DNA from: a virus
Strand: one strand, 5' to 3'
DNA: 41,498 nucleotides
Virus record (IMG/VR): IMGVR_UViG_3300036832_000123
Location: 1 to 41,498 of that record
In this document: piece by piece, positions 1-41,498 of the stretch
Layout: each line of letters opens with the position of its first letter
Position numbering within the stretch: the first letter of the stretch is position 1
The notes under the pieces: model-generated
Database searches by the model: none
Told to the model about the DNA's origin: nothing
Seen by the model: only the letters and a program-made list of their open reading frames with translations
Position numbers and translations under genes: made by a program

Positions 1-168
1 AAGAGCCAGAACATTACGGCACTTATAAACGAGCACTTCGGAAACCTGAAGAGTATGTCCTCCAAGAAGACGACATATGTCGAAGCCGCCTATCGCAATG
101 GCGTTAGGCACGCCAACTCGGCAGCTCTTAACCCGCAGGCTTCCGGGCCGCGTACGTCACTTAGCTAG
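1..168 (+). CDS. hypothetical protein, C-terminal fragment cut by window edge
   Basis: The frame is open from the first base and ends at TAG 166-168, giving 55 visible residues, rich in Ser, Asn, Ala and Lys, with no recognisable domain. The stop is one base from the ATG of the next gene, which is the tight packing seen through the rest of the early region. The start lies outside the window. No function can be proposed. Confidence 0.55.
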   Translation, partial: KSQNITALINEHFGNLKSMSSKKTTYVEAAYRNGVRHANSAALNPQASGPRTSLS

Positions 169-169
169 C

Positions 170-388
170 ATGTATATCGTCCTTCAGGAAGTGAAGAAGC
201 CAGCTAAGTGCTTCTATACAATTGCCGACGCACGCACTCGCCGGGTTGTGGGCAGTGCCCGTGTCGACTACACCAAGGGGAAGTCCTTCTGGACATACAA
301 GACAAAGTCGGGAGCCAGGATTACTAACAAGCAGGAACAGAAGGCGATGTCCGACGCGGTGACGCGGTTCTTCGAAACCAGTAAGTAG
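170..388 (+). CDS. small hypothetical protein (72 aa)
   Basis: The frame is also open from an upstream ATG at 77, but that start would overlap most of the preceding gene. The ATG at 170, immediately after the preceding stop, is preferred. The product is small and basic: a beta-strand-like start (MYIVLQEV), then a Lys/Arg-rich middle and an acidic-to-basic helix at the end. No domain is recognised. It is followed 4 bases later by the next gene, so the two are probably co-transcribed. Confidence 0.6.
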   Translation: MYIVLQEVKKPAKCFYTIADARTRRVVGSARVDYTKGKSFWTYKTKSGARITNKQEQKAMSDAVTRFFETSK

Positions 389-392
389 GGGC

Positions 393-791
393 ATGGCATT
401 CGGACGTAACAAGAAAAGGGAAGCAGAAACCGACGCCGAGCTAGTCAGCTATGCGTCATGGGTCAAGGAGATTAGGGAGCCCGACGTGGACAACGATGGA
501 ATTCGCCGCCTAGAATCAGAGATCCGCGCCAAGCGTAACGAGATCCTCAACGCGCTTAATCAGCGGTATGTCCATCCACGCAACCACAAGATCACCGAGA
601 TCCGGCGCGACGTTGATGAGCTCAAGGGCATGGTGTTCGCCTGGCTCTACGTCAGCGGCAAGTGGGTCAACATCATCCCAATCGAAGAGGTCAACGAAGA
701 GGTCAACGACCTCGCCATGCTCTGGCTAAGCGTCGATCTCATAAGAATGATCGACAGGGCTTACCCCAAGAAAGCACCGCGGGACATCTGA
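393..791 (+). CDS. hypothetical protein, helical (132 aa)
   Basis: A 132-residue, highly charged protein beginning MAFGRNKKRE. Residues about 10-75 are dense in Glu, Arg and Lys and look like a long helix or coiled coil. A more hydrophobic segment follows (about 78-120, including MVFAWLYVSGKWVN and LAMLWLSVDLIRM), which could pack as helices but is not a clear membrane span. A purine-rich AGGGG precedes the ATG. No family was recognised. Its end is followed by a promoter-like sequence, so it is probably the last gene of its transcript. Confidence 0.65.
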   Translation: MAFGRNKKREAETDAELVSYASWVKEIREPDVDNDGIRRLESEIRAKRNEILNALNQRYVHPRNHKITEIRRDVDELKGMVFAWLYVSGKWVNIIPIEEVNEEVNDLAMLWLSVDLIRMIDRAYPKKAPRDI

Positions 792-799
792 ACCAGCCC

Positions 800-829
800 T
801 TTACTCCAGGCCGGGGCATATAGTATACT
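800..829 (+). promoter_or_regulatory. probable promoter: TTTACT-N18-TATACT
   Basis: A -35-like TTTACT (800-805) is separated by 18 bases from a -10-like TATACT (824-829), which is followed by AG as at other sites in this window. It lies in the only gap of this part (792-860), in front of the GTG-start gene at 861. It is the weakest match to the promoter pattern shared with 1961-1989, 5399-5428, 8324-8352, 17603-17631 and 39568-39596. Confidence 0.45.
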
Positions 830-860
830 AGAGGGAGAAGCAACCGAGAGGAAGTGGAAC

Positions 861-1163
861 GTGACGGCAATTCAGGATAAGTGGACAGTAGTCCAGCACA
901 GCGGCTTCGGCTACAAGGGCAACCCGCAGTTCGAGCGCGCTGTCGAGGTGAGACAGATTCATAATCAAGGTGAACTGCGCCTGGTCGAGCGAGTCGGCGG
1001 CATGATCCTTGACAGCTACATGGAAGCCGAGGCATTCGCCGAGCGGGCAAACTATACCCCCAGCAACAATAGCATTATCCCGAACGCCAGGGGAACCTTC
1101 AGCAAGCTCATGCTCGACGACCTCCGCATCTACATCCCGGTACGTGGCGAGCCGGTCGGCTAA
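861..1163 (+). CDS. hypothetical protein (100 aa)
   Basis: The start is GTG at 861 with a GAGGAAG ribosome-binding site about 6 bases upstream, and it is the first gene after the promoter-like site at 800-829. The protein starts MTAIQDKWTVVQHSGFGYKG, has alternating short strands, and a helix around residues 50-62 (YMEAEAFAERANY). It may be a small alpha/beta fold. No family is recognised. It heads a run of five small, overlapping genes ending at 1963. Confidence 0.65.
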   Translation: MTAIQDKWTVVQHSGFGYKGNPQFERAVEVRQIHNQGELRLVERVGGMILDSYMEAEAFAERANYTPSNNSIIPNARGTFSKLMLDDLRIYIPVRGEPVG

Positions 1164-1166
1164 GCC

Positions 1167-1361
1167 ATGGTCGAGATGTACATCTCCAAGCTTCCGAAGT
1201 GCCCGAAGCACGGGCAGATGAAGGAAGACCTGACGCGCGACCTGTGGATGTGCGCGGGCTACGACGGCGAAGGATGTGACTATACCATGACCATGGAGGA
1301 ATGGTACGCCACATTTAGAGCGCTAGGCACGATTGACGAAATTCACTGGAGATTCAAGTGA
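1167..1361 (+). CDS. small zinc-ribbon-like protein (64 aa)
   Basis: ATG at 1167 follows the previous stop by 3 bases. The protein has a Cys at position 12 and two more (about residues 29 and 37) together with a His in the CPKHG motif, which resembles a small zinc ribbon (CPKHG...WMCAGYDGEGC). The C-terminal half is helical and acidic. A DNA-, RNA- or protein-binding adaptor is possible but not shown. The TGA stop overlaps the GTG start of the next gene (GTGA), which implies translational coupling. Confidence 0.6.
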   Translation: MVEMYISKLPKCPKHGQMKEDLTRDLWMCAGYDGEGCDYTMTMEEWYATFRALGTIDEIHWRFK

Positions 1362-1606
1362 AGACTCTTACGGCGACCCGGAGCAAGCGCAACAACGGCT
1401 TGTGGCATTTCACATGCCCGCTCCACGGACCATTTGAACATCACTTCCACGAGCCTAGCAACATCAATCTCGCTATCAACACCCTAAAGGCGCATATGGA
1501 TGAGAAGCATCCAGGCGTCAAGGTTCGCCTCCAGGCTAGCGGCGACTTCACGATACATACCACATACACCGCAACAACCGTCATAGACGCAGGAGGTCTT
1601 CTGTGA
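1358..1606 (+). CDS. small C2H2-like zinc-finger protein (82 aa)
   Basis: GTG start at 1358 within a GTGA overlap with the preceding gene. Near residues 16-30 the protein has FTCPLHGPFEHHFHEP, and further on ALKAH-like and EKHPG segments (NTLKAHMDEKHPGV). This Cys/His spacing resembles a degenerate C2H2 finger, of a kind common among small phage proteins. The C-terminal part is Thr-rich and strand-like. The function is unknown. It is coupled to the next gene by another GTGA overlap at 1603. Confidence 0.6.
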   Translation: MKTLTATRSKRNNGLWHFTCPLHGPFEHHFHEPSNINLAINTLKAHMDEKHPGVKVRLQASGDFTIHTTYTATTVIDAGGLL

Positions 1607-1827
1607 AGTATAAAGTCACCGACAAGCAGAGAGCGGACGGCAACACACAATACACGATCGCCGAAAGCGGAAACACCATAGGTACGGTATCTACTAACGG
1701 GGTCACCTGGAAGTGTACCGCTACTACCGGCCTGCTCGTAAATGATATCAACATCCGGAAGAGGATGTATGCCGCCGTCCGAGTCCACGAAAGGTCAGCC
1801 ACCCTCCCCGGAGAAACTGCTAATTAA
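1603..1827 (+). CDS. hypothetical protein (74 aa)
   Basis: GTG start at 1603 (GTGA overlap), with AGGAGGT about 8 bases upstream. The protein is a short beta-rich sequence (MKYKVTDKQR ... YTIAESGNTIGTVST), then a helix around residues 46-60. No domain is recognised. Its last 59 bases overlap the next gene in another frame. Confidence 0.6.
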   Translation: MKYKVTDKQRADGNTQYTIAESGNTIGTVSTNGVTWKCTATTGLLVNDINIRKRMYAAVRVHERSATLPGETAN

Positions 1828-1963
1828 TGCGGTCTACGATATCATCAACTGTATCTGGCAGATATATGTACAGCTAATGTTCATGCCGCCACTCTTTAGG
1901 ATGATGGGGCTAGTTCTGGGGACTAGGCAATACGTCGAAGAAATGCGTCACTTTACAGGGTAG
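1769..1963 (+). CDS. small membrane-associated protein (64 aa)
   Basis: The ATG at 1769 is chosen because a GGAAGAGG ribosome-binding site lies just upstream, although this overlaps the preceding gene by 59 bases. After a Pro/Ser-rich start, residues about 18-50 form a hydrophobic stretch (LINAVYDIINCIW, LMFMPPLFRMMGLVLG) that could be one long or two short membrane segments. A small inner-membrane protein, conceivably holin-like or a host-takeover peptide, is possible. It ends directly before the promoter at 1961-1989. Confidence 0.45.
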   Translation: MPPSESTKGQPPSPEKLLINAVYDIINCIWQIYVQLMFMPPLFRMMGLVLGTRQYVEEMRHFTG

Positions 1964-1989
1964 ACTTCCACGGCCGGGTAGGCTATAAT
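1961..1989 (+). promoter_or_regulatory. promoter: TAGACT-N17-TATAAT
   Basis: TAGACT (1961-1966) is followed by a 17-base spacer and a perfect TATAAT (1984-1989). The spacer ends GTAGGC and the -10 is followed by CG. The late-strand promoter at 39568-39596 has the same boxes, the same spacer length and a closely similar spacer. The predicted leader is about 45 bases and contains a short hairpin (AGGCC/GGCCT) before the AAAGG of the gene at 2040. Confidence 0.75.
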
Positions 1990-2039
1990 CGAGAGACGGG
2001 CGAGGCCGACGGCCTGCCGAAGAATGTGAAAGGGCAAAC

Positions 2040-2627
2040 ATGCCAGTGAAATGCGGAAAGGGACATTACCACGACAGCGTCGCGGAAGTCCGCAATTGCT
2101 ACGGCGTCGAAGCAGTAGAGTTCCCACGGAACTTCGCTGACTACAAGACAAACCGCTTCGCCGGGAACTGCGCTAAGTGCGGCGGCAAGGTAGAAGCTGA
2201 GCAGGGCCGGGTCGACAAGACCGACGCGGGATGGGTCGCGTCCCACCTGCCGGGTAAGTGCCGCGAGATCCCGGATAAGGTTGACGTGAAGGCGGTCATG
2301 GATCGTTACTCCGAGATCCCGCGCGGACACTACGCGACCCTTAGCCTTACCGGCCATAATGACTTCGACTTCTGGCGAGTCGATCGTCCTGAGCAGGGCA
2401 CTTATGCCGGCCGTACGTTCGTCAAGCGAATCGTCGGCGGCAAGCCAGATCTGAACGTCTCCCGTACCACGAAGTTCGCCGCGCTCGATGCGATCCTTGA
2501 GGAAGGCATCGAGAACACCGCCCGCAGATATGGCCAGGAGCTTGGAAGGTGCTCCCGTTGTAACAGAAGTCTCACTGATCAAACGAGTCGCGCTCTGGGA
2601 ATCGGCCCTGAGTGCCGCACGAAGTAA
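2040..2627 (+). CDS. DUF6011-like zinc-binding protein (195 aa)
   Basis: Two cysteine-based elements are visible. The N-terminus has a CGKGHYHDSVAEVRNC knuckle, followed by a CAKCGGKVE pair, and the C-terminus has CSRCNRSLTDQTSRALGIGPEC, the signature of the DUF6011 family found in many actinobacteriophage proteins. The middle (about residues 85-160) is a mixed alpha/beta segment with YATLSLTGHNDFDFWRVDRP. The biochemical role of the family is unknown. Nucleic-acid or protein binding through zinc is a reasonable inference. It is the first gene after the strong promoter at 1961-1989. Confidence 0.75.
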   Translation: MPVKCGKGHYHDSVAEVRNCYGVEAVEFPRNFADYKTNRFAGNCAKCGGKVEAEQGRVDKTDAGWVASHLPGKCREIPDKVDVKAVMDRYSEIPRGHYATLSLTGHNDFDFWRVDRPEQGTYAGRTFVKRIVGGKPDLNVSRTTKFAALDAILEEGIENTARRYGQELGRCSRCNRSLTDQTSRALGIGPECRTK

Positions 2628-2637
2628 AAGGAGATAC

Positions 2638-2931
2638 ATGCCCAAGGTAATGAAGCGCTCACTGTGGATATGGGTCGCTGCCTGGATTGCGTGGCTCACG
2701 ATACAGCACGCCTCGTGGGCACTCAACTGGAACGGAATCAACCTGTCGAACTCCAACGCGATCTGCTCACTCACCCAGCAGATGTGGGGAATCGACCGGG
2801 GAATCTGCCCCTCTGTCGGCGGCTGGTGGACGTTCACCACGTTCCTGTTCTGGATCGGCATCGGGGCACTCGCGATGTTCGTCATCACCGCGTACCGCGC
2901 CCGAGCCGCCAACATCGCGAATGGCGAGTAG
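2638..2931 (+). CDS. two-span membrane protein (97 aa)
   Basis: ATG at 2638 with a strong AAAAGGAG ribosome-binding site. Two hydrophobic segments are clear: residues about 6-28 (RSLWIWVAAWIAWLTIQHA) and about 65-86 (TFTTFLFWIGIGALAMFVI), separated by a loop with two cysteines (ICSLTQQ, GICPSV) that could form a disulfide outside the membrane. The C-terminus is basic (YRARAAN), consistent with a cytoplasmic tail. The role is unknown. As a small two-span protein far from the endolysin, it is only one of several holin candidates. Confidence 0.7.
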   Translation: MPKVMKRSLWIWVAAWIAWLTIQHASWALNWNGINLSNSNAICSLTQQMWGIDRGICPSVGGWWTFTTFLFWIGIGALAMFVITAYRARAANIANGE

Positions 2932-2932
2932 C

Positions 2933-3166
2933 GTGAAGAAGTACAAGGCAGTCATCAAGCCGAAGGATGGCATACCATCTGACGACTACGACAGCACCCT
3001 GCTCCTTATGGAGCTGACCTTTACGGTCGGGCCGCAGTCACTCAAGACTCCTCAATCTATCGTCAGGAGCGCTCTCATGTCATTCCGCCTCTACAACTTC
3101 ATGGAAGTTATCTCACTTGAGGAGGTGCTACGTGACGGTCTACATCCCGACTCTGAGCCGGATTGA
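2933..3166 (+). CDS. hypothetical protein (77 aa)
   Basis: The start is uncertain. An ATG at 2921 would overlap the previous gene, while GTG at 2933 follows its stop by one base and has GGCGAG upstream, so GTG is preferred. The product begins MKKYKAVIKPKDG and has a strand-helix-strand character (SILRS-like helix, LYNFMEVISLEEVL). It overlaps the start of the glycosyltransferase-like gene by 35 bases. No family is recognised. Confidence 0.55.
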   Translation: MKKYKAVIKPKDGIPSDDYDSTLLLMELTFTVGPQSLKTPQSIVRSALMSFRLYNFMEVISLEEVLRDGLHPDSEPD

Positions 3167-3959
3167 AATGCTGCAAAAGACAGTTCCTCAATGGATTGCG
3201 CAGGACATGCCTATCCGGCTAGTCGTCGAGAAGCAGGAGTACCGGGAACACGCCAGACTCGTACGTGAGATGAGATGGGGCGAACAAGTAAGCATAGTCC
3301 AATTGCCGCTCTCCCATAAGGGCCTTGGGTACGCCCGCATGTACTGTGTCGAACATGCTAGCAAATCCGGCCTTGATGCTTTTATTATGTGTAATGATGA
3401 CTGTTACGTTAAGCCCAACTCCGACGCCTGGCTACTAATCGAGGAAGCCGAGAAATCAACCACTCTCGGCATAGGTGCTATGCGTCCACTCCTAAACCTT
3501 TTCACGGGTGGAGCCATATCCAGGAATCACGGGCCAATCCTATGTCCTGGTAGCTGGGGCCTTTTCGTATGGGGCCTTAATGTCAACAAGGCAATCGAAT
3601 TCGGGAACTATGATCCGAATCTTCATACGTACGCGGAAGATGTCGATCTGCTCTTTGAAGGTGTCAAGCACGGCATTCCATGGCAGATCCACTGTGATGT
3701 CGAGTACGTATCAGTGAACAAGCGATACGACAATGGAGGTTTTGAGGCCGTATACCGTAACAACATGGAGGCAAGGCTAGCGGCCGAACGTAAGTGTATG
3801 GATATCATGCGTGAACGCTGGCCGGATTACGTCAACCGTCCGGACAAGCCGGTTCGATTTTCCTGGCAGAAGATCCTGAATGATTACATACCGGACTGGA
3901 AGAAAGCGTCGGCTATCCACGGCGGATCTCTCGACTACCTGAAAGGAGGTGTCGCGTGA
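3132..3959 (+). CDS. glycosyltransferase-like protein, copy 1 of a tandem pair (275 aa)
   Basis: GTG at 3132 is preceded by GGAGGTG at 3121-3127 and matches the start of the paralogue downstream. The protein opens with MTVYIPTLSRIEML, and has VVEKQEYREHARLVRE, then GLGYARMYCVEHA, then an acidic IMCNDDCYV motif near residue 95. This is the layout of GT-A type nucleotide-diphospho-sugar transferases, where the Asp pair binds metal and the donor sugar. The order of motifs resembles the phage TET-associated glycosyltransferase (TAGT) group, which glycosylates modified DNA bases. That assignment is inference, since no TET/JBP oxygenase is visible in the window. The substrate could also be host surface polymer. 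Confidence 0.6.
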   Translation: MTVYIPTLSRIEMLQKTVPQWIAQDMPIRLVVEKQEYREHARLVREMRWGEQVSIVQLPLSHKGLGYARMYCVEHASKSGLDAFIMCNDDCYVKPNSDAWLLIEEAEKSTTLGIGAMRPLLNLFTGGAISRNHGPILCPGSWGLFVWGLNVNKAIEFGNYDPNLHTYAEDVDLLFEGVKHGIPWQIHCDVEYVSVNKRYDNGGFEAVYRNNMEARLAAERKCMDIMRERWPDYVNRPDKPVRFSWQKILNDYIPDWKKASAIHGGSLDYLKGGVA

Positions 3960-4798
3960 CTGTATATATCCCGACCCTGAGCAGGATCGAAATGCTACGC
4001 AGGACAACGATTCCTAACTGGCTCAAACAAGACATGCCTATCCGGCTAGTAGTCGAACGCCACGAGTACCAGGAGCACGCTAAGCTGGTACGGGAGATGA
4101 AATGGGAGGATGTCCACGTTCTGCCGGCACCACTCTCCGGCAAAGGAATCGGGTATGCCCGCAAGTACTGCGTAGAGCACGCCCGCGAAAGTGGTCTTGA
4201 TGCCATGATCATGAGTAATGATGACTGCTACGTCAACCCCAGCTCCGACGCCTGGCTGCTTATAGATGAAGCCGAGAAGCCAACTACTCTAGGCATTGGC
4301 GCCACACGTTCCCTCCATGATAGGTTCACGGGCGGCGCGATCTCAAGGAACAGCGGGCCTATCCTCTGCCCCGGCGGCTGGGGCTTCATGCTATGGGGCA
4401 TGAACGTCAAGAACGCGCTCAAGGTCGGCAATTACGATCCGGCCCTGACTATTTTCGGTGAAGACTTCGAGCTAGCCTTTGAAGGCATCAAGCGCGGAAT
4501 TCCATGGCAGGTACATTGCGATGTAAAGTTCACCGCGGCCAACAAACGATATGACAAGGGCGGTATCGAGAGTAAGTACAGGAACAAGCTAGAAGCAAGG
4601 CTAGCGGATGAACGCCGGTGTATGGCCATCGTCCGCGAGCGCTGGTCAGAATACATCAACCCTCCGGACAAGCGTACCAGGATTGCCTGGCAGCAGCTCT
4701 ATACCGACCTTATCCCAGACTGGAAGAAGGGCTCTGCTATGCACGGTGGATCTCTCGATTACTTCAACAACAAGGAAGTCGAACAGGAGAGCAAGTAA
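3956..4798 (+). CDS. glycosyltransferase-like protein, copy 2 of a tandem pair (280 aa)
   Basis: GTG start at 3956 overlaps the stop of copy 1 (GTGA) and has AGGAGGTG upstream. It is clearly paralogous to copy 1 along its whole length: MTVYIPTLSRIEML at the start, the shared QDMPIRLVVE segment, the NDDCYV metal-binding-like motif near residue 90, FTGGAISRN, and a matching C-terminus (IPDWKK, HGGSLDY). Differences cluster around residues 110-160, including a second acidic motif (FGEDFELAFEG here, YAEDVDLLFEG in copy 1). The two copies may have diverged in acceptor or donor, or work as a heterodimer. The family assignment (GT-A fold, possibly TAGT) is inferred from motifs only. Confidence 0.6.
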   Translation: MTVYIPTLSRIEMLRRTTIPNWLKQDMPIRLVVERHEYQEHAKLVREMKWEDVHVLPAPLSGKGIGYARKYCVEHARESGLDAMIMSNDDCYVNPSSDAWLLIDEAEKPTTLGIGATRSLHDRFTGGAISRNSGPILCPGGWGFMLWGMNVKNALKVGNYDPALTIFGEDFELAFEGIKRGIPWQVHCDVKFTAANKRYDKGGIESKYRNKLEARLADERRCMAIVRERWSEYINPPDKRTRIAWQQLYTDLIPDWKKGSAMHGGSLDYFNNKEVEQESK

Positions 4799-4911
4799 TG
4801 TCAAAAACAGAATTTAAGTCCAGAGTAATAGCACTACAACTGGAATCACTTCCCAGGCAGGAGTACCTCGAACAACTAAATGAGCTAGTCCGGGAATACA
4901 TCAACTCATAA
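4798..4911 (+). CDS. very small helical protein (37 aa)
   Basis: ATG at 4798 shares its A with the preceding TAA (TAATG). The 37-residue product (starting MSKTEFKSRVIALQ) is almost all charged, helix-forming residues, with a Leu/Tyr face that could form a short coiled coil. The stop is 5 bases before the dCMP deaminase start. Its position in a coupled array supports it being real. Confidence 0.5.
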   Translation: MSKTEFKSRVIALQLESLPRQEYLEQLNELVREYINS

Positions 4912-4916
4912 GGATC

Positions 4917-5390
4917 ATGATGCCAGTGAAACGCCCGTCCTGGGATGAGTACTTCCTTGGCGTAGCTAGGGCAATATCCGCGCGAGCAGACTGTACGCGC
5001 CGCTTGGTAGGAGCAATCCTCACCGACCCCGTAACTCACGACATCCTCTTCACCGGGTACAACGGAGCACCGCGAGGCGAGCCCGGCTGTCTGACCGCAG
5101 GTGCCTGTCCGCGCGGACAACACTACGAGATAACCACAATGCCATACCCAACTTGTTGTGCCTGCGGGAATGAATGGCCGTGCCACCTCTCGGCTGAATC
5201 CGGCGCGGACTATGACGTCGGTACCGGTCTCTGTATCGCTATCCACGCCGAAGAAAACGTCCTGCTAGTCGCCGGACGCGCCGCATCGGGAAAGCACATG
5301 TACGTTACCCACAAACCATGTCATATGTGCATGCGCCTAATCAACGGAGCAGGAATACCAAGAGTCATATGGCCCGGAGGCGAGGCGTAA
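4917..5390 (+). CDS. deoxycytidylate (dCMP) deaminase
   Basis: Predicted to convert dCMP to dUMP in the cytoplasm, supplying substrate for the ThyX encoded at 14475. The zinc-dependent cytidine/dCMP deaminase signature is complete: HAEEN (catalytic Glu and zinc His) near residue 105 and PCHMCMRLI near residue 133 with the two zinc cysteines. An N-terminal CTRRLVGAILTD segment and an additional Cys/His-rich loop (CCACGNEWPCH) are typical of the dCMP deaminase branch. Its length of 157 aa is normal. Tandem ATGs at 4917 and 4920 are both possible starts after AAGGA. Confidence 0.9.
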   Translation: MMPVKRPSWDEYFLGVARAISARADCTRRLVGAILTDPVTHDILFTGYNGAPRGEPGCLTAGACPRGQHYEITTMPYPTCCACGNEWPCHLSAESGADYDVGTGLCIAIHAEENVLLVAGRAASGKHMYVTHKPCHMCMRLINGAGIPRVIWPGGEA

Positions 5391-5398
5391 ACCAAGAC

Positions 5399-5428
5399 TA
5401 GACTGACCGTTCCTCCATAGGGTATAAT
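5399..5428 (+). promoter_or_regulatory. promoter: TAGACT-N18-TATAAT, possibly giving a leaderless mRNA
   Basis: TAGACT (5399-5404), preceded by GAC, is followed by an 18-base spacer ending CATAGGG and a perfect TATAAT (5423-5428). The ATG of the downstream HNH gene is at 5435, only 6 bases beyond the -10 box. Transcription would therefore start at or next to the A of the start codon and give a leaderless message, a start type that actinobacteria use well. Confidence 0.7.
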
Positions 5429-5434
5429 AGAGAT

Positions 5435-5869
5435 ATGAACGCGAAAATCGGAGCCGTCGCAAAGAGATGTGGTGATTGTAACAAGACACTAGACCATCGC
5501 AACAAGTCCGGATTCTGCCGGAAGTGTTCGCCAAAGAATACGCGAACCGGACCTAATCACTGGAACTGGGGAGGAGATGGATATGGTTACGTCAAGATTC
5601 ATAGACGTGTAGTGCGCAGTTATGGTTACGCTCGGGAACATCCCTGCGTAGACTGCTGGGGCGATGCTGAAGACTGGTCATGGGTACATGGCACTGATCC
5701 GGCTAACATTATGAATTATGTGCCTCGTTGCAAGAAATGCCATAGTATGTATGATAAAGCTAGGCTAGGTGCCAAGCATACGGAAAGCACCAAGCAAAAG
5801 ATGTCGGAAAACGCTAAGCAGAGAAGCAGAAGGGCAAATGGTCAATTTGAACGCCGTAGTAACGACTAA
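5435..5869 (+). CDS. HNH homing endonuclease with NUMOD3-like tail (144 aa)
   Basis: A probable free-standing DNA endonuclease. Zinc-type cysteine pairs occur at the start (CGDCNK, CRKC), and the core holds CVDC ... WSWVHG ... NYVPRCKKCHSMYD, the HNH motif with its structural zinc. Residues about 112-132 (AKHTESTKQKMSENAKQRSR) match the NUMOD3 DNA-binding module of intron-type homing endonucleases. Codon use is more AT-rich than its neighbours (ATGGTTACG, AATTATGTG), which suggests recent transfer. It overlaps the start of the helicase by 32 bases and takes the first start codon after the promoter at 5399-5428, so it probably inserted at the 5' end of the helicase gene. Confidence 0.8.
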   Translation: MNAKIGAVAKRCGDCNKTLDHRNKSGFCRKCSPKNTRTGPNHWNWGGDGYGYVKIHRRVVRSYGYAREHPCVDCWGDAEDWSWVHGTDPANIMNYVPRCKKCHSMYDKARLGAKHTESTKQKMSENAKQRSRRANGQFERRSND

Positions 5870-7775
5870 CGGCAAAAAGATCATGGCTCGAATCGACTAC
5901 GCTGGCGGCCAGGGCCCAAAGGCCGCTAAGCGCGTCCCAGGTGCGAAAGCTGAATGGGACAAGACCGTAACACCAAACATATTCAAGGGCTGGAGCTATC
6001 CGCTCTCGATGGATACCTGCCGGGCTCTGCGGAATGAGTTCGGAGATGACCTGAAGGTCGCCGAGCCGCTCGCTGAATGGGCGCGCGCGGAGATCGCCAA
6101 GGAACGTAGCCTTGAGGAATTCCGCGAAGAGCAGCTAGCGAACGTCAACTTCCCCCGCGTACAGGAGGAAGCTCCGCAGCTCTTCAAGGCGATGATGAAC
6201 CGCAAGTACCAGCTCGCCGGTACGGCGTTCATGCTCGCCGGTAAGCAGGTTATCCTCGGTGATGACCCCGGACTCGGCAAGACGCTCCAGGCGCTAGCCG
6301 CCATGATCGAGAGCGATGCGAAAGAAATCCTGGTGGCATGCCGGCGAACCGCGACCCGGACAGTCTGGGAACGCGAAACGCTACGCTGGACCGACATCAA
6401 GCCGTTCGTCGCCCAGGGTGGTCGTCCCGAGCGCGAGGCGGCGATGAAGGCATACGACGCCTACCAAGGTGGCCGGAAGATGCTGATCGTCAACATCGAG
6501 ATGGTCCGCGCTAAGCGTCAGGAGATATGCCCGGCTACGCCGAATGGCGTCTGCGCTTTTGGCGAACGCCCGCCCGCCGGACATATCAAGCACGAGTACC
6601 ACTCGACACCGGAATGGCCGTTCCTGTCGCAGGGAACTATGTGGGACGCGATCGTCTTTGACGAGTCGCATAACCTGCTCGCCTCTACCGCGAACATTCA
6701 AAGCAAGCGCATAACGCAGGCGAGGTTCGGCGCGGTACAGATTCGTAAGCGCCTGCGTCCCGGCGGCCTAGCCATAGCGCTCTCGGGCACTCCGTTCCGT
6801 TCCAAGCTTGAGAAGGGATGGGGAACGCTCAATTGGCTACGCCCCGACGTGTTCGGAAGCTACTGGCGCTGGGCCGAGACGTACTTTGGAGTCGAGCAAG
6901 GCACATACGGCAAGATAGTCGGCGGTGGCGACAAGGTGCTCGAACCACGCAACCCCTCGGCCTGGGACCATATGCTGAGGCCGTACTACCTGAAGCGTAC
7001 CAAGGCGGAAGCTGCCCCCGACTTGCCACCTATCACGTTTGCCGGGACACCGATCGATCCCGATGATGAGAACAGTCCGTGCTACGTCCAACTGGATATG
7101 TCGCCCGAGCAGTCTAAGGCGTACTGGCAGATGGAGTCCCTCGCGGAAGCTACCCTGGATACGGGTACCATTACCGCGACCGGCGTACTCGCCGAGATCA
7201 CGCGCCTGCGCCAGTTCGCTACCGCGAACCATATCCACGGCGAGGGTAGGCAACATCTAGTGCCCACTCTCCCGTCGAACAAGATCGAGTGGCTCATCGA
7301 CTTCATGCAGGAGCGCCAGGAAACCGGCCAGAAGGTGGTTATCGCTAGTAGCTTCACGAGCATGGTCGAGCTAGCGGCCGACACGATCCGGCACCAATGT
7401 AACATGGAAGTCCTAACCCTAACCGGCGCCACGTCCGACCGCGACCGCGTAGACCTTGTGGCGCGGTTCCAGGACACGAACGATAGCCTCCAGGTAGTAT
7501 GTCTGAACCGGGACGCGGGTGGTGAATCGATTACCCTGGACGCGGCCGACGAGATGGTGATCCTTGATATGCCGTGGATCTCCGACCGCGACGAACAGCT
7601 GATCTCTCGTATTCACCGTGTCTCCAGGATACATAAGGTGACGATCTATCGCCTGGTATCTATCGATACGATCGACCAGTGGCTCGCTAACCTCAACGAC
7701 GAGCAGCGCGAGGTGGTAAAGAACGCTAGCCCCAGGAAGATAAGTGAACTCGCCGTCGCAGGAAGTCCCTCGTGA
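5838..7775 (+). CDS. SNF2/SWI2-type superfamily 2 DNA helicase/translocase (645 aa)
   Basis: An ATP-dependent DNA translocase or helicase, probably for phage replication or recombination. Walker A is GDDPGLGKT at about residue 141, the DEAD-box motif II is DESHN at about 275, followed by ALSGTPF (motif III). The C-terminal half has VVIASSF, NRDAGGESITLDAADEMVILD and the arginine-finger motif QLISRIHRVSR at about 587. ATG 5838 with AAGGG upstream is preferred. ATG 5883 is the alternative, and the frame is also open farther upstream inside the HNH gene. The N-terminal 120 residues form a HARP-like or accessory segment. The stop overlaps a GTG start (GTGA at 7772). Confidence 0.88.
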   Translation: MVNLNAVVTTNGKKIMARIDYAGGQGPKAAKRVPGAKAEWDKTVTPNIFKGWSYPLSMDTCRALRNEFGDDLKVAEPLAEWARAEIAKERSLEEFREEQLANVNFPRVQEEAPQLFKAMMNRKYQLAGTAFMLAGKQVILGDDPGLGKTLQALAAMIESDAKEILVACRRTATRTVWERETLRWTDIKPFVAQGGRPEREAAMKAYDAYQGGRKMLIVNIEMVRAKRQEICPATPNGVCAFGERPPAGHIKHEYHSTPEWPFLSQGTMWDAIVFDESHNLLASTANIQSKRITQARFGAVQIRKRLRPGGLAIALSGTPFRSKLEKGWGTLNWLRPDVFGSYWRWAETYFGVEQGTYGKIVGGGDKVLEPRNPSAWDHMLRPYYLKRTKAEAAPDLPPITFAGTPIDPDDENSPCYVQLDMSPEQSKAYWQMESLAEATLDTGTITATGVLAEITRLRQFATANHIHGEGRQHLVPTLPSNKIEWLIDFMQERQETGQKVVIASSFTSMVELAADTIRHQCNMEVLTLTGATSDRDRVDLVARFQDTNDSLQVVCLNRDAGGESITLDAADEMVILDMPWISDRDEQLISRIHRVSRIHKVTIYRLVSIDTIDQWLANLNDEQREVVKNASPRKISELAVAGSPS

Positions 7776-7927
7776 GCAGCGAAGAGAAGCGCCTGGAGCG
7801 ACACCGGCGCTACAACCAGAGTGCTAAGGGCCAGAAGCGGAACAAGCGCTACGAGCAGAAACATCCCGAACGTAGAGTTAGATGGGAGGAAGCCCGAAAT
7901 GCCATCAGACCAAGAACCGGCTGGTAA
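7772..7927 (+). CDS. very basic small protein (51 aa)
   Basis: The GTG at 7772 lies in a GTGA overlap with the helicase stop, and the stop is TAA at 7925-7927. The peptide starts MSSEEKRLERHRRYNQS and is dominated by Arg, Lys, Glu and Tyr, with an RYNQSAKGQKRNKRY segment like the short repeats of many actinophage Arg-rich proteins. It is probably nucleic-acid-binding. The coupling overlap and the compositional pattern support it being real, although it overlaps the next gene by 29 bases. Confidence 0.55.
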   Translation: MSSEEKRLERHRRYNQSAKGQKRNKRYEQKHPERRVRWEEARNAIRPRTGW

Positions 7928-8093
7928 AACAGAGTTCGAGCTAGACAATCTCTGGTACGAGTCCTTCACGGACAAGGTCCGTTCCTTCGGCAAAAAGTGG
8001 CCAGACCCCTTGACGGCCTACGAGTACGACCAGTGCGAAGTCTACGCCGATTCCATCGTACGCCGGCCCAAGAGCGAAGAATTCAATGGTTAA
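7899..8093 (+). CDS. small acidic hypothetical protein (64 aa)
   Basis: ATG at 7899 follows a GGGAGGA ribosome-binding site about 8 bases upstream. The frame is open farther upstream, but no better start exists. The protein (MPSDQEPAGKTEFELDN...) is acidic and Trp/Tyr-containing, probably a single helical domain. It overlaps the next gene by 8 bases. No family is recognised. Confidence 0.6.
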   Translation: MPSDQEPAGKTEFELDNLWYESFTDKVRSFGKKWPDPLTAYEYDQCEVYADSIVRRPKSEEFNG

Positions 8094-8850
8094 CATCCCG
8101 CGCCAGGCGAACGTCACCGAGATCCGTAAGGAGTTGATGGACAAGTACGGCTACACCTACGACGACGTCAATGACGTTCTTTTCTACACGGCCGATAACA
8201 AAAAGAGTACCGGCCGGGATAGTGAATGGAAAACTCCGGACGCGGAAGGATTCATTACTGTCCGTTACTACGGCCTAAGCCGTTTCACAATCGAAGATTT
8301 CCGAGAATTCACCGGAAAAAGACTAGCCAAACATCCCGATTTGTCGTATAATCGGGAGGGTAAGGGACTCCCTATTAGGGAACGCATAGAGAAAGGTACC
8401 AGGCATATGCCACCTGCGAAAGGTCGCCGGGCTGCAACGGCACCGCCGCCGCCTGCCGAGCCAGAAGCCAACGGACAGGTTGACTTCCAGAAGTACATCA
8501 GCAAGGACCTGTCGCCGACGATGGCGGACTACGTGGAGTGGTTCGAGCAGGAGGTCGCCTCCCTGGACGACATCCCGGTCGACAAGATCCTCGTGCTCGG
8601 CGTGTCGTTGTACGGCCACTTCCAGAAGTCCGACTTCAACATCGACCGCCGGGAAGCCCGGCGTGCGAATCGCGCGCCTGCGCCCGAGCCTGAGCCCGAG
8701 CCGGCCAAGCCCGCCCGTGGCGGCCGTGGTCGCAGCCGCGCCGCTGCGCCCGAGCCTGAGCCCGAGACTGAGCCCGAGCCCGCAGCCCGTCGTGGCCGCG
8801 GACGCCCCAGCCGTGCCGGTACCAGGGCCGGCGCAGAGGCTCCGTACTAA
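8086..8850 (+). CDS. Two-part protein: unknown N-terminal region joined in frame to a pre-exonuclease conserved protein (254 aa)
   Basis: From ATG 8086 the frame gives 254 residues. Residues 1-107 form a soluble mixed region of no known family. Residues from 108 (MPPAKGRRAA, ATG at 8407) look like a separate gene that actinophages often carry just before the Cas4-type exonuclease, with VDFQKYISKDLSPTMADYVEWF and HFQKSDFN motifs. The last 55 residues are low-complexity: Pro-Glu repeats alternating with GRGR blocks, similar to the SSB tail at 11412. A promoter at 8324-8352 lies inside the frame. Either the gene is a fusion, or two products are made, the shorter being 147 aa (8407-8850). Its role is unknown. 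Confidence 0.65.
   Translation: MVNIPRQANVTEIRKELMDKYGYTYDDVNDVLFYTADNKKSTGRDSEWKTPDAEGFITVRYYGLSRFTIEDFREFTGKRLAKHPDLSYNREGKGLPIRERIEKGTRHMPPAKGRRAATAPPPPAEPEANGQVDFQKYISKDLSPTMADYVEWFEQEVASLDDIPVDKILVLGVSLYGHFQKSDFNIDRREARRANRAPAPEPEPEPAKPARGGRGRSRAAAPEPEPETEPEPAARRGRGRPSRAGTRAGAEAPY
8324..8352 (+). promoter_or_regulatory. internal promoter: TAGCCA-N17-TATAAT
   Basis: GAC-TAGCCA (8324-8329) is followed by a 17-base spacer and TATAAT (8347-8352), then CG. The GACTAG start of the -35 region, the spacing and the CG after -10 match the sites at 5399-5428 and 39568-39596. It lies inside the 8086-8850 frame, 54 bases before the ATG at 8407, and would allow separate expression of the C-terminal protein and the genes after it. 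Confidence 0.5.
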
Positions 8851-8859
8851 CCACCCAAC

Positions 8860-8909
8860 GTCCCAGGCGGTCGGCTCCCCACCACCCCAGTGGCCCGGCC
8901 GTCTGGGAC
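8860..8909 (+). terminator. long-stem hairpin in the gap before the second HNH gene
   Basis: GTCCCAGGCGG (8860-8870) can pair with CCGTCTGGGAC (8899-8909) over 11 positions with one G-T wobble, leaving a 28-base C-rich loop. No U-run follows, so it is not a classical rho-independent terminator. It could still attenuate transcription or mark the end of the original transcript, since it lies between the 8086-8850 gene and the HNH/exonuclease locus. Confidence 0.4.
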
Positions 8910-8925
8910 CCCACAAGGGGAAGTC

Positions 8926-9375
8926 ATGGCGAGTGATCTGCCTACGCTCCGGACGAGCGAGCGCGGTACTGGAATTGGGCGCCCGATAACATCGCAGACC
9001 AAAAGCGCTCAGACGCAACGCTGTAGGCGTGCTAGGGGATCTGCTAGTTTGCGGTGGTGTGTTCGCTGTATTGAGGATGGAATCAACAAACGTGCTCTAG
9101 ACTGGGCCCATATTCACGGAGAGCTAGGAACTGATCCTTGGGCTGATTTTGTCCCTTTGTGTCGTAGCTGTCATATGAAGTACGACAACTCTGAATCAAG
9201 ATGGGGCGATCCAGAATATCGGAAACGTCTATCCGAATCGCTACGCAGGAAAGCTATCGAACAATGGAAAGATCCCGATATGCGCAGGAGGATGTCAGAG
9301 GGACGAAAGCATAGTATCGAAACACTTAACTGGATCGGTCGGCGTCCAAGAGGTGAAAGGGGGCGATTCAAATGA
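8926..9375 (+). CDS. HNH homing endonuclease whose first residues copy the exonuclease start (149 aa)
   Basis: ATG 8926 follows AAGGGGAAG. Residues 5-14 (LPTLRTSERG) are identical to residues 5-14 of the protein starting at 9372, though the DNA differs at many third positions. The rest is an HNH endonuclease: WCVRC, LDWAHIHGELGTDPWADFVPLCRSCH (key residues His and the Cys pairs), then a basic helical tail with repeated YRKRLSESLRRK/MRRRMSEGRK motifs like NUMOD DNA-binding modules. Codon use is more AT-rich than in neighbours. The stop overlaps the ATG at 9372 (ATGA). It probably inserted into the exonuclease 5' end. Confidence 0.8.
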   Translation: MASDLPTLRTSERGTGIGRPITSQTKSAQTQRCRRARGSASLRWCVRCIEDGINKRALDWAHIHGELGTDPWADFVPLCRSCHMKYDNSESRWGDPEYRKRLSESLRRKAIEQWKDPDMRRRMSEGRKHSIETLNWIGRRPRGERGRFK

Positions 9376-10354
9376 CAGCGGAACTTCCCACTCTCAGGAC
9401 TTCAGAGCGTGGTGTATTTAAGCGCTGTCCGTTACGCAGCGCTGGTGGTGGGAATTCCGGATGGGCTACAGGCAGCGCTCCCCACAAGCTGACGCGCTCT
9501 GGTTCGGCGTAGGCATACATGAAGCTCTCGCCCATTGGTATCTGAAGGGTACACGCCGAGGCAAGCATCCGGCCGATACCTGGGAAGAGTGGACACGCGA
9601 AGAAATTGCGTTCGCTAAGACATATCTTGATGAGACGTTTGATGAGCCCGTCTGGATTGACGCGGTAGAACTTGGCGCGGCTATGCTTGAAGAGTATGTC
9701 GAAGTCTACGGCCAGGACCCCGAATGGGATATCATCTCCATAGAGCAGCCATTCCGCGTCCGCATTCTGCGAGAGGGAAAGCCGGTCGCCTACTTCACCT
9801 CTCGCTGGGACGGCGTACTCCGCAATCTTGAGGACGGCAAGATATGGCTTCTGGAGAACAAGTCCGCGGCCCAGATCGTTACCGCCTACCTTGAGCTAGA
9901 TGATCAGGGAGGTTCCTACTGGGCCGTAGCATCACAACTTCTCCGTGCTAAGGGAATCCTGAAGCCGGGAGAGCATATCGAAGGCATCATCTACAACTTC
10001 CTGCGGAAAGCATTCCCTGATGAACGTCCGCAAAATGAAGACGGTCTACGTCTTAACAAAGACAATTCCATTTCCAAGAGGCAGCCTGTCAAACTATTCC
10101 ACCGAGAGCCAATGGATCGCTCTCCAAAAGAACAAGCCACTCAGCTCGCGCGGATAGCTGATGAAGTCACCGTGATGAACGCAATCCGCGAAGGCACTAT
10201 CCCTATCACTAAGACGCCGACGAAAGACTGCCCGCGGTGCCCATTCTGGGTGCCGTGTACGCTTCACGAGCGCGGTAGCGAAGCGTATAAGTCAGTTCTA
10301 AACTCCAACTACCGACAGATAGACCCGTATGCGGACAATAGAAAGAGTGCGTGA
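9372..10354 (+). CDS. Cas4/RecB-type PD-(D/E)XK exonuclease with an interrupted reading frame
   Basis: An Fe-S exonuclease for DNA end processing, the partner of the Sak4-like ATPase downstream. From ATG 9372 the frame reads LPTLRTSERGVFKRCP, the usual start of these actinophage proteins, and then runs out of frame to a TAG near 9510. The body (WWWEF from 9443, GVGIHEALAHWY, RWDGVL, LLENKSAA with the catalytic Asp and ENK, and the CPRCPFWVPC cluster) lies in the -1 frame, open from 9422, with a possible ATG at 9461 giving 297 residues. Removing 5 bases (TTACG, 9432-9436) would restore CPQRWWW. The cluster needs the N-terminal Cys, so an intact protein would require frameshifting. It may be a damaged gene. 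Confidence 0.75.
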
Positions 10355-11286
10355 TGCCACCAACAAGAGGTCTGCGAGGCGCAAGGCCAGGAACGCAGAC
10401 AAGGCAATCAGCGAAGCAGTCAAGGGAAGCGCCGCTCTCGATGATGGAGGCGGACGTTGAGATCCATGAGGAGGATCTATCTACGTCCGGCAAGACCGCG
10501 CCGGTCAACATCCTGGTCCACGGGCCGTCCGGCCACGGCAAGACTCTCCTAGCCGGTGGCGCGGCCGACGGTACGCGCCCGGTGACCTTCCTGTCTACCG
10601 AGACGGAAGGGGTAGCCAGTGCCCGCGCCGTTGGTAGTCAGGCCAAGCTATGGCGCTGTCCTTCCTGGGAACACGCCGTCGCCGGGGTCAAGAAGGCAGA
10701 GCAAGAGTTCACGATCGAAGACTGGATGGTTGTCGATTCCGGGACCAAGATGCAAGAAATGTACATGCGGTGGATTCTGGAGCGTGAGAACCAGATCAAC
10801 CCGCAGCGCGACCTCGACATCCCGGCGATTCAGAACCACCAGAAATACCAGAACGGATTCAAGCGCTGGACCGACCGCCTGATCGACGGCAACTTCAACG
10901 TGATCTTCATCACTACGAGCATGACCGCCGACGACGCCGAAGGTGAGGAGCGTATCATCCCCCACCTCCTGGGCAAGAAAGGCGAGATATCTGACTATGT
11001 CAGCTCTCAGTTCTCGGTCGCCCTGTACTATTCAGTGGCGCGCGAGTCCCGTGAGATGCGCGGCGCGATCCTACGCCGTGCTCTTGCTCAGCCGTACCCT
11101 CCCTGGTACGCCAAGGACCGTTATATGGCCCTCGGGCGGTCCTGGGACGTGGAGGATGGCGACTACTTCGCCATGTCGCGAATGATCGAAGCAATCGACA
11201 AGGCAAGGGGAGCCGCAAATGCCCAGGAAACAAGTGCCCGGCGCTCCGTCCCTCGCCAGACTCGTCGATCCCGGAACGCAGTCTAG
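10351..11286 (+). CDS. Sak4-like RecA-fold ATPase (phage recombinase/annealing factor, 311 aa)
   Basis: Predicted single-strand annealing or strand-exchange ATPase working with the SSB at 11412. Walker A is HGPSGHGKT (about residues 56-64), the Walker B-like segment is MVVDSGTKM, and the FITTSMT segment fits the sensor region of the Sak4/RecA-like family. GTG 10351 and ATG 10354 both overlap the exonuclease stop. A later ATG at 10441 would remove a Lys/Arg/Gln-rich, poorly conserved start of 30 residues and cannot be excluded. The C-terminal 25 residues are low-complexity and share DNA with the next small gene. Confidence 0.8.
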   Translation: MMPPTRGLRGARPGTQTRQSAKQSREAPLSMMEADVEIHEEDLSTSGKTAPVNILVHGPSGHGKTLLAGGAADGTRPVTFLSTETEGVASARAVGSQAKLWRCPSWEHAVAGVKKAEQEFTIEDWMVVDSGTKMQEMYMRWILERENQINPQRDLDIPAIQNHQKYQNGFKRWTDRLIDGNFNVIFITTSMTADDAEGEERIIPHLLGKKGEISDYVSSQFSVALYYSVARESREMRGAILRRALAQPYPPWYAKDRYMALGRSWDVEDGDYFAMSRMIEAIDKARGAANAQETSARRSVPRQTRRSRNAV

Positions 11287-11410
11287 GGACTGGCTTAGGA
11301 AGCACGTCGAGAAACGTCACTTCGGAATCCGGTTCGTCACGATAGGAGAGCATAACGCAAATCACCGGCTCGAACAAGAACACCTAGATCACACTCACGA
11401 AGGGACATGA
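11219..11410 (+). CDS. small basic hypothetical protein (63 aa)
   Basis: ATG 11219 has AAGGGGAG upstream and overlaps the last 68 bases of the ATPase gene in another frame. The protein (MPRKQVPGAPSLARLV...) is basic at first and His-rich at the end (RHFGIRFVTIGEHNANHRLEQEHLDHTHEGT), which could be a metal-binding tail. It ends one base before the SSB start codon. Its placement in an unbroken operon supports a real gene, but no family is recognised. Confidence 0.5.
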   Translation: MPRKQVPGAPSLARLVDPGTQSRDWLRKHVEKRHFGIRFVTIGEHNANHRLEQEHLDHTHEGT

Positions 11411-11411
11411 C

Positions 11412-12248
11412 ATGGTACGCATTCGGCAGGAAGATGTCGAAGACCTTGACGTCGATGAACTCGACGCACTCGAATACTCCACCGAGACGTTCGACAGCTA
11501 CGACGGCGAAGTGCCGCCCAAGGATCTCGAACTCACCGGCTATACCAAGAAGATGTGGTGGACCCGCTCCCAGGCGGGCGACCCCATGTTCAAGGTTCTC
11601 TGGGTCGCGGCCGACAACGACGGCGATCTGGAAGAGTACAACGACTGCCCCTTCTGGCTCAACTACGCCCTCAACGGCGGCTCCAAGTTCCGGTGGGCAC
11701 CGTTCCTGGATGTCTACGGCATCACGCTCCGACAGATCAAGAAGCGCGAGATCGACCTGGCCGACAAGGACGACCAGAACGGCGCGCCCATCAACAAGAT
11801 CGGCAGCTTCCGTCCCGGTGAGGAGAACGATGAAGCCTGGTGCCGCATCATTACCGGCAGCGAGCGCTACAACGGCGAGCCGAAGCCGGCCATCGCGGAA
11901 TGGCTTCCGTACGAGGCAGGCGACGAGGCAGATGACGAGCCCGACGACGACTATGAGGAGGACGAGCCAGAAGACGAGCCAGAGCCAGAGCCTGAGCCCG
12001 AGCCGGCGCGCGGACGCGGACGGAGCGCAGGCCGTGGCACGGCCCGGAGCGCGCCTGCAAAGGCCGAGCCGGCGACCGCGCGTAGGGGAACCCGCGCGAC
12101 CGCGCCGACCCCGGAAAAGCCCGCTCCGGCCCGTGGAGCGCGGAGTGCCCGAGTCGATAAGGGTGCTTCTGCAGAAACCAAGGTAGCGGCCACGCGCGGG
12201 CGCGGGCGCGGGCGCGCGCAAGGCAGCAACGACGACCCGCCGTTTTAA
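11412..12248 (+). CDS. single-stranded DNA-binding protein with classical C-terminal tip (278 aa)
   Basis: Likely binds ssDNA during replication and recombination and recruits partners. The N-terminal 170 residues form the domain seen in actinophage SSB-type proteins next to Sak4 (MWWTRSQAGDPMFKVLWVA, CPFWLNYALN, RWAPFLDVYG). A long disordered tail follows: Asp/Glu-rich, then Pro-Glu repeats, then Arg-Gly blocks. The protein ends NDDPPF, the acidic-Pro-Pro-Phe tip that lets bacterial SSBs bind their partners. The tail resembles that of the 8086-8850 protein. ATG 11412 follows GAAGGGA. Its longer overlapping frame from 11407 is an Arg/Ser/Thr-rich shadow. Confidence 0.8.
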   Translation: MVRIRQEDVEDLDVDELDALEYSTETFDSYDGEVPPKDLELTGYTKKMWWTRSQAGDPMFKVLWVAADNDGDLEEYNDCPFWLNYALNGGSKFRWAPFLDVYGITLRQIKKREIDLADKDDQNGAPINKIGSFRPGEENDEAWCRIITGSERYNGEPKPAIAEWLPYEAGDEADDEPDDDYEEDEPEDEPEPEPEPEPARGRGRSAGRGTARSAPAKAEPATARRGTRATAPTPEKPAPARGARSARVDKGASAETKVAATRGRGRGRAQGSNDDPPF

Positions 12249-12249
12249 C

Positions 12250-12348
12250 AACCCCATAGCCCGAGCGCTAGCAGAAGAGGTCAGGCGGCTCCGTGAGGAA
12301 ACCCATCAGGATTTCCTCCGGGCCGTCTGGTCCGGGAAGTGGCCGTGA
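12250..12348 (+). other. coding-like frame without a start codon, containing a hairpin
   Basis: In the frame ending at TGA 12346-12348, codons from 12250 read as a plausible amphipathic helix (ARALAEEVRRLREETHQDF, then LRAVWSGKWP), but no ATG, GTG or TTG exists after the upstream stop at 12184. The TGA overlaps the MazG-like gene start. A hairpin lies within it: GAGGAAA (12295-12301) pairs with TTTCCTC (12312-12318), extended by CCG/CGG with one bulge. The frame may be a remnant, a start at a rare codon (ATA 12256), or a shifted extension of the SSB frame. The hairpin may be the real element. Confidence 0.3.
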
Positions 12349-12698
12349 TGAGTTACCAGGATGACAGTATCGACTGGCAGATCGTCGAATTCGTTGACAA
12401 CTGGCTCGATGAGAACGTCTCCCAGGTATACAAGGACCAGCCGCTAGCACAGGACTGGGCGCGGATCTCCAAGGGTATCGAGGAACTTGGCGAAACCGTA
12501 GAAGCGTTCATTAGCAGTACCGGACAGAACCCGCGCAAGCCGGTCGACCCAACAATCGAGAAGATGATTTACGAGCTAGCCGATACGGCGCTCACGGCTA
12601 TCCTGGCAATACAGCACTTCACGAAAGACCCGATCGAGACTCGCAGGATTCTGCTAGCCAAGCAGAACGCAATCTACCAGAGGATTGTTAATGCGTAG
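12348..12698 (+). CDS. MazG-like nucleotide pyrophosphohydrolase (116 aa)
   Basis: Predicted all-alpha NTP pyrophosphohydrolase that would act on (d)NTPs or ppGpp-type signals. The core is ISKGIEELGETVEAF (the Glu-rich metal-binding helix) and later ELADTALTAILAIQHF (the second metal-site helix), in the order of MazG/phage MazG-like families. ATG 12348 has GGGAAG 9 bases upstream. A GTG at 12339 would add three residues. The gene begins the nucleotide-metabolism operon and overlaps the next gene by 8 bases. Confidence 0.75.
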   Translation: MSYQDDSIDWQIVEFVDNWLDENVSQVYKDQPLAQDWARISKGIEELGETVEAFISSTGQNPRKPVDPTIEKMIYELADTALTAILAIQHFTKDPIETRRILLAKQNAIYQRIVNA

Positions 12699-13464
12699 AT
12701 ATGTAGCCATACTCGGCTGCGGGCCAACCGGGCTATCGGCAGCTCTAGCTGCGATCAACTCCGGATTCGGCGTTATCATTGCTAGTCACAAGAACACCCC
12801 TAGTATGCAGTTCGGCTGCCAGTATCTCCATGCCCCGGTTCCTGGTTATGAAGATGCCCCGCACGTCAAGGTAGAGTACCACCTTAACGGTACCGCCGAA
12901 CAGTATCGTATCAAGGTGTACGGCCGCAAGTGGAAGGGCCGTGTCTCTCCGGAAGACTTTATAGGAGAACACGACGCCTGGGATATCCGCGAGACTTACC
13001 GGAGACTATGGCGAGATCTCCACGCTTCTGAAGAAGCCCAGTTCATCATCGTTCCGAAGATAGCTAATGGAGTGATACCAGTCGATATCCTCCGCTACCC
13101 GCTGAAGGAAATCATATCGACAATTCCCGCGACAGATCTATGTATGAACAAGAGACATGAATTCCGGTCTCATGAGATATACGCTAGCGGCACTACTCAG
13201 CAGGCAACCGATCAGCTTAATGCCGTTGTGTGCGATGGGACCAACAAGAACTCCTGGTACCGGAGCGCCTGCGTGTTCGGATTCCGGACAACCGAATGGT
13301 CACGCAAACCAGTCAACGGCGTAGCCGTTCCGGTAACAAAACCACTCACCACCGACTGTGGCTGTCATCCGGATATATACCGCGTCGGGCGGTACGGCAA
13401 ATGGCAGAAGTCCTACCTAGTCCACAAGACTTACCCAGAAGTCACGGAGCTGCTTAGCAGATGA
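12691..13464 (+). CDS. FAD/NAD(P)-binding oxidoreductase-like protein (257 aa)
   Basis: The N-terminus is a clear Rossmann dinucleotide-binding fold (VAILGCGPTGLSAALAAINSG, the GxGxxG-type motif), with CQYLHAPVPGY and then IRETYRRLW. Unlike full-length FAD oxidoreductases, only about 257 residues are present and the C-terminal region is Cys-rich (TTDCGCHPDIYRVG), so the fold may be shortened or the protein may only bind NAD(P)/FAD. A role in nucleotide or base metabolism is suggested by its position between a MazG-like enzyme and a HAD nucleotidase, but the substrate is unknown. ATG 12691 is chosen over the upstream TTG. Confidence 0.6.
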   Translation: MRRYVAILGCGPTGLSAALAAINSGFGVIIASHKNTPSMQFGCQYLHAPVPGYEDAPHVKVEYHLNGTAEQYRIKVYGRKWKGRVSPEDFIGEHDAWDIRETYRRLWRDLHASEEAQFIIVPKIANGVIPVDILRYPLKEIISTIPATDLCMNKRHEFRSHEIYASGTTQQATDQLNAVVCDGTNKNSWYRSACVFGFRTTEWSRKPVNGVAVPVTKPLTTDCGCHPDIYRVGRYGKWQKSYLVHKTYPEVTELLSR

Positions 13465-14180
13465 TCAGTCCTACTAGGTCGCAACCAATCATGAGGGGAA
13501 TCAAATCATTGCGTAATCGAGAATTCCGCAGTGGTGAAGGCAAGCCAGTCGTCGCGCTCGATATCGACGGCACCTTGGGAAATTACCACGCTCACTTCCT
13601 CTGGTTCGCCGAGAGATGGCTAGGACTTCCTATGCCGTCCGAGTATGACATCAACCCAGGGCGAAGACTCCACGAGTTCATGAACGTTCCCCATCACGTA
13701 TACCGGGAGTGTAAGCTCGCCTACCGGCAGGGCGGCCTAAAGCGCTTCATGCCTGTGTACCCGTACGCGAGCGAGCTAACCTATAACATCCGCACCGCAG
13801 GCGCGCAGGTATGGATCTGTACTACCCGGCCGTATATGCGGCTAGACAACATTGATCCTGATACGCGGGAATGGCTAGGCCGGAATCACATCCAGTACGA
13901 CGCAGTGATCTTTGAAGGTGTCGCGTTCGATGAGGAACGCCCGGTGACCAAGTACGCCGACCTGGTGCGTCAGGTAGGTACCGACAGAATTGTCGCGGCA
14001 GTCGACGACCTTCCCGAGCAGATAGAGGATGCCTTCAACAACGGTATCAAGAAGATCTACCTACGCAGTCAGCCATACAATCAGGACTACGTAGCAATAG
14101 GCGAGCGCATCGATACCCTGGGCGTCCTATGGCTACGCCTCCGCAAAGACATAATCGAATGGCAGGCGAATCACCGGTGA
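13461..14180 (+). CDS. HAD-family phosphatase, 5'(3')-deoxyribonucleotidase-like (239 aa)
   Basis: Predicted phosphatase, likely acting on deoxynucleotides. The catalytic motif DIDGTLGN is near residue 33, the second HAD motif is ICTTRPY, a conserved Lys lies in the region VTKYADLV, and VAAVDDLPEQIED supplies motif IV acidic residues. This is the layout of the NT5C-like nucleotidases found in many phages. ATG 13461 overlaps the previous stop (ATGA). ATG 13491 is an alternative that keeps all motifs. It is coupled to the genes for ThyX and SDR downstream. Confidence 0.8.
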   Translation: MISPTRSQPIMRGIKSLRNREFRSGEGKPVVALDIDGTLGNYHAHFLWFAERWLGLPMPSEYDINPGRRLHEFMNVPHHVYRECKLAYRQGGLKRFMPVYPYASELTYNIRTAGAQVWICTTRPYMRLDNIDPDTREWLGRNHIQYDAVIFEGVAFDEERPVTKYADLVRQVGTDRIVAAVDDLPEQIEDAFNNGIKKIYLRSQPYNQDYVAIGERIDTLGVLWLRLRKDIIEWQANHR

Positions 14181-14482
14181 AGAAAACCTTCTGTGACGTA
14201 GACGGGAAGCAATGTATCAACAAGACCGTAATGTTGCATATACAGGTACATCACCATACAAAAGATGGCCATCCCGTCGGCGAGGATTACTTCAGGCCAA
14301 TCGAAGTCTGTACGGACTGTGAAGAACTTCTCAAGAGGCTGTTCCCACAGGCGTTCGTGATGGACCACAGCCGTAGCGAAGAACCGCAGATGGAAACTTC
14401 TATCGCCTACGAGAACGCAAGAGAAATACCATCAAGAGAATATATAGAGGAAGCAATAGAAAGGCGGCAAGCCCGTGGCTGA
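14177..14482 (+). CDS. small zinc-ribbon protein (101 aa)
   Basis: GTG 14177 forms a GTGA overlap with the nucleotidase stop (an upstream ATG at 14159 is also in frame). Two cysteine pairs, CDVDGKQC and CTDCEELL, separated by about 34 residues, resemble a zinc ribbon. A His-rich stretch (HIQVHHHTKDGH) sits between them. The C-terminal third is charged and helical. The role is unknown. It overlaps the ThyX start by 8 bases. Confidence 0.6.
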   Translation: MKKTFCDVDGKQCINKTVMLHIQVHHHTKDGHPVGEDYFRPIEVCTDCEELLKRLFPQAFVMDHSRSEEPQMETSIAYENAREIPSREYIEEAIERRQARG

Positions 14483-15374
14483 AGAAGACAAGAGCCGACT
14501 CCCGGCGAGGTGGGCAGACGTAGCGATGTACAATGCCGCCCCACTTACCGAGCACGGCGAAAAGGTGACGCCGCGGGTGAGCCTGGTGTCTATGACGCCA
14601 AATCCGCTCCGGGTAATGGCTGCCGCCGCCGAGACCTACCGGGGCGGTGTATACCGCGACCCAAGTACCGTATCTGACGAACAATGTAGAGAATGGCTCG
14701 ACGGCTTCAAGAACAACCAGATCACCGCGCCACTCGAATTCGTCAGCCTTCACTTCTACATCGAGGGTGTGACGCGGGCCTTCACGCACCAGCTAGTCCG
14801 GCAACGCACCGCGACATTCGTCCAGGAATCAATGCGCTTTGCCGTGAAGGAGAACGCGGCTTGGGAGGTAGCCGAGCCGCCAAGCCTGGACGGCCTAAAA
14901 GATGACCATCCCTGGCGCCTAACCTGGGATGCTGCAGTCGCCTATGCGGCCCAGGCATACGTAAGACTTGTAGACAACGGCATGCCGGCAGAGGATGCGC
15001 GCGGACTCCTGCCGACGAACATCACGACCCGAGTCCACTATCATACGGACCTTCTCAACCTAACGAGGCAGTCCGGTAACCGGCTCTGTTCTCAGGCCCA
15101 GGCCGAATGGAAGGAAGTCTGGAGGCAGATGATCTACTCAATGATCAACTACGGCGCGAGGGAGAATCGCTGGCAGCAGCGAGAGATCACCAAGCTATTT
15201 AAGCCGGTGTGCTATCAGAAAGGGTCGTGCGGTTTCAACGGCCCGGCTGACCGCTGGTGCGTAATCCGCGACCGGGTTAACGCCCACGCTGCGGCCGGGG
15301 ATGCTCCGGACACATGGACCGACATTGACCCGCGCGAGCCCCTCCACCCCGCAGCTGCTAGAAGGTCGCAGTGA
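14475..15374 (+). CDS. thyX: ThyX-family flavin-dependent thymidylate synthase (299 aa)
   Basis: Predicted to make dTMP from dUMP with methylene-tetrahydrofolate, FAD and NADPH, following dCMP deaminase. The family motif region is residues 109-122, reading RQRTATFVQESMRF in place of the textbook RHRxxSxNExSxRY. The flanking FTHQLV and the later LCSQAQAEWKEVW match ThyX. The His to Gln change and the altered NE pair are divergent, so a related reaction cannot be excluded. GTG 14475 starts within the end of the previous gene. The gene lies in the coupled nucleotide-metabolism operon. Confidence 0.85.
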   Translation: MAEEDKSRLPARWADVAMYNAAPLTEHGEKVTPRVSLVSMTPNPLRVMAAAAETYRGGVYRDPSTVSDEQCREWLDGFKNNQITAPLEFVSLHFYIEGVTRAFTHQLVRQRTATFVQESMRFAVKENAAWEVAEPPSLDGLKDDHPWRLTWDAAVAYAAQAYVRLVDNGMPAEDARGLLPTNITTRVHYHTDLLNLTRQSGNRLCSQAQAEWKEVWRQMIYSMINYGARENRWQQREITKLFKPVCYQKGSCGFNGPADRWCVIRDRVNAHAAAGDAPDTWTDIDPREPLHPAAARRSQ

Positions 15375-16063
15375 AGGGGCTCATCGTTGGCGCAAGCTCC
15401 GGCATAGGCCGCGCCATCGACGAGTATGTCAACGCTACCGGAATCCCCGAGTGTAACGAGTGGGTAGCCCCATCATCGGACATTCTTGACGTGCGTTCCC
15501 TGGCGGAATGTAGCGCCTGTATCCAGCAGGAAGGTCCATTCGACTACATCGTGTACAGCGCAGGCATTAACCAGCTCGCCTGGGTAAGCCAGCTAGCTGA
15601 ACCGCACAGAGATGTATTCGCGGATACCTGGGATGTTAACTGTCATGGGTTTATCCGGATAATGAGTTGCCACGAAATCCTGTTCCCCGGCGCGGAAGGC
15701 AGCGCGGTGGCGATAAGCAGTGACGCGGCTCGCCGTCCTATGCGTGGGTCGGTCGCCTACTGTAGCAGCAAGGCCGCTCTCGATATGGCCGTGCGCACGA
15801 TGGCCCGCGAGCTAGCGCCGCGCTGGCGAGTGAACGCGATCTCGCCCGGTAGTACCGAAGGGACGTTCATGACGCAGCACCTCGACGCAGAGATCCCGGT
15901 GTTCCGGGACTGGTCAGAGCATAAATCCCGGCAGTACGAGATCTCGCAGATCCCTATGGCAAGACGAGCCTACCCGGAAGAGATAGCCCAATTTACCGCG
16001 CAGGTACTGGAAGGACCAGACTACCTGACCGGCGCAATCCTGGAAATTAATGGAGGAAGGTAG
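15371..16063 (+). CDS. short-chain dehydrogenase/reductase (230 aa)
   Basis: A typical SDR fold. The NAD(P)-binding motif is GASSGIGRA at residues 7-15, YSAGIN corresponds to the NAG motif, the catalytic Ser region is AISSDAARR, and the catalytic YxxxK is YCSSK near residue 134. Length is normal for a classical SDR. GTG 15371 overlaps the ThyX stop. An NADPH-dependent redox step next to ThyX suggests a role in nucleotide, folate or base modification chemistry, but SDR substrates cannot be read from sequence alone. Such genes are rare in phages of this type. Confidence 0.75.
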   Translation: MKGLIVGASSGIGRAIDEYVNATGIPECNEWVAPSSDILDVRSLAECSACIQQEGPFDYIVYSAGINQLAWVSQLAEPHRDVFADTWDVNCHGFIRIMSCHEILFPGAEGSAVAISSDAARRPMRGSVAYCSSKAALDMAVRTMARELAPRWRVNAISPGSTEGTFMTQHLDAEIPVFRDWSEHKSRQYEISQIPMARRAYPEEIAQFTAQVLEGPDYLTGAILEINGGR

Positions 16064-16296
16064 TGGACGCTGAAGAGAATCAACCGCAAATCGATCACGT
16101 ACATATGTGGGAGATCCTTGAAAGATGGTCTCCTTCCGAAGTGCCTCACCCACGTCTCCAAGCCGGGCGAGTCACGTACGTTCTCATCAGGTGTAAGGCT
16201 TGTGACTTGCCGCAGACCGTCGAACTTGACGGAGTCTGGACTCTAGAACAGCTACTCAAGAACCACGCACGAATCGAAAGGCCCGAAGGTGAATGA
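16063..16296 (+). CDS. small protein with a Cys pair (77 aa)
   Basis: GTG 16063 overlaps the SDR stop by one base and has GGAGGAAGG just upstream. The protein has a single CKAC pair (CKACDLPQTVELDG), which may belong to a zinc ribbon whose partner residues are the early histidines (IDHVHMWEIL). It is followed by a helical, charged C-terminus. No family is assigned. Confidence 0.6.
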   Translation: MDAEENQPQIDHVHMWEILERWSPSEVPHPRLQAGRVTYVLIRCKACDLPQTVELDGVWTLEQLLKNHARIERPEGE

Positions 16297-16630
16297 CGAC
16301 GATGCCCGCGACCCGGCCTATGACTTCATTCGTGCGCTCGGCGTAGAGCCAACTCCGGACGCAGTAAGCCAGCTAGCCGGCCCATTCGCGGAAGCGCTCA
16401 AGATCATATGCGAGCGCGGATATGATCCTGATGGAGCAACGTGGGCAACAAAAGGATGGAAGGGACTCGTCCATGACATCCTAAATAAGGCAGGACGCCT
16501 CAAGTTCAACTCATGGAGACACAACCGTTTCGACGGAGACTCCGCGATCGACATTATCAACTTCGCCGGATTCTACTGGCGGAATAAGAACAGAGGCTCC
16601 AAGTGGGGCGAGCTAGGGGAACCGGGATGA
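16289..16630 (+). CDS. hypothetical protein, distantly Nmad1/DUF1599-like (113 aa)
   Basis: GTG 16289 overlaps the previous stop by 8 bases. The protein is helical, with HDILNKAGRLKFNSWRH followed by DGDSAIDIINFAGFYWRN. The Lys-x2-Arg-Leu then Asp-x(4)-Ile-Ile-Asn-Phe order loosely resembles the nucleotide-modification-associated domain 1 (DUF1599), which occurs in phages with modified bases. This link is suggestive only. It lies in the nucleotide-metabolism operon. Confidence 0.55.
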   Translation: MNDDDARDPAYDFIRALGVEPTPDAVSQLAGPFAEALKIICERGYDPDGATWATKGWKGLVHDILNKAGRLKFNSWRHNRFDGDSAIDIINFAGFYWRNKNRGSKWGELGEPG

Positions 16631-16953
16631 CGGAAAGACAGATCGACTGGATTATGGATCTTATCGACAAGGAACTCGAAACGTTCCAGTGGTCCTACGG
16701 ACTCAACCGGGCCGACAACCGGGGCGAGGTTTCCGTGGACCGTGAGGGAGAACGGCTACGCCTGGAGGTATGGGTCGCGGACAATGAAACTCCAGACAAT
16801 GACGAAGCAAAACCGCTCATCGTCACGCTACCTATCTCGCCATACATAGATCCGCGCGAGCAAATACAGAACCTTATCCACGGGTACCTCTGCCACGAAG
16901 CCGACGAACAGATGTGGTTCGGTGATGATCGCCCATTCTATCCACACGCATAA
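16627..16953 (+). CDS. hypothetical protein (108 aa)
   Basis: ATG 16627 overlaps the previous stop (ATGA). The protein is acidic, starting MTERQIDWIMDLIDKELETF, with a beta-rich centre (EVSVDREGERLRLEVWVAD) and a C-terminal helix containing HGYLCHEADEQMWFG. No domain is recognised. The last 29 bases overlap a small membrane protein gene. Confidence 0.6.
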   Translation: MTERQIDWIMDLIDKELETFQWSYGLNRADNRGEVSVDREGERLRLEVWVADNETPDNDEAKPLIVTLPISPYIDPREQIQNLIHGYLCHEADEQMWFGDDRPFYPHA

Positions 16954-17059
16954 TCACGGTTACGTAAACCTGTATGTCAGCCCGCTCTCGATAGCATGTA
17001 TCATCATCGTCGTGCTTATCATCGCGGTCGTGATGTGGGAAACTAGGAAAGGGAGCTAA
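16925..17059 (+). CDS. small single-span membrane protein (44 aa)
   Basis: ATG 16925 (a GTG at 16922 is also in frame) to TAA 17057-17059. The 44-residue product has a hydrophilic start with several His and Asn residues (MIAHSIHTHNHGYVN), then a hydrophobic stretch from about residue 19 to 37 (PLSIACIIIVVLIIAVVMW), and a short basic end. A single membrane helix of this length is clear. The TAATG junction with the next gene at 17059 implies coupling. Such a small protein could be a membrane regulator or holin-like, but position alone does not decide this. Confidence 0.6.
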   Translation: MIAHSIHTHNHGYVNLYVSPLSIACIIIVVLIIAVVMWETRKGS

Positions 17060-17415
17060 TGCCCGAGGAAGATATCACAAAAGACCCGCGCTACATGGCG
17101 GCTGTAGACCTGATCGGCCGTACCGGCGCGAGCCAATTCAAGATAGGCTATACCGACGATGATGCCCCGCCCGTCGTCTGGTATGTCTGTGCTCTCTTCG
17201 GCGAACACTGGGAAGTTACCGGAGCACAAGGACCACTCCTAGCTCTCTTCCGAATGCTGGAGGCACTCATCGACGGCGGTGAATGCCAACACTGCCATCG
17301 CCCGACCGGCTTCGAGCAAAGCACGGACACGGACCCGATGCCGCTCAATGAACTAGTATGCTGGTACCAGTGGGACCCCAGTACCAAGAAATATGCAAGA
17401 GGATGTGCGAAGTGA
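17059..17415 (+). CDS. hypothetical protein (118 aa)
   Basis: ATG 17059 (TAATG with the previous gene), GGGAG upstream. The protein starts MPEEDITKDPRYMAA, has a beta-rich centre (KIGYTDDDAPPVVWYVCALFGEHW) and a CQHCHRPTG element near residue 75 that could be half of a zinc site, with Cys also near the end (VCWYQWDP, RGCAK). The family is not recognised. Its stop lies in the loop of a hairpin (17405-17423). Confidence 0.6.
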   Translation: MPEEDITKDPRYMAAVDLIGRTGASQFKIGYTDDDAPPVVWYVCALFGEHWEVTGAQGPLLALFRMLEALIDGGECQHCHRPTGFEQSTDTDPMPLNELVCWYQWDPSTKKYARGCAK

Positions 17416-17423
17416 CTTCGCAC
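17405..17423 (+). promoter_or_regulatory. perfect 8-bp hairpin on a stop-start junction
   Basis: GTGCGAAG (17405-17412) and CTTCGCAC (17416-17423) are perfectly complementary with a TGA loop (17413-17415). The loop is the stop codon of the 17059 gene, and the GTG start of the next gene (17412-17414) spans the stem-loop boundary. The structure would hide that start until ribosomes translating the upstream gene unfold it, a way to enforce translational coupling. Confidence 0.45.
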
Positions 17424-17630
17424 TTCTGTGACTCTTCCTGGCACGCCGGCAAGAGGGTACCTGCTGACTTCCTGATCCTTCCACTCCCCGGCGAACGTAG
17501 CATGGATGTGTTCAATGGGTTCTCTTGCTGTCAGGAACACTCAGGCCGGGCCCTGCGACTGATGCTCGAAAAGGTCAAGACAGTCACGGTCCATGTAGTG
17601 AATAGCGAGACGCGGGCGGATAGGATATAA
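17412..17630 (+). CDS. small Cys-rich protein (72 aa)
   Basis: GTG 17412 in a GTGA overlap with the previous gene. An ATG at 17403 is an alternative. The protein begins MTSHFCDSSWHAGKRVPADFL, and its CD pair plus the later SCCQEH make a possible zinc site. The C-terminal half is helix plus strand (LRLMLEKVKTVTVHVV). No family was recognised. It ends in the region of the promoter at 17603-17631, so it is probably the last gene of the operon that began at 12348. Confidence 0.55.
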   Translation: MTSHFCDSSWHAGKRVPADFLILPLPGERSMDVFNGFSCCQEHSGRALRLMLEKVKTVTVHVVNSETRADRI

Positions 17631-17631
17631 T
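17603..17631 (+). promoter_or_regulatory. promoter: TAGCGA-N17-TATAAT, before the DNA polymerase genes
   Basis: A weak -35 (TAGCGA, 17603-17608) is 17 bases from TATAAT (17626-17631). The bases directly before the -10 are GATAGGA, matching the ATAGGN extension at 1984, 5423 and 39573, and the -10 is followed by AG. It lies at the end of the 17412 gene, 19 bases before the ATG at 17651, which has GGGAGGTG as ribosome-binding site. Confidence 0.6.
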
Positions 17632-17650
17632 AGCGGTAGGGAGGTGCCCG

Positions 17651-18586
17651 ATGAGGTACGTCAGCCTTCACCACCACTCGACCTTCAGCCACGGTGATGG
17701 GCACAAGCCTCCTGCGGCACACGTAGCCCGTGCGGCCGAACTAGGCTACACGGCTATGGCTCTGACCGAACATGGGGGCGTATCCTCTCACTTCCAATTC
17801 GAACAAGCAGCCGTGAAAGTAGGTGTGAAACCTCTCTTTGGGCTCGAAGCATACACCGGGCCTACGGACGAGAATAAGAGCCAATGGAAATACCACCTGA
17901 CTATCCTCGCAGGGAGTAATGATGGATACCGGAATCTCAACCAGCTCGTCACTCAGTCTTGGAAAGATCATCACTACCATCCTACGGTCAGTGGAGAGAA
18001 TCTGCAGAGAAATTCTGAAGATCTTTACATTCTATCTGGATGCACTGGTTCTATGCTCGCCTGCGCGCTCGTGGGAGGTAAGGGAATCAATGTACCTACA
18101 TCAAAGGATGGGTATGGATGGGATGACGCAAGACGCATCATCAGCCGTTTTCACCGGCTATTTGGGGAGCGTTACTTCCTTGAAGTCCAGCCCTTCTGGG
18201 AACTTGAGAAGACCTGCCGGATCAATCCAGCTTACGAGAAGCTCTCCAGGGAAACTGGATGCCCTCTTGTTGCCACCTGCGATGTCCATTACCCCCGACC
18301 CGAGGATGGAGAGATGCAGGCCATCCTACACGCAGTACATCGAGGCAATCAGAGCATCGACGATGCGATGAGATCGTGGAATTACAATGTCCCCATGACA
18401 TTGCCCGAGTCCGACAAGGTGCTAGGCGAGCGCCTCATGAAGACTGGCCTGTCGCGGAACGCTGCCTGGGAAGCTATACTCAACAGTGCTTGGATAGCTG
18501 AACAGTGTACGGTAACCCTGCCGAAAGCCGAGCGCCTAGAATACCCGATAAGCGACAATGACTGGAGGCAGTGGAATGGAAGGTAG
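17651..18586 (+). CDS. PHP domain protein of a split DNA polymerase III alpha subunit (311 aa)
   Basis: The N-terminal PHP half of a DnaE-type polymerase. The metal-binding motifs are present in order: LHHHSTFSHGDG (residues 6-17), ALTEHGG (about 37-43), FGLEAY, and CDVHYPRPED (about 210), so it may retain metal-dependent phosphatase or structural function. The end of the frame (YPISDNDWRQWNGR) is followed by the polymerase gene in another frame, starting 11 bases before this stop. This is a clean two-gene division, not one broken gene: each has its own ribosome-binding site and start. Confidence 0.85.
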   Translation: MRYVSLHHHSTFSHGDGHKPPAAHVARAAELGYTAMALTEHGGVSSHFQFEQAAVKVGVKPLFGLEAYTGPTDENKSQWKYHLTILAGSNDGYRNLNQLVTQSWKDHHYHPTVSGENLQRNSEDLYILSGCTGSMLACALVGGKGINVPTSKDGYGWDDARRIISRFHRLFGERYFLEVQPFWELEKTCRINPAYEKLSRETGCPLVATCDVHYPRPEDGEMQAILHAVHRGNQSIDDAMRSWNYNVPMTLPESDKVLGERLMKTGLSRNAAWEAILNSAWIAEQCTVTLPKAERLEYPISDNDWRQWNGR

Positions 18587-20834
18587 TCGTCCAGAAGCAG
18601 AGAAGCTACTATGGGAATGGCTCCGGTTCGGGTGGCGTTACCGGAACATATCCTCACTTCCGCGCCAGGAACAGGACTGGTACGCTGAGCGTATCAAGTA
18701 TGAGATGCACCTAATTCTGGAGCGTGGTCTTGCGGATTTTTTTCTCTTCACGAGCGACACGATTAGGTGGGGCAAAGATCACGGCATTCCCTTTGGGCCG
18801 GGGCGAGGCAGCACGGCCGCTTCAGTCGTCGCCTACCTACTCCGGATAACCGAGATTCCCCCGCATAAGTATAAAGGCATGATCTTTGAGCGGTTCCTGG
18901 ACATCACGCGACCAGATCCCCCAGACATTGATGTAGACGTTTCCGATGAGGAAAGGCATGTTGTCTGGGATTACCTGGAGGGTAAGTATGGCGCGGATAA
19001 GGTCGGCCATATCGGGAACTTCGTGAGATACCGCGGCAAGAATTCCCTCCAGGATGTCACCAAGGTTTACAATATCCCTATCTACGTTCGGGAGACTGTC
19101 GGCAACCTCCTGATAGAGCGCTCCGGTGGAGACTCCCGGTTTAGCTCAACCCTTGCCGACACATTCGACCTATTCCCTGAAGCGCAGAAGATACGAGACG
19201 AGTACCCTGACATCGCAAAGGCCTGCCGGCTCGAAGGTGACGTGCGCGGAATGTCCGTCCACGCGGCCGGTCTGGTTATAGCGAACAGCCCGCTTACCGA
19301 CGTTTGCGCCGTGTACGAGAGGGACGGCGTTAAGGTTATGTCGATTGATAAGTACGATGCCGAGTACGCGGGTGCCCTAAAACTTGACTTCCTTGGCCTA
19401 TCTACCATGGGAATGATATCACGGTGTATCCGGATGGCCGGCCTAACCCTGGAGGATCTCTATGCGATTCCCGACACTGACCCTAGGACAATCGAGGTAT
19501 TCCGTACCGGGGACGTTGTTGGTGTATTTCAGTTTGAGGGTAGAGCTACACGCCTCGTCAACCGAGACGTACGTCCAGATCACTTCCTGCATATCTCAGA
19601 CATCAATGCGCTATCGCGTCCTGGACCGCTGTTTTCAGGGCAAACTGCTGCGTACGTGGACGTACGGCACGGAAGAAAGCACGCTGAGAGGCTTCATCCT
19701 ATCGTTGATGAAGTCACCATGGAGACGTACGGGCAGATCATCTACCAGGAACAGATCCTCCGAATCCTGCGAGACATTGGAGGATTCGACTGGTTCTCTG
19801 TAAGTCAGATCCGGCGGATCATCTCAAAGAAAATGGGCGAGGCCGCGTTCCAGATGTCGTATCAGCAGTTCGCCGACGGAGCCAAGACTCTCCACGGTAT
19901 CGACGCGGAACTAGCCGACAAGATCTGGAAGCGCCTCGTGACTTCCGGAACCTACTCCTTCAACATCGCCCACTCGATATCATACTCCATGCTCGCTTTC
20001 TGGACGGCCTGGCTAAAAGCCAACTATCCAATCGAGTTCTACGCAGCATCCCTACAGAAGGCAGTTAAGGCCGAGTCGCAGTTCCGGCTTATGCGTGACG
20101 CCCTCGCTCACTCGATCGACGTTAAGCCGCCATCTCTAGGACACTCCCGCGCCACCTGGCGGCCGGTAGCGGGAGTCGGCCTAGTCGCCGGGTGGCAGCA
20201 GATCCCAAAGGTAGGCGAGAAAACCGCACTACGTATTGATGAGCTGGCCGGCGACTACGGCTTTGACGACTGGGTAGAACTCCGCGCCATCCCCGGCATA
20301 GGCGACAAGACGATCGCGCGGATGGAGGAATGGACTCTGGCCCGTGACCCGTTTGGCTTGTACCGGACAGAGAAACGCCTGGCATCTGTTCGGCGGTTCC
20401 TAAAGGGACAGGGCAAGGGAAGTGCTCCCCTCCCTACCAAAGATGGCCTTCAGCTTGCGGAAATGAAGGTGCCGCCCAGGATTCCGGGCAAATGGGTTCA
20501 GGGTCCGCGCGTTGTCTATATGGGTATGGTCGGCAAGGTAGAGTACAAGGACGTTGTGGAAGACGAGAGATCCCGCAGCGGCAAGGAAGTAGAGGAAATC
20601 CTCAAGACGCTGAAGCGCCCGGACCTAGTTAAGCGGGCCACGCTTCACTGTTACGACGTAAGCGATGAGGAGGTTTACGCGCGGATCAATAGGTGGAAGT
20701 TTCCCCATCTCCAGAAACAACTGGCCATGATTCACCCGAACCGAGACGTTGTGGTTATCCTAGGCAATCGCATCGCCGGCTTCGGTACCCCGGTAACGGT
20801 AGAGAGGATCTGGGTTTTTGATCCCGACAGCTAA
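18576..20834 (+). CDS. DNA polymerase III alpha catalytic subunit without the PHP domain (752 aa)
   Basis: The replicative polymerase of the phage. ATG 18576 has GGAGGCAGTGGA upstream. Palm motifs are GPGRGSTAAS (about residue 74), PDIDVDVSDEER (about 115, two catalytic Asp) and LKLDFLGLSTM (about 270, third Asp). The fingers region includes GVFQFEG, FLHISDINALSRPGPL and VSQIRRIISKKMG. Then come NIAHSISYSMLAFWTAWLKANYP, a helix-hairpin-helix region (IPGIGDKTIARMEEW, near 575) and an OB-fold-like end (MGMVGKVEYKD). A PHP domain is missing here because it is encoded by the gene before. No proofreading domain is visible. Confidence 0.88.
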   Translation: MEGSRPEAEKLLWEWLRFGWRYRNISSLPRQEQDWYAERIKYEMHLILERGLADFFLFTSDTIRWGKDHGIPFGPGRGSTAASVVAYLLRITEIPPHKYKGMIFERFLDITRPDPPDIDVDVSDEERHVVWDYLEGKYGADKVGHIGNFVRYRGKNSLQDVTKVYNIPIYVRETVGNLLIERSGGDSRFSSTLADTFDLFPEAQKIRDEYPDIAKACRLEGDVRGMSVHAAGLVIANSPLTDVCAVYERDGVKVMSIDKYDAEYAGALKLDFLGLSTMGMISRCIRMAGLTLEDLYAIPDTDPRTIEVFRTGDVVGVFQFEGRATRLVNRDVRPDHFLHISDINALSRPGPLFSGQTAAYVDVRHGRKHAERLHPIVDEVTMETYGQIIYQEQILRILRDIGGFDWFSVSQIRRIISKKMGEAAFQMSYQQFADGAKTLHGIDAELADKIWKRLVTSGTYSFNIAHSISYSMLAFWTAWLKANYPIEFYAASLQKAVKAESQFRLMRDALAHSIDVKPPSLGHSRATWRPVAGVGLVAGWQQIPKVGEKTALRIDELAGDYGFDDWVELRAIPGIGDKTIARMEEWTLARDPFGLYRTEKRLASVRRFLKGQGKGSAPLPTKDGLQLAEMKVPPRIPGKWVQGPRVVYMGMVGKVEYKDVVEDERSRSGKEVEEILKTLKRPDLVKRATLHCYDVSDEEVYARINRWKFPHLQKQLAMIHPNRDVVVILGNRIAGFGTPVTVERIWVFDPDS

Positions 20835-20842
20835 GGAGAAGC

Positions 20843-21064
20843 ATGGACACTGAAGAGGAACTTGCCGCCGTCCGTAATGCCGACTCGATGAACGTTGACT
20901 TCTTCAAGAAGCATATGGAGGCGAGGCATGGCGAGTCAATCCTCCGGTTCCGGTACATGGACTGGACTGATACCGAGTACCTAGAAGCATGCTGGCGTGC
21001 CTATCATAATGCTATACACCGCCTTGGACTTAACGGTACACTGGATCACTATCATGGCCGATAG
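20843..21064 (+). CDS. small hypothetical protein (73 aa)
   Basis: ATG 20843 is preceded by AAGGAGAAGC. The protein is rich in aromatic, acidic and basic residues (MDTEEELAAVRNADSMNVDF, then MDWTDTEYLEACWRAYHNAIHRL), helical throughout, with a His-rich end. No family is recognised. It overlaps the next gene by 11 bases. Confidence 0.6.
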   Translation: MDTEEELAAVRNADSMNVDFFKKHMEARHGESILRFRYMDWTDTEYLEACWRAYHNAIHRLGLNGTLDHYHGR

Positions 21065-21266
21065 GAATGATGAAGGCAAGCGCGTCAGAATTATCAACAG
21101 TCCCTGGATCGGCAAGAGCCTAAGCGGCAAAACAGGCACAATCATCAAGAGAGATGACATCCCTATGCACAACTGGAACATATGGGTGGAGCTTGACGAG
21201 CCGGTACTTGGAAGCAAGATATACGCATTCAATAGATGGGAACTCAGGGGACTCTCGCCACAGTAG
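21054..21266 (+). CDS. small beta-rich protein (70 aa)
   Basis: ATG 21054. The product starts MADRNDEGKRVRIINSPWIG and continues KSLSGKTGTIIKRDD, WNIWVELDEP and YAFNRWELRGL. The alternating basic/glycine and strand pattern (a KOW-like GKTGTI turn) suggests a small beta-barrel of the type seen in ribosomal or translation-related proteins, but this is only a pattern match. It overlaps the previous gene. Confidence 0.6.
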   Translation: MADRNDEGKRVRIINSPWIGKSLSGKTGTIIKRDDIPMHNWNIWVELDEPVLGSKIYAFNRWELRGLSPQ

Positions 21267-21275
21267 AAGGTGACC

Positions 21276-21572
21276 ATGAACACAGCAAGTGAAGAGCCGG
21301 AACTTCAATGGGTTATATGCGGAGCGCATTATGACAACTACGTAGTCCTGCTAGCTAGTAAAGACTTGGACCACTCTCAGCTAGAGCAAGAGATACGACA
21401 CCCAGACATACTATGGCCCTTTGACCGGCAAGAGCCAACGCAAGTCCGTTACCGCATTACTGCTGAGACGCGGAAGTTCGTTATTGTCAAAGCGCCTAGC
21501 TATCCAGAAGCACTCAAAAAACTGCTCACGGCCTGGTCCCCGGAACCGGACCATAAACTACAGATCGAGTAG
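21276..21572 (+). CDS. hypothetical protein (98 aa)
   Basis: ATG 21276 is chosen with AGAAGG 5 bases upstream. GTG 21270 is also in frame. The protein starts MNTASEEPELQWVICG and contains YVVLLASKDLDHSQLEQEI, then RYRITAETRKFVIVKAPSYPEALKKLL, a small alpha/beta pattern. No family is recognised. It is the last gene before the 210-bp gap. Confidence 0.6.
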   Translation: MNTASEEPELQWVICGAHYDNYVVLLASKDLDHSQLEQEIRHPDILWPFDRQEPTQVRYRITAETRKFVIVKAPSYPEALKKLLTAWSPEPDHKLQIE

Positions 21573-21782
21573 CCAGTAGCCAGACCTTCCGGCCGCCGCG
21601 TCCCCCGGACCAGTCCCCCGACGTACCCTATTGCCGGCCTGCAATCGAACGCTCCGGGCCTATCTCCCCTCCCGGCTAGCGGATCTATTCGGGAATCCCC
21701 GCGACCGTTCTACGGGCCGCTACGGGCCGCGTAGCCGCTAATAGCTAAACGTTACGATACGTCGCTCTAAGTAAGGAGAAAA
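21573..21782 (+). other. 210-bp C-rich non-coding gap with a tandem repeat and hairpin
   Basis: This is the longest gap in the early region, rich in C and T on the + strand. CTACGGGCCG occurs twice in tandem (21710-21719, 21720-21729) and is followed by CGTAGC, so GCTACG and CGTAGC can form a 6-bp stem with a GGCCG loop. No open frame with a convincing ribosome-binding site lies in it. It ends in AAGGAG, the ribosome-binding site of the gene at 21783. It may hold a regulatory or replication element, or be a remnant of a lost gene. Confidence 0.45.
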
Positions 21783-22208
21783 ATGAGCTTGCCAATAGCA
21801 CGCATATGTGATGGATGCGGAAATCCATTCAAGCCTCTAAGCGCAAATCATCGAGCTTGTTCAAACTGTTCGAAGATAACATCCCATTCATCATCAAAAA
21901 CTGGCGAACCATTGTTCGCAATGACGGTCGGAGCAATATCGGAACTTATTGCAGGAGCCGATCTATTGCGACTAGGCTACGCAGTGTTTCGAGCATTGTC
22001 CCCTTCATGTCCTTGCGACCTAATTGCTATGGCACCGGATGGCACAATTCTGCGGATAGAAGTTCGCACCGGGACTCGTGTAATTGACAAGCTACAGTTC
22101 CCAACTAGAAGAATCGATAATGGCAGGCACGATCACCACGCCGTCGTGACATATGATGGCGATATCACGACGGTAACATACCTTCCCAAGCTGCCTAATC
22201 CGGAGTAG
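21783..22208 (+). CDS. zinc-knuckle plus PD-(D/E)XK-like nuclease-type protein (141 aa)
   Basis: ATG 21783 follows AAGGAGAAAA. Residues 9-30 contain CDGCGN ... CSNCS, a small treble-clef or zinc ribbon. The second part has ISELIAGADLLRLGYAVFRALSPSCPCDLIAM then GTILRIEVRTGTR, the order of alpha helix, Asp and E-x-R seen in PD-(D/E)XK-like families, with Arg in place of the usual Lys. It may be a repair or restriction-type nuclease, or a DNA-binding relative. Codons are more AT-rich than in neighbours. Its last 76 bases overlap the methyltransferase gene on the other strand, so transcription converges here. Confidence 0.55.
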   Translation: MSLPIARICDGCGNPFKPLSANHRACSNCSKITSHSSSKTGEPLFAMTVGAISELIAGADLLRLGYAVFRALSPSCPCDLIAMAPDGTILRIEVRTGTRVIDKLQFPTRRIDNGRHDHHAVVTYDGDITTVTYLPKLPNPE

Positions 22209-22810
22209 CCGACCGGCTCCGGGACAAGAGGGTCATGCGGGTACTGCCTGCCGATAATCTGGTCATAGACCGACTCGGGCTGCTCGAAAGGCTTCTGCCA
22301 GACACCTCGGAATGGCGCCCGGTAGAAGCACGGCCAGGAGTACGGCTTGACGGACGTGTAAGCCGAGATGTACACCGAGCCAGGACTCATACCTTCTCGC
22401 ACGGAATTCTCGAATGCTACCTCAACTGGGTCTTCCTTGAACGGCCGGGCGACGTACACGATATCGTACTCGTTCCATGAAGGAGACTCGGCGCGGAAGT
22501 CCATATACCGCGCGTCAACGTTAAGGCGGGCTGCCTTCTCCAGGTAGTCGTGCGAGATGTCGTACCCTACCGCGTCAAGTCCGTAGTGGACCGAGGCAAG
22601 ATACAGCTTGGTACCTATGCCGCACCCCGCCTCGCAGAACTTGAGGTTGTCGAGCCCGGCGAGACAAGACTTGGCGATGACGAGCATGCGCTCGAACTCG
22701 GACAGCTCTAGCGGCGACCACCGCCACATCTCCGGGTCGGGGTCGGTCGTCTCCCGCTCCAGGTAAAGCTGGTCTAGTTCCATCTTCCAGAGTTCTTGCT
22801 TACTGTACAT
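22133..22810 (-). CDS. class I SAM-dependent methyltransferase (225 aa)
   Basis: ATG at 22810 with GAGGTG upstream. The SAM motif I is EAGCGIGTKLYLAS near residue 63, then GLDAVGYDIS (motif II) and the YDIVYVARPF region. No DPPY/NPPY signature is visible, so it is not an obvious N6-adenine or N4-cytosine DNA methylase. A role on DNA, cell wall, metabolite or phage protein remains open. It is the most promoter-distal late gene, reached by read-through, and its end overlaps the early-strand gene end at 22208. Similar methyltransferases follow lysis genes in other actinophages. Confidence 0.75.
   Translation of the reverse strand: MYSKQELWKMELDQLYLERETTDPDPEMWRWSPLELSEFERMLVIAKSCLAGLDNLKFCEAGCGIGTKLYLASVHYGLDAVGYDISHDYLEKAARLNVDARYMDFRAESPSWNEYDIVYVARPFKEDPVEVAFENSVREGMSPGSVYISAYTSVKPYSWPCFYRAPFRGVWQKPFEQPESVYDQIIGRQYPHDPLVPEPVGYSGLGSLGRYVTVVISPSYVTTAW
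22200..22222. terminator. possible bidirectional hairpin at the convergence point
   Basis: CCGGAG (22200-22205) pairs with CTCCGG (22217-22222). The TAG stop of the rightward gene (22206-22208) lies in the loop, as does a further short CC/GG pairing. No U-run is present on either side. Transcription from both directions would meet here, so a terminator is expected, but the evidence is weak. Confidence 0.3.
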
Positions 22811-22997
22811 GGAACACCTCCCCTTCATGATTGATCGCGGAGAGGTGGTCGGGCAGCTTCTTGAACGGAACACACGCAAAGCATGAAGGACATACGCTGA
22901 CGCGGAGAGTCCCGTCAGTCTGGAGAACACCAGCCAGGAACTCCCCGACATCTAGTGCGTCGATGATAAGGTGAACAGGAACGTCGATCGTTGGCAT
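22800..22997 (-). CDS. small zinc-finger-like protein (65 aa)
   Basis: ATG at 22997 (MPTIDVPVHLIIDALDVG). The C-terminal half holds VCPSCFACVPFKKLPDHLSAINHEGE, where the Cys pair and His pair are spaced like a C2H2 or treble-clef finger. It overlaps the methyltransferase start by 11 bases and ends the structural gene series. No family is recognised. Confidence 0.6.
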   Translation of the reverse strand: MPTIDVPVHLIIDALDVGEFLAGVLQTDGTLRVSVCPSCFACVPFKKLPDHLSAINHEGEVFHVQ

Positions 22998-23001
22998 GCT
23001 C

Positions 23002-23649
23002 TCACACCCAGCTAACAAGTACGGTCACGGCAGTTCCAGGACTCACAGACACAAGCTTTGCCCGGAGAAACTGGCATGTATGCTGATTCTCACTGTCAAG
23101 GCCGGAGCCTTCAGCTACCCCGATTGAGAACCAGTTGTCTCCATCCATAGATGCCTGGATATCCACGTTGAAAGAGGCATTACCCGGTCTTACAATCGTA
23201 TAGAACGACTTGTTCATATACATACCGCCCAGGTCTATGGCATTGCCAGTGCCCGGAGCAGAAGCGTCATCAAGCAGGTACTGGGCCTGCATCACGCCAG
23301 CCTTTGCTCCGGTATCTAGCTCTAGCTGGCAGAGCTGGTTGTTACCCGGCGCGGTAAATGACAGCCCTTGGGCTATAACTGATACACTTGCCTGTATCCA
23401 GGTAGTGTTGTTTGTGACGGAGACTACATTCCATTTCTGGAAATTCTGATCGTCGGTAGGCGACCTCTGGTACATAGCGTTGCCGGCCGCCATCTGTGAC
23501 AAGTCCCGGACGGTTCCGTCATTGTCAGTATAGCTGAGAGCTAGGCTTGTTGGGTTCCCGAAGGAATCGACGTTGAAGGCTCCTGCCCCAGGATTGGTAG
23601 TGGGACTGCCTGACTTAGCCAGCCAGTTCCCGGTGATGATGGCGGACAT
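23002..23649 (-). CDS. probable minor tail or virion protein (215 aa)
   Basis: ATG 23649 with a strong AGGAGG upstream. The sequence is Ser, Thr, Asn and Gly rich with alternating beta-strand character and no long helices (starting MSAIITGNWLAKSG). It lies directly after the lysin in transcription order. Such beta-rich proteins at the end of tail clusters are commonly tail-tip, baseplate or decoration proteins. No specific family is recognised, and the call rests on composition and position. Confidence 0.5.
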   Translation of the reverse strand: MSAIITGNWLAKSGSPTTNPGAGAFNVDSFGNPTSLALSYTDNDGTVRDLSQMAAGNAMYQRSPTDDQNFQKWNVVSVTNNTTWIQASVSVIAQGLSFTAPGNNQLCQLELDTGAKAGVMQAQYLLDDASAPGTGNAIDLGGMYMNKSFYTIVRPGNASFNVDIQASMDGDNWFSIGVAEGSGLDSENQHTCQFLRAKLVSVSPGTAVTVLVSWV

Positions 23650-23658
23650 AGCTACCTC

Positions 23659-24462
23659 CTAGGTGACCGGAGCCGACCAGGTCGTCTCCCAGGTCTGCGG
23701 TCCGACTAGGCCGTCCACGTCCAGCCCCTTCTCTGACTGGAACTGACGGCACTGGCTCTCGGACTCCGGGCCGTAATCACCATCGACAGCAAGTGACCAT
23801 CCGCGCCCTGACATCTGGGCCTGCCAGACCTGAACGTCGGGGCAGGTACGGTTGTGGCTCTGGCCGAAGTAATCGACGTGAAGCGGAGGTGCCTTAGTGC
23901 CTCCCCCTCCGCCACTAGGCGGCGGGGTACTGCCACCGCCACCGCCGAACATGTCCACAGCCATCGAGAGCACGTAGTCCATGGGGAAGCCGTTGCCGCA
24001 GTCGGAGTGGTTCCCGCCCCAGCTGCCGAGGTCGCGGTGCTGACAGACTCCGCGCCCGGACCCTTGCGCCTGCGACGCCGAGAGCTTGGTGATCGGGATG
24101 CCGAACTTGCCGGACTCTTCCGCGATCCACCGGGCGGTGTTATTGAGCATGTTCGCGTGTGAGTTCCGCCAGGTCGATTCCGACCATGATGCGAACGCGC
24201 ACATCTCTGCCTGTACCGCGACCGGGTTGGCGTTCGCTGCCGTCCACGCCTTGTTCCCGCGCGTGACGTACTCGCCGACCTTGCCGAGCTTGTCATCGAT
24301 GCCGACGTGCGACGAGACCCCGGCGCTGCTACTGGAGAAGAAGTTTCCCAGCGACTCGATTGTCGTAGCGCCCTCGGCCGTGTGGAGAACGATGAGGCGT
24401 ACTCCCGCGCCACCTCGTGACGAGTAGTTTGGCGAAGGCATCCATACACGCGTGAGTCCCAT
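23659..24462 (-). CDS. endolysin: N-acetylmuramoyl-L-alanine amidase with peptidoglycan-binding domain (267 aa)
   Basis: Degrades host peptidoglycan at lysis. Residues about 20-155 form an Amidase_2/PGRP fold: LIVLHTAEG (zinc His), SSHVGID, VCQHRDLG (second His) and GNHSDCGNGFP (zinc Cys). A Gly/Ser/Pro linker (about 172-195) leads to a PG_binding_1 type domain (CPDVQVWQAQMSGRGW, VDGDYGPESESQCRQFQSEKG, VDGLVGPQTW). Its length is typical of actinophage lysins. No holin gene lies next to it. Confidence 0.9.
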   Translation of the reverse strand: MGLTRVWMPSPNYSSRGGAGVRLIVLHTAEGATTIESLGNFFSSSSAGVSSHVGIDDKLGKVGEYVTRGNKAWTAANANPVAVQAEMCAFASWSESTWRNSHANMLNNTARWIAEESGKFGIPITKLSASQAQGSGRGVCQHRDLGSWGGNHSDCGNGFPMDYVLSMAVDMFGGGGGSTPPPSGGGGGTKAPPLHVDYFGQSHNRTCPDVQVWQAQMSGRGWSLAVDGDYGPESESQCRQFQSEKGLDVDGLVGPQTWETTWSAPVT

Positions 24463-24463
24463 G

Positions 24464-24667
24464 CTATTCTCCGTTCAACTTGTCGTCAAGCGCAGTTCTA
24501 GTCGAGAGCGTGTCGCGCTCGTCATGGCCGGGGAACGCCCACTGCTCGTCCTGCTCTTCTACAGGAGGCTCCTGGTTTGGGACTACCTGGACGCGGTCGT
24601 TGTCGTCAAGCTCATCGAAGTGCGTCTTCATCTTCTTGCCCTTCTTCTTGCTCTTGTCTTTTGCCAT
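24464..24667 (-). CDS. small charged protein between tail gene and lysin (67 aa)
   Basis: ATG 24667 overlaps the previous stop (ATGA). The product is highly charged: a Lys-rich start (MAKDKSKKKGKKMKTHFDELD) then an acidic, Gln/Glu-rich middle. It has no membrane segment, so it is not a simple holin. It could be a small virion or lysis-associated regulator. Its position is immediately before the endolysin, one base apart. Confidence 0.55.
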   Translation of the reverse strand: MAKDKSKKKGKKMKTHFDELDDNDRVQVVPNQEPPVEEQDEQWAFPGHDERDTLSTRTALDDKLNGE

Positions 24668-25746
24668 CAGTTCTCCACCCTATCGAACGTAGCGCCGAAA
24701 CATACGATTTCAGGATTGCCGCTAGAAGATGTCCACGCGGATTGTAGCGACATCGTCGTTGCTGTCGCAGGGTTGACACCTCCAGCTTTCAATGAACCTG
24801 ACAGAGCCTGGCTAGAAGTCTGAGATCCGGGATTATAAACAGCATGACTTGCCACGAAGTCGCCAATAAAGTTAGCGGAACCGTCTGGATAAACCAGAAG
24901 CTCACACGAGTAATGCCAGCTGAAGTGGCCACCGGCCGCTACTCCACCTGTGTCCTGTATCTCTCCCCAGTTCTTTCCAAAAGCATAAACAAGGAATCCG
25001 AATGGCCTTGGTGTGTTAGATGCCTGTACGCCGCTGCCACCTGCTCGGAGCCGGTAAGAGACCCAGCCAAGCTTCTGGTCATTCGCCGGGATAGTGAATG
25101 GAGAATGCAGATTGGAGTAGCTCGTATCAGTCGAAGTGACCGCACTTCCAACAACCTGGTTCTTCGGGCCGATGTTCCGCCAGGTTGTTCCGTCCCAGCG
25201 CTGAAGGTACCCGGTGTCGTACTCTAGTCCGAGGCGCGGATGCGTTGGTGATGGCCGCGCCGTCGAGAGCATAGACACAACCGAGTGTCCGGAGAGCTGC
25301 CTACCGTCGACAAGGGTATCGAATGCGCCCGAGGCATGGCTTATCCAGTTACATACCGGGATATCCCAGTAGCCGGTAGTAGTCTGTTGAAGTGGGGGCA
25401 GTGTAAGTGACCCGTCGGATACGCCCTGGATGACAGTCGGCCACACGACTGATGCGGCAGCCGACGCTCCCCGGTCGTAACGCAGGACAAGTCTATCCCT
25501 CCTGTCCTTAGCTGACGCAGGCGGTATCGCCGTCGGAACAGTAGCGTCACACCACCAAAGCTGTCCTTTGATGATGACCGTTCCCGTCGAAATGTTGATG
25601 TTGCGACCAGGGATATCAAAGGTAGGCACAAAACTGTTAGTGCCATCGATACCGTCCCATACACCCATAGTTGTAAGTAGCTTCTCCCAATCAGACGTAG
25701 TTGTGATCTGAGTGAACTGACTCGGACGGGATGGGTACGTAGCCAT
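24667..25746 (-). CDS. probable minor tail protein (359 aa)
   Basis: ATG 25746. A beta-rich protein with many Ser, Thr, Gly and Trp residues (MATYPSRPSQFTQITTTSDW...), including a WDGTTWRNIGP element typical of phage tail fibre and baseplate proteins, where it contributes to strand turns. The sequence has no recognisable catalytic motif. It follows the tail proteins in the late operon and is coupled to the next gene by an ATGA overlap. Receptor binding is a fair inference. Confidence 0.6.
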   Translation of the reverse strand: MATYPSRPSQFTQITTTSDWEKLLTTMGVWDGIDGTNSFVPTFDIPGRNINISTGTVIIKGQLWWCDATVPTAIPPASAKDRRDRLVLRYDRGASAAASVVWPTVIQGVSDGSLTLPPLQQTTTGYWDIPVCNWISHASGAFDTLVDGRQLSGHSVVSMLSTARPSPTHPRLGLEYDTGYLQRWDGTTWRNIGPKNQVVGSAVTSTDTSYSNLHSPFTIPANDQKLGWVSYRLRAGGSGVQASNTPRPFGFLVYAFGKNWGEIQDTGGVAAGGHFSWHYSCELLVYPDGSANFIGDFVASHAVYNPGSQTSSQALSGSLKAGGVNPATATTMSLQSAWTSSSGNPEIVCFGATFDRVEN

Positions 25747-25747
25747 A

Positions 25748-27037
25748 TCATCTTCCCTGCGTCGCTAGTTTCTTCTCTAGTGTCTTAATTCTATTGATGA
25801 GGTTCCCCTGAATAGTCTTGTTCGTTGCAGATGGATCGGTAGTGCTACCGATAACCGGCACAACATTAATGACGGGAGCTTGAGATGCGTCGGCGGAAAG
25901 TGAAACACTAGATACAATATCCGAGTAAATAGCGCTTGATACAAATACGGTCGGAACCACTTCAACAGCGACGATGTCGCCTACATGATAGTCCCGACCG
26001 TAGATCAGGTATGGCGTATCGGTAGTTGTACTAGTTAGGTTCGGCCCGAGCGATCCCGTTAGCAACGTGTTCGCTGCTGTCGAGTTGAGATTGTTAGCAT
26101 TAGTCTCGGACGTATCATCAACAAACTTTTCTACCTTGGTCCAAGGGGTGATGGTTACCGGAGCCGCCGCTGACTGCTGTACAAACTTAGCCGATCCCTG
26201 GACTAGAGCATCCGTACAAGTCGGGTCAGCCAAAGACAAGCTAACGGAAGTCAGATTCCCTAGAGCTTCTGAGAAAGTTGCTGTCTTTGAGAGGTCGCGC
26301 GGATTGTATACATCAAACAGGAGCCGCCCCTTATTCTGCGGATTCTGAACAATACTAACTCCCATGTTCTGTGACGGGATATTGTTCGGATTCGCCTGAG
26401 CCACAAGCGCACGAATTACGTCGAGCAGATTCATGCTCTGTCCCTTGCTGAAATTGACAGAGTAGTTAACGGGCGGCCCACGATGCTGATCTGTCGCTAC
26501 ATCAAGAAGAGGATGCTGCCTTGAGGCGAGAGCCTGCGGCCCTACGTTACGAGTCACATAATACTTGATCGCCGTCTCAAGAGGCGTAGCAATCTGAGTA
26601 TCTTCACTTCCGAAAAGCTGCGCCGACCACGCTAGCTCCGGATGAGGATAGCAAATCCGGTTAGCGATGATGGAGAGGTAGTCCGCGCCAGACAAAGTAA
26701 TGTACTCACCAGCCGAACTGCTCGCGCCAGAGCCGCCGCTCGACGCACCTGGTATTGAACTAGAGTATTCAGGCTGCTCACATTTACCGCCAAACGTAAA
26801 CAATCCGCGCCAGTTCACCCGCACGATAAAGTTCCCTGACATAACCAGATTCCACAGAGAGTCCGAGTACGGGCACAATATTGACCATGACCCGACCGTA
26901 TTGTGGTACAGCGTAGCATTGATTGTTATGAATTCAATCATGCCCATGCTAGCGAGGTTGTTTGGATTCAGCAGCTCTACCAGAGCCGTGTACTCCGGTA
27001 CCGGAGGATCATCAACAATAGGAATTGGAGTTGTCAT
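25748..27037 (-). CDS. minor tail protein, Gp37-like (429 aa)
   Basis: ATG 27037 overlaps the previous stop (ATGA). GTG 27049 is an in-frame alternative. The protein is beta-rich, with FITINATLYHNTVGSWSI, LSGADYLSIIANRICYPHP, GQSMNLLDVIRALVAQANPN, and VGDIVAVEV near the end, matching the order of the siphovirus ReqiPepy6 Gp37-like tail protein family of actinophages. It ends in a coiled-coil-like RIKTLEKKLATQGR. It is expected at the tail tip, after the distal tail protein. Confidence 0.65.
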   Translation of the reverse strand: MTTPIPIVDDPPVPEYTALVELLNPNNLASMGMIEFITINATLYHNTVGSWSILCPYSDSLWNLVMSGNFIVRVNWRGLFTFGGKCEQPEYSSSIPGASSGGSGASSSAGEYITLSGADYLSIIANRICYPHPELAWSAQLFGSEDTQIATPLETAIKYYVTRNVGPQALASRQHPLLDVATDQHRGPPVNYSVNFSKGQSMNLLDVIRALVAQANPNNIPSQNMGVSIVQNPQNKGRLLFDVYNPRDLSKTATFSEALGNLTSVSLSLADPTCTDALVQGSAKFVQQSAAAPVTITPWTKVEKFVDDTSETNANNLNSTAANTLLTGSLGPNLTSTTTDTPYLIYGRDYHVGDIVAVEVVPTVFVSSAIYSDIVSSVSLSADASQAPVINVVPVIGSTTDPSATNKTIQGNLINRIKTLEKKLATQGR

Positions 27038-27966
27038 GCTCGTGCCCACTTGTTATAGTAACTCATCTGTGCCGAGGTAGCTGCCGTTGCGTCGGGTATG
27101 TCTACGTCTATGTAATTGTATCCCTGTATTAGCGGCCATATATCATGCGGCCCGGTGAATACTAGGTTGCCCCACCAGTTAGCTCCGGTCGATGTATTAA
27201 TAACTGATTGCTTACCAGGTGTTGTCTTTACCTGTACCCTCTGTCCAGCCGGGATCGCTGCGCTTAGGCCCCATGACCGGTCAGTAGTGTTGTTCGTAAT
27301 CGTCGGCGTACCGGGCCCAGTAATTACCCAGGTCGGGTAGGAAGGCATGTCACCGAAAATAAAGACTGGTTGGCCGCCGCCAATAGCGTGAGCGGCATTA
27401 AGAGCTATAGGAAGCAATGGCAGGATTCCATTAGAAGTTCCTGTCTGGAAAGTTTTCGTTATAAAATCAGAACCGCTCCAGAATGGGTCGGGAGTAGAGA
27501 GCGAAATTGTATACAAGGTAAGGTCATTAATCCCTACCTCGGGCGTGTTCAAGCCGGATGTTGTATAGACCGCTATCTGGCGGTAAGAGGTATCTGGACG
27601 CTGAATAACCATGTATCCTGGAGCGGGTCGCTGATTACGCCTATTGTAGAATGCTCTAACTACCTGATCGAGCATGTTATAGTAGTCAATCTGGCTATCG
27701 GTATTGGCCGGACGGCCAACAAGGATAGCGAGCCCGATCGTACCAGTCTGTGGGATATATGTCATCGGAACTGAAGTGCCGTTAAGCAGTGGTACCGTCT
27801 GCATCATTACCGGCAGCCCCTCGATACCCGCAATAGCCGAACAGACGTAACCCTTCGACATCGACTGATCGGAAAGGTCCCACCAGTTTAGCTTGTTCGC
27901 AAAATCAAGCGGATCGCTATCCGGATCTACATACCAGATATGAAGTGGTATCGGCCTTGTCGACAT
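27034..27966 (-). CDS. distal tail-like protein (310 aa)
   Basis: ATG 27966, preceded directly by the tape measure gene. The protein (MSTRPIPLHIWYVDPDSDPL...) has the size, gene order and beta-rich pattern of siphovirus distal tail (Dit-like) or minor tail proteins: RRNQRPAPGYMVIQRPDTSYRQIAVYTTSG, LTLYTISLSTPDPFWSG, then a C-terminal jelly-roll-like part (IPAGQRVQVKTTPGK). In most siphoviruses this gene lies next to the tape measure gene and forms the tail tip ring. Confidence 0.65.
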   Translation of the reverse strand: MSTRPIPLHIWYVDPDSDPLDFANKLNWWDLSDQSMSKGYVCSAIAGIEGLPVMMQTVPLLNGTSVPMTYIPQTGTIGLAILVGRPANTDSQIDYYNMLDQVVRAFYNRRNQRPAPGYMVIQRPDTSYRQIAVYTTSGLNTPEVGINDLTLYTISLSTPDPFWSGSDFITKTFQTGTSNGILPLLPIALNAAHAIGGGQPVFIFGDMPSYPTWVITGPGTPTITNNTTDRSWGLSAAIPAGQRVQVKTTPGKQSVINTSTGANWWGNLVFTGPHDIWPLIQGYNYIDVDIPDATAATSAQMSYYNKWARA

Positions 27967-30900
27967 CAGGATGGCCTCCCTTGCCTCTGCAGGTTTCCGG
28001 TAGTCAAGGACATCATTTGGAATGCGGTTCGTACATGCGACTCGATAGCCGCGCCGGTAAGGCCGTCGAAGTGCGCGTGATACTGATTGCCGCCGAGTTG
28101 TCCGGAGCCCATCTCCGTTGGTGATAGAATTCGCTCCGATTGCCCGGTAAGGTTGTAGGCGAGCGTAACGCCCGGAGGTAGCCAGCCGCCCTGATCGTAC
28201 TTCATGAATCCTGAAGCGAGAGCGATCCCTTGCTGGTGAACATCCGGGATGCCGTACCGCTCGACTCTCTTGCCCCAGATCCAGGCCGCATCCGAAACGG
28301 ACTTGGCACTCATCATCTCAAGTATAGCTTCCTGATCTCCAGACTGATTGACGAAGTCGATGATCGCCGGCAGCTGTGTAGCCATACCGCCCTTAAACGC
28401 GGCATTCGAAATTTTGCCTACCGGGGTCCATCCAATAAGTCCGCGCCCGCCGGTCCCTACGGCGAACGGATTCCATCCCGACTCGCCCCAGATAGCGGCA
28501 GTAGCCCCGGCCGCCGCGATCTTGTTCCCATGGAAGAGGTTTGCTAGCAGGTACTTGTAAAGCATCAATCCGTTCGCTTGGGCACTCTTACTTGTAGGGC
28601 CACCAGGAGGGTTAAGACCGCTGCCGGTAAGTTGGCTAGCAAGTACTCCCTGGAAGAACTTCCGTGCCGCAGGATTCAGCTTCGCCGGGTCAAGTCCCTT
28701 TGATATGAATGTCAGCATAGCATTCGGCCAGCCTTTGAAGATCTTGGCTACAAAGTGACCAATATGGCTGCCGGTTTGCATCATGCCTTCAATTATGCCT
28801 TCGATGATATGAGTGCCGACTGGCTTCGTCTTCTTTGATGGAGATTGAATGTTGAATCCGCCGGGGCTCGTCAGGTAGTTGATGATCGGTTGTACAACGG
28901 CAGTACCAAGCCAGGCATCCATGCCGATCATTTCCTCGGTGATGCCCTGCTTGAGCCCATCAATAATGCCCCATCCGACCTTGACCGTTTGTTGCGAAGG
29001 CTGCATACCGGCAGTAGTTCCGGCACCCGACATCCCGAATCCATACGTATCGCCAACGAGAGCGGTTAGGATCGGCGCAACTACCCAGGTAGCGATCCAT
29101 GGCGGCAAACCGCCGACGGCAACCTGCATACCCTGCATGATGCCGCCGATAAGATCCTTACCGGTGGGAATTGTTTCCTTTGACGGAGAGTGAGTTTGGA
29201 ACCCGTCATTGATATGATTGACATAAGGCGTAGTAATCTTTGAGTTAATTTCCGGACCACTCGCGGCCGACTGAGTGGCCGCTCCCTGAGTGATGCCCTT
29301 GATTATATCGGCACCAGTCTTGGCGAGGTCGCCCAGTTTGGTGCCGAAGATACCGAGAATGTCAGGACCTGACGCAGCAGCTTTCTGACCTTGAGCGGTG
29401 AGTCCTGCCGCAGCCGCACGTCCACCCAGTACATTATGTGGCGGGTTATTGCCCGCCGTGAAGAAGTTAGCAACACCGCCTCCGATCTTTTCGGAAACAT
29501 ACGACGTGAAGTTCGCAACCCAGTTGGTAGCAATAGCAGCAGGCTCTAGCCAACCAGGTATGCCGGAAGCAAGATTGAACGTTCCCGCGCCACTGGAATT
29601 CGTAGTCCTTGCCAAAGCACCTGGCGGTCCAGTAGGCCCCTGCGCAGCAGTAGCCCATGAATTTGGCACCTGTATCCTTGTAATTGGCTGGTACCCGGCC
29701 CATGCCGGAGTCCCAGGAGTGCCGGCGACCGCAGCAACGCCTGGAATAGCGGCAGTAGCGGGATGAATAAGCTTGCCAGTCTTCCGATCATAAACCGCTG
29801 CGTGCGCCGGTACTGCCGCACGCCCCTGTACGGCCGGGATTGCCGCGATACCGGGCGTAGCCGGCGATGCCACGCCAAGCGTCATTCCTGCATTACTGGT
29901 GTCAGGGGGAGCCTTGATCCCGAGTATCCTAGCGGCCCATGGCCATTGTTGTTCAAGCTTAGCGGCTAGATCCGAGAGGGAGCCAAGAGAATTAAGAATG
30001 AACACGATAAAATTCGTGACTATGGTGAAGAAGTTAGCAATAGCTGTCGGGTTATTTGTAATCTTATCGGCCAGCTTAGTGATAGCATTAGCTACATTTG
30101 TCATATTGGTGTCGACAGTTGGCGTGATCGCGTTTAGGATCGCCGCAAAAGCCCTAGCAACCGCGTCGATCGAAGCCGCAACGGCAGGCAACCCGAATGA
30201 CTTGACTATTGCGGTGAGGAAATTCTGTAGCGGCCCGGCTATGATTTCCTGAGCACCTTTGAATACCGGGGTAAGCGTAGTGACAGTCTTTGATATTACG
30301 TCAAGTACGGCAGCAAGTACCGGGACCATTGGGCCGCCGATTGTTGTCATGAAAGTTTTGAATGCGTCGCTCATATCCTTCAGCGGCGTAGTTAGCTTGC
30401 CGGACATGATCGCCCCGGCGATACCGAATCCGGCAAGACCCGCGCCCAGGAATCCGACAATTGCCGAACCAACAATCTGCCCTATGAACGGAGCAGCAGC
30501 AACGAGACCACCAATTAGAACCGTCGTGAGACTTACGCCACCGAAACCAGCCGCTGTCGGGGCACTTGCTGCCGGACCACCAGCAGCACCAACGATACCA
30601 CCAGCACCTCCGCTACCACCACCACCGAATGATGAAATTAGCTTGCCGATATCCATGCCTCCGCCAGAGAATCCTCTGATCATGCTTTCGAGGTCTCCGC
30701 CACCGCCAGTTATCGTATCGCCAAGACTCTTCCCAACGCCCTTGCTGAAGAAGTCCATCGCCGTTGCGATATCGCCTTCAACTTGCTTAGCACTCTTGAT
30801 ACCGAGTTGCTTAAAGAGGCTTTCAGTATCTCCGCCAGCACCGGCGAAATCCTGAAGGAACTTCTGGACACTACCTTTGCTACCTGCGGACCACTTGATC

Positions 30901-32801
30901 ATCTGACCTAGCGTTCCGCCACCGCCCTCTGATCCAAGCAGTTTGGTAAGTGTAGCAACATCACGCTGGCTGACCTCTGCCGCCAGGTCTCCGGCTAGGC
31001 CCCCGGCCCTACCGCCACGACCGAACAAACCTGATACGCCTCGCCCGATCGCCCCACTAAGCCATGATACGCCCGTAAACTTCCCCACGAATGATGTAGC
31101 CGTCTTGCCCCAAGCAGTAGCCACTTTAGTCCAGTCAGCAACGCTCTTGCTGAACTTTGCAACAGCAGTGCTATACATCAACGTTGATGCTTTTGTATCC
31201 AAAGCGTACTGGTAAAGCGTATCATCAAGTTTTTCAGTAGCTCTAACGAAAAGATTTGCGAACTTTGTTCCTCCGGGAATAGCGTCGATGCCGGAGACGT
31301 TCGCTATGTTCCGCGCCACGCCTAGTCCCGGCGTCCAGCCAATGCCACGGCTGATGCCACTTACGATATCTCTGACCGAACTCCTGAGTGAAAACTGAGC
31401 AACGCTATTAGCGAATCTCCTAGTCCAGTCCTTTGTGTCTATAGTATACTTGTAAAGAGTATCGTCCAGTTTTTCAGTAGCGGCGACAAAGGAATTAGCA
31501 GCTTTTGTTCCGCCGGGGACAAGGTCGATCCCGGAAACATTTGCTATGTTCCGCGCCACGCCAAGGCCACGAGTCCATCCGCTAGCGTCGACTGCTGACC
31601 TAGCGAGATCCTTTACCGTTCCAGCAATAGCATTTGGTGATCCAGCGATAAACTTACCAAAATCTCTGATATTCCCTCTAAGGTCATTCACATCATCTCC
31701 GAGCAGTCCAAAGTAATCGGTTATTGATCCTGAAATGAGCTTACCGAAATTACTGATACGCTCCTCGACGTTTAGTGTTTTCTCACCTAGCAGTTTAAAG
31801 TAACTAGGAACTGTTTCAAATGCTTTGCTGGCATCAGCCATATCATCGCGGAACTTCATTGCTGTTACAACATCTTTGTTGAAACTATCAGTTAGCGCCT
31901 TGGATGCCTTGGCTCGTGCTTCGGATTCGGCCCTAGTCATAGTCTGGCCAGAGACATTACGCAAGGCCGCAACAAGTGGATTGATTGATGCTACATTTCC
32001 GGTGCTGCCGGTTAGTCCGAATTCCTTCCTTATGTCGAATGGAAGCATTTGGGCCCTTGTCATCGTAGGGCCCTGGGCGCGGAACTGGGTTAGAAGCGCG
32101 GGATTGAAAGTTAGTGGATTCCGGATGCTGCCGGGTATCTTCACCAAGTCGGAAACTAGCTTGTTGACTCCCGTAGCACTCTTGACGATATCCTGAACTG
32201 TAGTATTCGCACCAGTTGCCGCGCCGACGGCTTCATTCATCGAGGTAACAGCAGTATTGAGACTCGATACCTCACGAGTGATACCAGACAGTAGGCCGCC
32301 AGTAGTGGCGCCCTCTGGACCGACGCCGCGAATTGAAGACAGAGTCTTCAACGCCTTACCCATGTTGAAATTGGCCTCTACCGGGATCTCAATATTCTGA
32401 GTTTTGGCCCATACCTGTATCCCGACAATATCGGCCATGATCCTGTTTACATCATCCGCCGCCTTTCCGGTGTCTATGATATCCTGGTCGCGGATGCTCT
32501 TGATTTTGAGGCGTACCTCCTCAAGCCTCCTATCGATCTCACTTGAGTCAGCTTCAAGGTTGGCCTTGGGTAGCGTGTCCATCGCTACCCTTAGCCGAGC
32601 CTTCAGCGTCTTCTCAAAAGCACCTCCAGCAGTGTTGCCGCCCTCACCCATCTTTCGGGTCATGGCGTCGCTCATCTCAGTGCCGGCTTCTTCACCGACT
32701 CTCTTTGATGGCTCAACAACCTGCTTTCTTGCCTTCTCGTCCCACCCGCGAGCGTCGGGAACTACGCTGACGGTTACGCTACCGACCGGGATATCGCTCA
32801 T
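27966..32801 (-). CDS. tape measure protein with lysozyme-like domain (1611 aa)
   Basis: Sets tail length and is threaded through the tail tube. Residues 1-400 are helical and charged. Two repeats (about residues 407-467 and 490-550) begin GLGVARNIANVSGID and both contain PGGTK and EKLDDTLY. A Gly/Ala-rich hydrophobic region (about 700-790) and a long Pro/Ala-rich segment follow. Residues about 1404-1535 (SAQANGLMLYKYLL, ATAAIWGESGWNPFAV, then RGLIGW) match the phage tail lysozyme family and could open the cell wall during DNA entry. At roughly 1.5 A per residue, the tail would be near 240 nm. Confidence 0.92.
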   Translation of the reverse strand: MSDIPVGSVTVSVVPDARGWDEKARKQVVEPSKRVGEEAGTEMSDAMTRKMGEGGNTAGGAFEKTLKARLRVAMDTLPKANLEADSSEIDRRLEEVRLKIKSIRDQDIIDTGKAADDVNRIMADIVGIQVWAKTQNIEIPVEANFNMGKALKTLSSIRGVGPEGATTGGLLSGITREVSSLNTAVTSMNEAVGAATGANTTVQDIVKSATGVNKLVSDLVKIPGSIRNPLTFNPALLTQFRAQGPTMTRAQMLPFDIRKEFGLTGSTGNVASINPLVAALRNVSGQTMTRAESEARAKASKALTDSFNKDVVTAMKFRDDMADASKAFETVPSYFKLLGEKTLNVEERISNFGKLISGSITDYFGLLGDDVNDLRGNIRDFGKFIAGSPNAIAGTVKDLARSAVDASGWTRGLGVARNIANVSGIDLVPGGTKAANSFVAATEKLDDTLYKYTIDTKDWTRRFANSVAQFSLRSSVRDIVSGISRGIGWTPGLGVARNIANVSGIDAIPGGTKFANLFVRATEKLDDTLYQYALDTKASTLMYSTAVAKFSKSVADWTKVATAWGKTATSFVGKFTGVSWLSGAIGRGVSGLFGRGGRAGGLAGDLAAEVSQRDVATLTKLLGSEGGGGTLGQMIKWSAGSKGSVQKFLQDFAGAGGDTESLFKQLGIKSAKQVEGDIATAMDFFSKGVGKSLGDTITGGGGDLESMIRGFSGGGMDIGKLISSFGGGGSGGAGGIVGAAGGPAASAPTAAGFGGVSLTTVLIGGLVAAAPFIGQIVGSAIVGFLGAGLAGFGIAGAIMSGKLTTPLKDMSDAFKTFMTTIGGPMVPVLAAVLDVISKTVTTLTPVFKGAQEIIAGPLQNFLTAIVKSFGLPAVAASIDAVARAFAAILNAITPTVDTNMTNVANAITKLADKITNNPTAIANFFTIVTNFIVFILNSLGSLSDLAAKLEQQWPWAARILGIKAPPDTSNAGMTLGVASPATPGIAAIPAVQGRAAVPAHAAVYDRKTGKLIHPATAAIPGVAAVAGTPGTPAWAGYQPITRIQVPNSWATAAQGPTGPPGALARTTNSSGAGTFNLASGIPGWLEPAAIATNWVANFTSYVSEKIGGGVANFFTAGNNPPHNVLGGRAAAAGLTAQGQKAAASGPDILGIFGTKLGDLAKTGADIIKGITQGAATQSAASGPEINSKITTPYVNHINDGFQTHSPSKETIPTGKDLIGGIMQGMQVAVGGLPPWIATWVVAPILTALVGDTYGFGMSGAGTTAGMQPSQQTVKVGWGIIDGLKQGITEEMIGMDAWLGTAVVQPIINYLTSPGGFNIQSPSKKTKPVGTHIIEGIIEGMMQTGSHIGHFVAKIFKGWPNAMLTFISKGLDPAKLNPAARKFFQGVLASQLTGSGLNPPGGPTSKSAQANGLMLYKYLLANLFHGNKIAAAGATAAIWGESGWNPFAVGTGGRGLIGWTPVGKISNAAFKGGMATQLPAIIDFVNQSGDQEAILEMMSAKSVSDAAWIWGKRVERYGIPDVHQQGIALASGFMKYDQGGWLPPGVTLAYNLTGQSERILSPTEMGSGQLGGNQYHAHFDGLTGAAIESHVRTAFQMMSLTTGNLQRQGRPS

Positions 32802-33316
32802 GACGCTTCACCGCTAACGACCGGGCTGTTCATCATCTCACGGATCTCATCGTCCGTGAAATTCTTGAGACGCGGATCTAGCGCCCGGACATCACTCATG
32901 CGCATAAGCTTGCGACCACGATGCTTATTTACGCCGGGACGCTTTATCATCTCAGGCCTTTGCGGCGCTGTCTTGGAGTGCGCCGAAGCGTACATCCATG
33001 ACAGGTTCCGTAGCTCATCAACTACACTAGCTACGAGAGTCTCAAGAGCACTCCACGGAGCCCGCGCCGGATCACCAGCTGACACAGCAAGCTGCTCATC
33101 CGGCGTAGCATTCCGGATCGCGGTGTTCAATGTAGCCTCCGGTGGGAGATGGTCTACTAGCACTAGCAGTCTACGCCACGAAAGTTCCGCGCCGAGACTA
33201 GCTAGGGCAATGCCATAATAGCGCTGTAGATCTGCTTCTACCTCCTCTGGAAACTCGGTCGTGATCCAGAGCGCCTGCCGGATTTTCCCATGTTCATTCG
33301 GGACTTGCGACCGCAT
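32798..33316 (-). CDS. tail assembly chaperone, T half expressed by -1 frameshift
   Basis: A helical domain (TEFPEEVEADLQRYYGIAL, LSWRRLLVLVDHL, LRNLSWMYASAHSKTAPQRPEM) that is normally made as the C-terminal part of a G-T fusion. The frame runs upstream into the G gene and has no convincing ribosome-binding site for independent start. The slip at 33283-33289 joins it to the G gene, giving a 273-residue fusion. The stop overlaps the tape measure start at 32801. Confidence 0.8.
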   Translation of the reverse strand: MRSQVPNEHGKIRQALWITTEFPEEVEADLQRYYGIALASLGAELSWRRLLVLVDHLPPEATLNTAIRNATPDEQLAVSAGDPARAPWSALETLVASVVDELRNLSWMYASAHSKTAPQRPEMIKRPGVNKHRGRKLMRMSDVRALDPRLKNFTDDEIREMMNSPVVSGEAS

Positions 33317-33618
33317 TCATTGAACACGGCCTCAACCTGGTAGTTCTTGAGGTCGCACGAGATCCAGATGCGGAACTCGTCATCATCATCGATGACCTCC
33401 CGCGCCCACGTGTCCCAGTCGCCGGACGATGCCGCGCGCATCGCAGTTGCCGACCACTCCTTCGCGTGCGAGATATGGACGACCCTGTTGTCGAGCCGAA
33501 CTGTCGTTGGATCTCCGACATTCTCCTTGCGGAGAACATCATCGAGCATGTCCAGGTCGACATCGACCGGGTTGTCTTCTGGCGCCGAGTCTGCCGGCGT
33601 CCACTCGCCGTCGGTCAT
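33238..33618 (-). CDS. tail assembly chaperone G protein (126 aa)
   Basis: ATG 33618. A short acidic protein (MTDGEWTPADSAPEDNPVDVDLDMLD...) with a helical middle, directly after the major tail protein gene. It has the size, order and downstream overlapping frame of siphovirus tail chaperone G proteins, which help polymerise the tape measure. It ends in a basic stretch after the slippery site. A minority of ribosomes would switch to the -1 frame at 33283-33289 to make the G-T fusion. Confidence 0.8.
   Translation of the reverse strand: MTDGEWTPADSAPEDNPVDVDLDMLDDVLRKENVGDPTTVRLDNRVVHISHAKEWSATAMRAASSGDWDTWAREVIDDDDEFRIWISCDLKNYQVEAVFNECGRKSRMNMGKSGRRSGSRPSFQRR
33283..33289 (-). promoter_or_regulatory. 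-1 programmed frameshift slippery site GGGAAAA
   Basis: Read on the - strand, the heptamer GGGAAAA sits as X-XXY-YYZ in the G frame (ATG GGA AAA TCC). Slipping one base back re-pairs the tRNAs on GGG AAA, then ATC CGG CAG follows, entering the T frame (IRQALWITTEFPEEVE). This is the standard arrangement for tail chaperones. The base at 33283 is read twice. Confidence 0.85.
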
Positions 33619-34364
33619 GAGAAGTACGCCGATACGTCTTTGCCGTAGTCGATACAGCGCTGGGCTACGGCCTGGGTCTGCGTCCCGATGATGCCGGGAT
33701 AGAACGTGAACGTCATGTCGGTCATGACGATGTCGCCCTGCTGGGCCTGGTCGTTGCCGCGCGCGGTGACCTTGGCGAACGGCGCGTACAGGCGCTGCCG
33801 CTTTGCGCCGTCGATACTGTCGAAGATCAGGGAGTAGCGGTTGTCGGCAGGCGGGTCCGGCAATGTATACAAGACCTGGTTCGCCGCTAGGGGAGCTACC
33901 GGCGACGTAGGCGGCTTGAGCGGCGACGATGCGATCGGGAAGATCGTGACGTCGTCGTACAGCGCCCGGACGTACGGGTTGAGCGCCTCCAGGAAGGTCG
34001 ACTGAACGGTCTTCATGCCGCCGGTGAGGATCGAGCGCACGGGCGTGAGAATGCCGGCGGCTGGGATGTCCTTGATGGTTTCATCGAGCTTGAAGATGTA
34101 CCCGGCGACATCGACCCAGCCGAGGCACATGAAGCCATCGCCGGTGCCGAGCGTTGTGGGGTCTTCAAACGCCAGCGGCGGCGTTGCGATATTCGGCGGG
34201 CCGACCCAGGCGACAACGTCACCAGCCGCGTAGAGCAGGGTATCGTCCTTGTAAGGGCCGGTGCCCGGAGCCGGGAGCCCGCCGAATGGAACTGGAAGGT
34301 CATACGTCGTTGCTGCGTCGCGGTTGCCGGACCTTGAATGGGTCGCGGTCTTCTCTTCAGCCAT
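33615..34364 (-). CDS. major tail protein (249 aa)
   Basis: ATG 34364. The size, position directly before the tail chaperones, and the mixed beta-rich sequence support the tail tube subunit call (FMCLGWVDVAGYIFKLDETIKDI, GILTPVRSIL, FLEALNPYVRALYD, RYSLIFDSIDGAKRQRLYAPFAKVT, and DIVMTDMTFTFYP near the end). This is the standard pattern of siphovirus tube proteins with a beta-sandwich core. It overlaps the G gene start by 4 bases. No Ig-like extra domain is present. Confidence 0.8.
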   Translation of the reverse strand: MAEEKTATHSRSGNRDAATTYDLPVPFGGLPAPGTGPYKDDTLLYAAGDVVAWVGPPNIATPPLAFEDPTTLGTGDGFMCLGWVDVAGYIFKLDETIKDIPAAGILTPVRSILTGGMKTVQSTFLEALNPYVRALYDDVTIFPIASSPLKPPTSPVAPLAANQVLYTLPDPPADNRYSLIFDSIDGAKRQRLYAPFAKVTARGNDQAQQGDIVMTDMTFTFYPGIIGTQTQAVAQRCIDYGKDVSAYFS

Positions 34365-34375
34365 TACATTCCCTC

Positions 34376-34786
34376 CTAGGAATGAAATTGGAGTTCATAA
34401 CTTGCGGCAAAACGAACGTAGTTCTGGTTCACCTCCGGAAGCTGGCGCGGACTTGTTGCCGTCGTTACGTGCTGGATGACGCCTACTTGATTTCCTCCGG
34501 CGTCCTTCACTATCGCGCTCATTAGCGATAGCATCTGGGCTTGAATTGTTCTAGCAGCAATCGAGACATTCCCAGTCTGCGATTTAAGGCCCCACACATC
34601 AACATCAACAATAGCGTGATCAATACCAATGTTCCGGTTCGACCCGGAACTGCGCTTGATACGAACTGTAGTCTTGTTAGGATCTCCAGCCGGCAACGAC
34701 GTAGAGATACGCATCGAAGGATTCAGCGGAACAAGAATGTACAGAAGCATTACCTCGATATCGGGAAAGATTGAGATCATCGTCAT
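34376..34786 (-). CDS. tail terminator/head-tail completion protein (136 aa)
   Basis: ATG 34786 overlaps the previous stop by 4 bases. Sequence starts MTMISIFPDIEVMLLYILVPL, has DHAIVDVDVWG in the centre, and ends with RFAASYELQFHS. The alpha/beta pattern, length and order (before the major tail protein) match tail terminator proteins, which cap the completed tail and join it to the head. The assignment is from order and length. Confidence 0.6.
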   Translation of the reverse strand: MTMISIFPDIEVMLLYILVPLNPSMRISTSLPAGDPNKTTVRIKRSSGSNRNIGIDHAIVDVDVWGLKSQTGNVSIAARTIQAQMLSLMSAIVKDAGGNQVGVIQHVTTATSPRQLPEVNQNYVRFAASYELQFHS

Positions 34787-35187
34787 GGCCGCCGCCCTCC
34801 CTTCGCCGCGAATGCCGCACGAGCCATGATCCGGTAAGGCTCACGACCGTGATGACCGAACTCCACCCAGAACGCTGATGGGGATTCGTTATATACAGTG
34901 GCCTCTATCCGGTCGTGATGTATCCCGCCGTTGCGGCGAGACCTTACCCTGAATCCGGTCAGGTATGATCCTGTCTGGCGATCTCCGACCCTGATGATTC
35001 CGCTAGTGTAAATTTCACTTGCGGCCAGGAACTCTGCGTGCTGCCTGACTTCCTCGGCATACCTCACAATAGGACTGCGCAAGAATTCCGTATTGAGCAT
35101 TACGGCCATACCTGCGCGATCCATCGCGTAGTGTACGGATACGTCAGTAGTAACACGAGCAGACATAGGAACAACAGCCCTAGCCAT
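34783..35187 (-). CDS. HK97 gp10-like head-tail connector (134 aa)
   Basis: ATG 35187. Features of the gp10-like minor tail/head completion family include YTSGIIRVGDRQTGSYLTGFRVRS and the AFWVEFGHHGREPYRIMARAAF segment near the end, the typical Glu-Phe-Gly-(T/H) turn of that family. Length and placement between connector and terminator genes agree. Probably joins the connector ring to the tail. Confidence 0.7.
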   Translation of the reverse strand: MARAVVPMSARVTTDVSVHYAMDRAGMAVMLNTEFLRSPIVRYAEEVRQHAEFLAASEIYTSGIIRVGDRQTGSYLTGFRVRSRRNGGIHHDRIEATVYNESPSAFWVEFGHHGREPYRIMARAAFAAKGGRRP

Positions 35188-35540
35188 TACGCCGTCACCC
35201 CCGAGATCTTATTCACTTCTACACGGATAGGCGATACCCGGCCAGAGAACGGGGAAGTCCACTGGTTAGGAACGCCGGTGACTTCAAACTTGATACCTTT
35301 GTAGATTATGGCATCAAGGTACGTTACATCAGTACCAGCAGGCAGGAAGACTGAATCATTGGTGTTCGTCTGATCTGCGAAGGCAAGATTCTCGCCGCTA
35401 CCTCCCGGCTGGAAGACACAGTTCGGTACCGTAACGTTCTGCTCGGTATACACATCATTGCCGTACGCATCAACAGCCCCGGACAACACACGCTTCACAA
35501 GCGTCATGGTCACGGCGAACGGGAAGGTTGGACTAGTCAT
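35187..35540 (-). CDS. head-tail connector protein (117 aa)
   Basis: ATG 35540 (MTSPTFPFAVTMTLVKRVLSG). The open frame extends upstream of this ATG into the previous gene, where no better start is seen. The protein is beta-rich, with VFQPGGSGENLAFADQT, GTDVTYLDAIIYKGIKFEVTGVPN and SPIRVEVNKI, a common composition for stopper or adaptor proteins in this part of siphovirus head operons. The exact class is inferred from position. Confidence 0.6.
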   Translation of the reverse strand: MTSPTFPFAVTMTLVKRVLSGAVDAYGNDVYTEQNVTVPNCVFQPGGSGENLAFADQTNTNDSVFLPAGTDVTYLDAIIYKGIKFEVTGVPNQWTSPFSGRVSPIRVEVNKISGVTA

Positions 35541-36184
35541 AGCCTCACCTTCATAGTTCCCCAGCTCTGTCGGTAATCCGAAAGGGCAGTTTTCATGCCG
35601 GCGTCGATTAGTGCCGCGTTCAGTCCCGCGCCAGAAGTACGACGCATCGCGTACGAGTATGCCCCTACCGACTCGCTCATGATCGTCGCGGACATCGTAG
35701 GTGTCGCTAGCTCGGATACGATCGCCGTACACACGATAGCTACGACATCACCAGGCACATCCAGGTACCCGTGCGCCCCGGTGATCTCAAAACTGCCGCC
35801 CCACCAGAACGTCTCTTCATACCAGATCTCGGGAAGGTTGATGATGCCCGACAGCGACGGGTTGAACACCGTGATCTTGTCTACGGCATCGAAGTGGTAC
35901 CACGTCACCGGGATATCAAGAATGCCAGGCGTACCGGAGAGCGCGAGAATCGAGTCAATTGACACGATCGGCTTCCACGAAGTCAGCTTGATGATGCCGC
36001 CGTCGGCCGTCGTGGTTATCGTGTCGGCGTCGTAGTACACGAAGTCTCGGCGACAGTACCTACGGACAATCGCACTCGCGTCCATAAGCATGCCGTCAAC
36101 GCGGGCAGCCTCTACCTGGTTAAGGCTGCGGCCTAGCCTCGCCGCGATATCGTCCGGCGTGGCGAGGCTAGGCAGCTGGGTCAT
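35537..36184 (-). CDS. head-tail connector, gp6-like (215 aa)
   Basis: ATG 36184 (MTQLPSLATPDDIAARLGRSL). The N-terminal motif with LNQVEAARVDGMLMDASAIVRRYCRRDF is the helical start of gp6-like connector proteins, which form a ring beneath the portal. The later sequence (PVTWYHFDAVDKITVF, TGAHGYLDVPGDVVAIVCTAIV) is consistent with the same family. An in-frame upstream ORF within the capsid gene is an artefact. It directly follows the capsid gene in the transcript. Confidence 0.75.
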   Translation of the reverse strand: MTQLPSLATPDDIAARLGRSLNQVEAARVDGMLMDASAIVRRYCRRDFVYYDADTITTTADGGIIKLTSWKPIVSIDSILALSGTPGILDIPVTWYHFDAVDKITVFNPSLSGIINLPEIWYEETFWWGGSFEITGAHGYLDVPGDVVAIVCTAIVSELATPTMSATIMSESVGAYSYAMRRTSGAGLNAALIDAGMKTALSDYRQSWGTMKVRL

Positions 36185-36188
36185 GACC

Positions 36189-37472
36189 CTAATCCTCCTT
36201 GTCGGTTGAGCGAACGGTCTGCTCAGCCGAACGAGCAGTGTGATCGGCGGAACGGGCCGTGCGCTCTGCTGAGGAACGGGCGGTGCTACGACTGCGAGTC
36301 GAGCGAGCCGGCCTGGTACCTTCGCTGTTCTCACCGCCGTCGTCGTAGTCGTCGCGGTCCATGGCATCTTCGGCCGCTTCGCGTGCTCCCTGCTCCCACG
36401 GCGAAGTGATAGCAGCAGCTTCCTCGATCGCGGCAGCTTCGGTGCTAGCGCCAGCGGCCATCGTGCCGCCGGGGTACGTCCCGACGATGTTGATCGGGCC
36501 CTCAGTCGGTGCGGTCGTCCCGGCACCAAGCACCGCGCCGAACGGCCAGCGAGCGGTGATCGCGGAGCCCTTCTTCATCACGGTGACCGGGTTCACGGTC
36601 GCGTACGCGAGACGCATGACCATACGCATGGCCACGGCGTCCTGCTGCATGAGGTTGAGGATGACCTTGCCGGTGTCATCAGAGATGACGCCCTCGGTGA
36701 ACATCTTGAAGGAGATGTCCTGCCGCATCCCGATGATCGACTTGGAGAAGTCGCCGCCGAGCATGATGGCGCCCGCCGTCGGCATCTGCCAGGAGCCGTT
36801 GTTGACTTCCGACATGTTGTAGCCGTACAGCGTGCCACCCGGCTTGCCGGTCATGTCCGGCTGGTAGATCGGGATGCCCTGCGCCGACCGGATTCCGACC
36901 AGCTTCCAGTTCATCCCCGGCATCGCCGCGAAGCCGCTGAGCGTGTAGCCGGTCTGGGCCATCATCTCGCCGAGCGCGGACACGTCCGTGCCAAGGTCGG
37001 TGGTACCGCCCTCGATGACGGTGTTGCCAGACTTGGTGGCGCCGACGAACACCGACTCGCCCCAGGTCGCAGGCTTGTTGATACCCCAGAGCACCGCCGA
37101 GTCGATCAGCGCGCCGACCGCCTCTGTGATCCGCGGCTGAACTTGCGACCACAGCGGCACGTCCGCGTCGTCCAGGTACGCGATCGGGATGGGCACAATG
37201 CAGGCGAGTTCCTCGACGACCATGATGACGTTCTTCCATGCCATCTGCGTCGTCTGCTTCATGCCGGTGTCGCCGCCGACCCAGTACGCCATGGGCAGCA
37301 CGTCGAGCACTGGCATGCGCTGGGTCTTAGACGACAGCGTCGTCCTGTTCATCAGGCTGAGCGCCGCCGAGTTCTTTGGCGCCTCCTGGATAATCGTGGC
37401 CGCAAGAGGCTGCGGCACAAGAGGGTCGGGGGTGCCCGCACTACGGACAATCCCTTCATTGTAAATACCCAC
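36189..37472 (-). CDS. major capsid protein, HK97-fold, with repeat tail (427 aa)
   Basis: GTG 37472, AGGAAGG upstream. The protein forms the head shell. The first 330 residues have the HK97 capsid pattern (RMPVLDVLPMAYWVG, LIDSAVLWGINKP, YGYNMSEVN, GDFSKSIIGMRQDISFKM, VAMRMVMRLAY). The last 85 residues are unusual: an Ala/Glu-rich segment, an acidic patch (DRDDYDDGGENS) and a repeat-like Ser/Arg/Thr tail in which TARSAE and TARSAD motifs recur. This tail is predicted disordered and may be exposed on the capsid. The scaffold gene is directly upstream in the transcript. Confidence 0.85.
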   Translation of the reverse strand: MGIYNEGIVRSAGTPDPLVPQPLAATIIQEAPKNSAALSLMNRTTLSSKTQRMPVLDVLPMAYWVGGDTGMKQTTQMAWKNVIMVVEELACIVPIPIAYLDDADVPLWSQVQPRITEAVGALIDSAVLWGINKPATWGESVFVGATKSGNTVIEGGTTDLGTDVSALGEMMAQTGYTLSGFAAMPGMNWKLVGIRSAQGIPIYQPDMTGKPGGTLYGYNMSEVNNGSWQMPTAGAIMLGGDFSKSIIGMRQDISFKMFTEGVISDDTGKVILNLMQQDAVAMRMVMRLAYATVNPVTVMKKGSAITARWPFGAVLGAGTTAPTEGPINIVGTYPGGTMAAGASTEAAAIEEAAAITSPWEQGAREAAEDAMDRDDYDDGGENSEGTRPARSTRSRSTARSSAERTARSADHTARSAEQTVRSTDKED

Positions 37473-37487
37473 GGAAGACCTTCCTGG

Positions 37488-38123
37488 TTACTGTCCGAGC
37501 AGCTGTCGGAACCATTGCTCTTCTGATGCTGGCGCCGTTCCGGCGGGGGCTGATCCAGCCCGGAGGGATTCGACCGGACGTGCGCCCGGTCCTTGTGTTT
37601 GCCCGCCGTTCCGGCTGGCGCCGTCGATCAGCTTCCCAGAAGCGATCTGGTCCTTGATAAGCTGTTCAGCAATCGCCTGCGCAGTCTCATCAATGATGCT
37701 GGAGATCATCTCTGCTCGCTCATTGATTTCCTCTTCCGACCCAGTGCCGAGGAAGTCGATAAGTTCTACCGGGAGATCGTTGGACGCAGCAGCCATCATC
37801 CTGGCATGCGTGTCGCGTGCCTCATCGCGTTCGCGTTCCGCCTCGCGCTGGGCTGCCTGAGCCTTTTCAACCTCCGACATATTTGACTGGTCGATTGTCT
37901 TCAACCGCGCCGCTGCTGCGGCGTTCTCCTTGGCGCGCTTCTCGTGTTTCCGCGCCATCTCCTTCCAGTGAGCGAGTTCTACGGCCGGGTCAGGCGTTTC
38001 GCCCTCCTGGCCTTGCGCTTGCTCGCCACCTTCGAGCTGGCCCTCTGGCAGCCCGGTGTCGCCGTCGCCCGTTCCGGGCACAGCACCATTCGCCGTTCCG
38101 ACGTCTGCTGCATCAGCACTCAT
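37488..38123 (-). CDS. scaffolding protein (211 aa)
   Basis: ATG 38123 with AGGAGG upstream (an adjacent ATG at 38126 is closer to it). The sequence is Glu, Ala, Gln and Arg rich and predicted to be coiled coil (ELAHWKEMARKHEKRAKENAAAAARLKT, SEVEKAQAAQREAERERDEARD), with an acidic, Gly-rich start and an Ala/Pro/Gly-rich linker before the C-terminal EEQWFRQLLG. This is the composition of phage scaffolding proteins, encoded immediately before the major capsid protein. A separate maturation protease gene is not seen in the window. Confidence 0.8.
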   Translation of the reverse strand: MSADAADVGTANGAVPGTGDGDTGLPEGQLEGGEQAQGQEGETPDPAVELAHWKEMARKHEKRAKENAAAAARLKTIDQSNMSEVEKAQAAQREAERERDEARDTHARMMAAASNDLPVELIDFLGTGSEEEINERAEMISSIIDETAQAIAEQLIKDQIASGKLIDGASRNGGQTQGPGARPVESLRAGSAPAGTAPASEEQWFRQLLGQ

Positions 38124-38148
38124 CATTCCTCCTGATTGAAGCCATAAG

Positions 38149-39102
38149 TTAAGCACCCGCCAAAACAGTTACCGCACCGTTGCTTAGCTGTCCAGCGTTA
38201 GTCGTTCCATTGAACGAGTAGCCAAGTCCAATAGTGTGGCTGCCAACAGACAATGCGAATGACCAGATGCCAGTCAACACGCCTGAAACACCAATTCCTG
38301 AAGATGATGCTATCAAGTAATATGTAATCCCGGAAGTCTGAGCTACGCCATCAAGGAATGGGCAAATAGCTAGCTTGGCATTAACTGCTGTGTTGTTGTT
38401 GCCAATATTTCCCTGAACTAGCAGTGTGACAATTATAGGGGCTCCGCTGACAACATTAACCGTTATAGTTGTACCGCCAAGTACACGCCAGCCACCATCA
38501 TTCGAAACATTAACTAGAGCAGATGGCGCTGAAATAAATGACGTATTACTGCCTGGACCAGTTGGACCCGTCGGCCCGGCCGGTCCTGTGGCGCCTGCTG
38601 TGCCAGGAGTTCCCTGCGGACCTTGCGGACCAGTATTTCCTGTCGGACCAGTAGCGCCCGGAGTACCCGGCGTGCCTTGTGCACCAGTGTCACCCTTTGG
38701 CCCTTGAGAGCCAGTGGAACCAGTAGGCCCAGTCGGTCCAGCAGGACCCGTTGCACCTGGCGTACCTGGCGTGCCCTGTGCCCCGGTATTGCCAATAGGG
38801 CCTTGCGGACCTTGCGGCCCAGCAGGTCCTTGTGAACCTGTTGCGCCCGTGTTGCCCGGCACACCCTGCGGTCCTTGCGGCCCAGGTGGACCGGTGGCTC
38901 CCGTTGACCCTGGTGGTCCCTGCGGGCCTACCGGACCCTGCGGACCAGCAGGCCCTTGCGGTCCAGTCGTGTAGGCAACGGTCTTCGGCTTGGCGAATGC
39001 CTTGACCGCAATTGACGCAGGCTTCCTCACTATCACTGCCGTAGCAGTCGCTCTGCTCGGCGTCGAAACGGTTACCTTGTACGGCTCATAAGAGGCATTC
39101 AC
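38149..39102 (-). CDS. collagen-like virion fibre protein (317 aa)
   Basis: GTG 39102 (GTGA overlap with the previous gene, AGGTGA upstream) gives [14 protein letters not shown]; a TTG at 39123 is an in-frame alternative. Residues about 47-184 are 46 uninterrupted Gly-X-Y triplets, many GPQ, GPA, GAT and GTP, predicted to form a triple helix. The N-terminal segment could anchor to the capsid, and the C-terminal 130 residues form a Ser/Thr/Gly-rich jelly-roll-like, C1q-like domain that could trimerise. It lies between beta-sandwich proteins and scaffold. Likely a head fibre, although a tail fibre is not ruled out. Confidence 0.8.
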
Positions 39103-39551
39103 TGTGTCACCTGCGGTATACAAGTGACCGTCCCGGCCGCGATCGTCGTGATGCTAGGCGTCGATAGCTGAATATCCCATACCGAGTTCAGAGGCAACAG
39201 AGACGAGTCAACCGACGCTACCTGGAGGTGTAGCAAGTTCGTGGTCGTCGCATCGACGGTGACCGTAATGTTGGCAAGAACCTGCGGGTCATCAGGAGTC
39301 GGACGGATCTGACTAAGAGGCGTTGCGTTAGTGCAGTCAACAGGGGCATCAGTTGGGTCGGTGACGGTAAGATCAAGAAAGAAGTCGTCACCCTGATAGA
39401 AGGTCAGATTGATCTCAGCGGGCAACGCCACAACATTTTGCGCAGATTGGGTGGAATCCCGAGGCGCCACAGGAGAGGAAGCGGGAGCAAGGCGAGGCGG
39501 ACGAGCACCCACGGTCCTCATCTGGCTACCAACCTCAATCGCTTCGCTCAT
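39099..39551 (-). CDS. virion beta-sandwich protein before the collagen fibre (150 aa)
   Basis: ATG 39551 is preferred with GGGAGG upstream (an adjacent ATG at 39554 also fits). Residues about 40-150 ([62 protein letters not shown]) resemble the small beta-sandwich domain that attaches fibres to phage virions. The first 35 residues are disordered and Pro/Arg-rich. Transcribed from the strong promoter at 39568-39596 and coupled to the collagen gene. Confidence 0.6.
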
Positions 39552-39567
39552 CATACCTCCCACCGCG

Positions 39568-39596
39568 ATTATAGCCTATCCGGCCCGGAAAGTCTA
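39568..39596 (-). promoter_or_regulatory. late promoter: TAGACT-N17-TATAAT (reverse strand)
   Basis: On the - strand TAGACT lies at 39596-39591, a 17-base spacer ending GATAGGC follows, then TATAAT at 39573-39568 and CG. Boxes and spacer length are identical to the + strand promoter at 1961-1989, and spacer bases are closely similar. It lies in the 52-bp gap between the 81-aa gene and the beta-sandwich gene, and would give a leader of only about 10 bases before ATG 39551. It probably boosts the collagen, scaffold, capsid and following genes. Confidence 0.75.
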
Positions 39597-39603
39597 GTCC
39601 TTT

Positions 39604-39849
39604 CTAGCCTGACTTTCGGAGCGCCTCTTCCCCAGGCGCATGCCCGGGCCAGCCTCCGGTCGCATGCTTATGTATGTTGGCGCAAAGCCCCTTGACCATC
39701 CCCGGTGAGACATACTTTGACAGCGTGGTAACGCAGGCGTCGAAGTCACCGGGAACTCCCCAGTGAAGTTTGGCAGCACCCGCGCCAGTCGTCCAGTATC
39801 GTAGCAGCTGCGCCGGCATATTGGTATGCTCCGGCGGGTTAGTGCCCAT
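39604..39849 (-). CDS. conserved actinophage small protein (81 aa)
   Basis: ATG 39849 (MGTNPPEHTNMPAQLLRYW). The sequence AKLHWGVPGDFDACVTTLSKYVSPGMVKGLCANIHKHATGGWPGHAPGE has the pattern that recurs in actinophage head regions, sometimes fused to capsid maturation or MuF-type proteins. Its role is not known. It overlaps the previous stop (ATGA) and ends just upstream of the late promoter, so it belongs to the earlier head transcript. Confidence 0.65.
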   Translation of the reverse strand: MGTNPPEHTNMPAQLLRYWTTGAGAAKLHWGVPGDFDACVTTLSKYVSPGMVKGLCANIHKHATGGWPGHAPGEEALRKSG

Positions 39850-40223
39850 CACACAGCCTCCACTAGCAGGGTTCCGAACCCTACTGTCGTCCTGTTGTCC
39901 GAAGCATCCAGGAAGTCGATCTTCCACCAGAACGCGCCGGACACAGAGTTATCTGAAGAGTCTACGATAAACTGAGACATCGTTGCCCCGGTATTATCTG
40001 GGTCATCAACGACCGGCGAGGCGTAAACGACCGTGGTCGGGTCCGTGTCCGAAGTCGTCCGATCCTGCTTGTAGTAGAACTCTGACTGCATCCCGGTGCC
40101 GTCTGCGACGTTAGGGTACTGTACGATAACGGTAACATCATTGTTTACCGGGAAGTACAGCACTGACTGCTGAACGGGCTCATCCGGAATGACGCTAATA
40201 TTAGCGTCGATCATTTCTGTCAT
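39849..40223 (-). CDS. beta-sandwich virion protein (124 aa)
   Basis: ATG 40223 with AGGAGGGG upstream. Sequence pattern is MTEMIDANISVIPDEPVQ, then SEFYYKQDRTTSDTDPTTVVYA, SQFIVDSSDNSVSGAFWWKIDFL, GFGTLLVEA: alternating strands with Gly-rich turns, as in phage virion Ig-like or attachment domains. It resembles the fold expected of the protein at 39099-39551 but the sequences are not clearly homologous. Probably a head decoration or fibre attachment protein. Confidence 0.55.
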   Translation of the reverse strand: MTEMIDANISVIPDEPVQQSVLYFPVNNDVTVIVQYPNVADGTGMQSEFYYKQDRTTSDTDPTTVVYASPVVDDPDNTGATMSQFIVDSSDNSVSGAFWWKIDFLDASDNRTTVGFGTLLVEAV

Positions 40224-40380
40224 CGTTCCACCCCTCCTGAATATAGACGGGATCAATCGTGATGAGTCCTATTCCAGGAACTTCCACAATCGGCCATCCC
40301 GATTCCGCGTCAATGTCCATGATCTGAAACTCATGTCCATCACGCAGGAGAATTGTGTCTCCCCGGAATGCCTCATTCAT
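40201..40380 (-). CDS. small beta-rich protein (59 aa)
   Basis: ATG 40380 overlaps the previous stop (ATGA), and the frame ends at a TAA at 40201-40203, inside the beta-sandwich gene. The product is MNEAFRGDTILLRDGHEFQI followed by MDIDAESGWPIVEVPGIGLITIDPVYIQEGW, a likely small beta-barrel with an acidic end. Its coupling overlap and regular pattern support a real gene. No function is recognised. Confidence 0.6.
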   Translation of the reverse strand: MNEAFRGDTILLRDGHEFQIMDIDAESGWPIVEVPGIGLITIDPVYIQEGWNDDRNDRR

Positions 40381-40598
40381 TTGCCACCGCCCTTATTCCA
40401 AGAAGGAGGAATGTCCGCGTGCCATCCCTTTTTCTTGGCTACCTTCTTGATGTAGGCGCGGACCTTCGCGTGCTGAGCCGGCGTGTTCGGCTTCGCCCGG
40501 CCGACGGCCTTGACCGCCGACGCCAGCGAGTTCGGCCCGGTACGCGCCTGTATCGGGAAGCGCGGCGAGTCAGACTTGTTGGACTTCGACGGGGGCAT
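40377..40598 (-). CDS. basic small protein near MuF (73 aa)
   Basis: ATG 40598 (MPPSKSNKSDSPRFPIQARTG); an upstream in-frame region lies inside the MuF gene. The protein is Lys/Arg-rich with a helix about residues 28-55 (NSLASAVKAVGRAKPN, HAKVRAYIKKVAKKKGW) and a short Pro-Pro-Ser-Trp end. Basic helical proteins of this size are often found after MuF genes in actinophage head operons, perhaps as internal DNA-binding head proteins. Confidence 0.6.
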   Translation of the reverse strand: MPPSKSNKSDSPRFPIQARTGPNSLASAVKAVGRAKPNTPAQHAKVRAYIKKVAKKKGWHADIPPSWNKGGGK

Positions 40599-41412
40599 CG
40601 CCTGCCCCTTGGCCTGTAGGCGTTGCCTGAGCTTCTGGCCCGCCACTGCTGATCCCGTTGCTGCTGCCACTATTCTCACTCCAGTACTGATTCCAGGCTG
40701 CGTTTGCAGCCTTTCCGGTTTTCCCTGCGGTTGTTCTCTGCCACTCAGAAACAAGGGCTTCATTCGCCGAAGACTGGCCCTGAAAGACGACGCGAGCCAG
40801 ACACTGGCAATCATCATGTGCGTGGAATTTATCTTCCGCTGCCTTATGCATACCACTAGAAGCAGCAAGCCGAGAACAGTAGCCACAAGACCGAGGCTCA
40901 ATGATACGTTCCCAGCCCATTGCCACAGGGTCATGGTAGGCGGCCCGTGTGACAGTATCCCGACCCCCGTTCATAACCAGACGTACCGCAGAACCACTCA
41001 ACGCATCCCGCGCCATAACTGAAGCATTCGCAGCATCCTCATCTTTGAGGAAATGGTAGAACTGCCCATTACCCATTACGTTGACTACATGGGATAGGTA
41101 GCCCGGATCAATATTGCTACCAGGAATAGGACCGCCGTAAAAACCAGCAATAGCACGAGACAGCCCATAGTACTGACTAGCATCAGCAGCAGACATTTGA
41201 TAGTGAGTATCAACGATGCCCTGGACGATCGGCTCAAGACGCCTCCATGAATCACTAAAATGGAGAGGATCTACCATCTGCGTCCACATAACCCTTACGG
41301 AGTCAGAAACGCGTTGTGCTATAGCGTTCTGATTGCTCTGATATCTGCCGAACAACATCGCGGATGCCTGCTGAATGCCTATCGAGATTCCGGGAGTCGC
41401 TGCCTCAGGCAT
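40570..41412 (-). CDS. MuF-like minor capsid protein (280 aa)
   Basis: ATG 41412 overlaps the preceding gene. A head protein related to phage Mu gpF, found inside the capsid near the portal. The signature near residues 170-205 is PRSCGYCSRLAASSG ... FHAHDDCQCLARVV, with Cys and His residues expected to bind a metal. The N-terminal half is helical. The C-terminal 60 residues are a Gly, Ser, Gln and Pro-rich tail. The gene order (portal, MuF, scaffold, capsid) is typical. Confidence 0.85.
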   Translation of the reverse strand: MPEAATPGISIGIQQASAMLFGRYQSNQNAIAQRVSDSVRVMWTQMVDPLHFSDSWRRLEPIVQGIVDTHYQMSAADASQYYGLSRAIAGFYGGPIPGSNIDPGYLSHVVNVMGNGQFYHFLKDEDAANASVMARDALSGSAVRLVMNGGRDTVTRAAYHDPVAMGWERIIEPRSCGYCSRLAASSGMHKAAEDKFHAHDDCQCLARVVFQGQSSANEALVSEWQRTTAGKTGKAANAAWNQYWSENSGSSNGISSGGPEAQATPTGQGAGDAPVEVQQV

Positions 41413-41498
41413 TTGGAATCACCTCAGGCGCTGACGGAGTTGGGAGCGGAGCCGTAGCTGCAGCCATGAGTGCCTGGATTGGCATCCCGAGAGGATTG
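41405..41498 (-). CDS. C-terminal fragment of probable portal protein, cut by window edge
   Basis: The frame is open at the right edge and ends at TGA 41405-41407, inside the MuF start. Thirty residues (NPLGMPIQALMAAATAPLPT followed by PSAPEVIPNA) form the flexible end of a larger protein. A portal protein commonly precedes MuF in this type of operon, so that is the likely identity, although the visible sequence alone does not prove it. Confidence 0.5.
   Translation of the reverse strand, partial: NPLGMPIQALMAAATAPLPTPSAPEVIPNA

Follow-up and report, generated by a model that had tools for sequence, protein, structure and literature searches.

A frame-breaking insert next to an HNH gene in a phage exonuclease: a candidate miniature homing and bypass cassette

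How can a phage make a conserved nuclease from a gene that carries an HNH endonuclease gene at its start and, only 20 codons into a second copy of that start, a 5-nt break of the reading frame? We addressed this question in the 41,498-nt stretch of a virus record (the window, whose positions serve as coordinates throughout) and in relatives of its exonuclease. Comparison of these sequences points to a probable answer: the HNH gene and the insert would form one homing cassette, in which the insert disrupts the target of the endonuclease encoded beside it while ribosomes skip the extra nucleotides, a miniature relative of the phage T4 mobA/gene 60 arrangement.

An HNH gene and a doubled exonuclease start

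The HNH open reading frame (ORF) opens at ATG 8926 with MASDLPTLRTSERGTG... and the second exonuclease start (start2) lies at ATG 9372 (Table 1), both as read from the sequence. The earlier note on this DNA had remarked that the two share the residues LPTLRTSERG, as they indeed do, with 9 of the 30 nucleotides differing between the copies. It had also proposed that the HNH gene was inserted at the exonuclease start and that this start was rebuilt from a related phage allele. Both proposals gain support, the allele being a diverged one: the closest relative overall, L002 (85%), has neither the HNH gene nor the insert and reads MADLPTLRTSERATFKRC at the position equivalent to the resident start (start1), and start2 begins with ATGACAGCGG, like L013. 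The frame is broken after CCG 9429-9431 and the conserved frame is back at CAG 9437 (QRWWWEFRMGYRQRSP), TTACG thus dividing KRCP from QRWWW. Removal of TTACG had been expected to give the family motif CPQRWWW; intact relatives, which lack TTACG, all read ...LPxLRTSERxxFKRC(P)xRWWxEYR... in one frame. An assembly error is excluded, as contig 3300036822_000043 (L014), from another dataset, has CGCTGTCCG-TTACG-CAACGCTGG at the identical position.

Table 1 Features of the HNH–exonuclease locus in the window
Feature	Position	Strand	Remarks
HNH endonuclease ORF, 149 aa	8926..9375	+	Translation begins at the native exonuclease start; the stop codon TGA shares nucleotides with the second ATG (ATGA)
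start1, resident exonuclease start MASDLPTLRTSERGT	8926..8970	+	Now an in-frame fusion to the HNH protein
Putative ribosome-binding site GAAAGGGGGCG 5' of start2	9355..9365	+	Assigned from its position in the sequence
start2, replacement exonuclease start, 20 codons MTAELPTLRTSERGVFKRCP	9372..9431	+	Holds the conserved Cys; ends at the proposed take-off codon CCG 9429-9431
TTACG insert	9432..9436	+	TTA right 3' of the take-off codon; near-matched landing triplet ACG 9434-9436
Exonuclease body, Cas4-like PD-(D/E)XK	9437..10354	+	From CAG, QRWWWEFR...; three C-terminal Cys near 10231-10260
First ATG 3' of the break in the body frame	9461..9463	+	Alternative start weighed in the earlier note

The HNH ORF matches the PHROG 144 HNH family (E 5e-8), a Pfam HNH match (E 0.023) lying below the cut-off. 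It contains the zinc-binding core CxxC...CxxCH, whose Cys and His are invariant in A3, and by this core it is a predicted HNH homing endonuclease, with relatives in L092, L043 and Gordonia phages. A second HNH ORF (5435-5869) lies upstream of the helicase gene, where no duplicated start was seen; nor is start duplication obvious at the other HNH loci found with A3 (L132, L134-L143). We rejected an intron: an Rfam search of 5000-11500 gave no match at E<=1, neither to a group I intron nor to any other RNA family, and fusing start1 with the downstream piece would fail to re-create FKRCP. Searches of the window DNA against known phages returned no similarity, and no relative was found among prophages in genome contigs. 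Elsewhere in the window, tandem similar glycosyltransferase-like ORFs (3117-3959 and 3956-4798; TVYIPTLSRIEML...) apparently represent a duplication.

The exonuclease body matches PF12705 (E 3e-9) and an intact relative matches the PHROG 1218 exonuclease, a PDB sequence search with A1 giving no match. The nearest solved folds in Foldseek are AdnAB (E 1e-7) and the Cas4-type ACE1 (E 3e-6). Four cysteines (C18, C284, C287 and C293) are invariant over 23 exonuclease relatives, which bears out the earlier view that the N-terminal Cys in FKRC belongs with three near the C terminus. Based on the PD-(D/E)XK fold and these four residues, the protein is predicted to be Cas4-like, with Fe-S cluster binding and DNA degradation as putative functions. 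It has the motif, the invariant cysteines and the fold of Cas4-family phage exonucleases (PF12705 / PHROG 1218), but its coding sequence is interrupted. AlphaFold modelling of L002, an intact relative (pLDDT 86.5), places helices 9-17 and 19-27 next to the break site, one on each side, so that both pieces would belong to the nuclease core.

Short inserts in exonuclease and DnaE genes of related phages

Among 131 distinct exonuclease genes, nine are frame-broken, every one within codons 16-21, and no colinear frame break occurs in the other ~300 codons; with breaks confined to codons ~16-21, the break in the window is not due to chance. The inserts are of four kinds: TTACG (2 genes), TTAGGCTG, TT and AGATCCG (5 isolated Gordonia phages). 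Three metagenomic contigs besides the window are affected: L014, whose body is 85% identical to that of L013, carries TTACG at the same codon junction as the window with no HNH gene upstream; L092 has an 8-nt insert at this junction (CCG-TTAGGCTG-CAA), directly 3' of a related HNH gene; and L046 reads GTA-TTT-TT-AAG at the break. The Gordonia phages Turuncu, GTE5, Skysand and Float294 read CCG-AGATCCG-CAA, with CAG instead of CAA in HubbaBubba, the identical insert being common to three Gordonia phage lineages. An HNH gene is present upstream of the exonuclease in Turuncu, GTE5 and HubbaBubba, and Skysand and Float294 have kept the insert beside a 69-aa HNH remnant. In occupied genomes, the native start continues in frame into the HNH gene (GAGCGCAAGG...); further on come a new ribosome site, start2 and then the insert. 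Flapper, GRU1, Dalilpop, WhoseManz and Commandaria, empty-site siblings, have neither HNH gene nor insert, and the empty-site exonuclease and DnaE genes examined (including L002, L013, Flapper, GRU1, Dalilpop, WhoseManz, Sadboi and LuckyLeo) consist of one uninterrupted frame.

The HNH family of the window cassette also led to a second target gene, DnaE. Intact Lambovirus DnaE opens with MRWVSLHTHSTFSYGDGYG. An HNH gene is annotated in Ranch, Patos and Xenia2, whose DnaE reads HTHSTFS-TAGGTGGCC-YGDG (9 nt, including UAG), and Erutan and NorManre showed the same DnaE span in the search; in Wojtek (HNH gene), OtterstedtS21, DoobyDoo and NovaSharks (HNH remnants), DnaE reads TAT-TGAC-GGC (4 nt, UGA). 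Both Gordonia DnaE inserts, TAGGTGGCC and TGAC, thus contain a stop codon and lie 3' of an HNH gene or its remnant. Within the window's phage group, the DnaE genes of the L013 contig and of L043 read CAC-TTACAC-CA(C/T), and that of the L014 contig, just 3' of an HNH gene, GGT-TTACTCGGC-GGA. Across both target genes, an HNH gene is found directly 5' of the broken gene in the window, L092, Turuncu, GTE5, HubbaBubba, Wojtek, Ranch, Xenia2, Patos and the L014-contig DnaE, and inserts have no adjacent HNH gene in L014, L046, L013 and L043. The L002 contig has an HNH gene upstream of DnaE, yet no insert was found near its DnaE start. Both observations count against the cassette proposed here.

Some further candidates were set aside. 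DnaE of the window lies in two overlapping ORFs (17651-18586 and 18558-20834), which we rejected as a further frame break: in relatives, 350-740 nt lie between the two cistrons, which makes a split DnaE the natural state for this phage group. In a DnaE pattern scan, four of the seven matches (L263, L264, L265 and L268) were one unrelated sequence, and that in L267 was a chance match across the start of an intact DnaE.

The earlier note had taken the 5 nt for a by-product of a single HNH insertion, a claim that is not supported in this form. The insert is a recurrent and separately inherited part of the cassette: L014 has it without the HNH gene, Skysand and Float294 have it beside no more than HNH remnants, it has analogues in DnaE, and inserts of the window's phage group start with the otherwise avoided codon TTA.

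TTA avoidance and the reading of UUA

Genes of the window (GC 56%) contain 3 TTA codons in 12,328 by raw count, against 69 expected, and as all three sit in ORF ends that look non-coding, we judge none of them credible. Across the conserved genes in five related records, the only TTA codons are two DnaE inserts and 6 that lie in these doubtful ORF ends, and the sole TTA in 68,247 codons of further, partly overlapping loci is a third DnaE insert. Against this practical absence, TTA is the first codon after the break in five of five different inserts of the window's phage group. TTA also takes the place of the stop codon in four exonuclease genes, with extensions of 28-59 codons, other sense codons at gene ends adding at most 6. 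Avoidance of TTA, together with its occurrence at stop positions, makes UUA look unreadable, or nearly so, for these phages. At the exonuclease ends of L003, L008, L018 and L019, TTATG replaces the TAATG or TGATG of other genes, as though UUA acted as a stop.

In Yara, a syntenic Streptomyces phage, TTA occurs once in 7,518 codons, and bldA is described as encoding the only UUA tRNA of Streptomyces coelicolor and as unnecessary for growth (PMC2000904). Taken together, these parallels suggest a Streptomyces-like host for the window's phage group, and the codon avoidance, with UUA at gene ends, suggests that the uncultured host, probably an actinobacterium, treats UUA almost as a nonsense codon. 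By contrast, the insert in Gordonia exonucleases uses AGA, which is rare rather than forbidden (8 of 6,898 codons). The sole TTA of Yara (L274 865-1113, gene 37) follows GWG in an HNH gene, and GWG also precedes TTA in the Hau3 terminase. A putative gene of L248 (9855-10466) reads GIDPG-TTA-GGA-GGT, possibly a further TTA insert in a nuclease-like motif.

In the terminase of Streptomyces phage Hau3, a UUA-linked bypass with a regulatory role has reportedly been suggested, and we read its insert, GGC-TTACTCCGGT-AAG, directly in the sequence. As in the window, where the codon is otherwise avoided, UUA stands immediately 3' of the take-off codon, inside a conserved motif, and the Hau3 insert resembles that of the L014-contig DnaE; the terminase differs in being another gene with no HNH gene fused to its start, an HNH gene lying ~1.4 kb upstream. 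For the inserts led by TTA, the chief alternative is a comparable regulatory role: rather than conferring immunity, the insert would tie synthesis of a replication or recombination enzyme to the host UUA tRNA. The Hau3 likeness, the TTA at the head of every insert in the window's phage group and the rarity of TTA in Yara fit this reading, which we nonetheless consider unlikely, since Gordonia inserts carry AGA, UAG or UGA in place of UUA, inserts often accompany HNH genes at single sites and many siblings have no insert. A broader form of the immunity proposal is possible, if somewhat doubtful: UUA would be stop-like in the hosts of these soil phages, and UUA-led spacers that destroy an endonuclease target and are hopped by ribosomes would be a widespread immunity device of actinobacterial phages.

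Proposed translation across the inserts

The cassette, as we picture it, would have three parts: an HNH endonuclease ORF joined to the target gene's resident start codon, a replacement 5' end for that gene, and a very short insert inside strongly conserved codons. By interrupting the sequence that the cassette-encoded endonuclease recognizes, this insert would confer immunity. Strongly conserved codons are the usual targets of homing endonucleases. Because the inserts lie in such codons and travel with HNH genes, immunity may most simply account for them, as proposed for T4 gene 60. Ribosomes that have passed FKRCP would stall at the next codon (TTA in the window; AGA, UAG or UGA elsewhere), the peptidyl-tRNA would let go and re-pair a few nucleotides further 3', on or close to a triplet that matches fully or nearly, and reading would start again at CAG to give ...FKRCP-QRWWWEFR.... 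In the window, this would mean take-off at CCG with TTA in the A site, landing on ACG and resumption at CAG 9437.

Take-off and landing codons match perfectly in some genes (CCG/CCG in Gordonia, CAC/CAC in L236 and an overlapping TTT/TTT), are synonymous in GGT/GGC and are not perfectly matched in the window (CCG/ACG), L092 (CCG/CTG), Ranch (TCC/GCC) and Wojtek, which tells against the proposal. Bypassing can resume in any frame, is favoured by slow A-site codons and tolerates imperfect landing codons (PMC5009743).

Selection on the broken genes bears on whether both pieces are used. In pairs of genes sharing an insert, synonymous and nonsynonymous differences in the zero frame of start2 number 5/0, 9/3, 6/3 and, for the window and L014, 6.8/4.2, with no such bias in the two other frames (P 6e-4 to 0.02, from small counts in non-independent pairs and uncorrected for multiple pairs). 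That the start2 differences are mainly synonymous indicates that the broken genes still encode a selected protein. Codons that follow the break and precede any start are conserved as well (13/0 for L046 and L013; 9/0 for Turuncu and GTE5); the corresponding 14.2/10.8 for L014 and L013 includes some nonsynonymous changes just 3' of the break, and some post-break codon changes may be older than the break. With both stretches conserved, start2 and the body appear, as far as substitution patterns tell, to be translated as one functional protein. Of the outcomes that the earlier note had envisaged (a broken gene, a recoding site or a shorter start at ATG 9461), recoding is favoured, purifying selection on start2 in insert-sharing lineages being one of the grounds.

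Recoding could also take the form of ordinary programmed ribosomal frameshifting (-1 or +1), with the extra nucleotides partly translated. The inserts of the window, L014, L046 and L092 would all call for an identical net change of frame (+2, which amounts to -1), and CCG-A-GAT in Gordonia could be a +1 site with the rare AGA in the A site. Other inserts, however, either preserve the frame, as do those of 6 and 9 nt, one of which contains UAG, or need +1; no convincing slippery heptamer is seen in L092 or the window, and extra residues would be placed inside a conserved motif. We regard frameshifting as rather improbable: the insert lengths (2, 4, 5, 6, 7, 8 and 9 nt, in all phases), the in-frame stops and the slow codon or stop that follows take-off fit hopping better than any one type of frameshift.

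Production of the exonuclease from a downstream start (ATG 9461 or its equivalents), with start2 as a leftover, is more improbable still. Such starts were picked by GenBank annotators, an in-frame ATG lies just 5' of the break in L092, and DnaE of Ranch has GTG right 3' of UAG. Conversely, the protein sequence of start2 has stayed conserved since the break, both flanking helices are confidently predicted to be parts of the nuclease, and L014 has no Met equivalent to ATG 9461, its next in-frame ATG lying past the conserved GxGxH motif; L046, Turuncu and GTE5 likewise have no usable start between break and motif, which counts against the earlier idea that the exonuclease begins at ATG 9461. Least probable of all, and by a good way to be doubted, is that HNH insertion or faulty repair of a cut killed dispensable genes that are now decaying: indels at the presumed cut site could be end-joining scars and 1-3-nt repeats flank some inserts, but each gene has a single break and none elsewhere, synonymous bias holds on both sides of it, the same insert is kept in divergent phages, and the breaks affect plaque-forming isolates as well as DnaE, the replicative polymerase.

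The proposed immunity-and-bypass cassette shares with T4 mobA/gene 60 an HNH homing-endonuclease gene just upstream, an insert that lies close to where the next gene begins and is absent from relatives, and a proposed protection from the endonuclease (PMC3014915; PMC5009743). An HNH gene directly upstream is seen in the window, L092, the three Gordonia exonuclease loci and several DnaE loci, and HNH gene and insert are polymorphic, with intact empty-site siblings. Unlike in T4, the native start is fused to the HNH gene and duplicated, several genes are targeted and many independent insert sequences occur; the T4 insert has 50 nt versus 2-9 nt here (5 nt in the window), with no known stem-loop or nascent-peptide signal in our cases, and T4 ribosomes land on a matched GGA, whereas landing here is often only near-matched. 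The stop codon after take-off in gene 60 has its counterpart in Gordonia DnaE only (UAG or UGA), the window having TTA. Mitochondrial byp elements of the yeast Magnusiomyces capitatus are likewise short inserts in many genes, with an otherwise unused A-site codon and, in several cases, imperfectly matched codons, but they belong to mitochondria and number 81 (PMC5009743).

None of the papers covered by a literature search reports 2-9-nt, HNH-cassette-linked mini-inserts in exonuclease or DnaE genes. To our knowledge, functional bypassing in bacteria and phages comprises essentially one proven case, T4 gene 60, and the suggestion for Hau3. The inserts may thus represent a new, miniature form of the homing-endonuclease/bypass cassette, possibly with a new host decoding property behind it. 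With eight different inserts in two gene families, several of them in isolated Gordonia phages for which laboratory strains serve as hosts, the bypass, its minimal signals and the homing-immunity model are directly testable. Many of the broken genes carry wrong annotated starts or truncated annotation: in GenBank, the exonuclease of L116 and L117 and the DnaE of L224, L225, L227, L228 and L230 are annotated from downstream of the break, leaving gaps or truncated N termini.
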